DNA from: a virus
IMG/VR virus record: IMGVR_UViG_3300046010_005840
Location: 1-38,090 of that record
Strand: one strand, 5' to 3'
DNA: 38,090 nucleotides
A model generated the notes under the pieces. That model saw only the letters and a program-made list of their open reading frames with translations. It was not told the DNA's origin and did not search any database. A program made the position numbers and the translations under genes. Shown one piece after another: positions 1 through 38,090 of the stretch. How positions within the stretch are numbered: the first letter of the stretch is position 1; each line of letters starts with the position of its first letter.

Positions 1-126
1 GCGTCGGCCTTGACCGTGGCGATGCACTCCTCCAGCACCTTGGACAGCGCGTGGAAGTAGGCATAGGCTTCAGCGGCGCGGAGGTCTCCGTTGCTGGCGC
101 TCAGCGCCAGGTCGCGGAGGTAGTTG
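1..126. repeat. Left copy of 126-bp terminal direct repeat
   Basis: Bases 1-126 are identical to 37962-38087. The match stops at 127, where the left copy reads tgga and the right copy ends in ctt. The simplest reading is an assembly overlap of a circular or circularly permuted molecule, so the non-redundant length would be 37961 bp. A genuine short terminal repeat cannot be excluded from the sequence alone. Confidence 0.9.
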
Positions 127-155
127 TGGATGTTGGTGTCGAAGTGGTGGCTCAT
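1..155 (-). CDS. Small phage protein, 5' part (continues at the right end)
   Basis: This is the N-terminal part (starting MSHHFDTNIHNYLRD) of a gene cut by the window edge. Across the 126-bp terminal repeat it continues in frame into the segment ending at 37703, giving 137 residues. The ATG at 155 overlaps the TGA of the upstream ribbon-helix-helix gene as ATGA, which fixes the start. The visible N-terminus is helical and contains no known motif. The combined protein has a central segment rich in Gly, Arg, Trp and Tyr (around GRWSYRH) seen in small proteins of other Bacteroidota phages. I do not know its function. It belongs to the early-type small-gene group. Confidence 0.75.
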   Translation of the reverse strand, partial: MSHHFDTNIHNYLRDLALSASNGDLRAAEAYAYFHALSKVLEECIATVKAD

Positions 156-274
156 CGGGTCGTGAGGATATGGATGATGTGGGCGTTGAGGGATCGGTGG
201 TTGGCCTTGGCCTCGGCCTTGAGCTGCTCGCGCAGGCCGGGGGGGAAGCGGAGGAGGTATGCAGGTGCTCTCAT
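152..274 (-). CDS. Arc-like ribbon-helix-helix DNA-binding protein (40 aa)
   Basis: A 40-residue protein. Residues about 5-12 (AYLLRFPP) form a plausible beta strand followed by two helices, with the pattern LREQLKAEAKANHRSLNAHI. This is the layout of Arc/Mnt ribbon-helix-helix repressors, including the Arg/Asn-Ser-Leu-Asn turn between helices. It would bind DNA as a dimer and most likely represses phage promoters. Both ends are ATGA overlaps: its ATG at 274 overlaps the upstream TGA, and its TGA overlaps the ATG of the gene starting at 155. That arrangement strongly supports it as a real gene despite its size. Its targets are not evident. The call rests on motif reading only. Confidence 0.75.
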   Translation of the reverse strand: MRAPAYLLRFPPGLREQLKAEAKANHRSLNAHIIHILTTR

Positions 275-543
275 TTGGTGTGGATGGCGATGAGGTTAGC
301 TGCGAGGCGGATGGCATCCTCTTTAGTCAGGTAGGTCTTGATCAGCGCACCAGCGCGGTAGATCTGGATGCTGTCCTCGGTGACCTCAATGGTGCTCTTG
401 GCGATGACGTTGTCGAGCGGGTGCGTGGTCTGCATCGTAATCTCCTTGAGGCGCACAGGCTCCACGGTCTTGGGGGTACGGGCCTCGGTCACGGCGTTGC
501 GCAGGTTGGACCAGAGGGCGTCGAAGTTGTCGTTGGTGTTCAT
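271..543 (-). CDS. Hypothetical protein (90 aa)
   Basis: Begins MNTNDNFDALWSNLRNAV and ends in a compact module (residues about 60-90) with alternating hydrophobic strands and a C-terminal helix, ending LAANLIAIHTK. I do not recognise the family. No membrane segment or signal peptide is present. The ATG at 543 lies 2 bases after the stop of the upstream gene, and its TGA overlaps the ATG of the ribbon-helix-helix gene, so the three genes are read as one translationally coupled unit in the early-type cluster. A longer reading frame runs upstream to 927, but it overlaps a better supported gene in another frame. Confidence 0.65.
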   Translation of the reverse strand: MNTNDNFDALWSNLRNAVTEARTPKTVEPVRLKEITMQTTHPLDNVIAKSTIEVTEDSIQIYRAGALIKTYLTKEDAIRLAANLIAIHTK

Positions 544-545
544 GG

Positions 546-887
546 TTACTTGCGGTTTTGAAAGAATTGGGTGATTGAACGCTTGTGGGCGAGCTGGTAG
601 GCGATGCACGCCTGTAGGCGCTCCAGCTCGGCCTCGTTGCAGCCTTGCAGCTCGTTGGGCCACGCCCAGTCGAGGCGGATGGCCTTGACCAGGTTGTAGC
701 CGTGGTCGCCGTAGGTGGCGGCCACGTCGAGCCAGTCTTGGATAGCCACCTCGATGCGGACATGGGTCTGCAGGTCGGTCATCGGGACGAAGGAGAGGTG
801 ATAGCCGTCGAGGGTCACCAGCTGCACAAAGGTCGGCTGGATGATGGCTACGAGCTGGATGTTGGGGTCTACGTCGTGGAACTTCAT
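546..887 (-). CDS. Hypothetical protein (113 aa)
   Basis: Begins MKFHDVDPNIQLVAIIQPTF and has an N-terminal beta-rich half followed by an acidic amphipathic C-terminal half. The spacing of Trp and Leu (DWLDVAATYG, DWAWPNELQG) suggests a small globular domain. I do not recognise it. The ATG at 887 is preceded by an A/C-rich leader with four AACC units, and a strong hairpin (922-948) separates it from the upstream gene. The frame is open further upstream, but that part is compositionally odd and overlaps the 64-residue gene ending at 956, so the short start is preferred. Confidence 0.65.
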   Translation of the reverse strand: MKFHDVDPNIQLVAIIQPTFVQLVTLDGYHLSFVPMTDLQTHVRIEVAIQDWLDVAATYGDHGYNLVKAIRLDWAWPNELQGCNEAELERLQACIAYQLAHKRSITQFFQNRK

Positions 888-892
888 GGTCG

Positions 893-955
893 TGTTGGTG
901 TTGGTTGGTTGGTTGGTTCTTGCCCACCTGCCCGTGTGGCAGGTGGGCGGTGCGC
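893..955 (-). promoter_or_regulatory. Hairpin plus AACC-repeat leader
   Basis: An 11-bp perfect inverted repeat (922-932 and 938-948, loop 5 nt) lies just after the stop of the gene ending at 956. It is followed on the minus strand by an (AACC)n stretch (about 893-919) leading to the ATG at 887. There is no T-run, so it is not an intrinsic terminator. It could be an RNA-stabilising or processing element with an unstructured ribosome landing region behind it. Confidence 0.55.
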
Positions 956-1150
956 TTATCGGGTCAACTCTTGCACAGCCTTCCATACTTCGTCGCTCAT
1001 GTGCTTGCGGAACTTCTCGTTGAATAGATACTCCATCAGGAACCGGACATCGTCCTTGCGCTTGCTGCACGTCTCGGCTGCAATGATTGCTTCGAAGGTT
1101 GCGCGAACTTCTTTGCTGCTCATTGTCTCTTTGGTTACGTAGGCGTTCAT
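956..1150 (-). CDS. Small helical protein (64 aa)
   Basis: Begins MNAYVTKETMSSKEVRATFE. It is charged and almost entirely predictable as helix, ending VWKAVQELTR. I do not recognise the family. The ATG at 1150 is the first gene behind a clear Bacteroidota-type promoter (1179-1209), with a short A-rich leader and no Shine-Dalgarno sequence. It is therefore probably an early, strongly transcribed gene. Upstream extension of the frame to 1297 would run through the promoter and is rejected. Confidence 0.65.
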   Translation of the reverse strand: MNAYVTKETMSSKEVRATFEAIIAAETCSKRKDDVRFLMEYLFNEKFRKHMSDEVWKAVQELTR

Positions 1151-1178
1151 GGCGTGTTGTTTTTGTTTGATGACCCGA

Positions 1179-1209
1179 CAAAAGTACATAGCCTTTTGAT
1201 ATATGCAAT
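1179..1209 (-). promoter_or_regulatory. Bacteroidota-type promoter (early small genes)
   Basis: On the minus strand the -7 element TACTTTTG (1179-1186) matches TAnnTTTG exactly. The -33 element ATTG (1206-1209) matches TTTG at three of four bases, with a 19-bp spacer. It lies in an AT-rich stretch 29 bases before the ATG at 1150. It would drive the genes from 1150 through the junction to the terminator at 37203. Confidence 0.75.
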
Positions 1210-1244
1210 AGGCCAAGAAAAAAAAGTTGTAATTTGGAATGAGT

Positions 1245-1439
1245 CTAAATAAGGCGGTCCCTGTCCATGCGCTCACGCACCAGCTGGAGCAGCTCATGCT
1301 GGCTGCCCTCGGAGCGCCGGTCTGGCTGGCAGTCGTCGAGGATCTGGTGGATCCGTGCGAGGCTGCGCACCGATAGGTGCAGGCCCACCCTGTCGAGGCG
1401 GGCCTGCAAGCCTATCAGCTGATCATCCGTGATGGTCAC
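1245..1439 (-). CDS. Small hypothetical protein, GTG start (64 aa)
   Basis: Begins at a GTG (1439) that overlaps the TGA of the ssDNA-binding protein gene as GTGA. The sequence VTITDDQLIGLQARLDRV continues into an amphipathic helix and a basic tail (RERMDRDRLI). It looks helical and soluble, and no family is recognised. The coupling to the upstream gene suggests a role connected with DNA replication or recombination, but this is inference only. The frame continues upstream in low-quality sequence antisense to nothing useful, so the GTG is preferred. Confidence 0.55.
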   Translation of the reverse strand: MTITDDQLIGLQARLDRVGLHLSVRSLARIHQILDDCQPDRRSEGSQHELLQLVRERMDRDRLI

Positions 1440-1897
1440 GCGAACGGGTTGTCGATGTCGTGAACGTCGAAGGCATCCACGCCGCCCTTGTTGTAGGCGA
1501 TGTGCGTCATCACCTGCACCGCCTGTAGGTACAGCTTCACGCCCTTGCTCTTTCCCTTGACCCAAGGGAAGAGGGTAACAGCGACGTTGCAAACAGAACC
1601 GTTACCGATGTCCTCGGTGAAGGGAGCCTTCTTGGCATCCACCACGATGGGCGGCTGGATGTCAGCACCAGCGCGGCTCTTGGTGCTGCGCTTGGCGATG
1701 TAGTACTCCGCGCCGTCCTTGTCCTCCTTGGGGTTGACGCCACGCGCCATCAGCGCGTCACGGCCCTCTTCATCGACGTAGAGGTTGATGCTCCACTCGG
1801 CGGGAGCCGTCTCCTCATACGCCTTGCCGGGGCGATGCACCTTGGCATAGCGCACACTCACATTCTTCAGTACCAGGTTCTCACTCTCAGTTTTCAT
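1436..1897 (-). CDS. Single-stranded DNA-binding protein (DUF2815-like)
   Basis: A 153-residue protein with the layout of phage ssDNA-binding proteins related to DUF2815 and T7 gp2.5-type OB folds. It has an N-terminal strand region (residues 5-45, ending WSINLYVDEE), a charged centre, a strand around IQPPIVVDAKKAPF, then a hydrophobic block (NVAVTLFPWVKGKSKGVKLY) and LQAVQVMTHI. It would coat ssDNA during replication or recombination. The last residues (DIDNPFA) resemble the acidic partner-binding tip of bacterial SSB. The ATG at 1897 follows a 52-base spacer with an A/C-rich leader. The downstream gene is coupled through a GTGA overlap. The family call is by pattern, not by search. Confidence 0.6.
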   Translation of the reverse strand: MKTESENLVLKNVSVRYAKVHRPGKAYEETAPAEWSINLYVDEEGRDALMARGVNPKEDKDGAEYYIAKRSTKSRAGADIQPPIVVDAKKAPFTEDIGNGSVCNVAVTLFPWVKGKSKGVKLYLQAVQVMTHIAYNKGGVDAFDVHDIDNPFA

Positions 1898-1949
1898 AAC
1901 TCGACTTTGTTTAGTTGTGACCGCTGTTGAAGGCCGCAGTCTGACGCCT

Positions 1950-2153
1950 TTAGTTGAGCTTGTTGATGATGCGTTCCATCTTGGCGATCCACTCCGCGTC
2001 GGTGTCCGATGCCATGTGAGGGCGGCGTAGGACGTAGTAGATGCGCAGCTGGTCCGCTTCGAGGGATGGGTCGCAGCCTCGGAAGAACGAGAACTGCTGG
2101 CTAATGTGCCTCTGGTCGCACCAGCCGATGATGTGTTGTAGGCGTGTGTTCAT
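1950..2153 (-). CDS. Small hypothetical protein (67 aa)
   Basis: Begins MNTRLQHIIGWCDQRHISQQ and ends in a helix, WIAKMERIINKLN. It is soluble, with two Cys residues and no recognisable motif. It is preceded by an AT-rich intergenic stretch (2154-2212) that could hold a promoter, although no element matches the TAnnTTTG pattern well. It lies between the phosphoesterase-linked gene and the ssDNA-binding protein, in the group of small early-type genes. Function unknown. Confidence 0.6.
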   Translation of the reverse strand: MNTRLQHIIGWCDQRHISQQFSFFRGCDPSLEADQLRIYYVLRRPHMASDTDAEWIAKMERIINKLN

Positions 2154-2212
2154 GGCGCAAGGTTAGCGCCTTGCGTCACAAGATAATACTTTTTTGTTTA
2201 GAACCTTTGGCG

Positions 2213-2440
2213 TTACTTATCGCGCCTGAAGCCCACGGGGGCGCGATCGTCGGGCGGCGTGAAGGGCATGCCGGTGGTCAGCTGGAGGCTCCGCTCATCG
2301 GCGATGCCCACGATGACCCAGCGCTTGCGGTCCGTCCATCGCTCACGCTCGGTGACGTGCAGCACCGCCTCCTCAATAGCCTCCATCGTGTGCGCACCAT
2401 GCACCACGATGATCCTGGTCTCGGCGTCAACGTAGATCAT
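2213..2440 (-). CDS. Small hypothetical protein (75 aa)
   Basis: Begins MIYVDAETRIIVVHGAHTME. The N-terminal half reads as alternating strands with a helix, and the C-terminal tail (PPDDRAPVGFRRDK) is polar and probably disordered. The ATG at 2440 overlaps the TGA of the phosphoesterase gene (ATGA), so it is co-translated with that enzyme. No family is recognised. The longer upstream frame (to 2581) is antisense-type composition inside the phosphoesterase and is rejected. Confidence 0.6.
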   Translation of the reverse strand: MIYVDAETRIIVVHGAHTMEAIEEAVLHVTERERWTDRKRWVIVGIADERSLQLTTGMPFTPPDDRAPVGFRRDK

Positions 2441-3438
2441 CGCACCTTGCCGTTGATGACACGGATGTTCTTGACCCGGAAGGAGCCGTCGGCCTCCACG
2501 TCTATCCACGCGAAGCCGTGGTTCCACTTCGTGTGCCTCATCCAGTCGGGCGTCTCGGTACACAGGCAGCCCGTGGTCCACGCGCCGCGCTGCTCCCTGC
2601 TGAGGCTCGGCTCGCTATGCTCGCTGGTGCGGTGGAAGTGTCCGCAGATGGCGTTCTCGCCAGCCCTCAAGAAGAGCCACCGCGCAGGGTTGACGCCACC
2701 GCCGCCTCTGAACTCATGACCATGCAGGTGCGCCAGATGCCCCGTTCGCACCACGCGGCAGTCGTGCACCCACTCCACGCGGTGCATCGCCTGCGGCCCA
2801 CCATAGCTGCACAGCAGGCCCGGCACATCCATGTTAGGCAGGCTGAACAGCTCCGGCGCCTTGCGCATCAGGAAGTGCTTCACGCGCACCTCATGGTTGC
2901 CCTCCATCCAGATGATGCGGGCCTTGGGGAAGTGCGTCCGCAAGTCCTCCAGAAACTCGGCCATCATCACGAACTCCTGCTCCAGCAGGTCGCGTGGGTT
3001 GAGCGACGGGTGGGTGGATAGGTTAGGGAGGTCGAGGATGTCCCCCGCCAGCAGGATGATGGTCGGGTCGTGGTCGTAGCCGTAGTTGAGGGCGGCCTCC
3101 AGCGCCAAGGGGTCGTGGAAGGGGAAGTGGATGTCCGACAGCCGCAGGATGCGCTGGGCACCATGCACCACATACTCGGTGTGGTGGTCGGCCATCGTCG
3201 CAGGGATGCGCCACTCCGGTCGGGTGGCTGAGGCGGTGCCGGTGTACTCTGCCAGCTTCTTGTACTTACCGGCCATCGATGGCGATATGACCCCCCGCGT
3301 CCTCCGCACGCTGATGCGCACCGCGTTGACGCTCGGAAAGACGTGGTTGTGCGCGGCGTAGATCATGCGTGCCAGCTGTAGGTGTGGCGTGTCGGGGTAC
3401 TTCTTGCACCACTTAGTTATGAGGTCGCGCTTGCTCAT
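2437..3438 (-). CDS. Calcineurin-like metallophosphoesterase
   Basis: A 333-residue protein whose core carries the metallophosphoesterase motifs in order: LSDIHFPFHD (D-x-H), GDILDLPN (GDxxD), GNHE, LHGHEF and ICGHFHRT (GHxH). These ligate two metal ions and hydrolyse phosphoesters. The first 85 residues are an extra N-terminal region containing a helical, basic segment (VNAVRISVRRTRG) that may bind nucleic acid. Phage members are variously nucleases, phosphatases or nucleotidases, and the substrate is not evident. The gene follows the lysis-region membrane genes (ATGA overlap at 3435-3438) and precedes the early-type genes, so it could act on host nucleic acids or on nucleotides. Family certain, substrate unknown. 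Confidence 0.88.
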   Translation of the reverse strand: MSKRDLITKWCKKYPDTPHLQLARMIYAAHNHVFPSVNAVRISVRRTRGVISPSMAGKYKKLAEYTGTASATRPEWRIPATMADHHTEYVVHGAQRILRLSDIHFPFHDPLALEAALNYGYDHDPTIILLAGDILDLPNLSTHPSLNPRDLLEQEFVMMAEFLEDLRTHFPKARIIWMEGNHEVRVKHFLMRKAPELFSLPNMDVPGLLCSYGGPQAMHRVEWVHDCRVVRTGHLAHLHGHEFRGGGGVNPARWLFLRAGENAICGHFHRTSEHSEPSLSREQRGAWTTGCLCTETPDWMRHTKWNHGFAWIDVEADGSFRVKNIRVINGKVR

Positions 3439-3788
3439 AGGACAAGTGTTATGGCGAGGGTGATAAACTCAAGGGCGTAGGCCATCTCACCGGCACCGTC
3501 GCCATAGAGCCTGATGAACAGGCTGTCGTAGTAGTTGGAGTAGCTCACATAGTCCCACGGCAGGCCGCGCCGTGCGTTGAGGTCGAACCGGAAGACGATG
3601 TTGAACAGCGCCGCCATGCCGATGGCATCCCACCAGTCAGCGAGCCACAGCGTCAGGCCACCGATGATGATGGCCCGTGCCGCCCATTGCGTCGCGTGGT
3701 TGATCTCCTCGCCGCGCTCTATCTGGCGGGCGTCGTCGCGGCTGCTCCACAGCGCAATGACGATGGTCAGGGCGATGAGGGCTACCAT
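3435..3788 (-). CDS. Membrane protein with three hydrophobic segments (117 aa)
   Basis: The start at 3788 gives an N-terminal membrane helix (MVALIALTIVIALW), a second hydrophobic stretch in the middle (AARAIIIGGLTLWLADW to MAALFNIVF) and a third at the extreme C-terminus (EFITLAITLVL). The polar linker contains an aromatic-rich segment (YVSYSNYYDSLF). The family is not recognised. Its ATG overlaps the stop of the signal-peptide protein upstream, so it belongs to the lysis-region membrane group; an accessory lysis or superinfection-exclusion role is possible but unproven. Confidence 0.6.
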   Translation of the reverse strand: MVALIALTIVIALWSSRDDARQIERGEEINHATQWAARAIIIGGLTLWLADWWDAIGMAALFNIVFRFDLNARRGLPWDYVSYSNYYDSLFIRLYGDGAGEMAYALEFITLAITLVL

Positions 3789-4174
3789 AGCTCGGTGAGT
3801 AAGAATGTGACGGCACCACCCAGTACCAGTCCACCGCCGAAGAGGCGACCGCGCTGGCGTGCCTTGCGCCGCCACTCCTCCACGTCGGAGCACCGCGCTG
3901 CGGCGTCGTTCATCACTTGGGCGTTGAGTGTGGCACGGGTGCGCTCGAGGGCCTCACGCTCCTCGCAGCCCTTGAGCTGGAGGCGTAGGTTGGACAGCAT
4001 GCCGGCATAGATGGCACGGCTGCGTCGGTGGTTGGCCGCGCTCCACAGGGTGTCGTGGATGAGGCCAGCCTCGTCGAGCGTGAAGCAGACGAGGGTGTCA
4101 GGGCGTGCTGGTTGCGCGGAGGATGGCGTCGCGCATAGCAGGAGCAGTAACAGGGCGAGGAGGTAGTGGCGCAT
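3782..4174 (-). CDS. Exported protein, candidate outer partner of a spanin-like pair (130 aa)
   Basis: Starts MRHYLLALLLLLLCATPSSA, a clear signal peptide with likely cleavage after SSA or at Cys14. The mature part is helical and charged with several Cys residues (CEEREALERT, RCSDVEEWRR). The C-terminus is hydrophobic (GGGLVLGGAVTFLL), which could insert in a membrane. The first 77 bases overlap, in another frame, the end of the gene for a membrane-anchored coiled-coil protein. Nested or overlapping Rz/Rz1 genes with exactly these features form spanins that disrupt the outer membrane at lysis. The Cys context is not a good lipobox and the C-terminal membrane segment is unusual for Rz1. Spanin is therefore a proposal. 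Confidence 0.5.
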   Translation of the reverse strand: MRHYLLALLLLLLCATPSSAQPARPDTLVCFTLDEAGLIHDTLWSAANHRRSRAIYAGMLSNLRLQLKGCEEREALERTRATLNAQVMNDAAARCSDVEEWRRKARQRGRLFGGGLVLGGAVTFLLTELW

Positions 4175-4433
4175 GCTTCTTGTGTAGCTGTTTGGTGAGG
4201 CTGTCAAGGTCATGCTGCAAGGTCTCTGCCCTGCGGCGGTGCTCGTCGATGAGGTCCTGCATGGCGCTGTCGACCACAAGGGCCATCGCGCTCATCTGGA
4301 GGGCGTGCTCCGCCTCCTGCTCGAGGCGGTCTATCGTGTGGCGCTGCTTGAGGACCTGCACACGCTGCAGGCCCACGACGGCTAGCAGCACCAGCACGAC
4401 CACGATGAGGATGCGGGTTATCAGACTATCCAT
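4098..4433 (-). CDS. Membrane-anchored coiled-coil protein, candidate inner spanin (Rz-like, 111 aa)
   Basis: An N-terminal membrane helix (residues about 5-22, ITRILIVVVLVLLAVVG) is followed by a long heptad-type coiled coil (VLKQRHTIDRLEQEAEHA and onward to about residue 85) and a Pro-rich tail. This is the topology of Rz-type inner-membrane spanins. The next gene, with a signal peptide, overlaps its 3' end by 77 bases in a different frame. The pair lies directly behind the holin and lysis-enzyme genes. The ATG at 4433 is chosen because it sits just before the membrane helix. Coiled coil and membrane segment are visible; the lysis function is inferred. Confidence 0.55.
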   Translation of the reverse strand: MDSLITRILIVVVLVLLAVVGLQRVQVLKQRHTIDRLEQEAEHALQMSAMALVVDSAMQDLIDEHRRRAETLQHDLDSLTKQLHKKHAPLPPRPVTAPAMRDAILRATSTP

Positions 4434-4708
4434 CGGCGGAAGTTGGCATAGGTCATAGCGAGGTAGGTGGCGACCATCACAGGCCCGAAGGCGATGGTCA
4501 GCGCCCTGCCCCAGTAGCTGTCGTGCATCCCCCAGATGCCGTGGCACAGGAGGCCCACGGCAAACATGGCCACCCACAGCACGATGAAGTAGGAGGTCCC
4601 TGCGAAGCTATCGGCTCTGAAGACATAGTCCTGCCAGAAGCGTGCTGGCGTGTGACCGGGAATGTTGGTCAGCGTGAGCTTGTCATCTATGATGGCCCAG
4701 TAGGTCAT
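4421..4708 (-). CDS. Small protein with two membrane helices, holin-like (95 aa)
   Basis: Begins MTYWAIIDDKLTLTNIPG; after about 40 soluble residues come two hydrophobic helices (YFIVLWVAMFAVGLLCHG and LTIAFGPVMVATYLAMTY) and a basic end (NFRRWIV). The ATG at 4708 overlaps the TGA of the lysis enzyme gene (ATGA). A small two-helix protein directly after a peptidoglycan enzyme suggests a second holin or antiholin, but no sequence family is recognised. The long open frame upstream is a shadow of the lysis enzyme gene. Confidence 0.6.
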   Translation of the reverse strand: MTYWAIIDDKLTLTNIPGHTPARFWQDYVFRADSFAGTSYFIVLWVAMFAVGLLCHGIWGMHDSYWGRALTIAFGPVMVATYLAMTYANFRRWIV

Positions 4709-5775
4709 GGCGTGCGTTGTCCGAGGATGTTGAAGCCGCGCAGCACACCAAGAGCCTTGCCCCTGTAATGATGCACGGCGATGACGTCGAAGCGCTCCAA
4801 TGTACCGCCGACATCGTGCTGCGTCAAGCGGTAGAAGCTGACACCTTGCAGGGGCTGCCGGTCGGTGAAGCTGTAGTCGAGGCGCTGCATGGAGTGCAGG
4901 GCACCGGAGACGAAGCCGATGTTGATCCATGTGCTGGCATCCGCGCTGCGGTCCACCTGGTAGCCGAGGCAGTCCTGCTCGAAGCCTGTGGCCCATAGCA
5001 GGCGCACGCACTCCTCGTCGGAGGTGGCGGTCAGATAGATGAGGCTGACGGGGAGTGCTGCCTCCTCGGCGACGCACAAGAAGTTCACCACGCCGGTCGT
5101 CGGGCAGGAGGTGGTATAGCACACCACATAGGACTGCTGGGGGATGAGGTCGCCGAAGTTGCCGGTGGCGTTCTGGGCGAGCAGCACGCACCCTGCGCCA
5201 TGCAGGCGGTAGCCGGTGACAGCATCTTGGCAGGTGCCCTGCGGCACGAAGGCCGTGAAGGTGAAATCCACGCTGTCGGTGGCGGCGGTGAAGGTGTAGC
5301 ACCGCTCGATGCTGGCCCGTGGGGGCTGGAAGAGGATGCAGTCGTTGTCGACGTAGGGCACCGCCGTGGTGCAGGTGTTGGACTGCGCCGAGGTGGTGAC
5401 GAAGGCCAGCAGGATAGGTATCACCTGCAGCAGCTTGACGCCGCTGTCGATGATGGCGTTGCGCACACGCCTTGACAGGATGATGCAGCCCTCGCTGGCC
5501 GTGTGCGTCCTGTTGTCGCCGTGGATGAGGAAGGCGCTGCGCCCGAAGGTGTGCGTGGTGGCGTCCGGCTCGAGGCGGATGGCATAGGGGCCTACCTTCT
5601 TGCTGTCGTAGACAGAGCCGATGTGCCACAGACCCTGCGGGATGGGGCCTACGTTGCGGACATGCTGCATGGCGCAGTTGTTCTTACCGCTGCCTGCGCC
5701 GGAGTAGCCGGTGGCGAACTCACCGCCGTCGGGGTGCGTCAGCTTGCCGGTGCCTTGGCTATACACCCACTTCAT
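4705..5775 (-). CDS. DUF2778 peptidoglycan L,D-transpeptidase-like enzyme fused to a host-like secreted domain
   Basis: Residues 1-118 form a DUF2778/YkuD-like domain with catalytic His85 (FLIHGDN) and Cys97 (ASEGCIIL), as in L,D-transpeptidases and Tlde1-type enzymes that cut or exchange peptidoglycan tetrapeptides. It is the best candidate for the endolysin. Residues about 116-131 (LLQVIPILLAFVTTSAQS) look like a signal peptide sitting inside the protein. The remaining 225 residues contain a Cys-rich beta region and then a fibronectin-III-like segment typical of secreted Bacteroidota proteins (YQVDRSADASTW, YSFTDRQPL, SFYRLTQ), ending FNILGQRTP, which resembles the start of a type IX secretion sorting domain. 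This looks like a fusion of a phage enzyme with a captured host gene. The reading frame is continuous, so one 356-residue protein is expected, unless an internal GTG is used. Confidence 0.75.
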   Translation of the reverse strand: MKWVYSQGTGKLTHPDGGEFATGYSGAGSGKNNCAMQHVRNVGPIPQGLWHIGSVYDSKKVGPYAIRLEPDATTHTFGRSAFLIHGDNRTHTASEGCIILSRRVRNAIIDSGVKLLQVIPILLAFVTTSAQSNTCTTAVPYVDNDCILFQPPRASIERCYTFTAATDSVDFTFTAFVPQGTCQDAVTGYRLHGAGCVLLAQNATGNFGDLIPQQSYVVCYTTSCPTTGVVNFLCVAEEAALPVSLIYLTATSDEECVRLLWATGFEQDCLGYQVDRSADASTWINIGFVSGALHSMQRLDYSFTDRQPLQGVSFYRLTQHDVGGTLERFDVIAVHHYRGKALGVLRGFNILGQRTP

Positions 5776-6238
5776 CGTCGTTCACCTTGATGACGTTGCC
5801 GAGCTTGGCCTCGAGCCACTTGATGAGCTGGCTGCCCGTGAGGGCGCCGTACTTGCGGGCCACATCGAGCAGCGTGGTGATGCCCACGAAGGATGCCACC
5901 GCGATGAAGATGGGCGTGTCAGGTATCCACGCATGGTCGGGTACCATGCTATCCACCAGCGCCGCCACGAAGAGCATGCCGGCCGTGAGCGTGAACTTCT
6001 TGAACGGACCTCTGATGAAGAAGCCGCTGCTCCACTTGCCACCATTGCGGATGGCGAGCATGGCTCCCATGATGGCGTCGATGACGAGCATGACGAAGTA
6101 GATGAAGACCGCAGCGCCGATGACGGCCAGGTTGTTCCACAGCAGTGCGAGCGCAGCAATGAGCAGCTTCACGGCCACCTCGGCGGGTGTGCCGCCGATG
6201 ACATCACGCAGGAGTTGACCGAAGGTAGCCTCTTTCAC
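5759..6238 (-). CDS. Phage holin, Cph1/TcdE-like family
   Basis: A 159-residue membrane protein with hydrophobic helices at about 22-58 (LLIAALALLWNNLAVIGAAV onward), 80-95 (LTAGMLFVAALVD) and 106-123 (PIFIAVASFVGITTLLDVA). The central signature IDAIMGAMLAIRNGGKWSSG followed by a basic linker is characteristic of phage_holin_4-type proteins. It would form lesions in the cytoplasmic membrane that release the lysis enzyme encoded immediately downstream, whose start overlaps this gene by 17 bases. The ATG at 6238 overlaps the upstream TGA (ATGA). Confidence 0.82.
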   Translation of the reverse strand: MKEATFGQLLRDVIGGTPAEVAVKLLIAALALLWNNLAVIGAAVFIYFVMLVIDAIMGAMLAIRNGGKWSSGFFIRGPFKKFTLTAGMLFVAALVDSMVPDHAWIPDTPIFIAVASFVGITTLLDVARKYGALTGSQLIKWLEAKLGNVIKVNDDEVGV

Positions 6239-6426
6239 AGCTTGAGGGGGTTGGGGAAGTTGACAAAGGGTGATGCCTTGAGGACTGCCTCAATCTCTGT
6301 GAGACGCTCGCTCTGGCGCTGCTGCTCGGCCATGATGGCCGACTTGGTGGCTGCTGCCTTGCGGTCCACGCCGACGCGGTAGATGACGTATGCGGCGTAC
6401 ATGGCGATGGTCAGCGCTATGGTCAT
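6235..6426 (-). CDS. Small membrane-anchored helical protein (63 aa)
   Basis: An N-terminal membrane helix (MTIALTIAMYAAYVIYRVG) is followed by a charged helix with coiled-coil spacing (IMAEQQRQSERLTEIEAVL) and a short hydrophobic end. The layout resembles small lysis-accessory or inner spanin-type proteins, but it has no overlapping exported partner. It is coupled by ATGA overlaps both to the 58-residue gene upstream and to the holin downstream. Function unknown; it clearly belongs to the lysis module. Confidence 0.6.
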   Translation of the reverse strand: MTIALTIAMYAAYVIYRVGVDRKAAATKSAIMAEQQRQSERLTEIEAVLKASPFVNFPNPLKL

Positions 6427-6599
6427 GGCTTGGCGAAGGTGCCGCTGTTGGGGTCGTAGATGTCTCCGATGGCGCGGTCTTCATCCTCGTCGGGGACAAG
6501 GATGTCGAATGCGCCGGGGTAGACGTAGTCAGGCTCGTTCACAAGGTCCAGCACAATGATGTTGTGGACCACGTTCTTCTTGATCACGCAGACTCTCAT
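6423..6599 (-). CDS. Small acidic protein (58 aa)
   Basis: Begins MRVCVIKKNVVHNIIVLDLV and ends IYDPNSGTFAKP, with a strongly acidic middle (VPDEDEDRAIGD). The ATG at 6599 overlaps the TGA of the tail-fibre gene and its TGA overlaps the next ATG, so both ends are ATGA junctions, strong support for a real gene. Small proteins of this kind (an XVI-rich strand followed by acidic and Asp-Pro-Asn motifs) are often found directly after phage tail-fibre genes. A role in fibre folding or attachment is possible, but it is inferred from position only. Confidence 0.6.
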   Translation of the reverse strand: MRVCVIKKNVVHNIIVLDLVNEPDYVYPGAFDILVPDEDEDRAIGDIYDPNSGTFAKP

Positions 6600-8854
6600 A
6601 TCGCGTAGACTTCATAGACGATTAAGAACCCATTGCCGCCAGCACCGCCAGCGCCCGGTGTGCCGCTGGCGCCATTGCCTTGCGACCCGCCGCCACCACC
6701 GCCAGCAGCACGACCTCCAGTAGCGCCACTACCAGCGACAGCCGATGCGCCCGTGTTGCCAGCACCGCCACCACCGCCTGTGCCGATGCCTATGGTTGAG
6801 GTGATGATGCCAAGGAACGGGTCGATATAAATGTCGCTCGCACCTGCTGTGCCACTCCCGCCGTTGGCTACTCCGCCAGCACCGCCAGCCGTGAGACTGC
6901 CACCTTGATATGTGCCACCTCCAGCACCTCCGTTGAATGGCCCTGTTCCTGCGTTGCCGCCGCCACCACCACCACCGCCGGGTGCCGCCGTGTTCAGCAA
7001 GCCCGTATTGCCTACGCTACCTGCAACAGCACGTTGCCCATCACCCCCTGCGGCACCGCTGATGCTGTTACCGCTGGCGATAGGCACGTTCAATAGCGCA
7101 CTACCTCCCGCGCCACCGGTTCGTGGAGTAGCTCCTGCTAATCCTACGACACCACCGCTGCCGCCCTTGGCTTCAACATGTAGGCCGAACAGGGTGGCGC
7201 CCCCTGCACTTCCTGCGCCTGTGGCGGGACCGGAAGCACCTGCGCCGATGGCGTAGTTCTCGGTCAAACCAAGTGATGCAGCAGCTATCCACCTACGCAC
7301 AAGGCTACCACCACCACCTGCGCTACCTCCTGCGTATGTCGTGCCAGTAGTGGCGATGCCAGCACCACCGCTGCCACCAGCACCAGCAGCGAACACCCAT
7401 ACGCCTCGGAACGATGCGCTCGTAGGCTTGCTCCAGCTACCGCCCGTGGTGTATTCACGCAGCACGTTGGCCGGTGCCGCCACCACCCATGCTCCGCTGA
7501 CCAACGAGCCTACGTCGTTGCCGTTGCTGTCGTGGACATCCACCGCCGCCGTGGCGCCGCAGGGGTCGGCCACGGTGCCATAGGTCGTGCCGTTGATAGC
7601 TACCGTCAGGTCAGCACAGGGCACCTCGTCGCCACCGCAGTAGCTGCCGATGGTGGCCTGTTGCACCGTGACGCTCGTCGCGCTCCAGTCCGCCTGCCAC
7701 GGGTAGGTCTCGCTGCCGAGCGCAGCATCCACGTCGCTGCCTGGCTTCACCAGCCTCCATCGCGTGCCGGTGTACTCGAGGTTGTGGTCCACATCCTTGG
7801 TGTAGACCTCGCGCCCATTGAGCGTGCCGGTGACCAGATAGGTGCCGGTGACGCTGCCGCCGTCGCTGACATAGGCTGCATCCAGCAGCGTGCCGCAGTC
7901 GAAGTTGGTGGTGTCACCGCTCGGCGCATCACCGATGGCGAGGCCATCGAACGTGATGGCAGCATCCGGAGCGATAGGCACCGTGTCGTCCATCAGATCC
8001 GCCGCCGTGACCTTGGCCGCACCGACCACGTTGCCGAGGCTGTTGCGCAGCTCCGCGTTGAGGATGACATCCTGCGTCTGCAGGTTGGTGCCATCATAGG
8101 TGGTGTCGGTGAGGAACAGCGAGGTGATGCTGTCGTTCGCCATCGTGTACATCACCGACGTCTGCGGCAGGGCGTAGACGTCACCGCTCGGCACCTGCGC
8201 CACGGTCAGCAGCGTGTCCGTCGTCTGTATGGTGGCATCGGGAGCGACGAGGCTCAGGCTCTCACCGCAGGGGTCCGGCACGCTGCCGCTCTCCAGCTCC
8301 AGCGCAGCGCTGTTGATGAGCTCATAGGTCAGGTCACCACACGTCGGGATCACCCATACGCCACCTACCAACGAGCCGACCTCCGTGCCATCCTGGGTGA
8401 CCGTCACGCTGGCGATGCCTCCGCAGGGGTCGGCCACCGTGCCATAGGTCTCTCCATTGACGCGCACAGACAAGGGGTCGCAATCCTCATCCGTGGGGCA
8501 CGTCTCCGTCCATCCGCTATCGGCCACGCCAGCGCCATCGACGAAGACATCGACATCCTTCACCAGCCTGTTGGCCGATGCCGGCACAAGGTTGCTGCTC
8601 GAGGTCTGCTCGTAGATCTTCAGGTTCCAATTCCCCGGCGGCGACAGCAGCACCTCGCCATCCAGCGCCACAGGGCTGGTGGTCTCGGTGAATGTGAGGC
8701 TGATGAATGACGCGCTGCTGTTGCCAGCCTGCACCACGCAGTAGGCGTTACTCCCGCGCTCGATGTCGGTGAAGTGCAGCAGCCAGTAGCTTGGTGACAG
8801 CGTCACCCTGCCCATCACCACAAGGGTGTTGCTCGCGCCTCTCTCAATTACCAT
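6596..8854 (-). CDS. Tail fibre / receptor-binding protein with glycine-rich tip
   Basis: A 752-residue protein. The N-terminal third is beta-rich and probably attaches to the tail. The middle holds repeated modules with the motif YGTVADPCG followed by a strand region and EVGSLVGGVWV or DVGSLVSGAWV. From about residue 485 (GSWSKPTSASFRGVWVFAAG) the protein becomes extremely Gly-rich (GAGG, GGGG, TGG runs) for some 250 residues and ends in GNGFLIVYEVYAI. This is the layout of glycine-rich phage adhesins in which polyglycine loops display receptor-binding residues. It most likely recognises a surface glycan or outer-membrane protein of the host. Position after the connector and before the lysis genes fits. 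Confidence 0.78.
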   Translation of the reverse strand: MVIERGASNTLVVMGRVTLSPSYWLLHFTDIERGSNAYCVVQAGNSSASFISLTFTETTSPVALDGEVLLSPPGNWNLKIYEQTSSSNLVPASANRLVKDVDVFVDGAGVADSGWTETCPTDEDCDPLSVRVNGETYGTVADPCGGIASVTVTQDGTEVGSLVGGVWVIPTCGDLTYELINSAALELESGSVPDPCGESLSLVAPDATIQTTDTLLTVAQVPSGDVYALPQTSVMYTMANDSITSLFLTDTTYDGTNLQTQDVILNAELRNSLGNVVGAAKVTAADLMDDTVPIAPDAAITFDGLAIGDAPSGDTTNFDCGTLLDAAYVSDGGSVTGTYLVTGTLNGREVYTKDVDHNLEYTGTRWRLVKPGSDVDAALGSETYPWQADWSATSVTVQQATIGSYCGGDEVPCADLTVAINGTTYGTVADPCGATAAVDVHDSNGNDVGSLVSGAWVVAAPANVLREYTTGGSWSKPTSASFRGVWVFAAGAGGSGGAGIATTGTTYAGGSAGGGGSLVRRWIAAASLGLTENYAIGAGASGPATGAGSAGGATLFGLHVEAKGGSGGVVGLAGATPRTGGAGGSALLNVPIASGNSISGAAGGDGQRAVAGSVGNTGLLNTAAPGGGGGGGGNAGTGPFNGGAGGGTYQGGSLTAGGAGGVANGGSGTAGASDIYIDPFLGIITSTIGIGTGGGGGAGNTGASAVAGSGATGGRAAGGGGGGSQGNGASGTPGAGGAGGNGFLIVYEVYAI
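7557..7585. repeat. 29-bp direct repeat inside the fibre gene (copy 2 at 8421-8449)
   Basis: A 29-bp stretch encoding YGTVADPCG recurs at 8421-8449 with one mismatch, in the same frame. A third, degenerate DPCG copy lies near 8265-8290. The DNA-level identity suggests recent duplication or gene conversion between fibre modules. Confidence 0.7.
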
Positions 8855-9443
8855 CGCAGCACTCCCCGTATTGGTTCACATTCCTGTTGCTCTGGTCGGG
8901 TGTCCGCACGCCGTAGGGGTACTGCCACCGGCTCTTGCGGGTGATGACGCCGCCAGGGTACATCTTGTTGACGCGCTCCTCCAGCTCCACACTCTCGTTG
9001 TAGCTGGGGTAGGTGGACACGTTCTCGTCGAGGAACTTCATCAAGCGCTCATACCCCGCGTCCGCCGCGCTCCGCGCCTGCGTCACCTGCATGCTCAAGG
9101 TCTTGGCATCGACGCTCTGGTAGTCTCCGCCATTGACGCTATGCACGCCGTTGGCTGTCGGCTCGGCGTACATGCGTGGGAGGCTGTTCTGCACGGTCCT
9201 CCACGCCAGCGGCCCCTTGACATAGCCCAGCAGCGTGAGCAGGTCAGGCTCCGTGGCCAGCGTCGGGTCAGCTTGGATGGCCGTGTCGAGCTCGTCGTAT
9301 AGTGTGCGCCCCAGCACCTTCTCCAGCTCCTCCTGTGCGAGGCGCATGAACGGTGCCAGCTTGCGGTCATCGACGGTCTTCGACAGGCCGCACAGCGTGC
9401 GCACCGTGGCGAGGCTTATGATCTGTGTTTCGCAGCAGGCCAT
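8844..9443 (-). CDS. Head-tail connector-type protein (DUF6712-like)
   Basis: A 199-residue, largely helical protein beginning MACCETQIISLATVRTLCGL, with the pattern FMRLAQEELEKVLGRTLYDEL near residues 32-52 that is typical of a family found next to portals in Bacteroidota phages. The family is generally taken as head-tail adaptor proteins. The last third contains a conserved-looking stretch on a Tyr/Asn rich tail (YPSYNESVELEERVNKMYPG). It lies directly after the portal gene (TGATG overlap at 9443) and before the fibre gene (11-bp overlap). Assignment is by context and remembered family pattern. Confidence 0.6.
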   Translation of the reverse strand: MACCETQIISLATVRTLCGLSKTVDDRKLAPFMRLAQEELEKVLGRTLYDELDTAIQADPTLATEPDLLTLLGYVKGPLAWRTVQNSLPRMYAEPTANGVHSVNGGDYQSVDAKTLSMQVTQARSAADAGYERLMKFLDENVSTYPSYNESVELEERVNKMYPGGVITRKSRWQYPYGVRTPDQSNRNVNQYGECCDGN

Positions 9444-10708
9444 CAGGCAGGGGTGGTGTTAGGTGCTGGAAGTGGCGTGGTCTGCGCCGGGATGATGTCG
9501 CCGCGCTCATCCTCGAACGCGGGAAGCTCCATGTCCTCACGCAGCTCGTTGATGGTCATGGTCCGCAGGCGGATGTTCTCGCTCTCCGTGTCATCATCGA
9601 ACAGCTGGAGCGGCACGATTTCGGCGTTCCACACGCCAATGCCCTCGGCGTTCATGAGGCGCACCAGGTCCTTGGTTATCATCTGTTGCTTGGGCTTAAT
9701 GAAGCCTTCCATGAACTGGTCAGCGGCAGCCTTCATGGCATTGCCTGCGCTGGTCAAGCCGCCCACCACGTCCATCCGGTACAGCAGGTCGGGCACGCCA
9801 TAGCCGCGCACCACCACCGCCTCCGCCGCCTCCCTGATGGCGTCAAGCTCGCCGGCATGGTCGCCACGCGCCAGCACGTTGAGCACCGGAGCGTTCTCAT
9901 CCTGCGTGCCGAAGGTGTGGAAGATGCCCCTGCCGTTGGCGCCGGTGTAGGCATCCTCAATGTCCTTGTCATATTGCTCGAGGTCCTTGGTGTCCGCGCT
10001 GATGTAGGTGTGCAGGTGGACCGTCGGCTTGAAGCCGGTATCAATCTGGGTGCGATTGAACACGGGGACCTTGGCCCACACCTCCGCGTCAGGCACCGCA
10101 GGGAGCCACCACGGCTCGCCGTAGTAGTCCCTGTTCTGCTTGTAGGTCTTGCTATAGATGACCGCGCTGGGCACGCGCTCATCCATGCGGAAGGCAGGCA
10201 GCTCGATGGGGCGATAGCGCACCACGGCCCCACCCCTTGCACCAACCTCCTTCCAGTTGGCCGACCAGTAGTAGTTGCTCACCTTGCCTTCCATGAGCTT
10301 GCCGCTGCGCAGCCTGCTCACGTCAAGGTGGTCCACACGCACGATGCCGCCGCCAAAGCCGCGACGTACCACCCAGCTCTTGGTGTTCGCCAGCGCGATG
10401 TCCAAGGCCGTGGCGTGCAGGAAGTCCTCCTCGGTCGTCTCTGTCATCCACTCCTGGAACTTCCGCTGTGCCGCCTCCACCACGTTGCCTTGCTCATCCA
10501 CGAAGCGGATGCCACGCCCAGCGATGAACATCGCCGTCATCTCGATGCAGCGCTGCAACGGGACGCAGTTGTCCGCCAGCGTCCTCATGTTCTCGAGGAA
10601 GAGGTTGTCCGCGCCGAAGTAGACCCACGGGTTGCCCGTGTAGCGCTCCTCGACGAGCGGTGCCGAGGTGCCTTCCTTCAGATAGGCGTAGAACTTGGGT
10701 AGGCTCAT
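9443..10708 (-). CDS. Portal protein
   Basis: A 421-residue protein with the features of HK97-like portals in Bacteroidota phages: an N-terminal region with multiple aromatic residues (WVYFGADNLFLENMRTLADN), the block LQRCIEMTAMFIAGRG, a beta-rich wing (residues about 105-190) and a C-terminal helical stem (GGLTSAGNAMKAAADQFMEG) with a Pro-rich tail. The portal forms the dodecameric ring at the capsid vertex through which DNA is packaged. The ATG at 10708 is 8 bases after a strong intrinsic terminator, so its expression may be attenuated. It lies downstream of the capsid gene rather than next to the terminase, which is unusual. Confidence 0.72.
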   Translation of the reverse strand: MSLPKFYAYLKEGTSAPLVEERYTGNPWVYFGADNLFLENMRTLADNCVPLQRCIEMTAMFIAGRGIRFVDEQGNVVEAAQRKFQEWMTETTEEDFLHATALDIALANTKSWVVRRGFGGGIVRVDHLDVSRLRSGKLMEGKVSNYYWSANWKEVGARGGAVVRYRPIELPAFRMDERVPSAVIYSKTYKQNRDYYGEPWWLPAVPDAEVWAKVPVFNRTQIDTGFKPTVHLHTYISADTKDLEQYDKDIEDAYTGANGRGIFHTFGTQDENAPVLNVLARGDHAGELDAIREAAEAVVVRGYGVPDLLYRMDVVGGLTSAGNAMKAAADQFMEGFIKPKQQMITKDLVRLMNAEGIGVWNAEIVPLQLFDDDTESENIRLRTMTINELREDMELPAFEDERGDIIPAQTTPLPAPNTTPA

Positions 10709-10716
10709 GGGGTTAC

Positions 10717-10745
10717 AAAAAGGGGCGGGCTGTTACACCCGCCCC
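10717..10745 (-). terminator. Intrinsic terminator / attenuator before the portal gene
   Basis: A perfect 8-bp GC stem (10722-10729 with 10738-10745, 8-nt loop) is followed on the minus strand by five T (10717-10721). It lies between the stop of the 60-residue gene and the portal ATG, inside the structural operon. Partial read-through would lower portal relative to capsid expression. Confidence 0.85.
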
Positions 10746-10765
10746 GGTTTTGTCGTTGGTATCAG

Positions 10766-10948
10766 TTACGCCAGCACGATGAGGCCCTGAATGAACACCT
10801 TGGGGGCGTTCTTCTGGAGCATCGCCACCATGCGGTCATCCTTCAGCAACTCGTTGGTCACCTTCACGGTGCCGTAAGGCGTAGGAATGTCAAGCTGCTT
10901 GGCGGTGCCAGCGAGCTTGTAAGCCTTGATAGTCTTCTCTGCTGCCAT
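10766..10948 (-). CDS. Small virion-associated protein (60 aa)
   Basis: Begins MAAEKTIKAYKLAGTAKQLD. It has two predicted strands (IPTPYGTVKVTN) and a hydrophobic C-terminus (VFIQGLIVLA). No family is named here, but small proteins of this type lie beside tail-tube-like and capsid genes in Bacteroidota phages. The gene sits between the tail-tube-like gene and the terminator, with an A/C-rich leader and no Shine-Dalgarno sequence. Being upstream of the terminator it should be made in capsid-like amounts, which suggests a decoration or completion protein; this is inference. Confidence 0.6.
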   Translation of the reverse strand: MAAEKTIKAYKLAGTAKQLDIPTPYGTVKVTNELLKDDRMVAMLQKNAPKVFIQGLIVLA

Positions 10949-10960
10949 GTCTGTGTGATG

Positions 10961-11518
10961 TTAGGTGGTGCTCTCGTAAGAGTTCAGCAGCGTCAGCGTC
11001 GACAGCTCGGTGCCGGTCACGCTATCCCAGAAGTGCGGGCAAGGCTCGCTCATGTTCTCGGCACGGATGCTGAACATGTTGCCAACCTCAGCTTGGTCTG
11101 ACGTGCCGACATGGCTGAACAGCTTGGCACCGCTGTCCTTGCCGATGATCTTGAACACGCCAGCCTTCAGCTCGAGGATAGCCACGATGTCGGGACCGGC
11201 CATCGACTCGATGAAGTTGCGAGCGGTGATGCCGAGGTCGGCCACCTTGCCGCTGAACTCATGGTACCAAGACTTGGTCTCGGGGTCGTACTCCTCCCTC
11301 CAGATGACGCTGTCCTTGTCCAGCTTGATGGCGAAGAGGCCGTCACCAGCACCGAAGGTGATGGCGTCGTACTGGTTGGCGGTGGTGCTGGTAGACCACG
11401 ACACGATCTCGTCGAGGTTAGCCAGCCAGATGCGGTTGTGGTAGACACCGGCTGCAACCTGGTTGCAGTTGTTTTCCCCCGCAAGGAAACCACCGGTAAG
11501 AAGTGAACATGCAGGCAT
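10961..11518 (-). CDS. Virion structural protein, tail-tube-like candidate
   Basis: A 185-residue protein beginning MPACSLLTGGF, followed by a repeated strand layout (NRIWLANLDEIVSW, YDAITFGAGDGLFAIKLDKD) and a central block KVADLGITARNFIESMAGPD. This order (short Cys-containing N-terminus, IxLAN motif, ARNFIE helix, then a strand with a Gly-Lys turn) is that of an abundant virion protein family of Bacteroidota phages, usually regarded as the tail tube or a related ring-forming protein. It lies after the capsid gene, separated by a 12-bp hairpin, and before the small 60-residue gene. High expression from the capsid operon fits a tube protein. Confidence 0.5.
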   Translation of the reverse strand: MPACSLLTGGFLAGENNCNQVAAGVYHNRIWLANLDEIVSWSTSTTANQYDAITFGAGDGLFAIKLDKDSVIWREEYDPETKSWYHEFSGKVADLGITARNFIESMAGPDIVAILELKAGVFKIIGKDSGAKLFSHVGTSDQAEVGNMFSIRAENMSEPCPHFWDSVTGTELSTLTLLNSYESTT

Positions 11519-11541
11519 GTGTGTGTGTGGTGTTGCGGGCT

Positions 11542-11571
11542 ACCCGCGCAGCCTTACGGGGCTGCGCGGGT
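11542..11571 (-). promoter_or_regulatory. Strong intercistronic hairpin after the capsid gene
   Basis: A perfect 12-bp GC-rich inverted repeat (11542-11553 with 11560-11571, loop 6 nt) lies in the 69-base gap between the capsid stop and the next ATG. No T-run follows on the minus strand, so it more likely stabilises the capsid mRNA 3' end or marks a processing site than terminates transcription. Confidence 0.65.
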
Positions 11572-11587
11572 GTTACCCTATGTTAGG

Positions 11588-12577
11588 TTAGGTAGCAGGA
11601 CCCCAGTACTTGATGGAGTTTCCGGACAGGTCGCGGAAGCCCACGCCAGCCTTGAAGCGGAACTTCCACCAGATGTTCTCCTGATACTGGTCGAGGCCCA
11701 TCACGATGTTGGTGAAGTCGCTCTCCAGATCGAGGGCAGCCACGAAGTTGCCGCGGCGGCTGAGGATGATGGTGCCGGTGCCGGTCAGGAAGTTCTGCGT
11801 CACCACCGTCACGCGGGTGCCGGGGAAGGTGATCGCTTGGAAGGTGCCAGCGTTCAAGGTGTCCAGAGCGGGCACCAAGGTGTTGCCACCGTAGAGCTTG
11901 GTGTAGTTCTGCTGGAGCAGCAGGAACTCCTGAGGCGACATCACGATCACGGCGTTGCCGCTGATGATCTCGGAGGCGAAGTCCACATCAGCGATGGCCG
12001 CGTTCAGCAGGCTCACGCAGATGTTGTACACGCCAGCAGCGTCGGTGCCAGCGCTGCCACCGCTCGTCGGGGTGGAGGTGCCCACGTTGCTCGTGCCGAA
12101 GTTGGCAGCGTAGATGAGGTCCGTCCAGCCGCTGCTGATGAAGTTGGTGGAGCCGGTCCACATCGCGGAGCCGATAGCCTTGCCAACTTCACCGGCTACG
12201 CTCTGCATGATGCCAGCCTCGAAGGCGCCCAGACCGGTGTAGTGCTGACCAGCGGTCAGACCTTGCGCGGTGTAGTAGTCCTCCAGACCATGCACGCAGA
12301 TCTGGTCGCGCACAAGGCCCTTGCTCAGGCTGATGCTCGACTGGCTGATGGTGCTGTCGTTGTTGCCGTCGATGTCGGTGAAGCAGCTCGCGCCATCAGC
12401 GATGGTGACGGAGGTGGAGAGCTTGGGCAGCTTGATGGTGTCGGCCTTCACGCCGGTGATCACCTGCCCATACTGCCGCACGAACGGCAGCACGTCGTTC
12501 GACGCTACTGCGTCGAGGTAGAAGTCAAGCCTGGACTCGTCGGTCCATTGGCTCAACCCGCTGTACACTAATGCCAT
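11588..12577 (-). CDS. Major capsid protein
   Basis: A 329-residue protein beginning MALVYSGLSQWTDESRLDFY. The N-terminal region, a Gly/Thr/Ser-rich central part (TSTPTSGGSAGTDAAG) and the hydrophobic strand MGLDQYQENIWWKFRFKAGV near the C-terminus fit a HK97-fold capsid protein. In this phage group the same fold shows a C-terminal strand pair of this type. It is encoded immediately downstream of a ClpP-like protease/scaffold gene, which is the standard order for a capsid protein processed during maturation. The sequence upstream of the ATG is A/T-rich without Shine-Dalgarno. The protein shows no obvious internal cleavage motif that I can name. Confidence 0.75.
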   Translation of the reverse strand: MALVYSGLSQWTDESRLDFYLDAVASNDVLPFVRQYGQVITGVKADTIKLPKLSTSVTIADGASCFTDIDGNNDSTISQSSISLSKGLVRDQICVHGLEDYYTAQGLTAGQHYTGLGAFEAGIMQSVAGEVGKAIGSAMWTGSTNFISSGWTDLIYAANFGTSNVGTSTPTSGGSAGTDAAGVYNICVSLLNAAIADVDFASEIISGNAVIVMSPQEFLLLQQNYTKLYGGNTLVPALDTLNAGTFQAITFPGTRVTVVTQNFLTGTGTIILSRRGNFVAALDLESDFTNIVMGLDQYQENIWWKFRFKAGVGFRDLSGNSIKYWGPAT

Positions 12578-12597
12578 GTCTAAAAGGGTTTAGGGGG

Positions 12598-13671
12598 TTA
12601 GTTCTTTTTGATACCGATCTTGCGGTCCAGACGGTCGAGCGTCTGTGCCATGCGCTCGGCGTGCGCGGTGGCAGGGTTCATCGTCGGCTTGACGGGAGCG
12701 CCCGGCACCACCGCGGTCGGCTGTGCGTCGCTCACCACCGGCTGCTCCAGCGGCGTGGCCTTGAGGGCCTCCACCTGCTGTGCTGCCTCGGCAGCCTTGG
12801 CCTCGGCCTCGGCGACCTTGGCGCTGTCCACCTCGGCCTCGGCGACCTTGGCCTCGGCGGCCTCCACGGCAGCGTTGGCCTCATCGAGCTGGGCACGCAA
12901 GGCACGCACCTCATCGGTCAGCGCAGCGACGACCTCGCCGTACTTGGCGGCCACGTTGACGCGAGCCTTGATGTGTCCGCGCACCGCAGCCTGCATGGCC
13001 TCGATGGCGGTGACAGGCACCTCCACCTCCACGGTCTCTTCCTTCTCGGGCTGCTCGTCTCCGGGGTCGGCAGCAGGCGTCTCGACCACCACGGGGGCAG
13101 CCTCCACCACCTCGTCGGTGGCCTTCATGATCTCTTCCATCGGTTGCATTTTATCCAGGCAGGCTGCCACCTTCAGCGGGTCGAACACCGCGTCGGCGAA
13201 GCCCATGTCCTTTGCTTCCTGTGCGGAGAGGAAGGTCTCCGCGTCGAGCATCTTCTTGACCTTGTCCTTGCGCATGCCGGTGCGTGCACTGAAGATGTCG
13301 ACCTGGCGCTCGTTGATGCTGGCGAGCACGTCATCGCCCTGCCCCTCCACCACGCTGTAGGCCTTGTGGATCATGAGGAAGGCGCCAGCCGCCATCTCCG
13401 TGCGGCGTGCCCCAGCGCTGATGATGGCAGCACCTGATGCGGCGATGCCATAGACGCGGACGGTCACGTCCTTGTCCTTCATGTAGTCGTAGAGGCCCAG
13501 CGAGGCGAAGGCGTCACCGCCACCGCTCATCATGGTGATGGTCACCGGACGGTCCTTGAAGAAGGCCAGAGCGCTGATGATGTCCTGTGCGGTGTAGCTG
13601 GTGATCTCGCCAAGGATGGCGAGCTCCACGCCATCGGCAGACTGCTGACACCGGATGTTGGACGGACGCAT
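12598..13671 (-). CDS. ClpP-like head maturation protease fused to scaffold
   Basis: The N-terminal domain (about 185 residues) is a ClpP/S49-type serine protease, with the substrate-groove GGG motif (MMSGGGDAFASLGL), nucleophile Ser in GIAASGAAIISAG and catalytic His in FLMIHKAYS. The C-terminal half is acidic and Ala/Glu-rich with a long coiled coil (LRAQLDEANAAVEAAEAK, EAKAAEAAQQVEAL) ending in basic residues (LDRKIGIKKN), which is the layout of a capsid scaffold. Protease and scaffold act inside the procapsid and are degraded on maturation. The ATG at 13671 is preferred; an in-frame GTG at 13686 would add five residues. Confidence 0.88.
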   Translation of the reverse strand: MRPSNIRCQQSADGVELAILGEITSYTAQDIISALAFFKDRPVTITMMSGGGDAFASLGLYDYMKDKDVTVRVYGIAASGAAIISAGARRTEMAAGAFLMIHKAYSVVEGQGDDVLASINERQVDIFSARTGMRKDKVKKMLDAETFLSAQEAKDMGFADAVFDPLKVAACLDKMQPMEEIMKATDEVVEAAPVVVETPAADPGDEQPEKEETVEVEVPVTAIEAMQAAVRGHIKARVNVAAKYGEVVAALTDEVRALRAQLDEANAAVEAAEAKVAEAEVDSAKVAEAEAKAAEAAQQVEALKATPLEQPVVSDAQPTAVVPGAPVKPTMNPATAHAERMAQTLDRLDRKIGIKKN

Positions 13672-13715
13672 GACCACAAAGGTCACGCATCAATATAGCC
13701 CTGTGGGCCGAACCT

Positions 13716-13979
13716 TTAGGCCACGGCGCGGCGCACGATATACTGCACCGTGCTGCGGGTCATGTCGTACTCGTGGGCGAGGTCGAACTCCACCTGCCGT
13801 GTGGTGATGCTGGTGGATGCCAGCCGTTCATAGTACAGCTCATGCACCACGGCACGGCGCATGAGGTGGTCGTCGATGGCACCGCACCGATAGAGGGTGT
13901 CGATGACCTGCTCCACGGTGATATTGTCACCGTGCTTCTCCTTGAGGAGTTGGATGAGTTGGGTGCGTACTCGGCTCAT
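13716..13979 (-). CDS. Small protein with possible HTH (87 aa)
   Basis: Begins MSRVRTQLIQLLKEKHGD. The last third (RQVEFDLAHEYDMTRSTVQY followed by IVRRAVA) has the spacing of a helix-turn-helix, with DMTRSTVQYIVRR as the likely recognition helix. It is encoded between the tape measure protein and the protease gene and is coupled to the former by ATGA. A DNA-binding role in the middle of the structural operon would be unusual; a late-gene regulator is possible. It may also simply be a small structural helix bundle. Confidence 0.55.
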   Translation of the reverse strand: MSRVRTQLIQLLKEKHGDNITVEQVIDTLYRCGAIDDHLMRRAVVHELYYERLASTSITTRQVEFDLAHEYDMTRSTVQYIVRRAVA

Positions 13980-16663
13980 AGTGTGGCTCGGGCCTCGCGG
14001 ACCTCCACCCTGTTCATGACAGCTCTGAGGCTCTCCACGGGGAGGACAGGCTGTAGGTTCATGGTGTTGGCCGCTGCGGCGTTCTGTGCTGCTAAGATAG
14101 CATTGCTGCTGAGCGTGGCCTGCACCATGCCGCCGGTGGCGTAGGAGCCACGGCCAGGTGCTGCGCCGGTGTACATCGAGCGCAGGGCGTCGAGGCGCTG
14201 GACGCCAAGGGCGCGGACGACCTCTTGGGGCAGGACGTACTCGCCACGGTGGACGATGCCTGCTGGCTCGTACTTGCCACCGGAGCCGGTGTATCCACCT
14301 TCGGCGAAGCCTTTGACGACCTGCTTGGCGATGAGCGCCACGTTGACACCAGCACGGATTTTAGCCGCTGCGGATGCAGCCGCCTTAATAGTCGTACCTC
14401 CATCCGGCAATGCCGTCCATGTTGGGTTGGCGGCAATCTGTGCAAGCTCTTGGCCCAAGTTGACGAAGACGCCAGCGATGGCGGTAGCTTTTTCAAGGGC
14501 GAAGAAGAACTTGGCCGTTTGGCTGCCTTCTTCGGCAAGCTGTCCAAGGGCGCTGAATACCGCTTGTGCTGACTCCACACGCAGGCGATCAACCTCGAAC
14601 TGCGCATCGGCGATGGCTTGATTCGCGGCAATGATTTTCTCCGCCTTGGTCTTGGCATCCTCGGCCTCCTTCTCATCGAACTTCTTGCGCTTGGCCTCGA
14701 TCTCGGCGTTCTGCGCATCTATGAGCGCAAGTTGCTCGGCGCTGCCTTCCTCCGCCAAGGTGATGGCGGTGAAATACTTGTCGCGGATAGCGTTCTCCTC
14801 ACGCTGGAAGCCCTTGAGGCGTGCGTCCTCGGCCTCATTTAGAAGTTGCTGGGTCAGCAATAGCTGCTCATTCTCCTGCGCCACCACGCGCTGGGCTATC
14901 TCCTGTCGGATCTTCAGCTCCTCCTCGTAGGACTTGTTGAGCTCCTTGGCATCCTTGGCGGCATCCTTGGTGGCCTTGGCAGCATCCTTCGTGGCCTGCG
15001 CCTCGTCCTTCTTGTTCTCGGCGTTCTGCTCTGTCAGGATGCTGATGGCCGTCTCCTGCTCGAACGCCTCCTTCCGGTCAGCCAACGCTCGCTCCCCTGC
15101 CTTGGCGGTCTCATCAGCAGCACGCGCACGGATAGCCAGCGACTCGTTCTCCTCGCGCAGGCGTTGTGCATTCAACTTCTGCTGGGCGTCCGTGGACTTG
15201 CCAAGAGTCTTTATCGACGCCTCATTCTCTTTGATTTTGGCGTTGAGCTGATCGCGCAGCTTGACTTGTTCGTCGATACCCTTCTGGTCCTCTTTCGATG
15301 TCTTTGCGAACTCGCGCTGAAGCTGCAACCTGTCAGCCTCGCCCTGCGTGATCTCGCCACGCAGCACCTTCAGCTTGAGGTCGTTCTCCAATATCTTGGC
15401 CTGCAAGCCCAGCGTCTGCTCCCTGATCTTCTCATTCCTGTCGATGGTGCCTTGGAGTGACTTGTTGGCCGCATCACTCTCACTCTTCATCGCCATAAGC
15501 CCGGTGACCACCAGGCCGATAGCCACCGCGATGGCACCGATGCCCGTGGCGATGGTGGCCGCGCTCATGGCTCGCAGCCCTGCCGTAGCACCTGCGCTCG
15601 CCGGTGCGATCAGGCCGATGGATGCCGCGAAGGCACGCGCCGCCTTGGCACCCTCGATGATGCCGGACACACCCTGCTGGATAGCCAAGGCCGCCTGCAC
15701 CTTGAGCAGCGCCTGCTCCACCGCCTCACTCTCATCGCCGAACAGCGCGGCAGCACCCTGCGCCACGCTGAAGGCTCCCGTCACACCCTGCAACGCCTTG
15801 CCGAACGTCTCAATCTTGCCTTCGGTATCGATGGCTCCGATGCGAGCATTGACCGCCTTTATCTGGTCATCCAGGTCGTCGGCACGTTCCGCAGCAGCCT
15901 TGAACTCGTTGGACATGAACCCGAACTCTTCGGCGGCCTGTTGTGCCTCCTTGCGGGCCTCTCTTAGTTGTCTGTTGAGCGCCTCGAACTTCGGCTCCAC
16001 CTTGCCTGCCACCTCGTCGGCAAGGCCCGCTGCTGTCGCCTCCAACGCCTTGAGCCGCTCGTTGGCCTCGGTGAACTCCTTGCTGCTCTCGCCGAACTGC
16101 TTGAGCGCCGTGGTCGCCTCGTTCTGCGCAGTCTTGAGTTCGGCGAGGTTTGTCTCAAGTCGCTGTACACCGTCAGCGGCTTTCTTGAACTCCGCGCTGC
16201 CAGCACCGAAGGTCTTCAGAGCGGCAGCCATCTCGCGGTTGGCTGTGCCTACCGAGTCGGCAAGCTTTGCGAAGGTCGGACTGATGGCTTCGGTGAACGC
16301 CTTGGTGAGCACATCACGGAAGCGCAGTCCTTCATCAGTAAGGCCGCTGACATCATTCTTTAGCTCATTGAATCGACGGCTTTGCCCGGTCAACGCCGTG
16401 TCCAGCAATGCTATCTCCTCCCTGTTCTGCTTGCGCACCTTTGCCAGCTTGTCCTCGGCGGCGGTGACCTGGTCGGCGCTGGCTTTGCCTTGTGCGTAGG
16501 CCTTCTCCAAGGTCTTGAGGTTCCTCTCCTCCGCCTTGATCTCGTCGTTGAGTTCCTTCTTGCGATCCTTCAGCTCACCGGTGTTGACGGCAAGCTCCTT
16601 GATCTGCTGGATGGCGTCGGTGGCCTCCAGCTTGATGTTCATCACGATCTCCTTCTGCGCCAT
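13976..16663 (-). CDS. Tail tape measure protein
   Basis: An 895-residue protein with long coiled coils in the first 300 residues (starting IKLEATDAIQQIKELAVNTG) and again at about 400-640 (Ala/Lys/Glu-rich). Between them lies a hydrophobic stretch around residues 345-390 (GLRAMSAATIATGIGAIAVA onward) able to span a membrane. The C-terminal region is compact and Gly-rich (FAEGGYTGSGGKYEPAG, RGEYVLPQEVVRAL) as in tape measure C-termini. It sets tail length and is ejected into the cell envelope with the DNA. By analogy with lambda gpH (853 residues, about 135 nm tail) the tail should be of similar length. It marks the virus as a long-tailed phage. The start is 1 base from the upstream stop. Confidence 0.88.
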   Translation of the reverse strand: MAQKEIVMNIKLEATDAIQQIKELAVNTGELKDRKKELNDEIKAEERNLKTLEKAYAQGKASADQVTAAEDKLAKVRKQNREEIALLDTALTGQSRRFNELKNDVSGLTDEGLRFRDVLTKAFTEAISPTFAKLADSVGTANREMAAALKTFGAGSAEFKKAADGVQRLETNLAELKTAQNEATTALKQFGESSKEFTEANERLKALEATAAGLADEVAGKVEPKFEALNRQLREARKEAQQAAEEFGFMSNEFKAAAERADDLDDQIKAVNARIGAIDTEGKIETFGKALQGVTGAFSVAQGAAALFGDESEAVEQALLKVQAALAIQQGVSGIIEGAKAARAFAASIGLIAPASAGATAGLRAMSAATIATGIGAIAVAIGLVVTGLMAMKSESDAANKSLQGTIDRNEKIREQTLGLQAKILENDLKLKVLRGEITQGEADRLQLQREFAKTSKEDQKGIDEQVKLRDQLNAKIKENEASIKTLGKSTDAQQKLNAQRLREENESLAIRARAADETAKAGERALADRKEAFEQETAISILTEQNAENKKDEAQATKDAAKATKDAAKDAKELNKSYEEELKIRQEIAQRVVAQENEQLLLTQQLLNEAEDARLKGFQREENAIRDKYFTAITLAEEGSAEQLALIDAQNAEIEAKRKKFDEKEAEDAKTKAEKIIAANQAIADAQFEVDRLRVESAQAVFSALGQLAEEGSQTAKFFFALEKATAIAGVFVNLGQELAQIAANPTWTALPDGGTTIKAAASAAAKIRAGVNVALIAKQVVKGFAEGGYTGSGGKYEPAGIVHRGEYVLPQEVVRALGVQRLDALRSMYTGAAPGRGSYATGGMVQATLSSNAILAAQNAAAANTMNLQPVLPVESLRAVMNRVEVREARATL

Positions 16664-16664
16664 C

Positions 16665-18707
16665 TTAGACAGGTATTAGGTCACATTCCACCAGGTCGTC
16701 ATCACCGAAGCGCTTCCCTTTTATCGTCTGCACATACATCCACACGCTGCCGTAGCCGTCGTTCACCAGCCTCGGCCTTGCGAACTCGAAGTTCATGAAC
16801 TCATCATCATACACGCGGAACTCACCCTTGAGGTAGGGCTTGGTGGCACGTAGCAGCGATGCCCTCCAGTACCTGCTCAGCGTGCCAATGCGGCCCACGT
16901 CATCACCGAAGCCGAGGTTGATGTCAAGGCCACCGCTGCCAGCGAAGTAGTAGCGCGGTGCATAGGTCAGACCGCCGACGCCAGATAGCGTCACCGCCGT
17001 GCCACCCGGCACGCTGTAGCCGCCATGCACGAGGATGCGCGGCTTGCACTTCACATAGTCGGTGACCTTGTCCACCTCCTTGATGACCGGCACCACCACG
17101 CCACCGAAGCGGGTGCCCTGCTGGGTAGCGGCGAACTTCACCGTGGTGACCTTCTCATCCTCCCTGCCCGTGGTGTCATAGCGACCCTCGGCAGTCCACT
17201 CCGCCTCGCCGTTGTAGTCCTGCAACCGCTCGTCCTTGTCGTCGCTGGTGTACTTGAAGAGGTAGCGCTCGGGCACCTCCGGCATCACCTTGGCGGGTAG
17301 GTCGTTGTGGCTCAGGCGGTCGCTCCAGTCCACCCCTGCGGACACATCCAGCAGGTAGTCGTCATAGTGCTGGAAGGTGACCGTGTTGGTCAGCTGATCG
17401 GTGGTGATGACCAGCCGCAAGATGTTCGCCAGGGCGCTGATGACATCGCCGATGTTGAGCGATGGCGAGATGGCAGAGGACACCTTGAAGCTGACACCAT
17501 CTATCAGTTCAGTAAAGGTGACCGGCGAACCGGTGAAGGTGATGGTGGTGCCAGCCTCCATATAGAGTTGACAACCTTGGTAGCCTGTCGTGACACTCTG
17601 GGTGAAGGGCACCGCTGCCACGCTGACGGCATAGGTCTTGGCATTCTCAATGTTCGCGCCGACGAATAGTTGCTGGTCGAGGTCTATGCTGAAGGTGCCT
17701 ATGCCCGGTGGCACAGGTATGGAGACCTCGGCAATGATGACCTCATTGAATAATGAGCTGTCGGTCTGGTTGTAGAGGCGGAAGCGAAGCGAGGTGCCGG
17801 AGTTGACCGTTGATGCGTCACGCACGATGGTGAAGCGCCCAGTCACCGACACCGTTACATTGACGTCAGGCACCGCATTGATTGTCGAGAAGAATGAGCC
17901 GACGTTGAGGTTTGGAGATGTCAATGGGTCGAATAAGCCGCTGCGATATTCTATAGTGTCAAGGCCGATGATACCGGTTTGGAATGGCAGGACCTGATAG
18001 TTGTTGATGCTCAGGAGGATGGTCTGCGAAGCGCTTGCGACTTGCACGAAGTCCGACACCTGGTAGTTGTGGCTGGCGCTCGGCAGCATCAGCCTCGGCC
18101 ACAGCGCAGCCAGCGTCCCCTTGACCTTCAGCGTGAAGCCATTATCAGCGAAGAACTTCTCCAGCAGCGCACGCACCGACGCGGCGAACCTGATCTTGTC
18201 GAGCGTGACTGATGTGCTGCCCGTGAAGCTCCCCATCGAGCCGTAATCGATGAGGGGGAAGCTATAGTTGACCGTCTCAAGGGTCGATAGGTTGGTGGCT
18301 TGCTCGGCCTGCCAGAACGCACTCACCACCGCCATGCTCATCGGCAGCGTCAGCCCCATGTCCACATCGACGCACTTCGTGCTCTTGGCCCTGTCGAACC
18401 ACGTCGCGTTGTCGCCATAGGCCACCACCTGCACGCTGTCCTCCGTCCACTCCATAGGCTTGCAAACGCCCTCGAACAGCACCTGGCCGCCCTCGCCGAT
18501 GCGGATGGGCACCTCGCCGATGACCTCCTCCTGCATGGCCGGACCTCCCAGACCGACGCGGGCGCTGTTGCTCGCGGGAACCTCGAAGGTGGTGGAGCTG
18601 CTGCCCCGCACCTTCGTGAAGTCCGTCAGCTCGTTGAGGCTGTAGGTGAACTCGGGGATGTTATCCCCATCGAGATAGACATCCTGCCCGTTGATGACGG
18701 TCCTCAT
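16665..18707 (-). CDS. Large tail-tip / baseplate structural protein
   Basis: A 680-residue beta-rich protein. The start (MRTVINGQDVYLDGDNIPEF, then LNELTDFTKVRGSSSTTFEV) matches a common opening of large tail-tip proteins in Bacteroidota phages, with a following PASNSARV-type motif. No catalytic motifs are visible. It is encoded between another large structural protein (ATGA overlap) and the tape measure gene, where distal tail and hub proteins are expected. A receptor-binding or baseplate hub role is inferred from position and size. Multiple strand/turn segments (SVSVTGRFTI, GTFSIDLDQQLF) support a virion protein. Confidence 0.6.
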   Translation of the reverse strand: MRTVINGQDVYLDGDNIPEFTYSLNELTDFTKVRGSSSTTFEVPASNSARVGLGGPAMQEEVIGEVPIRIGEGGQVLFEGVCKPMEWTEDSVQVVAYGDNATWFDRAKSTKCVDVDMGLTLPMSMAVVSAFWQAEQATNLSTLETVNYSFPLIDYGSMGSFTGSTSVTLDKIRFAASVRALLEKFFADNGFTLKVKGTLAALWPRLMLPSASHNYQVSDFVQVASASQTILLSINNYQVLPFQTGIIGLDTIEYRSGLFDPLTSPNLNVGSFFSTINAVPDVNVTVSVTGRFTIVRDASTVNSGTSLRFRLYNQTDSSLFNEVIIAEVSIPVPPGIGTFSIDLDQQLFVGANIENAKTYAVSVAAVPFTQSVTTGYQGCQLYMEAGTTITFTGSPVTFTELIDGVSFKVSSAISPSLNIGDVISALANILRLVITTDQLTNTVTFQHYDDYLLDVSAGVDWSDRLSHNDLPAKVMPEVPERYLFKYTSDDKDERLQDYNGEAEWTAEGRYDTTGREDEKVTTVKFAATQQGTRFGGVVVPVIKEVDKVTDYVKCKPRILVHGGYSVPGGTAVTLSGVGGLTYAPRYYFAGSGGLDINLGFGDDVGRIGTLSRYWRASLLRATKPYLKGEFRVYDDEFMNFEFARPRLVNDGYGSVWMYVQTIKGKRFGDDDLVECDLIPV

Positions 18708-20257
18708 GTGCGCTGCGTGAGGTTGTCCACGCCCAGCATGTACTGGATGACGAACCGCTCAGCACGACCCGTGTCGCTGTCACCCGGCACCTCGTTGGTC
18801 AATGGGATGATGTTGGTCCAATAGCCGCTCCTGACCTCTGTCCAGATGTTCGGACTCTCGAACATCTCCTCGGCGATGTTGCGCAGCAGCACCGGCAGCA
18901 GGTAGCCGCTGGTGAGCGTGTACTTGCGCATCGGCTCGGTGCGCCACACCCGCTGCTGCCAGTCACCGCGGTAGGTGCCACCGGCCACCTCGGGCAGGCG
19001 CATGCTCGGCTTGCTGATGCTCTGCCGCTGCACGCTCATCTGGCGGGTCTCGTCACCCTCGAAGGTGAAGGCATCGACGCCGCCAAGTTTGTTGAGGTAG
19101 TACCACCTCTTGTTGACGCCCTTGCAGGCCACGATGTTCAGCGTGAAGGTCTCCGTCCGTGCGGCATTGGTGCCCGTCAGGATGGTGACCTTCATGCGTG
19201 TGGCACCGGCCGGCATCTGGTCGAGCGCCCTGCCCACGTTGCAGATGAAGCTGTTGGCAGGGGCTGTCGAGGTCGCCAGCGTGATGGTGCCCAAGAAGGT
19301 GCTCTCGTTGTCGAAGGTCACCGACACCTTGCGCTCGGGGTTGCCTATCCTGTTGTTGAGGAAGGCGAGGAAGAAGCTGTCACCGACGCGGATGGTGTTC
19401 TTGTTCCTGTCCATATAGGTCAGGAACCGCTTGAGCGGTGCGTTGACGCCCGTGACCAGATAGTCCTCGCTGAAGTCCGCATCCTCGTAGTCGAAGTCCA
19501 CCGACCCATCCCGCTGCACATGGTGGTACGGGTGCACCGCATTGACGCAGATCTGGTTGGCGATGCTGAATGCAGGGTCGTCGATGGTGTCGAAGCGCGT
19601 GAAGGTGATGCCCGTGCTGGTCACCACGTCATAGCCCGCGTAGAAGTCCACCGTGTAGCGCTGCGTGATGTAGCCAGCACCATCGACAAGGGCGCCGCTG
19701 CTGGTGTCGCAGATGGCCTTGACATCCTTGAAGTGGCGTGCCAGCACGTCACGAGCGTCCAGCTCGAAGACATAGCCGACGCCTTCCTCGAGCACAGGGC
19801 GCAGGGCGTACTCCACCGTCACGGGGATGTGAGGGCCGCTGACCCGTGCGAACACGGTGTAGTTGCCCAGGATGCGGAAGAGGTAGCCTCCCGTGGTGGT
19901 GAAGCCGACATAGGTGGCGCTGATGACGATGAGCGTGCTGGATAGCACGCGATCCACGCGGTAGGTGTCAGGATACCTGCTGGTACCGCTGACATCGTTG
20001 GGGCCGATGCTGCCGGGTATCTTGTAGAGCTGCCCCGCGATGATGGAGGCGCCGGTGTGCTCCACCAGCACCGCCGTGGAAGGGATGCCGTAGGTGGCCT
20101 GCTCTGCTGCCGTGGGAAGGCGCACCTCCACCACCTGCGCCACAGCCTGCGGGCTGAAGGGGTTCGGCTCGAGGTAGTCTGTCGAGATGAGCCTATAGGT
20201 CACAGGCCGGTAGACGCTGTGAGGCCCGCTGGGGTAGTATATCGGCTGGAGCGCCAT
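18704..20257 (-). CDS. Large tail structural protein
   Basis: A 517-residue beta-rich protein beginning MALQPIYYPSGPHSVYRPVT. It contains several strand-rich modules and a C-terminal segment (SVQRQSISKPSMRLPEVAGG, then RKYTLTSGYLLPVLLRNIAE) similar in organisation to tail-fibre-associated proteins of Bacteroidota phages. No enzyme motif is visible. Its ATG at 20257 coincides with the last base of the upstream stop and its own stop overlaps the next start (ATGA), so it is part of the tail operon. Function within the tail tip is inferred only from its position before the 680-residue tip protein and the tape measure. Confidence 0.6.
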   Translation of the reverse strand: MALQPIYYPSGPHSVYRPVTYRLISTDYLEPNPFSPQAVAQVVEVRLPTAAEQATYGIPSTAVLVEHTGASIIAGQLYKIPGSIGPNDVSGTSRYPDTYRVDRVLSSTLIVISATYVGFTTTGGYLFRILGNYTVFARVSGPHIPVTVEYALRPVLEEGVGYVFELDARDVLARHFKDVKAICDTSSGALVDGAGYITQRYTVDFYAGYDVVTSTGITFTRFDTIDDPAFSIANQICVNAVHPYHHVQRDGSVDFDYEDADFSEDYLVTGVNAPLKRFLTYMDRNKNTIRVGDSFFLAFLNNRIGNPERKVSVTFDNESTFLGTITLATSTAPANSFICNVGRALDQMPAGATRMKVTILTGTNAARTETFTLNIVACKGVNKRWYYLNKLGGVDAFTFEGDETRQMSVQRQSISKPSMRLPEVAGGTYRGDWQQRVWRTEPMRKYTLTSGYLLPVLLRNIAEEMFESPNIWTEVRSGYWTNIIPLTNEVPGDSDTGRAERFVIQYMLGVDNLTQRT

Positions 20258-20637
20258 CAGCTAAGGTGGCAGTACTCAACGATGGCCGTGCCCGATGCGG
20301 TGCGTGCATAGATTTCCTCGCCCGTGGTGAGGAAGTCATCATCGGTCTGGTGAAGAGGCTGGATGACAAGCACGCCCCCAGCGATGAGGTTGTAGAACAG
20401 ATATTCGTTGGTGGTGAAGTTCACCACACGGATGCGCACCGACACGTCCACCGTGCCCTTGTTATAGAGCACCATGCCGACCTGTGGCATGCCCGTTCCC
20501 TGTAGCAACTCATAGGTGTTGCCGATGGTCTGTGAACCTGTCACCATGTTGGTGACCTCGATGGTCTCATTGCCGCTCACGCTGCGCACCTCACCATCCA
20601 CGGTGACCGACGCGCTGTATTGGATGTTGCAGTTCAT
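20257..20637 (-). CDS. Beta-rich virion protein (126 aa)
   Basis: Begins MNCNIQYSASVTVDGEVRSV and consists of alternating polar/hydrophobic strands with many Thr and Val residues, ending SGTAIVEYCHLS. It resembles its upstream neighbour in length, in the N-terminal Asn-Cys-Asn motif and in the strand pattern, which suggests that the two arose by duplication. It is probably a small tail or tail-tip structural protein. No membrane or signal sequence. The start shares one base with the neighbour's stop. Confidence 0.6.
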   Translation of the reverse strand: MNCNIQYSASVTVDGEVRSVSGNETIEVTNMVTGSQTIGNTYELLQGTGMPQVGMVLYNKGTVDVSVRIRVVNFTTNEYLFYNLIAGGVLVIQPLHQTDDDFLTTGEEIYARTASGTAIVEYCHLS

Positions 20638-21077
20638 CAGCTTATTGCTTTGAGGCCAACGATGGCCGTGGTCTTCTGTGCTCCAATGATGCGGCTGAGC
20701 GTAAGGATGGCGACATCCTCATCAGGGACTTCCGTTGCTGTGGCGCTGGTGTTGAACGCGCCCGTGAAGCCCGTGCCTGCGCCGCTATACACGATGAGGG
20801 GTAGGTAGGTTGTCACACCAGCCACCATCGATACGGTTGAGCCGTTGTTCAGCGTGACACTACCGATGGAGCCTTTGGCCTTGTTGGCAAACACCCCTGC
20901 GGCGATGCCGCTATAGCTGTGCATGCCATAGCTCGGTGTCTCGGCCTCGGCACCGAAGGTCAGGCCAGCGCCTGTGTTGCCCTCCTGCATGCTCGCCGTG
21001 TCCACCTCGATAGAGGCCGTGCGGCTCCAGATGATGCCGTTGCAGTTCACCGTGACGGTGATGTTCATAGTTGCCAT
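20637..21077 (-). CDS. Beta-rich virion protein (146 aa)
   Basis: Begins MATMNITVTVNCNGIIWSRT and continues as short strands with a Gly/Ala/Thr-rich centre (GMHSYSGIAAGVFANKAKGS). It shares an N-terminal Asn-Cys-Asn segment and overall layout with the following gene product. Such Ig-like small proteins are often decoration or tail proteins. It directly follows the HK97 gp10-like gene, so a tube or tail-decorating role is plausible but not shown. No catalytic features. Confidence 0.6.
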   Translation of the reverse strand: MATMNITVTVNCNGIIWSRTASIEVDTASMQEGNTGAGLTFGAEAETPSYGMHSYSGIAAGVFANKAKGSIGSVTLNNGSTVSMVAGVTTYLPLIVYSGAGTGFTGAFNTSATATEVPDEDVAILTLSRIIGAQKTTAIVGLKAIS

Positions 21078-21568
21078 TATCGCAGTCCTGTTTGAAGGTC
21101 CACCACCACCGTAGCAGCCATCGCATCAGCGATAGCACCGGCAGCGTTGACCAGGTTATCATTCTCGAATTGCCACGCGGTGATGCCGTCCTCGAACACG
21201 TTGGTCCGCTTGGCTCTGTAGTCAGCACTCCCCTCGGCACCTATCTTCTTGGCGACCGCCCACGCATTCAGCGACAGCCCCTTGGCATCTATCCACCGCT
21301 GGATGCTGGTCACAGGCGGAGGACCACCGGGGCCTCTGCCGTTGCCGACCCACTTCCAGTTGGCGTTGGCCGCCAGCCGTGCCGTGATGCCGAACGTGTT
21401 CCCCTGCAGGTTCTCGTAGCTGTTGACCTCGGTGGTCATGCTGTCCCGCGTGCCTCCCGTGGCGACCTTGTCCCGCGTGGTCATGACCTCCACGATGCCG
21501 CGCTGCAGCTCCACCATAGCAGCCTCCATGAGGCTCTTGGCCGACGTCAGGTCAGCTGAAGAAGCCAT
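21077..21568 (-). CDS. Neck / tail-completion protein (HK97 gp10-like)
   Basis: A 163-residue protein with an N-terminal helix (LMEAAMVELQRGIVEVMTTR), a central part containing WKWVGNGRGPGGPPPVTSIQ and a helix beginning RWIDAKGL, then WAVAKKIGAEGS. This Gly/Pro-rich motif followed by RWIDAKGL and AKKI is characteristic of head-tail joining proteins of the HK97 gp10/tail completion type in Bacteroidota phages. It would join tail to head. It overlaps the upstream gene by 17 bases, and the next gene begins at its stop. Confidence 0.65.
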   Translation of the reverse strand: MASSADLTSAKSLMEAAMVELQRGIVEVMTTRDKVATGGTRDSMTTEVNSYENLQGNTFGITARLAANANWKWVGNGRGPGGPPPVTSIQRWIDAKGLSLNAWAVAKKIGAEGSADYRAKRTNVFEDGITAWQFENDNLVNAAGAIADAMAATVVVDLQTGLR

Positions 21569-22055
21569 CGGGGCAAGGGGCTGGTATGTTGTTCCTGAAG
21601 GTCACCGTCATCCGTGCGCCGGTGGTCAGCCGTCCCGGCTCGTCCCACAGCGCCGTCAGCGTCGGGCTGGTCTCCACGTCGAGGTCGATGGTGACACCCT
21701 GGTAGACCGCATTGTCGAGGATGTAGAGCTGCCGGAACCGGTAGAAGCATTGCCGCGCCACCGCCTCCATCCGCTCGTAAGCCTCGTCACGCTGGTCCGC
21801 CGTCCTGTCACTGTCGGTGTCATCGACGAAGACGACGTCCAGACCGAAGGTGTCATAGGAGACATCATTCTCTATGATCACCCCAGTAGTAGGAGGCTTC
21901 CAGATGCAGGCAGGGTAGGACAGGTCGTGGTCCATGTCCAAGGCTGCCGTCCAGTCCGACAGCCATGACACGCCCATGATATGGCTCTCCACCACACCCT
22001 TGAACAGCTCCCGGATGATGTCGACGCCCACCATATCGGGCGAAGGTACTACCAC
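21552..22055 (-). CDS. Tail terminator-like protein (167 aa)
   Basis: Begins MVVPSPDMVGVDIIRELFKG. It has a helix, then strands (GVIIENDVSYDTFGLDVVFV), a central helix (QRDEAYERMEAVARQCFYRF) and a C-terminal strand pair (RMTVTFRNNIPAPCPDG). The alternation and position directly before the gp10-like gene fit the tail terminator/tail-joining role of lambda gpU-type proteins, which cap the tail tube. I cannot name a family with certainty. It is separated by 24 bases from the gene ending at 22080. Confidence 0.5.
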   Translation of the reverse strand: MVVPSPDMVGVDIIRELFKGVVESHIMGVSWLSDWTAALDMDHDLSYPACIWKPPTTGVIIENDVSYDTFGLDVVFVDDTDSDRTADQRDEAYERMEAVARQCFYRFRQLYILDNAVYQGVTIDLDVETSPTLTALWDEPGRLTTGARMTVTFRNNIPAPCPDGFFS

Positions 22056-22079
22056 CGAAGAGGCCCCGTGGCCTATCCT

Positions 22080-22289
22080 TTAGGCCACCTCGTCGGTGTC
22101 GAACTTGAACCATGTGCAGACCTCCGCGAGGACCGCCTGCTCCATCTCTTGCTTGACATGGTCCTCGACCTTGTAGATCCAGTCGCTGACCTCCTCGGGC
22201 ATGTCCAGATGCTTGAGGGCCACATGCCACCCGTGGGCTACACCCGTCTCGATGGCGTGGCTCATCAGTAGATACTCGTTAGCTTTCAT
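22080..22289 (-). CDS. Small helical protein (69 aa)
   Basis: Begins MKANEYLLMSHAIETGVAHG, with two amphipathic helices (VSDWIYKVEDHVKQEMEQAV) and an acidic end (FDTDEVA). The ATG at 22289 overlaps the TGA of the -1 frame extension described below, which is itself evidence that the -1 frame is translated. No family is recognised; similar small proteins are common between chaperone and tail genes. Function unknown. Confidence 0.6.
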   Translation of the reverse strand: MKANEYLLMSHAIETGVAHGWHVALKHLDMPEEVSDWIYKVEDHVKQEMEQAVLAEVCTWFKFDTDEVA

Positions 22290-22594
22290 CGCTTCTTGCG
22301 TTGGTTCTCCTTCATGCGCTGGTAGCGCTGCTGTATCCTGCCCTGCAGCACGTCGCTGTCCCGCTCGTAGCTCATGACCGTGAGGCACTCCGCCGTGCTA
22401 TAGCGCACCACCTCCCCCTTGTCGCCGAACAGGGCTACGAGGATGGGCTTGAGCTGGGCGAGTCGGTAGATGGTGGCGAACCATCCGTAACGGCGCTCAA
22501 CTCTCTCGCAGCCTGCTGATACGCTTGCAGCCCTGACATCAGCCTCTGGCTCAAATACTGGCTCATGACGCCCTGCAATCTGCTCCCGCTGGCG
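22286..22594 (-). CDS. Start-less -1 frame extension of the tail chaperone (GT-like)
   Basis: A 102-codon frame, open from the T9 tract to a TGA at 22286, without ATG, GTG or TTG before codon 62. From about 22498 leftward it reads like a real protein (RRYGWFATIYRLAQL, then AECLTVMSYERDSDVLQGR, basic end KENQRKKR), with strong G/C in third positions and an ATGA overlap with the next gene. The Y-G-W-x-A/T-I-Y-x-LA pattern occurs in the C-terminal part of chaperone-like proteins of Bacteroidota phages. It would be joined to the upstream product by a -1 shift, as in lambda G/GT. The alternative is a one-base indel near 22500, because third-position bias suggests the upstream frame is used until there. 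Confidence 0.6.
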   Translation of the reverse strand, partial: RQREQIAGRHEPVFEPEADVRAASVSAGCERVERRYGWFATIYRLAQLKPILVALFGDKGEVVRYSTAECLTVMSYERDSDVLQGRIQQRYQRMKENQRKKR

Positions 22595-23136
22595 AAAAAA
22601 AAAGCGGCAAGCTTCATGGCATACTCCACAGGCATCGCCCTCATCGCGCTGATGCGTGCCTCGAGGTCGGCGCCGTCGTACTCCTTACCCTCCTCCACCA
22701 GCAGGATGGCGAGGATGACCGGCAGCATCTCCACGTCATCGGTGAGCGCCTCGAGGCGTGCGTTGATGTCCGCCCATTGCCCGAAGGTGGTGTCGGCCTC
22801 TATGTTCTGCGGGACGGCATAGGTGATGCCACCCCAGGTGAAGGTGGCCTCGGGCGTGAAGGCATCCATCCGCGCCTTGGTGGCCTGCCCCAGCATGGTG
22901 CCGAGCGCACCGACGAGGGCCTCCACGTCGGCGGGCTTCATCCTGCGCAGCTTGGTCTTGGGGATGCGGACCCAGCGGCGGATGAGCTCGTAGGTGGCCT
23001 CGGCCTCGGAGGTGGCTGGGTCGATGGGCGGGTTGGTGATGGCGTACCAGTCGGTGATGGTGAGGTCCTCAAAGGGGAGGATGCGGTAGTCGTGGCTACT
23101 GCCGTCCGGCTCATGGAGTGTGATGACCTTGCTCAT
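22435..23136 (-). CDS. Tail assembly chaperone (G-like, unshifted product)
   Basis: A 233-residue, mostly helical protein beginning MSKVITLHEPDGSSHDYRIL. Residues 20-60 and 150-190 contain Leu-rich helices (LPVILAILLVEEGKEYDG, AMRAMPVEYAMKLAAFFF). The zero frame ends in a low-complexity Ser/Pro tail (PPSTDSPSSSPSS) that looks like read-out past the biologically important point. It lies between the PAPS-reductase-like gene and tail genes and has a second frame behind it, the genetic layout of tail assembly chaperones that guide tape measure protein. The ATG at 23136 follows a TAATAATAACC stretch; a second ATG at 23157 would add seven residues. Confidence 0.6.
   Translation of the reverse strand: MSKVITLHEPDGSSHDYRILPFEDLTITDWYAITNPPIDPATSEAEATYELIRRWVRIPKTKLRRMKPADVEALVGALGTMLGQATKARMDAFTPEATFTWGGITYAVPQNIEADTTFGQWADINARLEALTDDVEMLPVILAILLVEEGKEYDGADLEARISAMRAMPVEYAMKLAAFFFASGSRLQGVMSQYLSQRLMSGLQAYQQAARELSAVTDGSPPSTDSPSSSPSS
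22592..22606 (-). promoter_or_regulatory. T9 slippery tract, candidate -1 frameshift site
   Basis: On the coding (minus) strand nine consecutive T (22595-22603) are read in the zero frame as GCT TTT TTT TTC, which contains the classic heptamer T TTT TTC in phase. A -1 slip there leads straight into the 102-codon open frame. No downstream stem-loop strong enough to name was found by eye. Confidence 0.5.
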
Positions 23137-23144
23137 GGTTATTA

Positions 23145-24059
23145 TTAGTCTGTGCATCCTCCACTATCACAGGTGGCATAGCCAAGACGCGCTTCTGCTA
23201 TGACCTCCATGCCAATGGATTCTTTGTTTTCTGCAATGTGCTGGTACGTTATCCTACTGTCCAGCCATGTTCCCATGCCCTTGTACTCTTGGTCAATGAA
23301 CCATTTGAACTTCTCCGGATGGATGTCTGCCATTGCCGCAAGTGTTTCGGGCTTCTTGTGAAAGCATCCGATGCAGTTGCTGATTGCTGGGAACTTGATC
23401 TGCCTTCGCTCTTCGAACAATGTGCCACCTACCCATCCATTCGCTTTCCAGTAGTCACCTACGGCATCCTGCGTGATACCATCCTGCACTAACGGAAAGG
23501 AGCAGTAACGCCAGTTGAATGTCTCATGCACTTGTCGCTTGTGACCTGTGGTCTTCGATGCTACAGGAATGCGGAAGTTCGTTGGGTCTGAATTGTTGAA
23601 GAAGTTCTGCATCCGTCGGAATTCATCGAACCGAAAGCCTATGCGCATTTCGCACTTCTCGCCGATGTTGTGCCACCACCATAGGAATATCGGCAGCATT
23701 TTCATTTGATTGGTGCAGTATCTACGCGCCCAGCTTGGTAGATAAGACCCAGCGCCTCGCTTGTCTATAATCTGATCGAAACTCATTCCACGCACCCATG
23801 TGATTTGCTTGCCCATCAATTGCTCAAGGTCCATCATTAGCAGCAGCGTGGCATCATCCTCCGCTGTTGCGATGAACTCGCCAAACTGGTTGGAAAACGA
23901 TGCCAGCTTCTGCTCTGCGTACTTGCGAACAGCATGGTCTTTAGGTGCAGCATACTTTTGGTCAATGCATACCACAGAGAACACATCATGGTCTGCCGGA
24001 TAATGCACGGCCATGAATGCCGATGTCTTGCCGCCTGATATGCTGTTGACGGTAATCAC
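23145..24059 (-). CDS. PAPS reductase-like / adenine nucleotide alpha-hydrolase protein
   Basis: A 304-residue protein. The N-terminal PP-loop NSISGGKTSAFMA, the second-half motif RRYCTNQMKMLP and the Cys pairs SNCIGCFH and CDSGGC near the C-terminus are typical of the phosphoadenosine phosphosulfate reductase-like branch of the adenine nucleotide alpha-hydrolase superfamily. Members activate substrates with ATP, including sulfate reduction, tRNA thiolation and DNA phosphorothioation (DndC-like). Phage copies are widespread but rarely characterised. The gene sits between TerL (ATGA overlap) and the tail chaperone and is visibly more AT-rich than its neighbours. That suggests later acquisition. 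A role in thiol or nucleic-acid modification is inferred; sulfate assimilation is also possible. Confidence 0.75.
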   Translation of the reverse strand: MITVNSISGGKTSAFMAVHYPADHDVFSVVCIDQKYAAPKDHAVRKYAEQKLASFSNQFGEFIATAEDDATLLLMMDLEQLMGKQITWVRGMSFDQIIDKRGAGSYLPSWARRYCTNQMKMLPIFLWWWHNIGEKCEMRIGFRFDEFRRMQNFFNNSDPTNFRIPVASKTTGHKRQVHETFNWRYCSFPLVQDGITQDAVGDYWKANGWVGGTLFEERRQIKFPAISNCIGCFHKKPETLAAMADIHPEKFKWFIDQEYKGMGTWLDSRITYQHIAENKESIGMEVIAEARLGYATCDSGGCTD

Positions 24060-25417
24060 CTGATGCTCTTGCGTATGTTGTCGACGAAGGCTTCGTGCCT
24101 GTGCCGCTTGCCCTTGGTGCGAAGGTAGTCAGAGCCGACCACATCACCGCGCAGCTCCAGCACCATCCGCATCATCATGGCGTCAGCGAAGTCGGGCGAC
24201 CGGCCCAGACCCTCCTTCACCTTGTCCTTGCCGAGGATGCGCAGCTTGCCATCGCTGTCCACCTTGTCCCTCTTGACCCACCGCAGTTCGGAGCTGACCT
24301 CCTCATGCCACCCCTCCGGCTCCCACGCCAGCAGCCCATCGTTGACGTGCGCAGCAAGCTCGTAGCTGCATTGCGCCTTGAGGTTCATATACTCACCCTT
24401 GCCGATGACCTTGCCGCCCCCCTTGAAGGCGACGCAGCCCGGCAGCAGGTCCACCACGCCGCCGCCGACCCCATCGTCATCCACCACGATGCGGGACCGC
24501 GGCACACCCTCCTGCTCCGCCAGCTGCCTGATGGCCGCAGCGGCCTCCGTGATGGCGTTGCGCTCCATCACCGTGACATGGACGATGCGCAGCCCCGACC
24601 ACAGCATGATGACCGTGCGGTCGCTTCCGTAGCGTGCGATGTCCGCGGTGATAACCATCTTGCCGTGCTCCACCTGATCCGCGGTGAAGATGTCCATGAT
24701 GGCGTCCGGGGCCATCAGCGCGGCCGGGTCGTGGTCATAGTCCCAGTTGCCGAGCAGCAGGCGCTCACGGTCGGGGCCGGTGAGGCGCTTGAGGTTGTCG
24801 ATGTAGTGCGGGCTGATGTGGCTATTATCCGTCACAAGGGCAGGGATGAAGGCCCGATGTGGCGCGAGAGCACCTTTGCGCCACGGGTCATAGAAGTCGG
24901 TGTAGACCCAGTTGCGTGCGGGGTTGCAGGTCAGCAGTAGCTTGGGTGTGAGGTTGAACTCATCCAGCTTGTACCTGATGCGGCTGCCCACGATGGCCTT
25001 GGCCTTGGCGGTGACCTGGTTGGCCTCATCGATGAAGGCACCGGTAATCTCGAGGGAGCCGAGGTCATCGAAGTTGGGGTCCGACGGGTAGGCGAACAGG
25101 TCCTTGAGGATGATGGTGGAGGCCCCGATGGTAATCTGGCCGGTCTGGGCGTTGTAGGTGTAGTGAGCACCGGCACGATAGCCGTGCTGGCTGCACACAT
25201 CGAAGAAGCTGTTGAGCGTGGTCTCCTTCAGCGTCTTGGCTACAGCACGTCCCATGAGCCATCGGGACCCTTGGTAGCGTAGGGCATTGGTGAAGAGCCA
25301 CAGGGCACCGAGCCATGATTTTCCACCGCTAGCAGCACCGCCATACAACACCTCGCTGTGTGTGCTGTCATCGAGGTATCGCCATGCCAGACCTTGCTTA
25401 GGGCTGAGGTCCGCCAT
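24056..25417 (-). CDS. terL: Terminase large subunit
   Basis: A 453-residue packaging motor and nuclease. The ATPase domain has Walker A GGAASGGKS near residue 30, the Walker B-like GAFIDEANQ and a coupling motif LLTCNPARN. The nuclease domain (from about residue 245) carries acidic residues at TADIARYGSDRT, VVDDDGVGGGVVD and SPDFADAMMM, as in RNase H-type TerL nucleases. It cuts concatemeric DNA and pumps it into the procapsid. Its start overlaps the small subunit gene by 20 bases, and its stop overlaps the next start as ATGA. Length and motif order are normal. Confidence 0.92.
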   Translation of the reverse strand: MADLSPKQGLAWRYLDDSTHSEVLYGGAASGGKSWLGALWLFTNALRYQGSRWLMGRAVAKTLKETTLNSFFDVCSQHGYRAGAHYTYNAQTGQITIGASTIILKDLFAYPSDPNFDDLGSLEITGAFIDEANQVTAKAKAIVGSRIRYKLDEFNLTPKLLLTCNPARNWVYTDFYDPWRKGALAPHRAFIPALVTDNSHISPHYIDNLKRLTGPDRERLLLGNWDYDHDPAALMAPDAIMDIFTADQVEHGKMVITADIARYGSDRTVIMLWSGLRIVHVTVMERNAITEAAAAIRQLAEQEGVPRSRIVVDDDGVGGGVVDLLPGCVAFKGGGKVIGKGEYMNLKAQCSYELAAHVNDGLLAWEPEGWHEEVSSELRWVKRDKVDSDGKLRILGKDKVKEGLGRSPDFADAMMMRMVLELRGDVVGSDYLRTKGKRHRHEAFVDNIRKSIR

Positions 25418-25688
25418 CGGGCATGGGTGGCACGTTGATGGTCACCGCCGGCAGGGCATTGCCACCGCTGGTGACATCCTGCGGTATCAGTTTCGAGTAG
25501 AGCTTGTAGAACTCCTTGAGGTTGTCGTTGTCGGAGCCTGCCCACTCGGCAAGGCGCTCCCATCCACCCAGCTTGTCGAAGGCCATCTGGAAGGCGGTCT
25601 TCGCAGCGATGGTGGATGCATTGGACACGCCCTTCGGCCTCCCGGCCCGTGGGTCGCCCTTTACGAACCTACCTCCATTGTCAGCCAT
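25398..25688 (-). CDS. terS: Terminase small subunit-like protein
   Basis: A 96-residue protein beginning MADNGGRFVKGDPRAGRPKG, which contains a GRPKG motif and ends in a Pro-rich tail (LPAVTINVPPMPDGGPQP). The helical centre (TAFQMAFDKLGGWERLAEWA) fits a DNA-recognition or oligomerisation domain. Its position directly before terL, with 20-base overlap, and this N-terminal motif are typical of short terminase small subunits (DUF5681-like). It recognises the packaging signal on phage DNA. Called by position and motif, not search. Confidence 0.7.
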   Translation of the reverse strand: MADNGGRFVKGDPRAGRPKGVSNASTIAAKTAFQMAFDKLGGWERLAEWAGSDNDNLKEFYKLYSKLIPQDVTSGGNALPAVTINVPPMPDGGPQP

Positions 25689-26133
25689 TGTCTAAGGATT
25701 CAGAGCGTTTGACGATGTTCTTGGCCCATGACCATCCCGGATCACCACCCCACAGCGCCCATGCGATGCGGCCATTGCTCGGGTAGCCATCCTCCCCAGG
25801 TGACCACCCCTTCCCCTGCTTGTCGATCTCGTGCCTGTCGAAGTAGGCTTTCATCCGCTTGACGGTGTCGAGGCTCATGCCGCGCCTGTTGACGATGTCG
25901 GTGGCACGGCCACGGCCTATGTTGGTGCCGCCCCTGCCGTACTCGTCCACCCATGCCAGCCCGCGCTTGGCCTCGGTGACCATGCCATCGGTAGGCTTGT
26001 AGGTCTCCTGCAGGCGCATGGTGCTGCGCTCGATGGCACGGCCAGCACGCTCGGCCTCCTCCTCGGTGTCGAAGACGCAGGAGCCTCGTTGGCCCCACTT
26101 CCACTTGCCGTTGCTACAGCGTTGTGCTGGCAT
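25681..26133 (-). CDS. Conserved phage protein with GRIAWALWGG motif (150 aa)
   Basis: Begins MPAQRCSNGKWKWGQRGSCV (two Cys) and has a central helical part (YKPTDGMVTEAKRGLAWVDE) followed by a block that includes RGMSLDTVKRMKAYFDRHEI and SNGRIAWALWGGDPGWSW. This arrangement is well conserved in many phages and near capsid or packaging genes, often as a domain fused to other head proteins, but its role is not established. Its end overlaps the small terminase gene by 8 bases. It may take part in packaging or head assembly. Confidence 0.65.
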   Translation of the reverse strand: MPAQRCSNGKWKWGQRGSCVFDTEEEAERAGRAIERSTMRLQETYKPTDGMVTEAKRGLAWVDEYGRGGTNIGRGRATDIVNRRGMSLDTVKRMKAYFDRHEIDKQGKGWSPGEDGYPSNGRIAWALWGGDPGWSWAKNIVKRSESLDNG

Positions 26134-26335
26134 TGCGCTGGAGTTCTTTACCCATCAGCCGCCAATAGGCGACCTTTAGGATGGCGTCATAGGTTGTCTC
26201 TCTGTCCTTGCCGAGGCGACGGACGATGCCGTAGCGCTCGGGTTCTTCGGCGATGATGGCGTCGGCGACTTCATACTCTTGCAGCTCAACGGCGATGGCT
26301 TCAGCCAGCGTGAGGATGTCACAGAAGCGTGGCAT
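26114..26335 (-). CDS. Small helical protein (73 aa)
   Basis: Begins MPRFCDILTLAEAIAVELQE and is helical throughout, with the segment IIAEEPERYGIVRRLGKDRE followed by a helix (TTYDAILKVAYWRLMGKELQ). The ATG at 26335 is chosen since upstream residues in the longer frame are Arg/His-rich and belong to the neighbouring gene in another frame. It overlaps the gene downstream by 20 bases. Function unknown; part of the short gene block leading into the packaging genes. Confidence 0.6.
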   Translation of the reverse strand: MPRFCDILTLAEAIAVELQEYEVADAIIAEEPERYGIVRRLGKDRETTYDAILKVAYWRLMGKELQRNASTTL

Positions 26336-26555
26336 TGCCGTCCTTCTTTTTCGGTGCGCGTGCCTTCTTCTCGAGGCGCGGTATCTCATCCTCATCGAGG
26401 CGCAGCAGGTACTGGTTGAACTCGGCGGGTATCTTGTTGAGCGGGTCGGGCACGATGCGACAGCCGCGTGCGATGAGGGCGTTGATGAGGATGGCGCCGT
26501 GGCGCATGGCGCCGGGTGTGGTGCCGTCGTCGAGGGTCATGCGTGCTCTCACCAT
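26319..26555 (-). CDS. Small hypothetical protein (78 aa)
   Basis: Begins MVRARMTLDDGTTPGAMRHG and has a hydrophobic helix (AILINALIARG) followed by RIVPDPLNKIPAEFNQYLLR and a very basic C-terminus (LEKKARAPKKKDGNATLL). The ATG at 26555 overlaps the TGA of the Cys-rich gene; another ATG 15 bases later is also possible. The family is not recognised. The basic tail would suit nucleic-acid contact. Confidence 0.5.
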   Translation of the reverse strand: MVRARMTLDDGTTPGAMRHGAILINALIARGCRIVPDPLNKIPAEFNQYLLRLDEDEIPRLEKKARAPKKKDGNATLL

Positions 26556-26923
26556 TTGCCGAGGGGACAATGTTGTTTCTTGAACGCGGCCTTGAGGTCA
26601 ACGAAGCAGCCGCACACCTTGCAGTTGAGGCCGGGCCATGCGAGGTGTTCACAGGCGTCGGAGCCATCACCGGCGACGCCACGGCAGGTGGCGAGGCGAC
26701 GCTCGCGCTGGGACTGGGTGGCCTCCTGGCCGATGGGGGGCAGGTCGATGGCGGAGCGCAGGATGTTGACCACCTTGAGATGGCAGGAGAGGCAGTTACC
26801 TTTGGGCTTGTAGCCAGCCAATGACCATGCCAAGGACACAGCCTCCTCTCGGTGCTGCCCCCAATGGACATGGGTCGGGCTATAGTCTATCTCTTTAAGG
26901 ATAGCCTCTGCTCTTTCACGCAT
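26549..26923 (-). CDS. Cysteine-rich, zinc-binding-type protein (124 aa)
   Basis: Residues about 44-47 (CLSC) and a C-terminal block with CRGV, ACEH, CKVCGCFV and KKQHCPLGKW give at least eight Cys in the spacing of two zinc-binding modules. The ending CKVCGCFxxxK...CPLGKW is typical of a small protein family next to glycosyltransferase genes in Bacteroidota phages and mobile elements. A nucleic-acid or protein-binding scaffold is likely; no enzymatic motif is seen. It starts at 26923, only 21 bases from the divergently transcribed glycosyltransferase, so both promoters must reach into coding sequence. Confidence 0.65.
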   Translation of the reverse strand: MRERAEAILKEIDYSPTHVHWGQHREEAVSLAWSLAGYKPKGNCLSCHLKVVNILRSAIDLPPIGQEATQSQRERRLATCRGVAGDGSDACEHLAWPGLNCKVCGCFVDLKAAFKKQHCPLGKW

Positions 26924-26944
26924 AGGTACAATAAGTCAAGTACA
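26924..26944. promoter_or_regulatory. 21-bp divergent intergenic region with direct repeats
   Basis: This is the only head-to-head gene junction in the window. It holds two copies of GTACAAT (26926-26932 and 26940-26946, the second entering the + gene start) with a 14-bp period. They could be an operator. No confident promoter was found for the plus-strand gene. Confidence 0.4.
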
Positions 26945-27592
26945 ATGATAGTAGCATCGACATGCTTTCATGGTAGGGAGTTATTAACACGGATGTGGAT
27001 AGAGCACACGTTGCCGCTGATGCCGGTGGTGGTGGCGGTGAGTGATGATGGTGGCGAGCAATTGGCACAAGAGTATGGGCTGACTTATGTCAGATGCGAG
27101 AACAGGCCGCTGGGTGCCAAGCACAACGCTGCGATGGCGCTGGCCCGTGCGATGGACTCCGACAAGGTGGTCATCCTGCCGAGCGACGACTTCATCCACC
27201 CGGCCTATGTGGCGGCGGTGCTGGAGAGCGCCGCGCCGTACATCTTCCCTGCCAGCTGCGGCTTCCTCGACCAGCGGACGCGGCGTGCGTGCCTGATGCG
27301 CTGGGGTGGTGGTGACACCCTGCTGTATGGTGCTGGGCGTGTGGTGAGCAGGGCGGTGCTGGCGGCGGTTCCGCTGCTGTGGACGCCGACGCGCCTCAAG
27401 GGGCTGGATCAAGATAGCCATTGCACCATCCGCTCGGCAGGCTTTGACGCCACGGCCATCGACGTGCAGGGCGGCGTGTGCCTGACGGACGTCAAGACCG
27501 GGGAGAACCTGTGGGGCTATGACATCGTGGCCCATCGGGCGAGCACGGTGGACGCTCATCTGGTCATGAGCCATGTCTCCTGCGCTATCTGA
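26945..27592 (+). CDS. Glycosyltransferase, GT-A type (only plus-strand gene)
   Basis: A 215-residue protein starting MIVASTCFHGRELL. It shows a Rossmann-like N-terminal half and ENRPLGAKHNAAMALARAMD, then VVILPSDDFIHPAYV with an acidic DD pair where GT-A enzymes bind the metal and nucleotide sugar. Further C-terminal motifs include GLDQDSHCTI. It would transfer a sugar to a glycan, protein or DNA base; the acceptor is unknown. It is oriented opposite to every other gene, abuts a 21-bp divergent gap and overlaps the following methyltransferase gene by 37 bases tail to tail. The ATG at 26945 is preferred over upstream in-frame starts inside the neighbouring gene. Confidence 0.78.
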   Translation: MIVASTCFHGRELLTRMWIEHTLPLMPVVVAVSDDGGEQLAQEYGLTYVRCENRPLGAKHNAAMALARAMDSDKVVILPSDDFIHPAYVAAVLESAAPYIFPASCGFLDQRTRRACLMRWGGGDTLLYGAGRVVSRAVLAAVPLLWTPTRLKGLDQDSHCTIRSAGFDATAIDVQGGVCLTDVKTGENLWGYDIVAHRASTVDAHLVMSHVSCAI

Positions 27593-28158
27593 TGCAGACG
27601 TTCGTCACGGGTGGCGACGAGCATGCCGCGCTTGGTGGCTTCACCCACGCGGTCCTCGGTGTCGGTGGTGATGAGCCATCCTGACTCGAGGAGGTGGTGG
27701 TGCAGGAGTGCGGCCCCTTCGCAGTAGGGGTATCCTGCGTCGGTGCTGGTGATGTCGTGCGCCACGATGATGCGCGGGGTGTTGACCTCGAGGGCCTCTA
27801 TCTCCTCGACCACGCTGTCCATGTCGTGGTTGCCATCGACGAGCACCAGGTCGAACGGTGGCATGGCATAAAGTATGTCACACCCTTTGTGCTGATGCAG
27901 GGTGCCCCGGTCACCGATGACCTTGCGGGCCTCGAGGGTGAAGCCGATGTCGGCGAAGTGTGCGTCGGGCACCTTGGCGGCGATGAAGGCGGAGGCTGAC
28001 GCTCCGGTATGGACACCTATCTCGAGGGTGCGCTGGACGCCTGTCTGCATGAGGAGGTATCGGAGCCACAGGATGTGGCGGCGGTCCATGCAGGCGCCTT
28101 GGTCATGCCAGTCAGGTATCCACGGGGTCAGGTCGAGGATGTCGATGTAGGTCTTCAT
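27556..28158 (-). CDS. SAM-dependent methyltransferase (Methyltransf_24-like)
   Basis: A 200-residue class I methyltransferase with motif I TLEIGVHTGASASAF, an acidic residue in DAHFADIGF at the adenosine position and motif IV-like DLVLVDGNHDMDSVVEEIEA, followed by IIVAHDI. In this family the DGNHD motif is typical of small-molecule or sugar methyltransferases. With glycosyltransferases on both sides it probably methylates a sugar in the glycan they build. Its ends overlap the neighbouring genes (ATGA at 28155, convergent overlap at 27556-27592). DNA methylation is unlikely as the DNA-specific motifs are missing. Confidence 0.78.
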   Translation of the reverse strand: MKTYIDILDLTPWIPDWHDQGACMDRRHILWLRYLLMQTGVQRTLEIGVHTGASASAFIAAKVPDAHFADIGFTLEARKVIGDRGTLHQHKGCDILYAMPPFDLVLVDGNHDMDSVVEEIEALEVNTPRIIVAHDITSTDAGYPYCEGAALLHHHLLESGWLITTDTEDRVGEATKRGMLVATRDERLHQIAQETWLMTR

Positions 28159-28796
28159 AGGCTGTCGAGGATGGCGAGGCGGTCCACGTTGGTGAGGTGG
28201 AGGAGGAAGTCACCGGGTTCCCACGGCATGGGAGCGCGGTCGGGGAAGTTGCGGTTGACGCAGGTGTGGTGGACGGCGTTGAAGGTGCGTCGCGGGTGTC
28301 GGCGCACGAGGCCATCGAGCCACGGCTGGTCCTTCATCGCGGCCCGCAGGCCGTCTTGCTCCCAGCAGCAGATGGGGCGCACGGCATATCGCTCGGAATG
28401 GTTGCGCCACAGGTCGAGGAAGTATGGTGTGCCGGGCTTGTTCCACACGATGAAGTTGCCGCAGGAGACGTAGGTGGTGGTGAGGTCGTCGGGCACCGGC
28501 GCACACCAGTCGATGCTGATGTCCATGACCTGCTGCCCGTAGTAGAGCGGCTCGAGGTCCATGTCTCCGGTGACGTAGGTATCGGCGTCCATCCACATGA
28601 TACCATCATAGGAGCCGATGCGCTCGGTGATGAACTCCAGCTTCTGGTGGCTGGGGTGTGTCCTATCGTGGTAGGTGCGCACGGTCTCATGGGTGTAGCC
28701 GCGACGCTCGGCATAGGCACGCTGGGATGCGGCGCAGCGGTCGCCGACCTCGGCCATATTATCGGTGTAGCCCGTCAGGACCAGGATGTTCGCCAT
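28155..28796 (-). CDS. Glycosyltransferase, GT34-like (213 aa)
   Basis: Begins MANILVLTGYTDNMAEVGDR. The motif IMWMDADTYVTG contains the metal-binding DxD of GT-A enzymes, and VSCGNFIVWNK and CCWEQDGL follow in the order found in galactosyltransferase-like (GMA12/MNN10, GT34) proteins. A histidine-containing stretch near the C-terminus (HTCVNRNFPD) fits the acceptor site. It would add a hexose to a growing glycan. It is coupled to the methyltransferase gene downstream (ATGA) and overlaps the next glycosyltransferase by 22 bases. Confidence 0.75.
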   Translation of the reverse strand: MANILVLTGYTDNMAEVGDRCAASQRAYAERRGYTHETVRTYHDRTHPSHQKLEFITERIGSYDGIMWMDADTYVTGDMDLEPLYYGQQVMDISIDWCAPVPDDLTTTYVSCGNFIVWNKPGTPYFLDLWRNHSERYAVRPICCWEQDGLRAAMKDQPWLDGLVRRHPRRTFNAVHHTCVNRNFPDRAPMPWEPGDFLLHLTNVDRLAILDSL

Positions 28797-29626
28797 TGCT
28801 CTATCGTGTTGATGCGGTTGTGCCAGCGGTCATTGTCGAAGGTCTGCTGTGCTTGGAGCATGCCGAAGGCGGCGGTGTCAGCGGGCTTGTCGATGGCAGC
28901 ACGGACGGCAGCTACCAGCCCATCGGCGCTCAAGGAGGTGCCGTCGATGGTGTAGGCGCCACAGGCGCGGGAGCGCAGGTAGCGGTCGCTGTGGAAGCCA
29001 CGGCGGTTGAAGTGGTCGAGGTTGATGGCGATGAGGGCATCCTTGTAGACCTCGGCATCGGCGCCCTTGTGGAGCATCTTGCCGAAGCCCTTGCCGTAGG
29101 CGCTGAACCGCGAGGGGAAGGCGCGGTGCAGGGCGGCGACTTTGTCTCGGCGGTCGCCGGACAAGGGGAAGCGGTCGCCGTAGTCGTTGCCCACGAACAC
29201 GATGCGGTCGGCAAAGGGGTTGCGGCGGTCGGTGTTATAGATTGTCGGGTCGTAGCCTATCTGGAGGAACCTGCTGTGGTGGCCTATGGCTTGCATCGTC
29301 TCCACGTCCGGCCAGTTGGTGAAGGCGGTGATGTCGACGTGCAGAGCCAGGTCGAGGTAGTGGTCGGGGATGGGGTCGCGGACATCACCGGTCCAGTTGA
29401 TGACCATCGTGCCCTTGGCCTTGATGGCATCGAGGATGGATGGTGCCACCACGTTGGGTGTCTGGAGCTGCATGAAGAGGACATCGTGGTCGCAGGTGTC
29501 CAGCAGCTTGAGCTGCCGTTCGTGGTAGGGCAGGGTGCCCCAGTCGATGCGGTCCACATGGTGGCCGAGGTCGGTGCAGGCGGTGTCGAACTCGGGCATG
29601 CCCATTGCGAGGTGAAGGAGTCTCAT
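28775..29626 (-). CDS. Glycosyltransferase, CgeB-like GT-B (283 aa)
   Basis: Begins MRLLHLAMGMPEFDTACTDL. The N-terminal half contains QLKLLDTCDHDVLFMQ and INWTGDVRDPIPDHY; the C-terminal half has FVGNDYGDRFPLSGDRRDKV and the signature DHFNRRGFHSDRYLRSRACG found in CgeB/GT-B enzymes that end in a nucleotide-sugar site. Such proteins are found with capsule or spore-coat glycosylation. It would attach or extend a sugar chain. The ATG at 29626 overlaps the TGA of the next gene (ATGA), so the cassette is read as one unit. Confidence 0.75.
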   Translation of the reverse strand: MRLLHLAMGMPEFDTACTDLGHHVDRIDWGTLPYHERQLKLLDTCDHDVLFMQLQTPNVVAPSILDAIKAKGTMVINWTGDVRDPIPDHYLDLALHVDITAFTNWPDVETMQAIGHHSRFLQIGYDPTIYNTDRRNPFADRIVFVGNDYGDRFPLSGDRRDKVAALHRAFPSRFSAYGKGFGKMLHKGADAEVYKDALIAINLDHFNRRGFHSDRYLRSRACGAYTIDGTSLSADGLVAAVRAAIDKPADTAAFGMLQAQQTFDNDRWHNRINTIEQWRTSWS

Positions 29627-30180
29627 GATGGATGGACCATTGCGTAAGGTGGTGGCACGGTGAGGGCCTTGGGCTTGCCGCGTCCCCCGCCATAGGTGCG
29701 GTACTCGGTGAGGTGCAGGTGGATGGCGCGGACCTTGGAGCAGGGGTTGGTGACCGTCAGCCCCATGACGCGCAGGACATGGGCGATGGCGTTGTCACAG
29801 CCGGGTATACCCATCTTATAGTGTGCGTCCACCTCCCACGGCCCTCCGCGCACTATCCAGGCATCCTGGCTGTCGGGGCGGTGGTACGGGAAGAGATTTC
29901 TGCCGCCACGGTCATCCCATCGGGAGAGCGCCCACACCTCGTTGGCGTGCAGCTTGTGCGCCTGCTCCCGCAGGGTGTGGTCGAAGTAGATGTCAGAGTT
30001 GGCGATGACGTTGATGTATCCCGGCAGGCACAGGGCGAACATCTCCTTGAAGGTCGGACGGCCATCGATGGCGGTGACCTCATCGAAGATGGCGGCGTTC
30101 TGGTGCCAGCAGTAGAGCAGCTCGGCCTCGCGCTCTTCGGGTCCGTAGAGTTCTTGGGGCTGGATGAGGTGTAGCTTCAT
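29623..30180 (-). CDS. Glycosyltransferase-like protein (185 aa)
   Basis: Begins MKLHLIQPQELYGPEEREAE. The acidic motif VIANSDIYFDHTL and following EVWALSRWDD correspond to the DxD region and acceptor loop of a small GT-A enzyme. A C-terminal RAIHLHLTEYRTYGGG block contains conserved-looking His and Arg. The family is known from Bacteroidota phage and mobile-element genomes; the substrate is unknown. It starts the glycan cassette in transcription order, coupled at both ends by ATGA overlaps. Confidence 0.65.
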   Translation of the reverse strand: MKLHLIQPQELYGPEEREAELLYCWHQNAAIFDEVTAIDGRPTFKEMFALCLPGYINVIANSDIYFDHTLREQAHKLHANEVWALSRWDDRGGRNLFPYHRPDSQDAWIVRGGPWEVDAHYKMGIPGCDNAIAHVLRVMGLTVTNPCSKVRAIHLHLTEYRTYGGGRGKPKALTVPPPYAMVHPS

Positions 30181-30521
30181 GGGGTTGAGGGTTTGAACCC
30201 AGCGGCGTCAGCAATGGCTAGTGCTGTGCTTGGAGACACTCCACCGCCAGCATAGTACATCTCTCTGAATTGCTCTTCACCAAAGCGATGGCTCATTCTG
30301 TATGCCATCGCGTCAACCAGCTTCTGTATAAGCTCCGCGTCCTTGGCGCGGGCGGCTTCGTAGCGTTGTCGTGATTGCATAATCCCTGACGCAACTCCGC
30401 GAGACCAAATGTCGGCTTCATTTTCCGAGTCTTTTTCGCGCATGTGAAACATGCGTTCAAGATTTAGTGCTGTCTGTATCATGTCATCGCTGAACAGCGG
30501 CTCTCGTTTCGTGTTGCTCAT
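30177..30521 (-). CDS. Small helical protein, paralog of its neighbour (114 aa)
   Basis: Begins MSNTKREPLFSDDMIQTALN, with a helix pair and a C-terminal segment (YEAARAKDAELIQKLVDAMA, later AIADAAGFKPSTP). The second half is closely similar to the 89-residue upstream neighbour: EAARAxDAELIQxLVDA followed by AxxAAGFKPS at the C-terminus. The two are therefore paralogs. No known family. Junctions on both sides are ATGA overlaps. Function unknown; tandem duplication is the main observation. Confidence 0.6.
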   Translation of the reverse strand: MSNTKREPLFSDDMIQTALNLERMFHMREKDSENEADIWSRGVASGIMQSRQRYEAARAKDAELIQKLVDAMAYRMSHRFGEEQFREMYYAGGGVSPSTALAIADAAGFKPSTP

Positions 30522-30787
30522 AGGTCTGAAGGTTTGAATCCGGCAGCTTCTGCGGCTGATAGGGCATCGGCCCCCTTAACAAATTCGGCATCTTCGTAGC
30601 AGACCGCATAGTTGCATGCCACATTCAACGCATCCACCAGCCGCTGTATCAACTCGGCGTCATTGGCACGGGCGGCCTCCACCTGTCGCAGTACCTGCAA
30701 CGCCTCGCTAATGCGTTCGCACGCCCGTTCGGGGTTCAGCACATCTACGGTCTCCAATAGTTCGCGCAAATACTCTGTCTCGCTCAT
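30518..30787 (-). CDS. Small helical protein, paralog of its neighbour (89 aa)
   Basis: Begins MSETEYLRELLETVDVLNPE. The stretch VEAARANDAELIQRLVDALN and the ending AAEAAGFKPSDL match the neighbouring gene product at 30177-30521. It is mostly helical with one Cys-Tyr-rich segment (NYAVCYEDAEF). It is coupled by ATGA to the VRR-NUC gene upstream and to its paralog downstream. No function is known. Confidence 0.6.
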   Translation of the reverse strand: MSETEYLRELLETVDVLNPERACERISEALQVLRQVEAARANDAELIQRLVDALNVACNYAVCYEDAEFVKGADALSAAEAAGFKPSDL

Positions 30788-31020
30788 GGTCTGATCACAT
30801 CAACGGTGAAGCCACGGGCACGCAGCTCGGCGTGGCGGTACTCTTGGACGGGTGACAGCCTGCCCTTGTCGGCCTTGACCTCGACCCAGCGGACCTCGTT
30901 GGGCTTGGTCAGGATGAGGTCGGGCATGCCGGTCTTGTTGCATTGGATGAGCTTGGTGACATACCACCCCTCGGCCTCATACCGCTTGATGAGTGTCGCT
31001 TGAAAGGCTGCTTCGGTCAC
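30784..31020 (-). CDS. VRR-NUC domain nuclease (78 aa, GTG start)
   Basis: A minimal VRR-NUC nuclease of the PD-(D/E)XK fold. GMPDLILTKPNEVRWVEVK holds the catalytic Asp and the Glu-x-Lys pair, followed by GRLSPVQEYRHAELRARGF and the hydrophobic strand FTVDVIRP. Single-domain VRR-NUC proteins of phages cleave structured DNA such as Holliday junctions or act with helicases. It lies directly after the DEAH helicase gene, overlapping its last 44 bases, so the two probably work together in replication or recombination. The start is a GTG at 31020, where the domain begins; the longer upstream frame has unlike composition and overlaps the helicase. Confidence 0.75.
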   Translation of the reverse strand: MTEAAFQATLIKRYEAEGWYVTKLIQCNKTGMPDLILTKPNEVRWVEVKADKGRLSPVQEYRHAELRARGFTVDVIRP

Positions 31021-32224
31021 GTCGGTAGTGTGTTGTGGTGTACGACTCCTTGTTCCTGACCAGCTTGTAGATGCTCGGCTCGATGGACCTTGCGGCGAAC
31101 AGCCAGTGTACCCTGTTGGCCCTGTCGCGACCAAGGTAAGCAGCCCGATTGATACCCTGCAAATAGCTGAGGGCCGAATGGTCGATGCTGAAGAACACCA
31201 GGTCGTCCGCGCTGGACAGGTTGACCCCTTCCCTGCTGCTCTGGACCTGCCCGATGTAGGTCTTATCCGTGGCGTTGAACTCCTCGGGGCTGTCGGTCCA
31301 CATGCCGGCATAGACCTCCTTCAGCATGTCCCCTTCGGCTTGGAACTTGTAAAGGATAGCGGTCTTTCCTTTAAATGTCTCCCGGCAGTAGATGGCCTTG
31401 GAGCGGTCGAAGATGATGGCGCCGTGGTGCTCTGTGATCACCGTCCCGCTGTAGATCTGGTGGAGCTTGCTGAGCTCCTTGACGGCGGTGTCCGCCAGCA
31501 CCACTCTGCGCCCCGGCTTGCCGACCACCCCATCACGCATGATGCGACGGGCGAGCCGGTAGGTCCTCGGCAGCATCTCCACCTTGTGCACCTGCTCCTC
31601 GATGACGGTGGTGAAGCCTGCCTGCTCCTGCGTGATGTTGACGGTCAGATGGTTGATGTCGCGCATGATGATGGCCTCGCGTGCATCGCTGTAGTCCTTG
31701 ACCACCGTGCCGGTGCCCACGCGCTTGTCTCGGATATTCACGAATATCTCGGCCCAGCGATAGAAGTTCTTATGGTCGGCCCACGGCGCAGGGCCAAGGG
31801 CGAACTGGTGGTAGAGCTGGCTGTAGCTCTCCGGCGATGGCGTGCCGGACATCAGCAGCACCATGCTGTAGTGGAGTTGCCGCAAATCTTTGAACCGCTT
31901 GGATGGCTTGGGGTAGGCACCCACGCCGTGGGCCTCATCCACGATGATGAGGCTCCAGGATGTGTTGCGCAGCTTAGGCAGGCGCTCGTAGTTGATGACC
32001 GTGGCCTCGACCCCGATGGCCTCGGCATCCTTGATGATGGAGGCGATGGCCTTCTTCTTGGTCACCACCAGCACCTTGGTGACTTGCAGCAGGCGGGCGG
32101 TCTCGAAGGCGGTGAGCGTCTTGCCCGTACGGACCTCGCCTCGCAGGTAGGCGATGCGGTGGGTGGCGAGGATGGACCACAGCTTGTGCGCAGCCTCAGT
32201 CTGATAGGGTCGGAGGGTGATCAT
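30977..32224 (-). CDS. DEAH-box SF2 helicase (SNF2/DEAD-like)
   Basis: A 415-residue helicase. Motif Q/I region: MITLRPYQTEAAHKLW and GEVRTGKT (Walker A), motif II IIVDEAHGVG, motif III LLMSGTPSPES, motif IV/V region HQIYSGTVI, IGQVQSSREGVNLSSA and motif VI LQGINRAAYLGRDRANRVH. It couples ATP hydrolysis to movement on DNA, probably during replication or recombination. The ATG at 32224 overlaps the TGA of the cytosine methyltransferase (ATGA). An in-frame extension to 32326 exists but overlaps the methyltransferase and precedes the family's usual start. The downstream VRR-NUC gene starts inside it. Confidence 0.86.
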   Translation of the reverse strand: MITLRPYQTEAAHKLWSILATHRIAYLRGEVRTGKTLTAFETARLLQVTKVLVVTKKKAIASIIKDAEAIGVEATVINYERLPKLRNTSWSLIIVDEAHGVGAYPKPSKRFKDLRQLHYSMVLLMSGTPSPESYSQLYHQFALGPAPWADHKNFYRWAEIFVNIRDKRVGTGTVVKDYSDAREAIIMRDINHLTVNITQEQAGFTTVIEEQVHKVEMLPRTYRLARRIMRDGVVGKPGRRVVLADTAVKELSKLHQIYSGTVITEHHGAIIFDRSKAIYCRETFKGKTAILYKFQAEGDMLKEVYAGMWTDSPEEFNATDKTYIGQVQSSREGVNLSSADDLVFFSIDHSALSYLQGINRAAYLGRDRANRVHWLFAARSIEPSIYKLVRNKESYTTTHYRRDRSSLSSDTHQAV

Positions 32225-33636
32225 GCGTTGATACGTTCGCCGATCCACCGCATGACGGGGACGGCCATTGAGTTGCCAAGTGCCTTGTAGCGGGGGCCGT
32301 TGGGTGCTTCGGCCTTGCCGCGCCACGGGATGTTGGTGTGGTGGTCGTGGAACCCTTGTAGGCGCTCACACTCTACGGGCGTGAGGCGGCGGACTTGCAT
32401 GGAGGTAGCCACAGCAGGTATATGTGCCCCTGCTGCCAGCGGGTGGCAAGGGTCTCCGGGCTTCGGGCTGCTGTAGTTGGACGGGCAGGTCAATTGCGTG
32501 GTGTCAAAGGGTAGGGGCTGTGCGATATAGCTGGTCTGATGCATCCCCGACTCTGCTGACAATGCACCAACTATCTGCCCATCTCCATTCTGGAGGCGTA
32601 CCTCGTCGCGGACATTCTGTGCAAACGCCACCGCGTGTTGCGTACCATCGGAACGCATCGTGAACATTGAGTCTCCTTCATTACCAATGCCGGTCATCTG
32701 CTTGTCGCGCAACTCTTTGTTGATGCACATCCCATTGATGGGGTATGTGGCTATGTGCTGGTCTTGGTGGGTCGCCACGGTGAACGCCGTGTCGTCGCTC
32801 CCTAAGTATCCCTTCCCTCCTCCCTCACATCCCCCTCGGACCTTGAAGGCGTGGGGCTGCGATTGCACAAACCGCGACGCTCGCTGATTGAAAATGTGCT
32901 GATTTTCTAAGCCAAGCTTGTCGCCGTAATGAGCGTCTAATGTCCCGGCTATATCATGCGGCCAGGGGTCTGCGGCGTGGGGGACATAGGCTCCGTGTCC
33001 ATCAAGTTCGGTGTGGCTCTTGGTGCCACGGCTTCCAAGGCTTCCCGCAACATCGGCGGCAGGGCCTTGCCCCTTCGCTCGGCTCGGCGGAGTATTCCTT
33101 GACACGCTTTCGGACTCAAAAAGAACCTCTGCGGCACGTCTCTGGTCTCCAAGACATCCGACAACGAACACACGGCGGCGTCTTTGGGCCACTCCGAACC
33201 ATTGAGCGTCCAGTACCCGGTAGGCCCACCCGTACCCCAGCTCCCCCAACGCTGCGAGGAAGGAACCAAAATCCTTTCCTCCGTTAGATGACAAGACACC
33301 GGGGACGTTTTCCCAGAGGATGTACCGAGGTCGGTAACGGTCAGCGATGCCAAGAAACGTGAGCATGAGGTTGCCTCTTGGGTCTTTAAGACCTTGTCTG
33401 AGTCCTGCGACACTGAAGGACTGACAGGGAGTGCCTCCAACGAGAAGATCGATAGTTGCATCGGGCCAAGTTTGGTATTTAGTCATGTCCCCCCAGTTCG
33501 GGACGTTAGGGTAGTGATGTTTCAGAACCGCGCTGGGAAACGGCTCTATTTCGGAGAACGCTACAGGCTCCCACCCAAGGTGGTGCCACGCGCTGGTTGC
33601 GGCTTCAATCCCGGAACAGACGGATAGGTATCTCAT
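32221..33636 (-). CDS. DNA cytosine-5 methyltransferase (orphan)
   Basis: A 471-residue enzyme with all main C5-methyltransferase motifs: SVCSGIEAATSAW (motif I), GGTPCQSFS with the catalytic Cys (IV), ENVPGVL (VI), QRRRRVFVV (VIII), VRRLTPVECERLQGF (IX) and GNSMAVPVM (X). The region between VIII and IX (about 215 residues) is a long target-recognition domain. No restriction endonuclease with matching context is adjacent, so it is an orphan that most likely protects phage DNA against host restriction. It overlaps the helicase gene by 4 bases (ATGA) and is preceded by a small gene and the primase. The recognition sequence cannot be read from the protein. Confidence 0.93.
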   Translation of the reverse strand: MRYLSVCSGIEAATSAWHHLGWEPVAFSEIEPFPSAVLKHHYPNVPNWGDMTKYQTWPDATIDLLVGGTPCQSFSVAGLRQGLKDPRGNLMLTFLGIADRYRPRYILWENVPGVLSSNGGKDFGSFLAALGELGYGWAYRVLDAQWFGVAQRRRRVFVVGCLGDQRRAAEVLFESESVSRNTPPSRAKGQGPAADVAGSLGSRGTKSHTELDGHGAYVPHAADPWPHDIAGTLDAHYGDKLGLENQHIFNQRASRFVQSQPHAFKVRGGCEGGGKGYLGSDDTAFTVATHQDQHIATYPINGMCINKELRDKQMTGIGNEGDSMFTMRSDGTQHAVAFAQNVRDEVRLQNGDGQIVGALSAESGMHQTSYIAQPLPFDTTQLTCPSNYSSPKPGDPCHPLAAGAHIPAVATSMQVRRLTPVECERLQGFHDHHTNIPWRGKAEAPNGPRYKALGNSMAVPVMRWIGERINA

Positions 33637-33666
33637 GGCTTCAAGCGAGGTTGCTTCGTAGGTTGT

Positions 33667-33861
33667 TCATAGCAGTGTCGTCTGTTGGCCCTCGCTCTCG
33701 CCGAGTTCTCCGAGGATCTGTTCAAGTTCTTGGTCCACCTTCAGTTCAAGGAGCTTGGCTGCATGGAGCCGCCCTTGCGTCCGGTTGGTGAAGTAGTCCT
33801 TCTGCGCCTTGCGCATCGTTCGGACCTTGTGCAGTAGTTCAACGATTGCTTGCCTTCTCAT
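33667..33861 (-). CDS. Small coiled-coil protein (64 aa)
   Basis: Begins MRRQAIVELLHKVRTMRKAQ and has a long Leu-rich helix (LHAAKLLELKVDQELEQILG) with heptad spacing; the N-terminus is basic. It overlaps the end of the primase gene by 23 bases and precedes the methyltransferase gene by 30. It may assist the replication proteins, for instance as a loader or bridging factor, but the function is not known and the family is not recognised. Confidence 0.6.
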   Translation of the reverse strand: MRRQAIVELLHKVRTMRKAQKDYFTNRTQGRLHAAKLLELKVDQELEQILGELGESEGQQTTLL

Positions 33862-36154
33862 GCTTATCTTTTTTAGATGCTTCGATCTCGCGGACCCAGT
33901 TGTAGATCTGCGACCGGCTTACGTTCAGGATGCGTGCCGCCTCAGCCTTCTTCAGATGTGGGTTGGCGGCGTACATGGACGCGAACTTCTCCGCATCGCT
34001 CTTCACCGGCTTATCGCCGGCCGATGCCCTCATCTTGTTGTACTCGGTGCCGTCCTGAAGGACACGCTCAGCCATGGTGATGAAGTAGTCCACCAAGCGT
34101 TCAGCTTTCAGTATGGTGGCCAGCGAAGCCGGTGACGTGAGCGATATGCAGGCATCATAGCAGGCGAGAACATGGAGCAGGATGACGAACCTCGGCAGGT
34201 AGGTCTTCTGCTTGGGCAGGATGCTCTTGGTGGCCTCACCTTCATCCTCGCTGTTCTGCCGCTCGGTGATCTTGTCCATGATCCGGGCAAGCTCGGCGCG
34301 TGCCTCGGGTGAAAGATGGATGAAGCGGGATTGCACATCACCATCCTGGTCGACGATCAGGATGTCGTTATTGATGTGTGCGAAGAGGCTCAGGATGTAG
34401 TCGCTGTACCATTGCAGCGCATCATCGGTCATCTCATTCTCGTTCCATTGCTCCACGTTGCAGTCCGGGTAGCACAGCAGCAGGCGGTCGCTGAACCCAT
34501 TGTCCCGATACTCGGCAGTGAAAATCTGGTTCAAGACCGCTGGCTGGATGCCGCCAAGGACAGGGATCACAGGGGAGTGGATGTAGTTGTCCTTGACCGT
34601 CTTGCGCGTGGTGTAGGCCGGTGAGTTGCTGAAGGCCGACAGGTGGAACTCCAAGTCGCCACCAGCCCGATACTTGTTCATGTCCTTGATCCATCCTGCA
34701 AGCTCATCCTTGTACACGCCCACCGCGTTGGGGTTCTCCTCATGCAGTTCCACAAGCGCCTCGATGGTCACATCGTTCACGATGAACTGTGAGCGCGATG
34801 GCTCGCGCACTTCCTCAGCGTTGGCCTTCTGGTCCTTGCTCAGCTTGTTGTAAGCCTCGAACTGCTCCTTCTTCTTGCGGAACTCTCGGATCTTGCGGCT
34901 GTTGAGTTCCACAAGGGGGCGGATGATGCTGCTCACCGCCGGGGTCTTACCAACACCGGCACGGCCAACGATGGCGATCCACACAATGCAGCTTTCGACC
35001 CAGCCTTTCTTGACTTGGACCTTGATGCTGTTACCCACGATGACCGATAGCTGCCAGAGCAGTGCCGCACCCATGAAGTCCACGTTGTGACCAAGGGTAA
35101 CCGAGCATTCCGTGATATACCGTTGGATGTCTTCTGGGAACACATCAAGCGGGAAGGCTTGCTTCTCGATCTGGGGCGGCTTGATCGTGGTGAGCGCCAC
35201 CGGCGTGGGCTGCTTCATCCTATCGCCGTAGCCTTCAGCATATAGCTGCTTCGCAGCGGCGCTCATGTCACCGCCATGATGCTTCAGCGCATATAGGGAG
35301 AACGGGCTGAGCAGCTTTTCATGCGGATAGGCCGTGCCGGTACTGAACAGGTACATGCATCCGGTGTCCTTGAACACATAGCCGCTGTGGGCCGAGGTAG
35401 CCCCGTGGCGCTTGATAACCGTCTTCTTGGACAGGTTGCGGATGATTTTGAACTCATCACCCACCACGTCGAACACCGTGTGCTTTTGGTCGTAGTCCTG
35501 CCAGGGCGTAATACCAGTGGCATAAAAATCCGTTCGGTCTTTCTTCGGCTGCTCCAGCTCCTGTTGCTCCACGCGCTCATCCCACATCTTGCAGATGGAA
35601 ATGATGCAGTCGTGTTCCTCCTTGGTCAGCAGGCCGATGCCGGTGTAGTCCAGCTCGTTGTGGCTCTCGTCATAGAAGATGGCATAGCCGCCATGGGATC
35701 GCGTTTCGATCAATGCCTGCACGGCCTTGGTGCCCTCATGCTTGATGCCCGTGTTCACAGGAACGGCCAGCTTCACGTTGCCCATATCGGTCACCGTCCG
35801 GTATGTCAGGTGGTAGCCGAAGTTCAGCGTTTTATGGACCGACACCTTGCGGTCGAACCCGTCGATGTTGTCGCGCACCAAGCCGATGAACTCATCGAAC
35901 ATGGCCGCACGCAGTTCCATCGGCAGCACTTTCAGGTCTACGTCGACGCAGAAGATGTCGTTGTAGCCGCAGGCATACCCGAAGCGCCATGCGTTTGGCA
36001 TCGCCATGAAGCCGTCCAGCTCCTGTTTCGTCGCTTGGCGCGTCTGCAACTCCTTCCACTTGTGCAGTGGCATTTTCTTCTCGTCCACCACCAGGACGGA
36101 ATAACCGGCTGCCGTTAGTCCCGCTGCCCTTTCAGTTTTGATGTGCTTACTCAT
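33839..36154 (-). CDS. Primase-polymerase / DUF3987 replication protein with C-terminal HTH
   Basis: A 771-residue protein with three parts. The N-terminal bifunctional primase-polymerase domain (residues about 10-190) has GYSVLVVDEKKMPLHKW and the metal-binding FCVDVDLKV (D71-V-D73). The centre is a P-loop DUF3987 module with Walker A VGRAGVGKT at about 396-404 and further helicase-like sequence. The last 60 residues (NPHLKKAEAARILNVSRSQI, then YNWVREIEA) form a helix-turn-helix. It is the likely replication initiator and primase/helicase. It follows the candidate origin with one gene in between, so the HTH might recognise the CACACTTT repeats; this is a proposal. Slightly lower GC than the structural genes. 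Confidence 0.8.
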   Translation of the reverse strand: MSKHIKTERAAGLTAAGYSVLVVDEKKMPLHKWKELQTRQATKQELDGFMAMPNAWRFGYACGYNDIFCVDVDLKVLPMELRAAMFDEFIGLVRDNIDGFDRKVSVHKTLNFGYHLTYRTVTDMGNVKLAVPVNTGIKHEGTKAVQALIETRSHGGYAIFYDESHNELDYTGIGLLTKEEHDCIISICKMWDERVEQQELEQPKKDRTDFYATGITPWQDYDQKHTVFDVVGDEFKIIRNLSKKTVIKRHGATSAHSGYVFKDTGCMYLFSTGTAYPHEKLLSPFSLYALKHHGGDMSAAAKQLYAEGYGDRMKQPTPVALTTIKPPQIEKQAFPLDVFPEDIQRYITECSVTLGHNVDFMGAALLWQLSVIVGNSIKVQVKKGWVESCIVWIAIVGRAGVGKTPAVSSIIRPLVELNSRKIREFRKKKEQFEAYNKLSKDQKANAEEVREPSRSQFIVNDVTIEALVELHEENPNAVGVYKDELAGWIKDMNKYRAGGDLEFHLSAFSNSPAYTTRKTVKDNYIHSPVIPVLGGIQPAVLNQIFTAEYRDNGFSDRLLLCYPDCNVEQWNENEMTDDALQWYSDYILSLFAHINNDILIVDQDGDVQSRFIHLSPEARAELARIMDKITERQNSEDEGEATKSILPKQKTYLPRFVILLHVLACYDACISLTSPASLATILKAERLVDYFITMAERVLQDGTEYNKMRASAGDKPVKSDAEKFASMYAANPHLKKAEAARILNVSRSQIYNWVREIEASKKDKHEKASNR

Positions 36155-36666
36155 AGTTTCATCCTACTTAACAGGTCCATCTTCTCCACGCCTCTACGCC
36201 ATCCCTCGTGCTCACTCCATATACGGTCACCGGACACTCGGATCATCATGTTCGATGTCCCTTTGCCGTAGTCGGCCCTCAGTTGCTTGATGCCTATATC
36301 GCCGATGCCGAACTGTCCAGCCAATCTGACGACAAACCAGTCATCCGCCGATGTGCGGTCATCCAGCATTGGGCATATCAAGATAGGCAGCCTGGTCTTT
36401 CTCTCCCCCCATATACATTGAGTGTATCCGATGGCCTGCCTCAGCCATGCCGTGATGTCCTTATTCCCATTAAGCTGGTCCGGTGACTTGAACTCAATGC
36501 CGAACACGAACTGGGTGCCGTTCACAAGGTGCCTATGCTGGATCACCATATCTATCCTCTTGCGGATGGATGGGTCATGGATACTATGCCCCCACACCTC
36601 CCGCCAGATGTGCCACTGCGGCTTCAGTCGCTCGGCGTACATATCAACAAACTCCGCTTCTGTCAT
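36151..36666 (-). CDS. PD-(D/E)XK nuclease-like protein (171 aa)
   Basis: Begins MTEAEFVDMYAERLKPQWHI. The segment IRKRIDMVIQHRHLVNGTQF followed by VFGIEFKSPD resembles the D...ExK core of PD-(D/E)XK nucleases, with Asp near 45 and Glu-Phe-Lys near 66. The C-terminal half has strands (RLPILICPMLDDRTS, DWFVVRLAGQFGIG) and ends in LLSRMKL. Coupled by ATGA to the primase-polymerase gene and first behind the main promoter, it probably takes part in replication or in processing replication intermediates. Alternative starts at 36681 (ATG) and 36687 (TTG) exist; MTEAEF is preferred as the others fall in a structured leader. Confidence 0.6.
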   Translation of the reverse strand: MTEAEFVDMYAERLKPQWHIWREVWGHSIHDPSIRKRIDMVIQHRHLVNGTQFVFGIEFKSPDQLNGNKDITAWLRQAIGYTQCIWGERKTRLPILICPMLDDRTSADDWFVVRLAGQFGIGDIGIKQLRADYGKGTSNMMIRVSGDRIWSEHEGWRRGVEKMDLLSRMKL

Positions 36667-36681
36667 TGCGCAGGCAAACAT

Positions 36682-36753
36682 CCACAAGGGGGCTTCGGTG
36701 ACAGCCGAGCCGGAGCGGCGAGCAAGGAGCCTGCTCCGGTTGCCCCCCTGTGG
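36682..36753 (-). promoter_or_regulatory. Structured RNA leader (three-way junction) before replication genes
   Basis: An outer stem pairs 36682-36693 with 36742-36753 (one or two bulges). It encloses two hairpins: 36695-36698 with 36705-36708, and 36710-36716 with 36733-36739 (7 bp). On the minus-strand RNA this forms a three-way junction that ends directly before the ATG at 36681 and 15 bases from the preferred ATG. It could control translation of the first replication gene. Confidence 0.5.
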
Positions 36754-36815
36754 GATTATTGTTTGAAGTCTACTGGACTTGCTCTAACGCCTATACTGTC
36801 ATTACAGGCGGGGGG

Positions 36816-36848
36816 CAAATATAGCACTATTCTGTTAGATTACCAAAA
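36816..36848 (-). promoter_or_regulatory. Bacteroidota-type promoter (main leftward promoter)
   Basis: The -7 box TATATTTG (36816-36823, minus strand) matches TAnnTTTG exactly, and TTTTG (36844-36848) provides a full TTTG -33 box with a 20-bp spacer. Transcription would start near 36809 and run into the structured leader and the replication genes. Confidence 0.85.
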
Positions 36849-36869
36849 TGACCTCTTTGGTACCCTGTG

Positions 36870-37143
36870 TACACTTTTTGCACACTTTTGGACACTTTTG
36901 GACACTTCGCAGAATGCCTACATCCCGCGTCCCCGTAGGGAAGTTTGAAAAAAAGTGTGCAAAATGCACACTTTGGACACTTTTCACTTTTTCATGGCCA
37001 AGAGAATCACCAAACATGCCTTCATGCAAAGTGTGCAATTTTGCACACTTTGCATCATAAGTGCCGAACTAATCAAGGAGTTAGAGTGTACACCTTAAAG
37101 TATTTTCAAACACACTTTTGCACACTTTTGCACACTTTGGACA
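36870..37143. repeat. CACACTTT repeat cluster, candidate replication origin
   Basis: At least twelve copies of a 9-10-bp unit related to (C/G)ACACTTTTG occur here: tandem copies at 36870-36909 and 37111-37140, inverted pairs at 36952-36974 and 37024-37055, and a single unit at 36976. The region is AT-rich against a GC-rich genome, has no plausible gene and lies between a terminator and a promoter, near the replication genes. This is iteron-like. Short reading frames in it are translations of the repeats. Confidence 0.7.
37024..37055. repeat. 15-bp perfect inverted repeat with 2-bp centre
   Basis: Arms 37024-37038 and 37041-37055 are perfect complements (starting atgcaaagtgtgcaa) around a TT spacer. 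It is the largest palindrome of the repeat cluster and contains two head-to-head copies of the CACACTTT unit. It is a candidate dimer-binding site or cruciform. Confidence 0.75.
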
Positions 37144-37202
37144 GCAGGACAGCCTCGAACGACATTCGGGCCGAGGTCAAAGAGCCGTTTGCATATTTTA
37201 AC

Positions 37203-37234
37203 AAAAAGCCCCGGAGGACATCCCCCAGGGCTTT
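37203..37234 (-). terminator. Intrinsic terminator ending the leftward transcript
   Basis: The stem AAAGCCC/GGGCTTT (37205-37211 with 37228-37234) is extended inward by two GG/CC pairs across mismatches. On the minus strand it is followed by TTTTT. It lies 68 bases after the stop of the SANT/Myb-like gene, with no minus-strand gene behind it until the origin region. It would end the whole leftward unit. Confidence 0.78.
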
Positions 37235-37301
37235 CACTTGTCGCGTGTTGTGTTCAGCTGCTCCTGCGATGCGCTTCCGCATAAGATTTGCCCATCGGTC
37301 A

Positions 37302-37703
37302 CTACAATTTCCGAGCCCGCAACCTCACCGCCATCGAGCTGCGGTAGAGTATCTCGCCAGCCTGCCGGTAGGACAGCCCCATGTAGAGGAGACCTCGCAG
37401 GCGCTCGTCCTCGCCCTTGGTCCACCGCTTGGTGCTGCGGTCGGGCGGTGGCAAGTCCTTGCGACCCGGTCGGTCGTCGAACAGCTCCCAGCCGCCTCGA
37501 CCTGGAGGCGCGATTTCGCTGCCTGCGGCATAGTCGAGGTAGGTGCCGGTGCCGACGCGTTCACCGGCCTCGACCTCCTCTCGGCTGACGTAGTGCTTGA
37601 CGCCGTCGATGGTGTAGCTGTACGGGCGGCCAAGGGGGGAGCCGTCCTCCGGCTCCCACTCCTTGTCCTTCCAACGGCTGCGCAGGGTGATGACGCTGCC
37701 CAT
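37302..37703 (-). CDS. SANT/Myb-like DNA-binding protein (133 aa)
   Basis: Begins MGSVITLRSRWKDKEWEPED. The last 45 residues (STKRWTKGEDERLRGLLYMG followed by LSYRQAGEILYRSSMAVRLR) form a Myb/SANT-like or GcrA-like helix-turn-helix with conserved Trp, a Gly-Leu-Ser turn and a basic recognition helix; it binds DNA. The N-terminal 85 residues contain strands and an acidic loop of unknown role. It is the last gene before the terminator and origin region, so it may regulate the nearby promoter or bind the repeats. Its ATG overlaps the previous stop by one base (TGATG). Confidence 0.7.
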   Translation of the reverse strand: MGSVITLRSRWKDKEWEPEDGSPLGRPYSYTIDGVKHYVSREEVEAGERVGTGTYLDYAAGSEIAPPGRGGWELFDDRPGRKDLPPPDRSTKRWTKGEDERLRGLLYMGLSYRQAGEILYRSSMAVRLRARKL

Positions 37704-38090
37704 CAGATCTTAGTGGTGTAGATTGTGGTACTGCCGGGCGTGTAGACCGCTGGCTCGATGGCCTCGCCGTCCTCGGTCACCATGCGCTCCCCCGTTCGGT
37801 AGGCCAGCTGGGCCATCTCCTCGACGGTCTTGATCCGCGTGGATAGGTAGGCGTGCGAGGGTAGGTGGCGGTAGGACCACCTGCCGGCAGCGTTCTTGGC
37901 GGTCATGCGCAGGCCCATCGCCGTGCAGCCCTCCGAGCCGTAGCGTTCCACCTCGGTGATGGCGTCGGCCTTGACCGTGGCGATGCACTCCTCCAGCACC
38001 TTGGACAGCGCGTGGAAGTAGGCATAGGCTTCAGCGGCGCGGAGGTCTCCGTTGCTGGCGCTCAGCGCCAGGTCGCGGAGGTAGTTGCTT
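37703..38090 (-). CDS. Small phage protein, 3' part (continues from the left end)
   Basis: This is the C-terminal part of the gene whose start lies at 155; the last in-window bases are inside the terminal repeat. The joined protein is 137 residues. The segment MGLRMTAKNAAGRWSYRHLP followed by KTVEEMAQLAYRTGERM is a pattern of Gly, Arg, Trp and Tyr near a helix that I recall from small proteins of unknown function in Bacteroidota phages. It ends YTPGSTTIYTTKI. The stop overlaps the next start by one base. Confidence 0.7.
   Translation of the reverse strand, partial: SNYLRDLALSASNGDLRAAEAYAYFHALSKVLEECIATVKADAITEVERYGSEGCTAMGLRMTAKNAAGRWSYRHLPSHAYLSTRIKTVEEMAQLAYRTGERMVTEDGEAIEPAVYTPGSTTIYTTKI
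37962..38087. repeat. Right copy of 126-bp terminal direct repeat
   Basis: Identical to bases 1-126. The following three bases (ctt) differ from the left copy (tgg), which is likely an end artefact of assembly. Confidence 0.9.

Follow-up and report, generated by a model that had tools for sequence, protein, structure and literature searches.

The repeat cluster and its genomic surroundings

The window, by which we mean the whole 38,090-nt stretch of DNA that was analysed, comprises positions 1 to 38,090 of the IMG/VR record IMGVR_UViG_3300046010_005840. Its two ends are identical over 126 bp (1-126 and 37962-38087), and the record probably represents a complete, circular assembly of about 37,961 bp (~37.96 kb). 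It carries terminase and tail protein genes, and its coding sequence lies mostly on the minus strand. Phage and plasmid collections contained only distant partial relatives, with about 20-34% identity, and no close annotated phage or plasmid. A search of genome contigs gave five matches, all of them in metagenome-assembled Bacteroidota-type bins. As the type of promoter described below also fits this group, the hosts are probably Bacteroidota.

A cluster of short repeats, the candidate replication origin, occupies positions 36866-37138. On its far side, a terminator-like hairpin followed by Ts (inverted repeat I11, 37205-37234, minus strand) closes the neighboring genes, and the gene for a Myb-like product (37302-37703) adjoins the cluster. 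On its near side, a pattern scan with the general Bacteroidota promoter consensus found the promoter TTTG-N19-TATATTTG (36816-36846, minus strand), facing the primase operon. Downstream of this promoter the operon consists of a gene that looks nuclease-like by eye (36151-36687, minus strand) and the gene of a 771-aa primase-helicase (33839-36154, minus strand), the candidate initiator. The initial annotation had placed the repeats between a terminator and a promoter, next to a primase-polymerase with a C-terminal helix-turn-helix (HTH). Both parts of this description hold, with one gene lying between the cluster and the primase.

The repeats are far more frequent than expected by chance. All eight copies of CACACTTT in the window fall within 36881-37138, compared with an expected number of 0.62, and none of 100 shuffles reached eight. 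Of the core ACACTT, 12 copies lie in 36871-37137 and four in all the remainder of the 38 kb. A refined 12-bp profile yielded 13 sites in the cluster, to which one more unit at about 37107-37118, read as ACACACTTTT, can be added, giving a total of 13-14 where at least twelve in both orientations had been noted. After refinement with the profile, the unit reads AAAGTGTGCAAA on the minus strand, in the same direction as the genes, and has the variants AAAGTGTCCAAA and AAAGTGTACA. Outside the cluster, a profile scan of the window found no excess of units (9 weak matches, against 18 in Markov genomes).

The units are arranged in blocks. An outer array of four direct units on the minus strand, 10-11 bp apart (36866-36877, 36877-36888, 36887-36898, and 36897-36908), is followed by an inner inverted group at 36952-36983, with units at 36952-36963 (plus), 36963-36974 (minus), and 36972-36983 (minus), and a degenerate unit, GAAGTTTGAAAA, at 36940-36951. 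After a central gap without units (36984-37027) comes an inner inverted pair at 37028-37051, with units at 37028-37039 (plus) and 37040-37051 (minus). A single plus-strand unit, AGAGTGTACACC (37083-37094), sits between this pair and the second outer array (37107-37138), which has three direct units on the minus strand, 10 bp apart (37107-37118, 37117-37128, and 37127-37138). The tandem runs at both edges were thus recovered, as were two perfect palindromic pairs, one at 36952-36974 with 10-bp arms and one at 37024-37055 with 15-bp arms, the latter containing the inner pair. In this GC-rich window, the central gap is relatively AT-rich (59%, compared with 39% for the genome, the same figure being given for the locus) and is a candidate melting region.

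The primase-helicase

The 771-aa protein combines a Prim-Pol domain (aa 13-165, family match to PF09250), a DUF3987 domain of predicted helicase function (aa 358-700), and a C-terminal HTH, whose recognition helix, NVSRSQIYNWVREI, includes R750 and N755. DUF3987 was matched by each of 15 family members tested, DUF927 and D5_N/Primase_Cterm by none. A sequence search of solved structures gave no credible match. The AlphaFold2 model of the 771-aa protein has a mean pLDDT of 73, and the modeled N-terminal domain resembles that of pRN1 ORF904 (Foldseek E 5e-6; Z 14.6). For the DUF3987 part, the nearest listed folds are MCM AAA+ domains (Z 13-14 over about 250-285 residues). This resemblance of the model reflects the shared AAA+ fold and fits a helicase prediction, yet proves neither function nor activity. 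DUF3987 has previously been predicted to be a helicase and is found fused to Prim-Pol in mobile elements (PMC5862659).

The cluster accompanies the primase gene

Scans of viral sequences and genomes with the primase family yielded several hundred loci. These were grouped into lineages, defined by primases less than 85% identical to each other, with 48 lineages in a first set and 41 in a later one, about 90 in total. The primases of the first set are 36-69% identical to the window protein. A lineage-specific repeat cluster borders the primase gene, on its 5' or its 3' side, in 47 of the 48 lineages of the first set (43 of these 47 with a cluster score of at least 18) and in 41/41 of the later set (39 at this score). 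No cluster was found in L046, whose 9-kb contig extends just 1.4 kb upstream. Seventeen of 43 lineages have the cluster on the 3' side of the primase gene; in some it begins no more than a few bases from the stop codon.

The repeated words vary between lineages, from AAGTGTAAAC in the largest clade to AAGTGTACA in L007, TTACTGTAAAGT in L005, GTGGGACATTTT in L008, GTGTAACATT in L041, and GGTTTAAAA in L331, the units of L199 and L331 being GGTTTAAA. Among the neighbors tested, the primase is the only conserved one. The two other window genes that flank the cluster have no homologue (the Myb-like gene, 47 other lineages) or a single one (gene 36151-36687, whose homologue adjoins the L007 cluster).

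In one clade (L079:2400-2810, also L034, L038, L059, and L081), a further array of a different kind lies about 3 kb upstream of the primase. It repeats TAGTGGAAA many times in a single orientation, at a spacing of roughly 19-20 bp.

A common layout despite different units

Across the differing unit sequences the same layout recurs: an outer array, an inner inverted pair, an AT-rich gap, a second inner pair, and a second outer array. When 43 lineages were aligned on their largest central gap, the units gave four peaks, around -110, -40, +35, and +110 bp, and no unit lay closer than 20 bp to the center; the empty center is partly given by this construction, the outer peaks are not. The clusters have a median length of 263 bp and a central spacing of 62 bp (IQR 58-67), and neighboring units of the arrays are mostly 10-12 bp apart. 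With a mean AT content of 85%, the central gap exceeds the locus (65%) by 20 points, and the difference is positive in 42 of the 43 lineages (P = 5e-13).

Between the outer and inner blocks, the words ATTGAT/ATCAAT are enriched about six-fold (32 sites against 4-6 expected, in 82 gaps of 43 lineages). This enrichment suggests that a second factor, possibly of the host, may bind there. The sites sometimes appear as GTAACTnATTGATnATCA or TGTTTATAAGG.

The repeat unit changes with the recognition helix

If the HTH reads the units, its recognition helix should change along with them. We calculated the mutual information between variable primase positions and unit positions in 43 lineages, scored against shuffles (614 variable primase columns, 5535 residue-base pairs). 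Both top pairs lie in the recognition helix, namely R750 with base 5 (z 20) and N755 with base 9 (z 10.5). In this main run the register of four units was set by hand; with a fully automatic register, R750 ranked first by mean z and N755 third. An arginine at residue 750 goes with G at base 5, and another residue (Leu, Lys) with T, in 43/43 lineages. The pairing of R755 with ACAT likewise holds in 43/43. On a tree built without the HTH, there were six changes of residue 750 and base 5 and five of the second pair, all of them coupled.

The two rules were then applied out of sample, with no manual step, to the 39 strong-cluster lineages among the 41 fetched afterwards. The rule for residue 750 held in 33 of 39, with six exceptions (P = 1.7e-4), and that for residue 755 in 35 of 39, with four (P = 5.7e-5). 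Several of the misses at residue 750 arise from the strict text pattern, for example in L379, where ATGTAAACC still has G at base 5, although this is a post hoc remark.

The window unit also recurs in a distant lineage, L326. Its primase is only 43% identical overall to that of the window and the clusters lie on opposite sides of the gene, yet VSRSQIYNWVREI is the helix core of both and GTGTGCA their common core unit. The code between residues and bases is not one-to-one, as the helix of L310 differs although its core unit is the same. Taken together, the covariation, including that in the 39 unseen lineages, strongly supports the binding of the units by the C-terminal HTH of the primase. Two readers had been considered originally, this HTH and the Myb-like protein; the comparison favors the former, and none of the other lineages encodes a homologue of the latter.

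Elsewhere in the loci, strong relatives of this HTH were found only in T5orf172/GIY-like proteins (assigned by eye) that lie beside the cluster in L008 (5310-5778) and L014 (3069-3585) and end in a primase-like HTH; there was no second such HTH in the window. These proteins could compete for the units of the cluster or regulate them.

A candidate replication origin

Sequence features of an iteron-type theta origin are present: tandem short repeats, helical spacing, an adjoining initiator gene, and an AT-rich region. The fold of the protein likewise offers parts suited to firing an origin, a Prim-Pol domain like that of pRN1 ORF904 and a domain resembling MCM AAA+. We consider it highly probable that the cluster is the replication origin of the phage, bound by the Prim-Pol/DUF3987/HTH protein, which would load itself and prime. 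Originally proposed for the window as an iteron-controlled origin, this reading gains support from the comparison with relatives, and the origin function itself is inferred from sequence.

Initiation could proceed as follows. The 771-aa protein would bind the 10-bp units through its C-terminal HTH, and the spacing of 10-12 bp would place the copies on one face of the helix. Two half-sites, each consisting of an outer array and an inner inverted group, flank the unit-free AT-rich gap in mirror image, so that two oligomers would assemble facing each other. The MCM-like AAA+ domain of DUF3987 would probably form hexamers in this case, which may melt the center and load without a separate loader. 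The N-terminal Prim-Pol domain would then prime, and the primers would probably be extended by the host polymerase. The bound protein may secondarily repress its own operon wherever the operon promoter directly follows the cluster, as it does in the window.

GC skew, which had been suggested as a check, speaks neither for nor against an origin at the cluster. It was rejected as an independent origin mark, because in the window and in nine relatives it mostly follows the coding strand.

An improbable alternative, already raised in the initial annotation, is a multi-site operator, where binding of the HTH protein would do no more than repress or time the transcription of the early or replication operon. 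It would fit the position of the cluster between two transcription units and the Bacteroidota-type promoter just downstream of it in the window. Such a promoter is present at this place in 10 of 43 lineages, compared with about 1.3 expected, and nine of the ten have 5' clusters. However, of the 17 lineages with the cluster 3' of the primase only one has such a promoter, which leaves the 3' clusters unexplained. Neither the 263-bp four-block mirror layout nor the AT-rich center is needed for an operator, and no excess of units was seen elsewhere in the window. Being present in only 10 of 43 lineages, a fixed downstream promoter was also rejected as the common denominator of the clusters. In addition to serving as origin, the cluster may also be used as an operator.

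Still less probable is a different reader, such as the Myb-like product, a ParB-like protein, or a host factor, acting in partition or transcription. The Myb-like protein is encoded next to the cluster, and the T5orf172-like proteins with their similar HTH adjoin it in two lineages. Against this reading, the Myb-like gene is confined to the window among the lineages compared, ParA/ParB were not found in the subset of window proteins tested, and the site of a host factor would not change between phages in step with the helix of the primase. That the cluster is a low-complexity or chance repeat without function, as its intergenic position and short units might suggest, can practically be dismissed, given the shuffles and a layout conserved across lineages despite different unit sequences.

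Relation to known replication systems

As an origin with its own initiator, the system works like the origins of SaPI/PICI, SCCmec Cch2, and P4, but it falls outside each known system by the features that define it, because the helicase family, the primase type, the satellite lifestyle, or the stem-loop origin differ.

In SaPI/PICI, iteron sets lie on both sides of an AT-rich region, an arrangement called unique to them (PMC6092414); loading in the form of two hexamers has been proposed for SaPI Rep and SCCmec Cch2, both of which recognize iterons (PMC7581432). The likeness lies in an initiator helicase whose C-terminal part binds short iterons at an adjacent origin (PMC6092414, PMC7581432), and in repeat blocks that here, too, are mirrored about an AT-rich center. 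In contrast, SaPI/PICI Rep has DUF927 or D5_N/Primase_Cterm, whereas DUF3987 was found here (15/15 members tested). SaPI/PICI are satellites that need the virions of a helper phage; the window belongs to a tailed phage that itself encodes terminase and tail proteins. Their origin is immediately 3' of rep, while that of the window is 5' with one gene between, and 3' in 17 of 43 lineages. The four blocks, the position on either side of the gene, and the fused AEP primase set the present system further apart.

The alpha protein of P4 is similar in that one polypeptide unites primase, helicase, and a C-terminal HTH/winged-helix domain binding repeats (PMC4234260). In our case the reading of repeats by the C-terminal domain is inferred from the covariation with residues 750 and 755. 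The primase of P4 alpha is of the Toprim type, whereas here an AEP Prim-Pol (PF09250, pRN1-like fold) is joined to DUF3987. Furthermore, P4 has a second, distant repeat site (crr), and no second unit cluster exists in the window. SCCmec Cch2 is likewise a self-loading helicase with iterons (core AAGTG) beside its gene and two proposed hexamers (PMC7581432). It differs in having only three iterons and a D5_N/Primase_Cterm helicase, and its primase is a separate A-family polymerase. AAGTG occurs in the window unit AAAGTGTGCA as well, which may be coincidence.

With pRN1 ORF904 the protein shares the combination of AEP Prim-Pol, helicase, and C-terminal DNA-binding domain, besides the N-terminal fold (Z 14.6). 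The proposed pRN1 origin is a large stem-loop without iterons (PMC4234260), while an iteron array with two short inverted repeats is found here. The pRN1 helicase belongs to SF3 (PMC4234260); ours is assigned by sequence to the family DUF3987, with MCM AAA+ domains as the nearest listed folds. A similar domain make-up is seen in the PrimQH/all3500 primases of the PrimPol-PV1 supergroup, in which Prim-Pol is fused to the predicted helicase DUF3987 (PMC5862659); we found no origin or recognition element for DUF3987 proteins described in that work. Nor did we find a description of the present system, of iterons in Bacteroidota phages, or of DUF3987 origins in the open literature, most subscription journals being outside this scope.

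A possible class of phage replicons

The wider reading, to which we give even chances, is that of a large and apparently undescribed class of phage replicons. In these, one polypeptide, made of AEP primase, MCM-like DUF3987, and HTH, would recognize the origin, load itself as a double hexamer, and prime at a mirror-symmetric origin of four blocks, and the phages would diverge by rewriting unit and recognition helix together. If true, this would yield a readable protein-DNA code as well as specificity of the origins among related phages. In this natural code, bases of the origin unit can be predicted from two positions of the helix. For DUF3987, a domain of unknown function according to Pfam, the comparison proposes a role as initiator helicase with sequence-specific origin recognition, and it predicts origins for about 90 phage lineages together. 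The conserved mirror layout around an AT-rich gap makes the model of two-hexamer loading directly testable in a one-protein system. The layout termed unique to PICI (PMC6092414) is shared by the present tailed phages, whose initiator comes from another helicase family.

Accessory genes of the window

Directly after the terminase gene, the window encodes a phosphoadenosine phosphosulfate reductase-like protein (23148-24059, phrog_424). A run of genes at 27556-30180 looks by eye like glycosyltransferases or sugar-related methyltransferases, which is unusual for a 38-kb phage.
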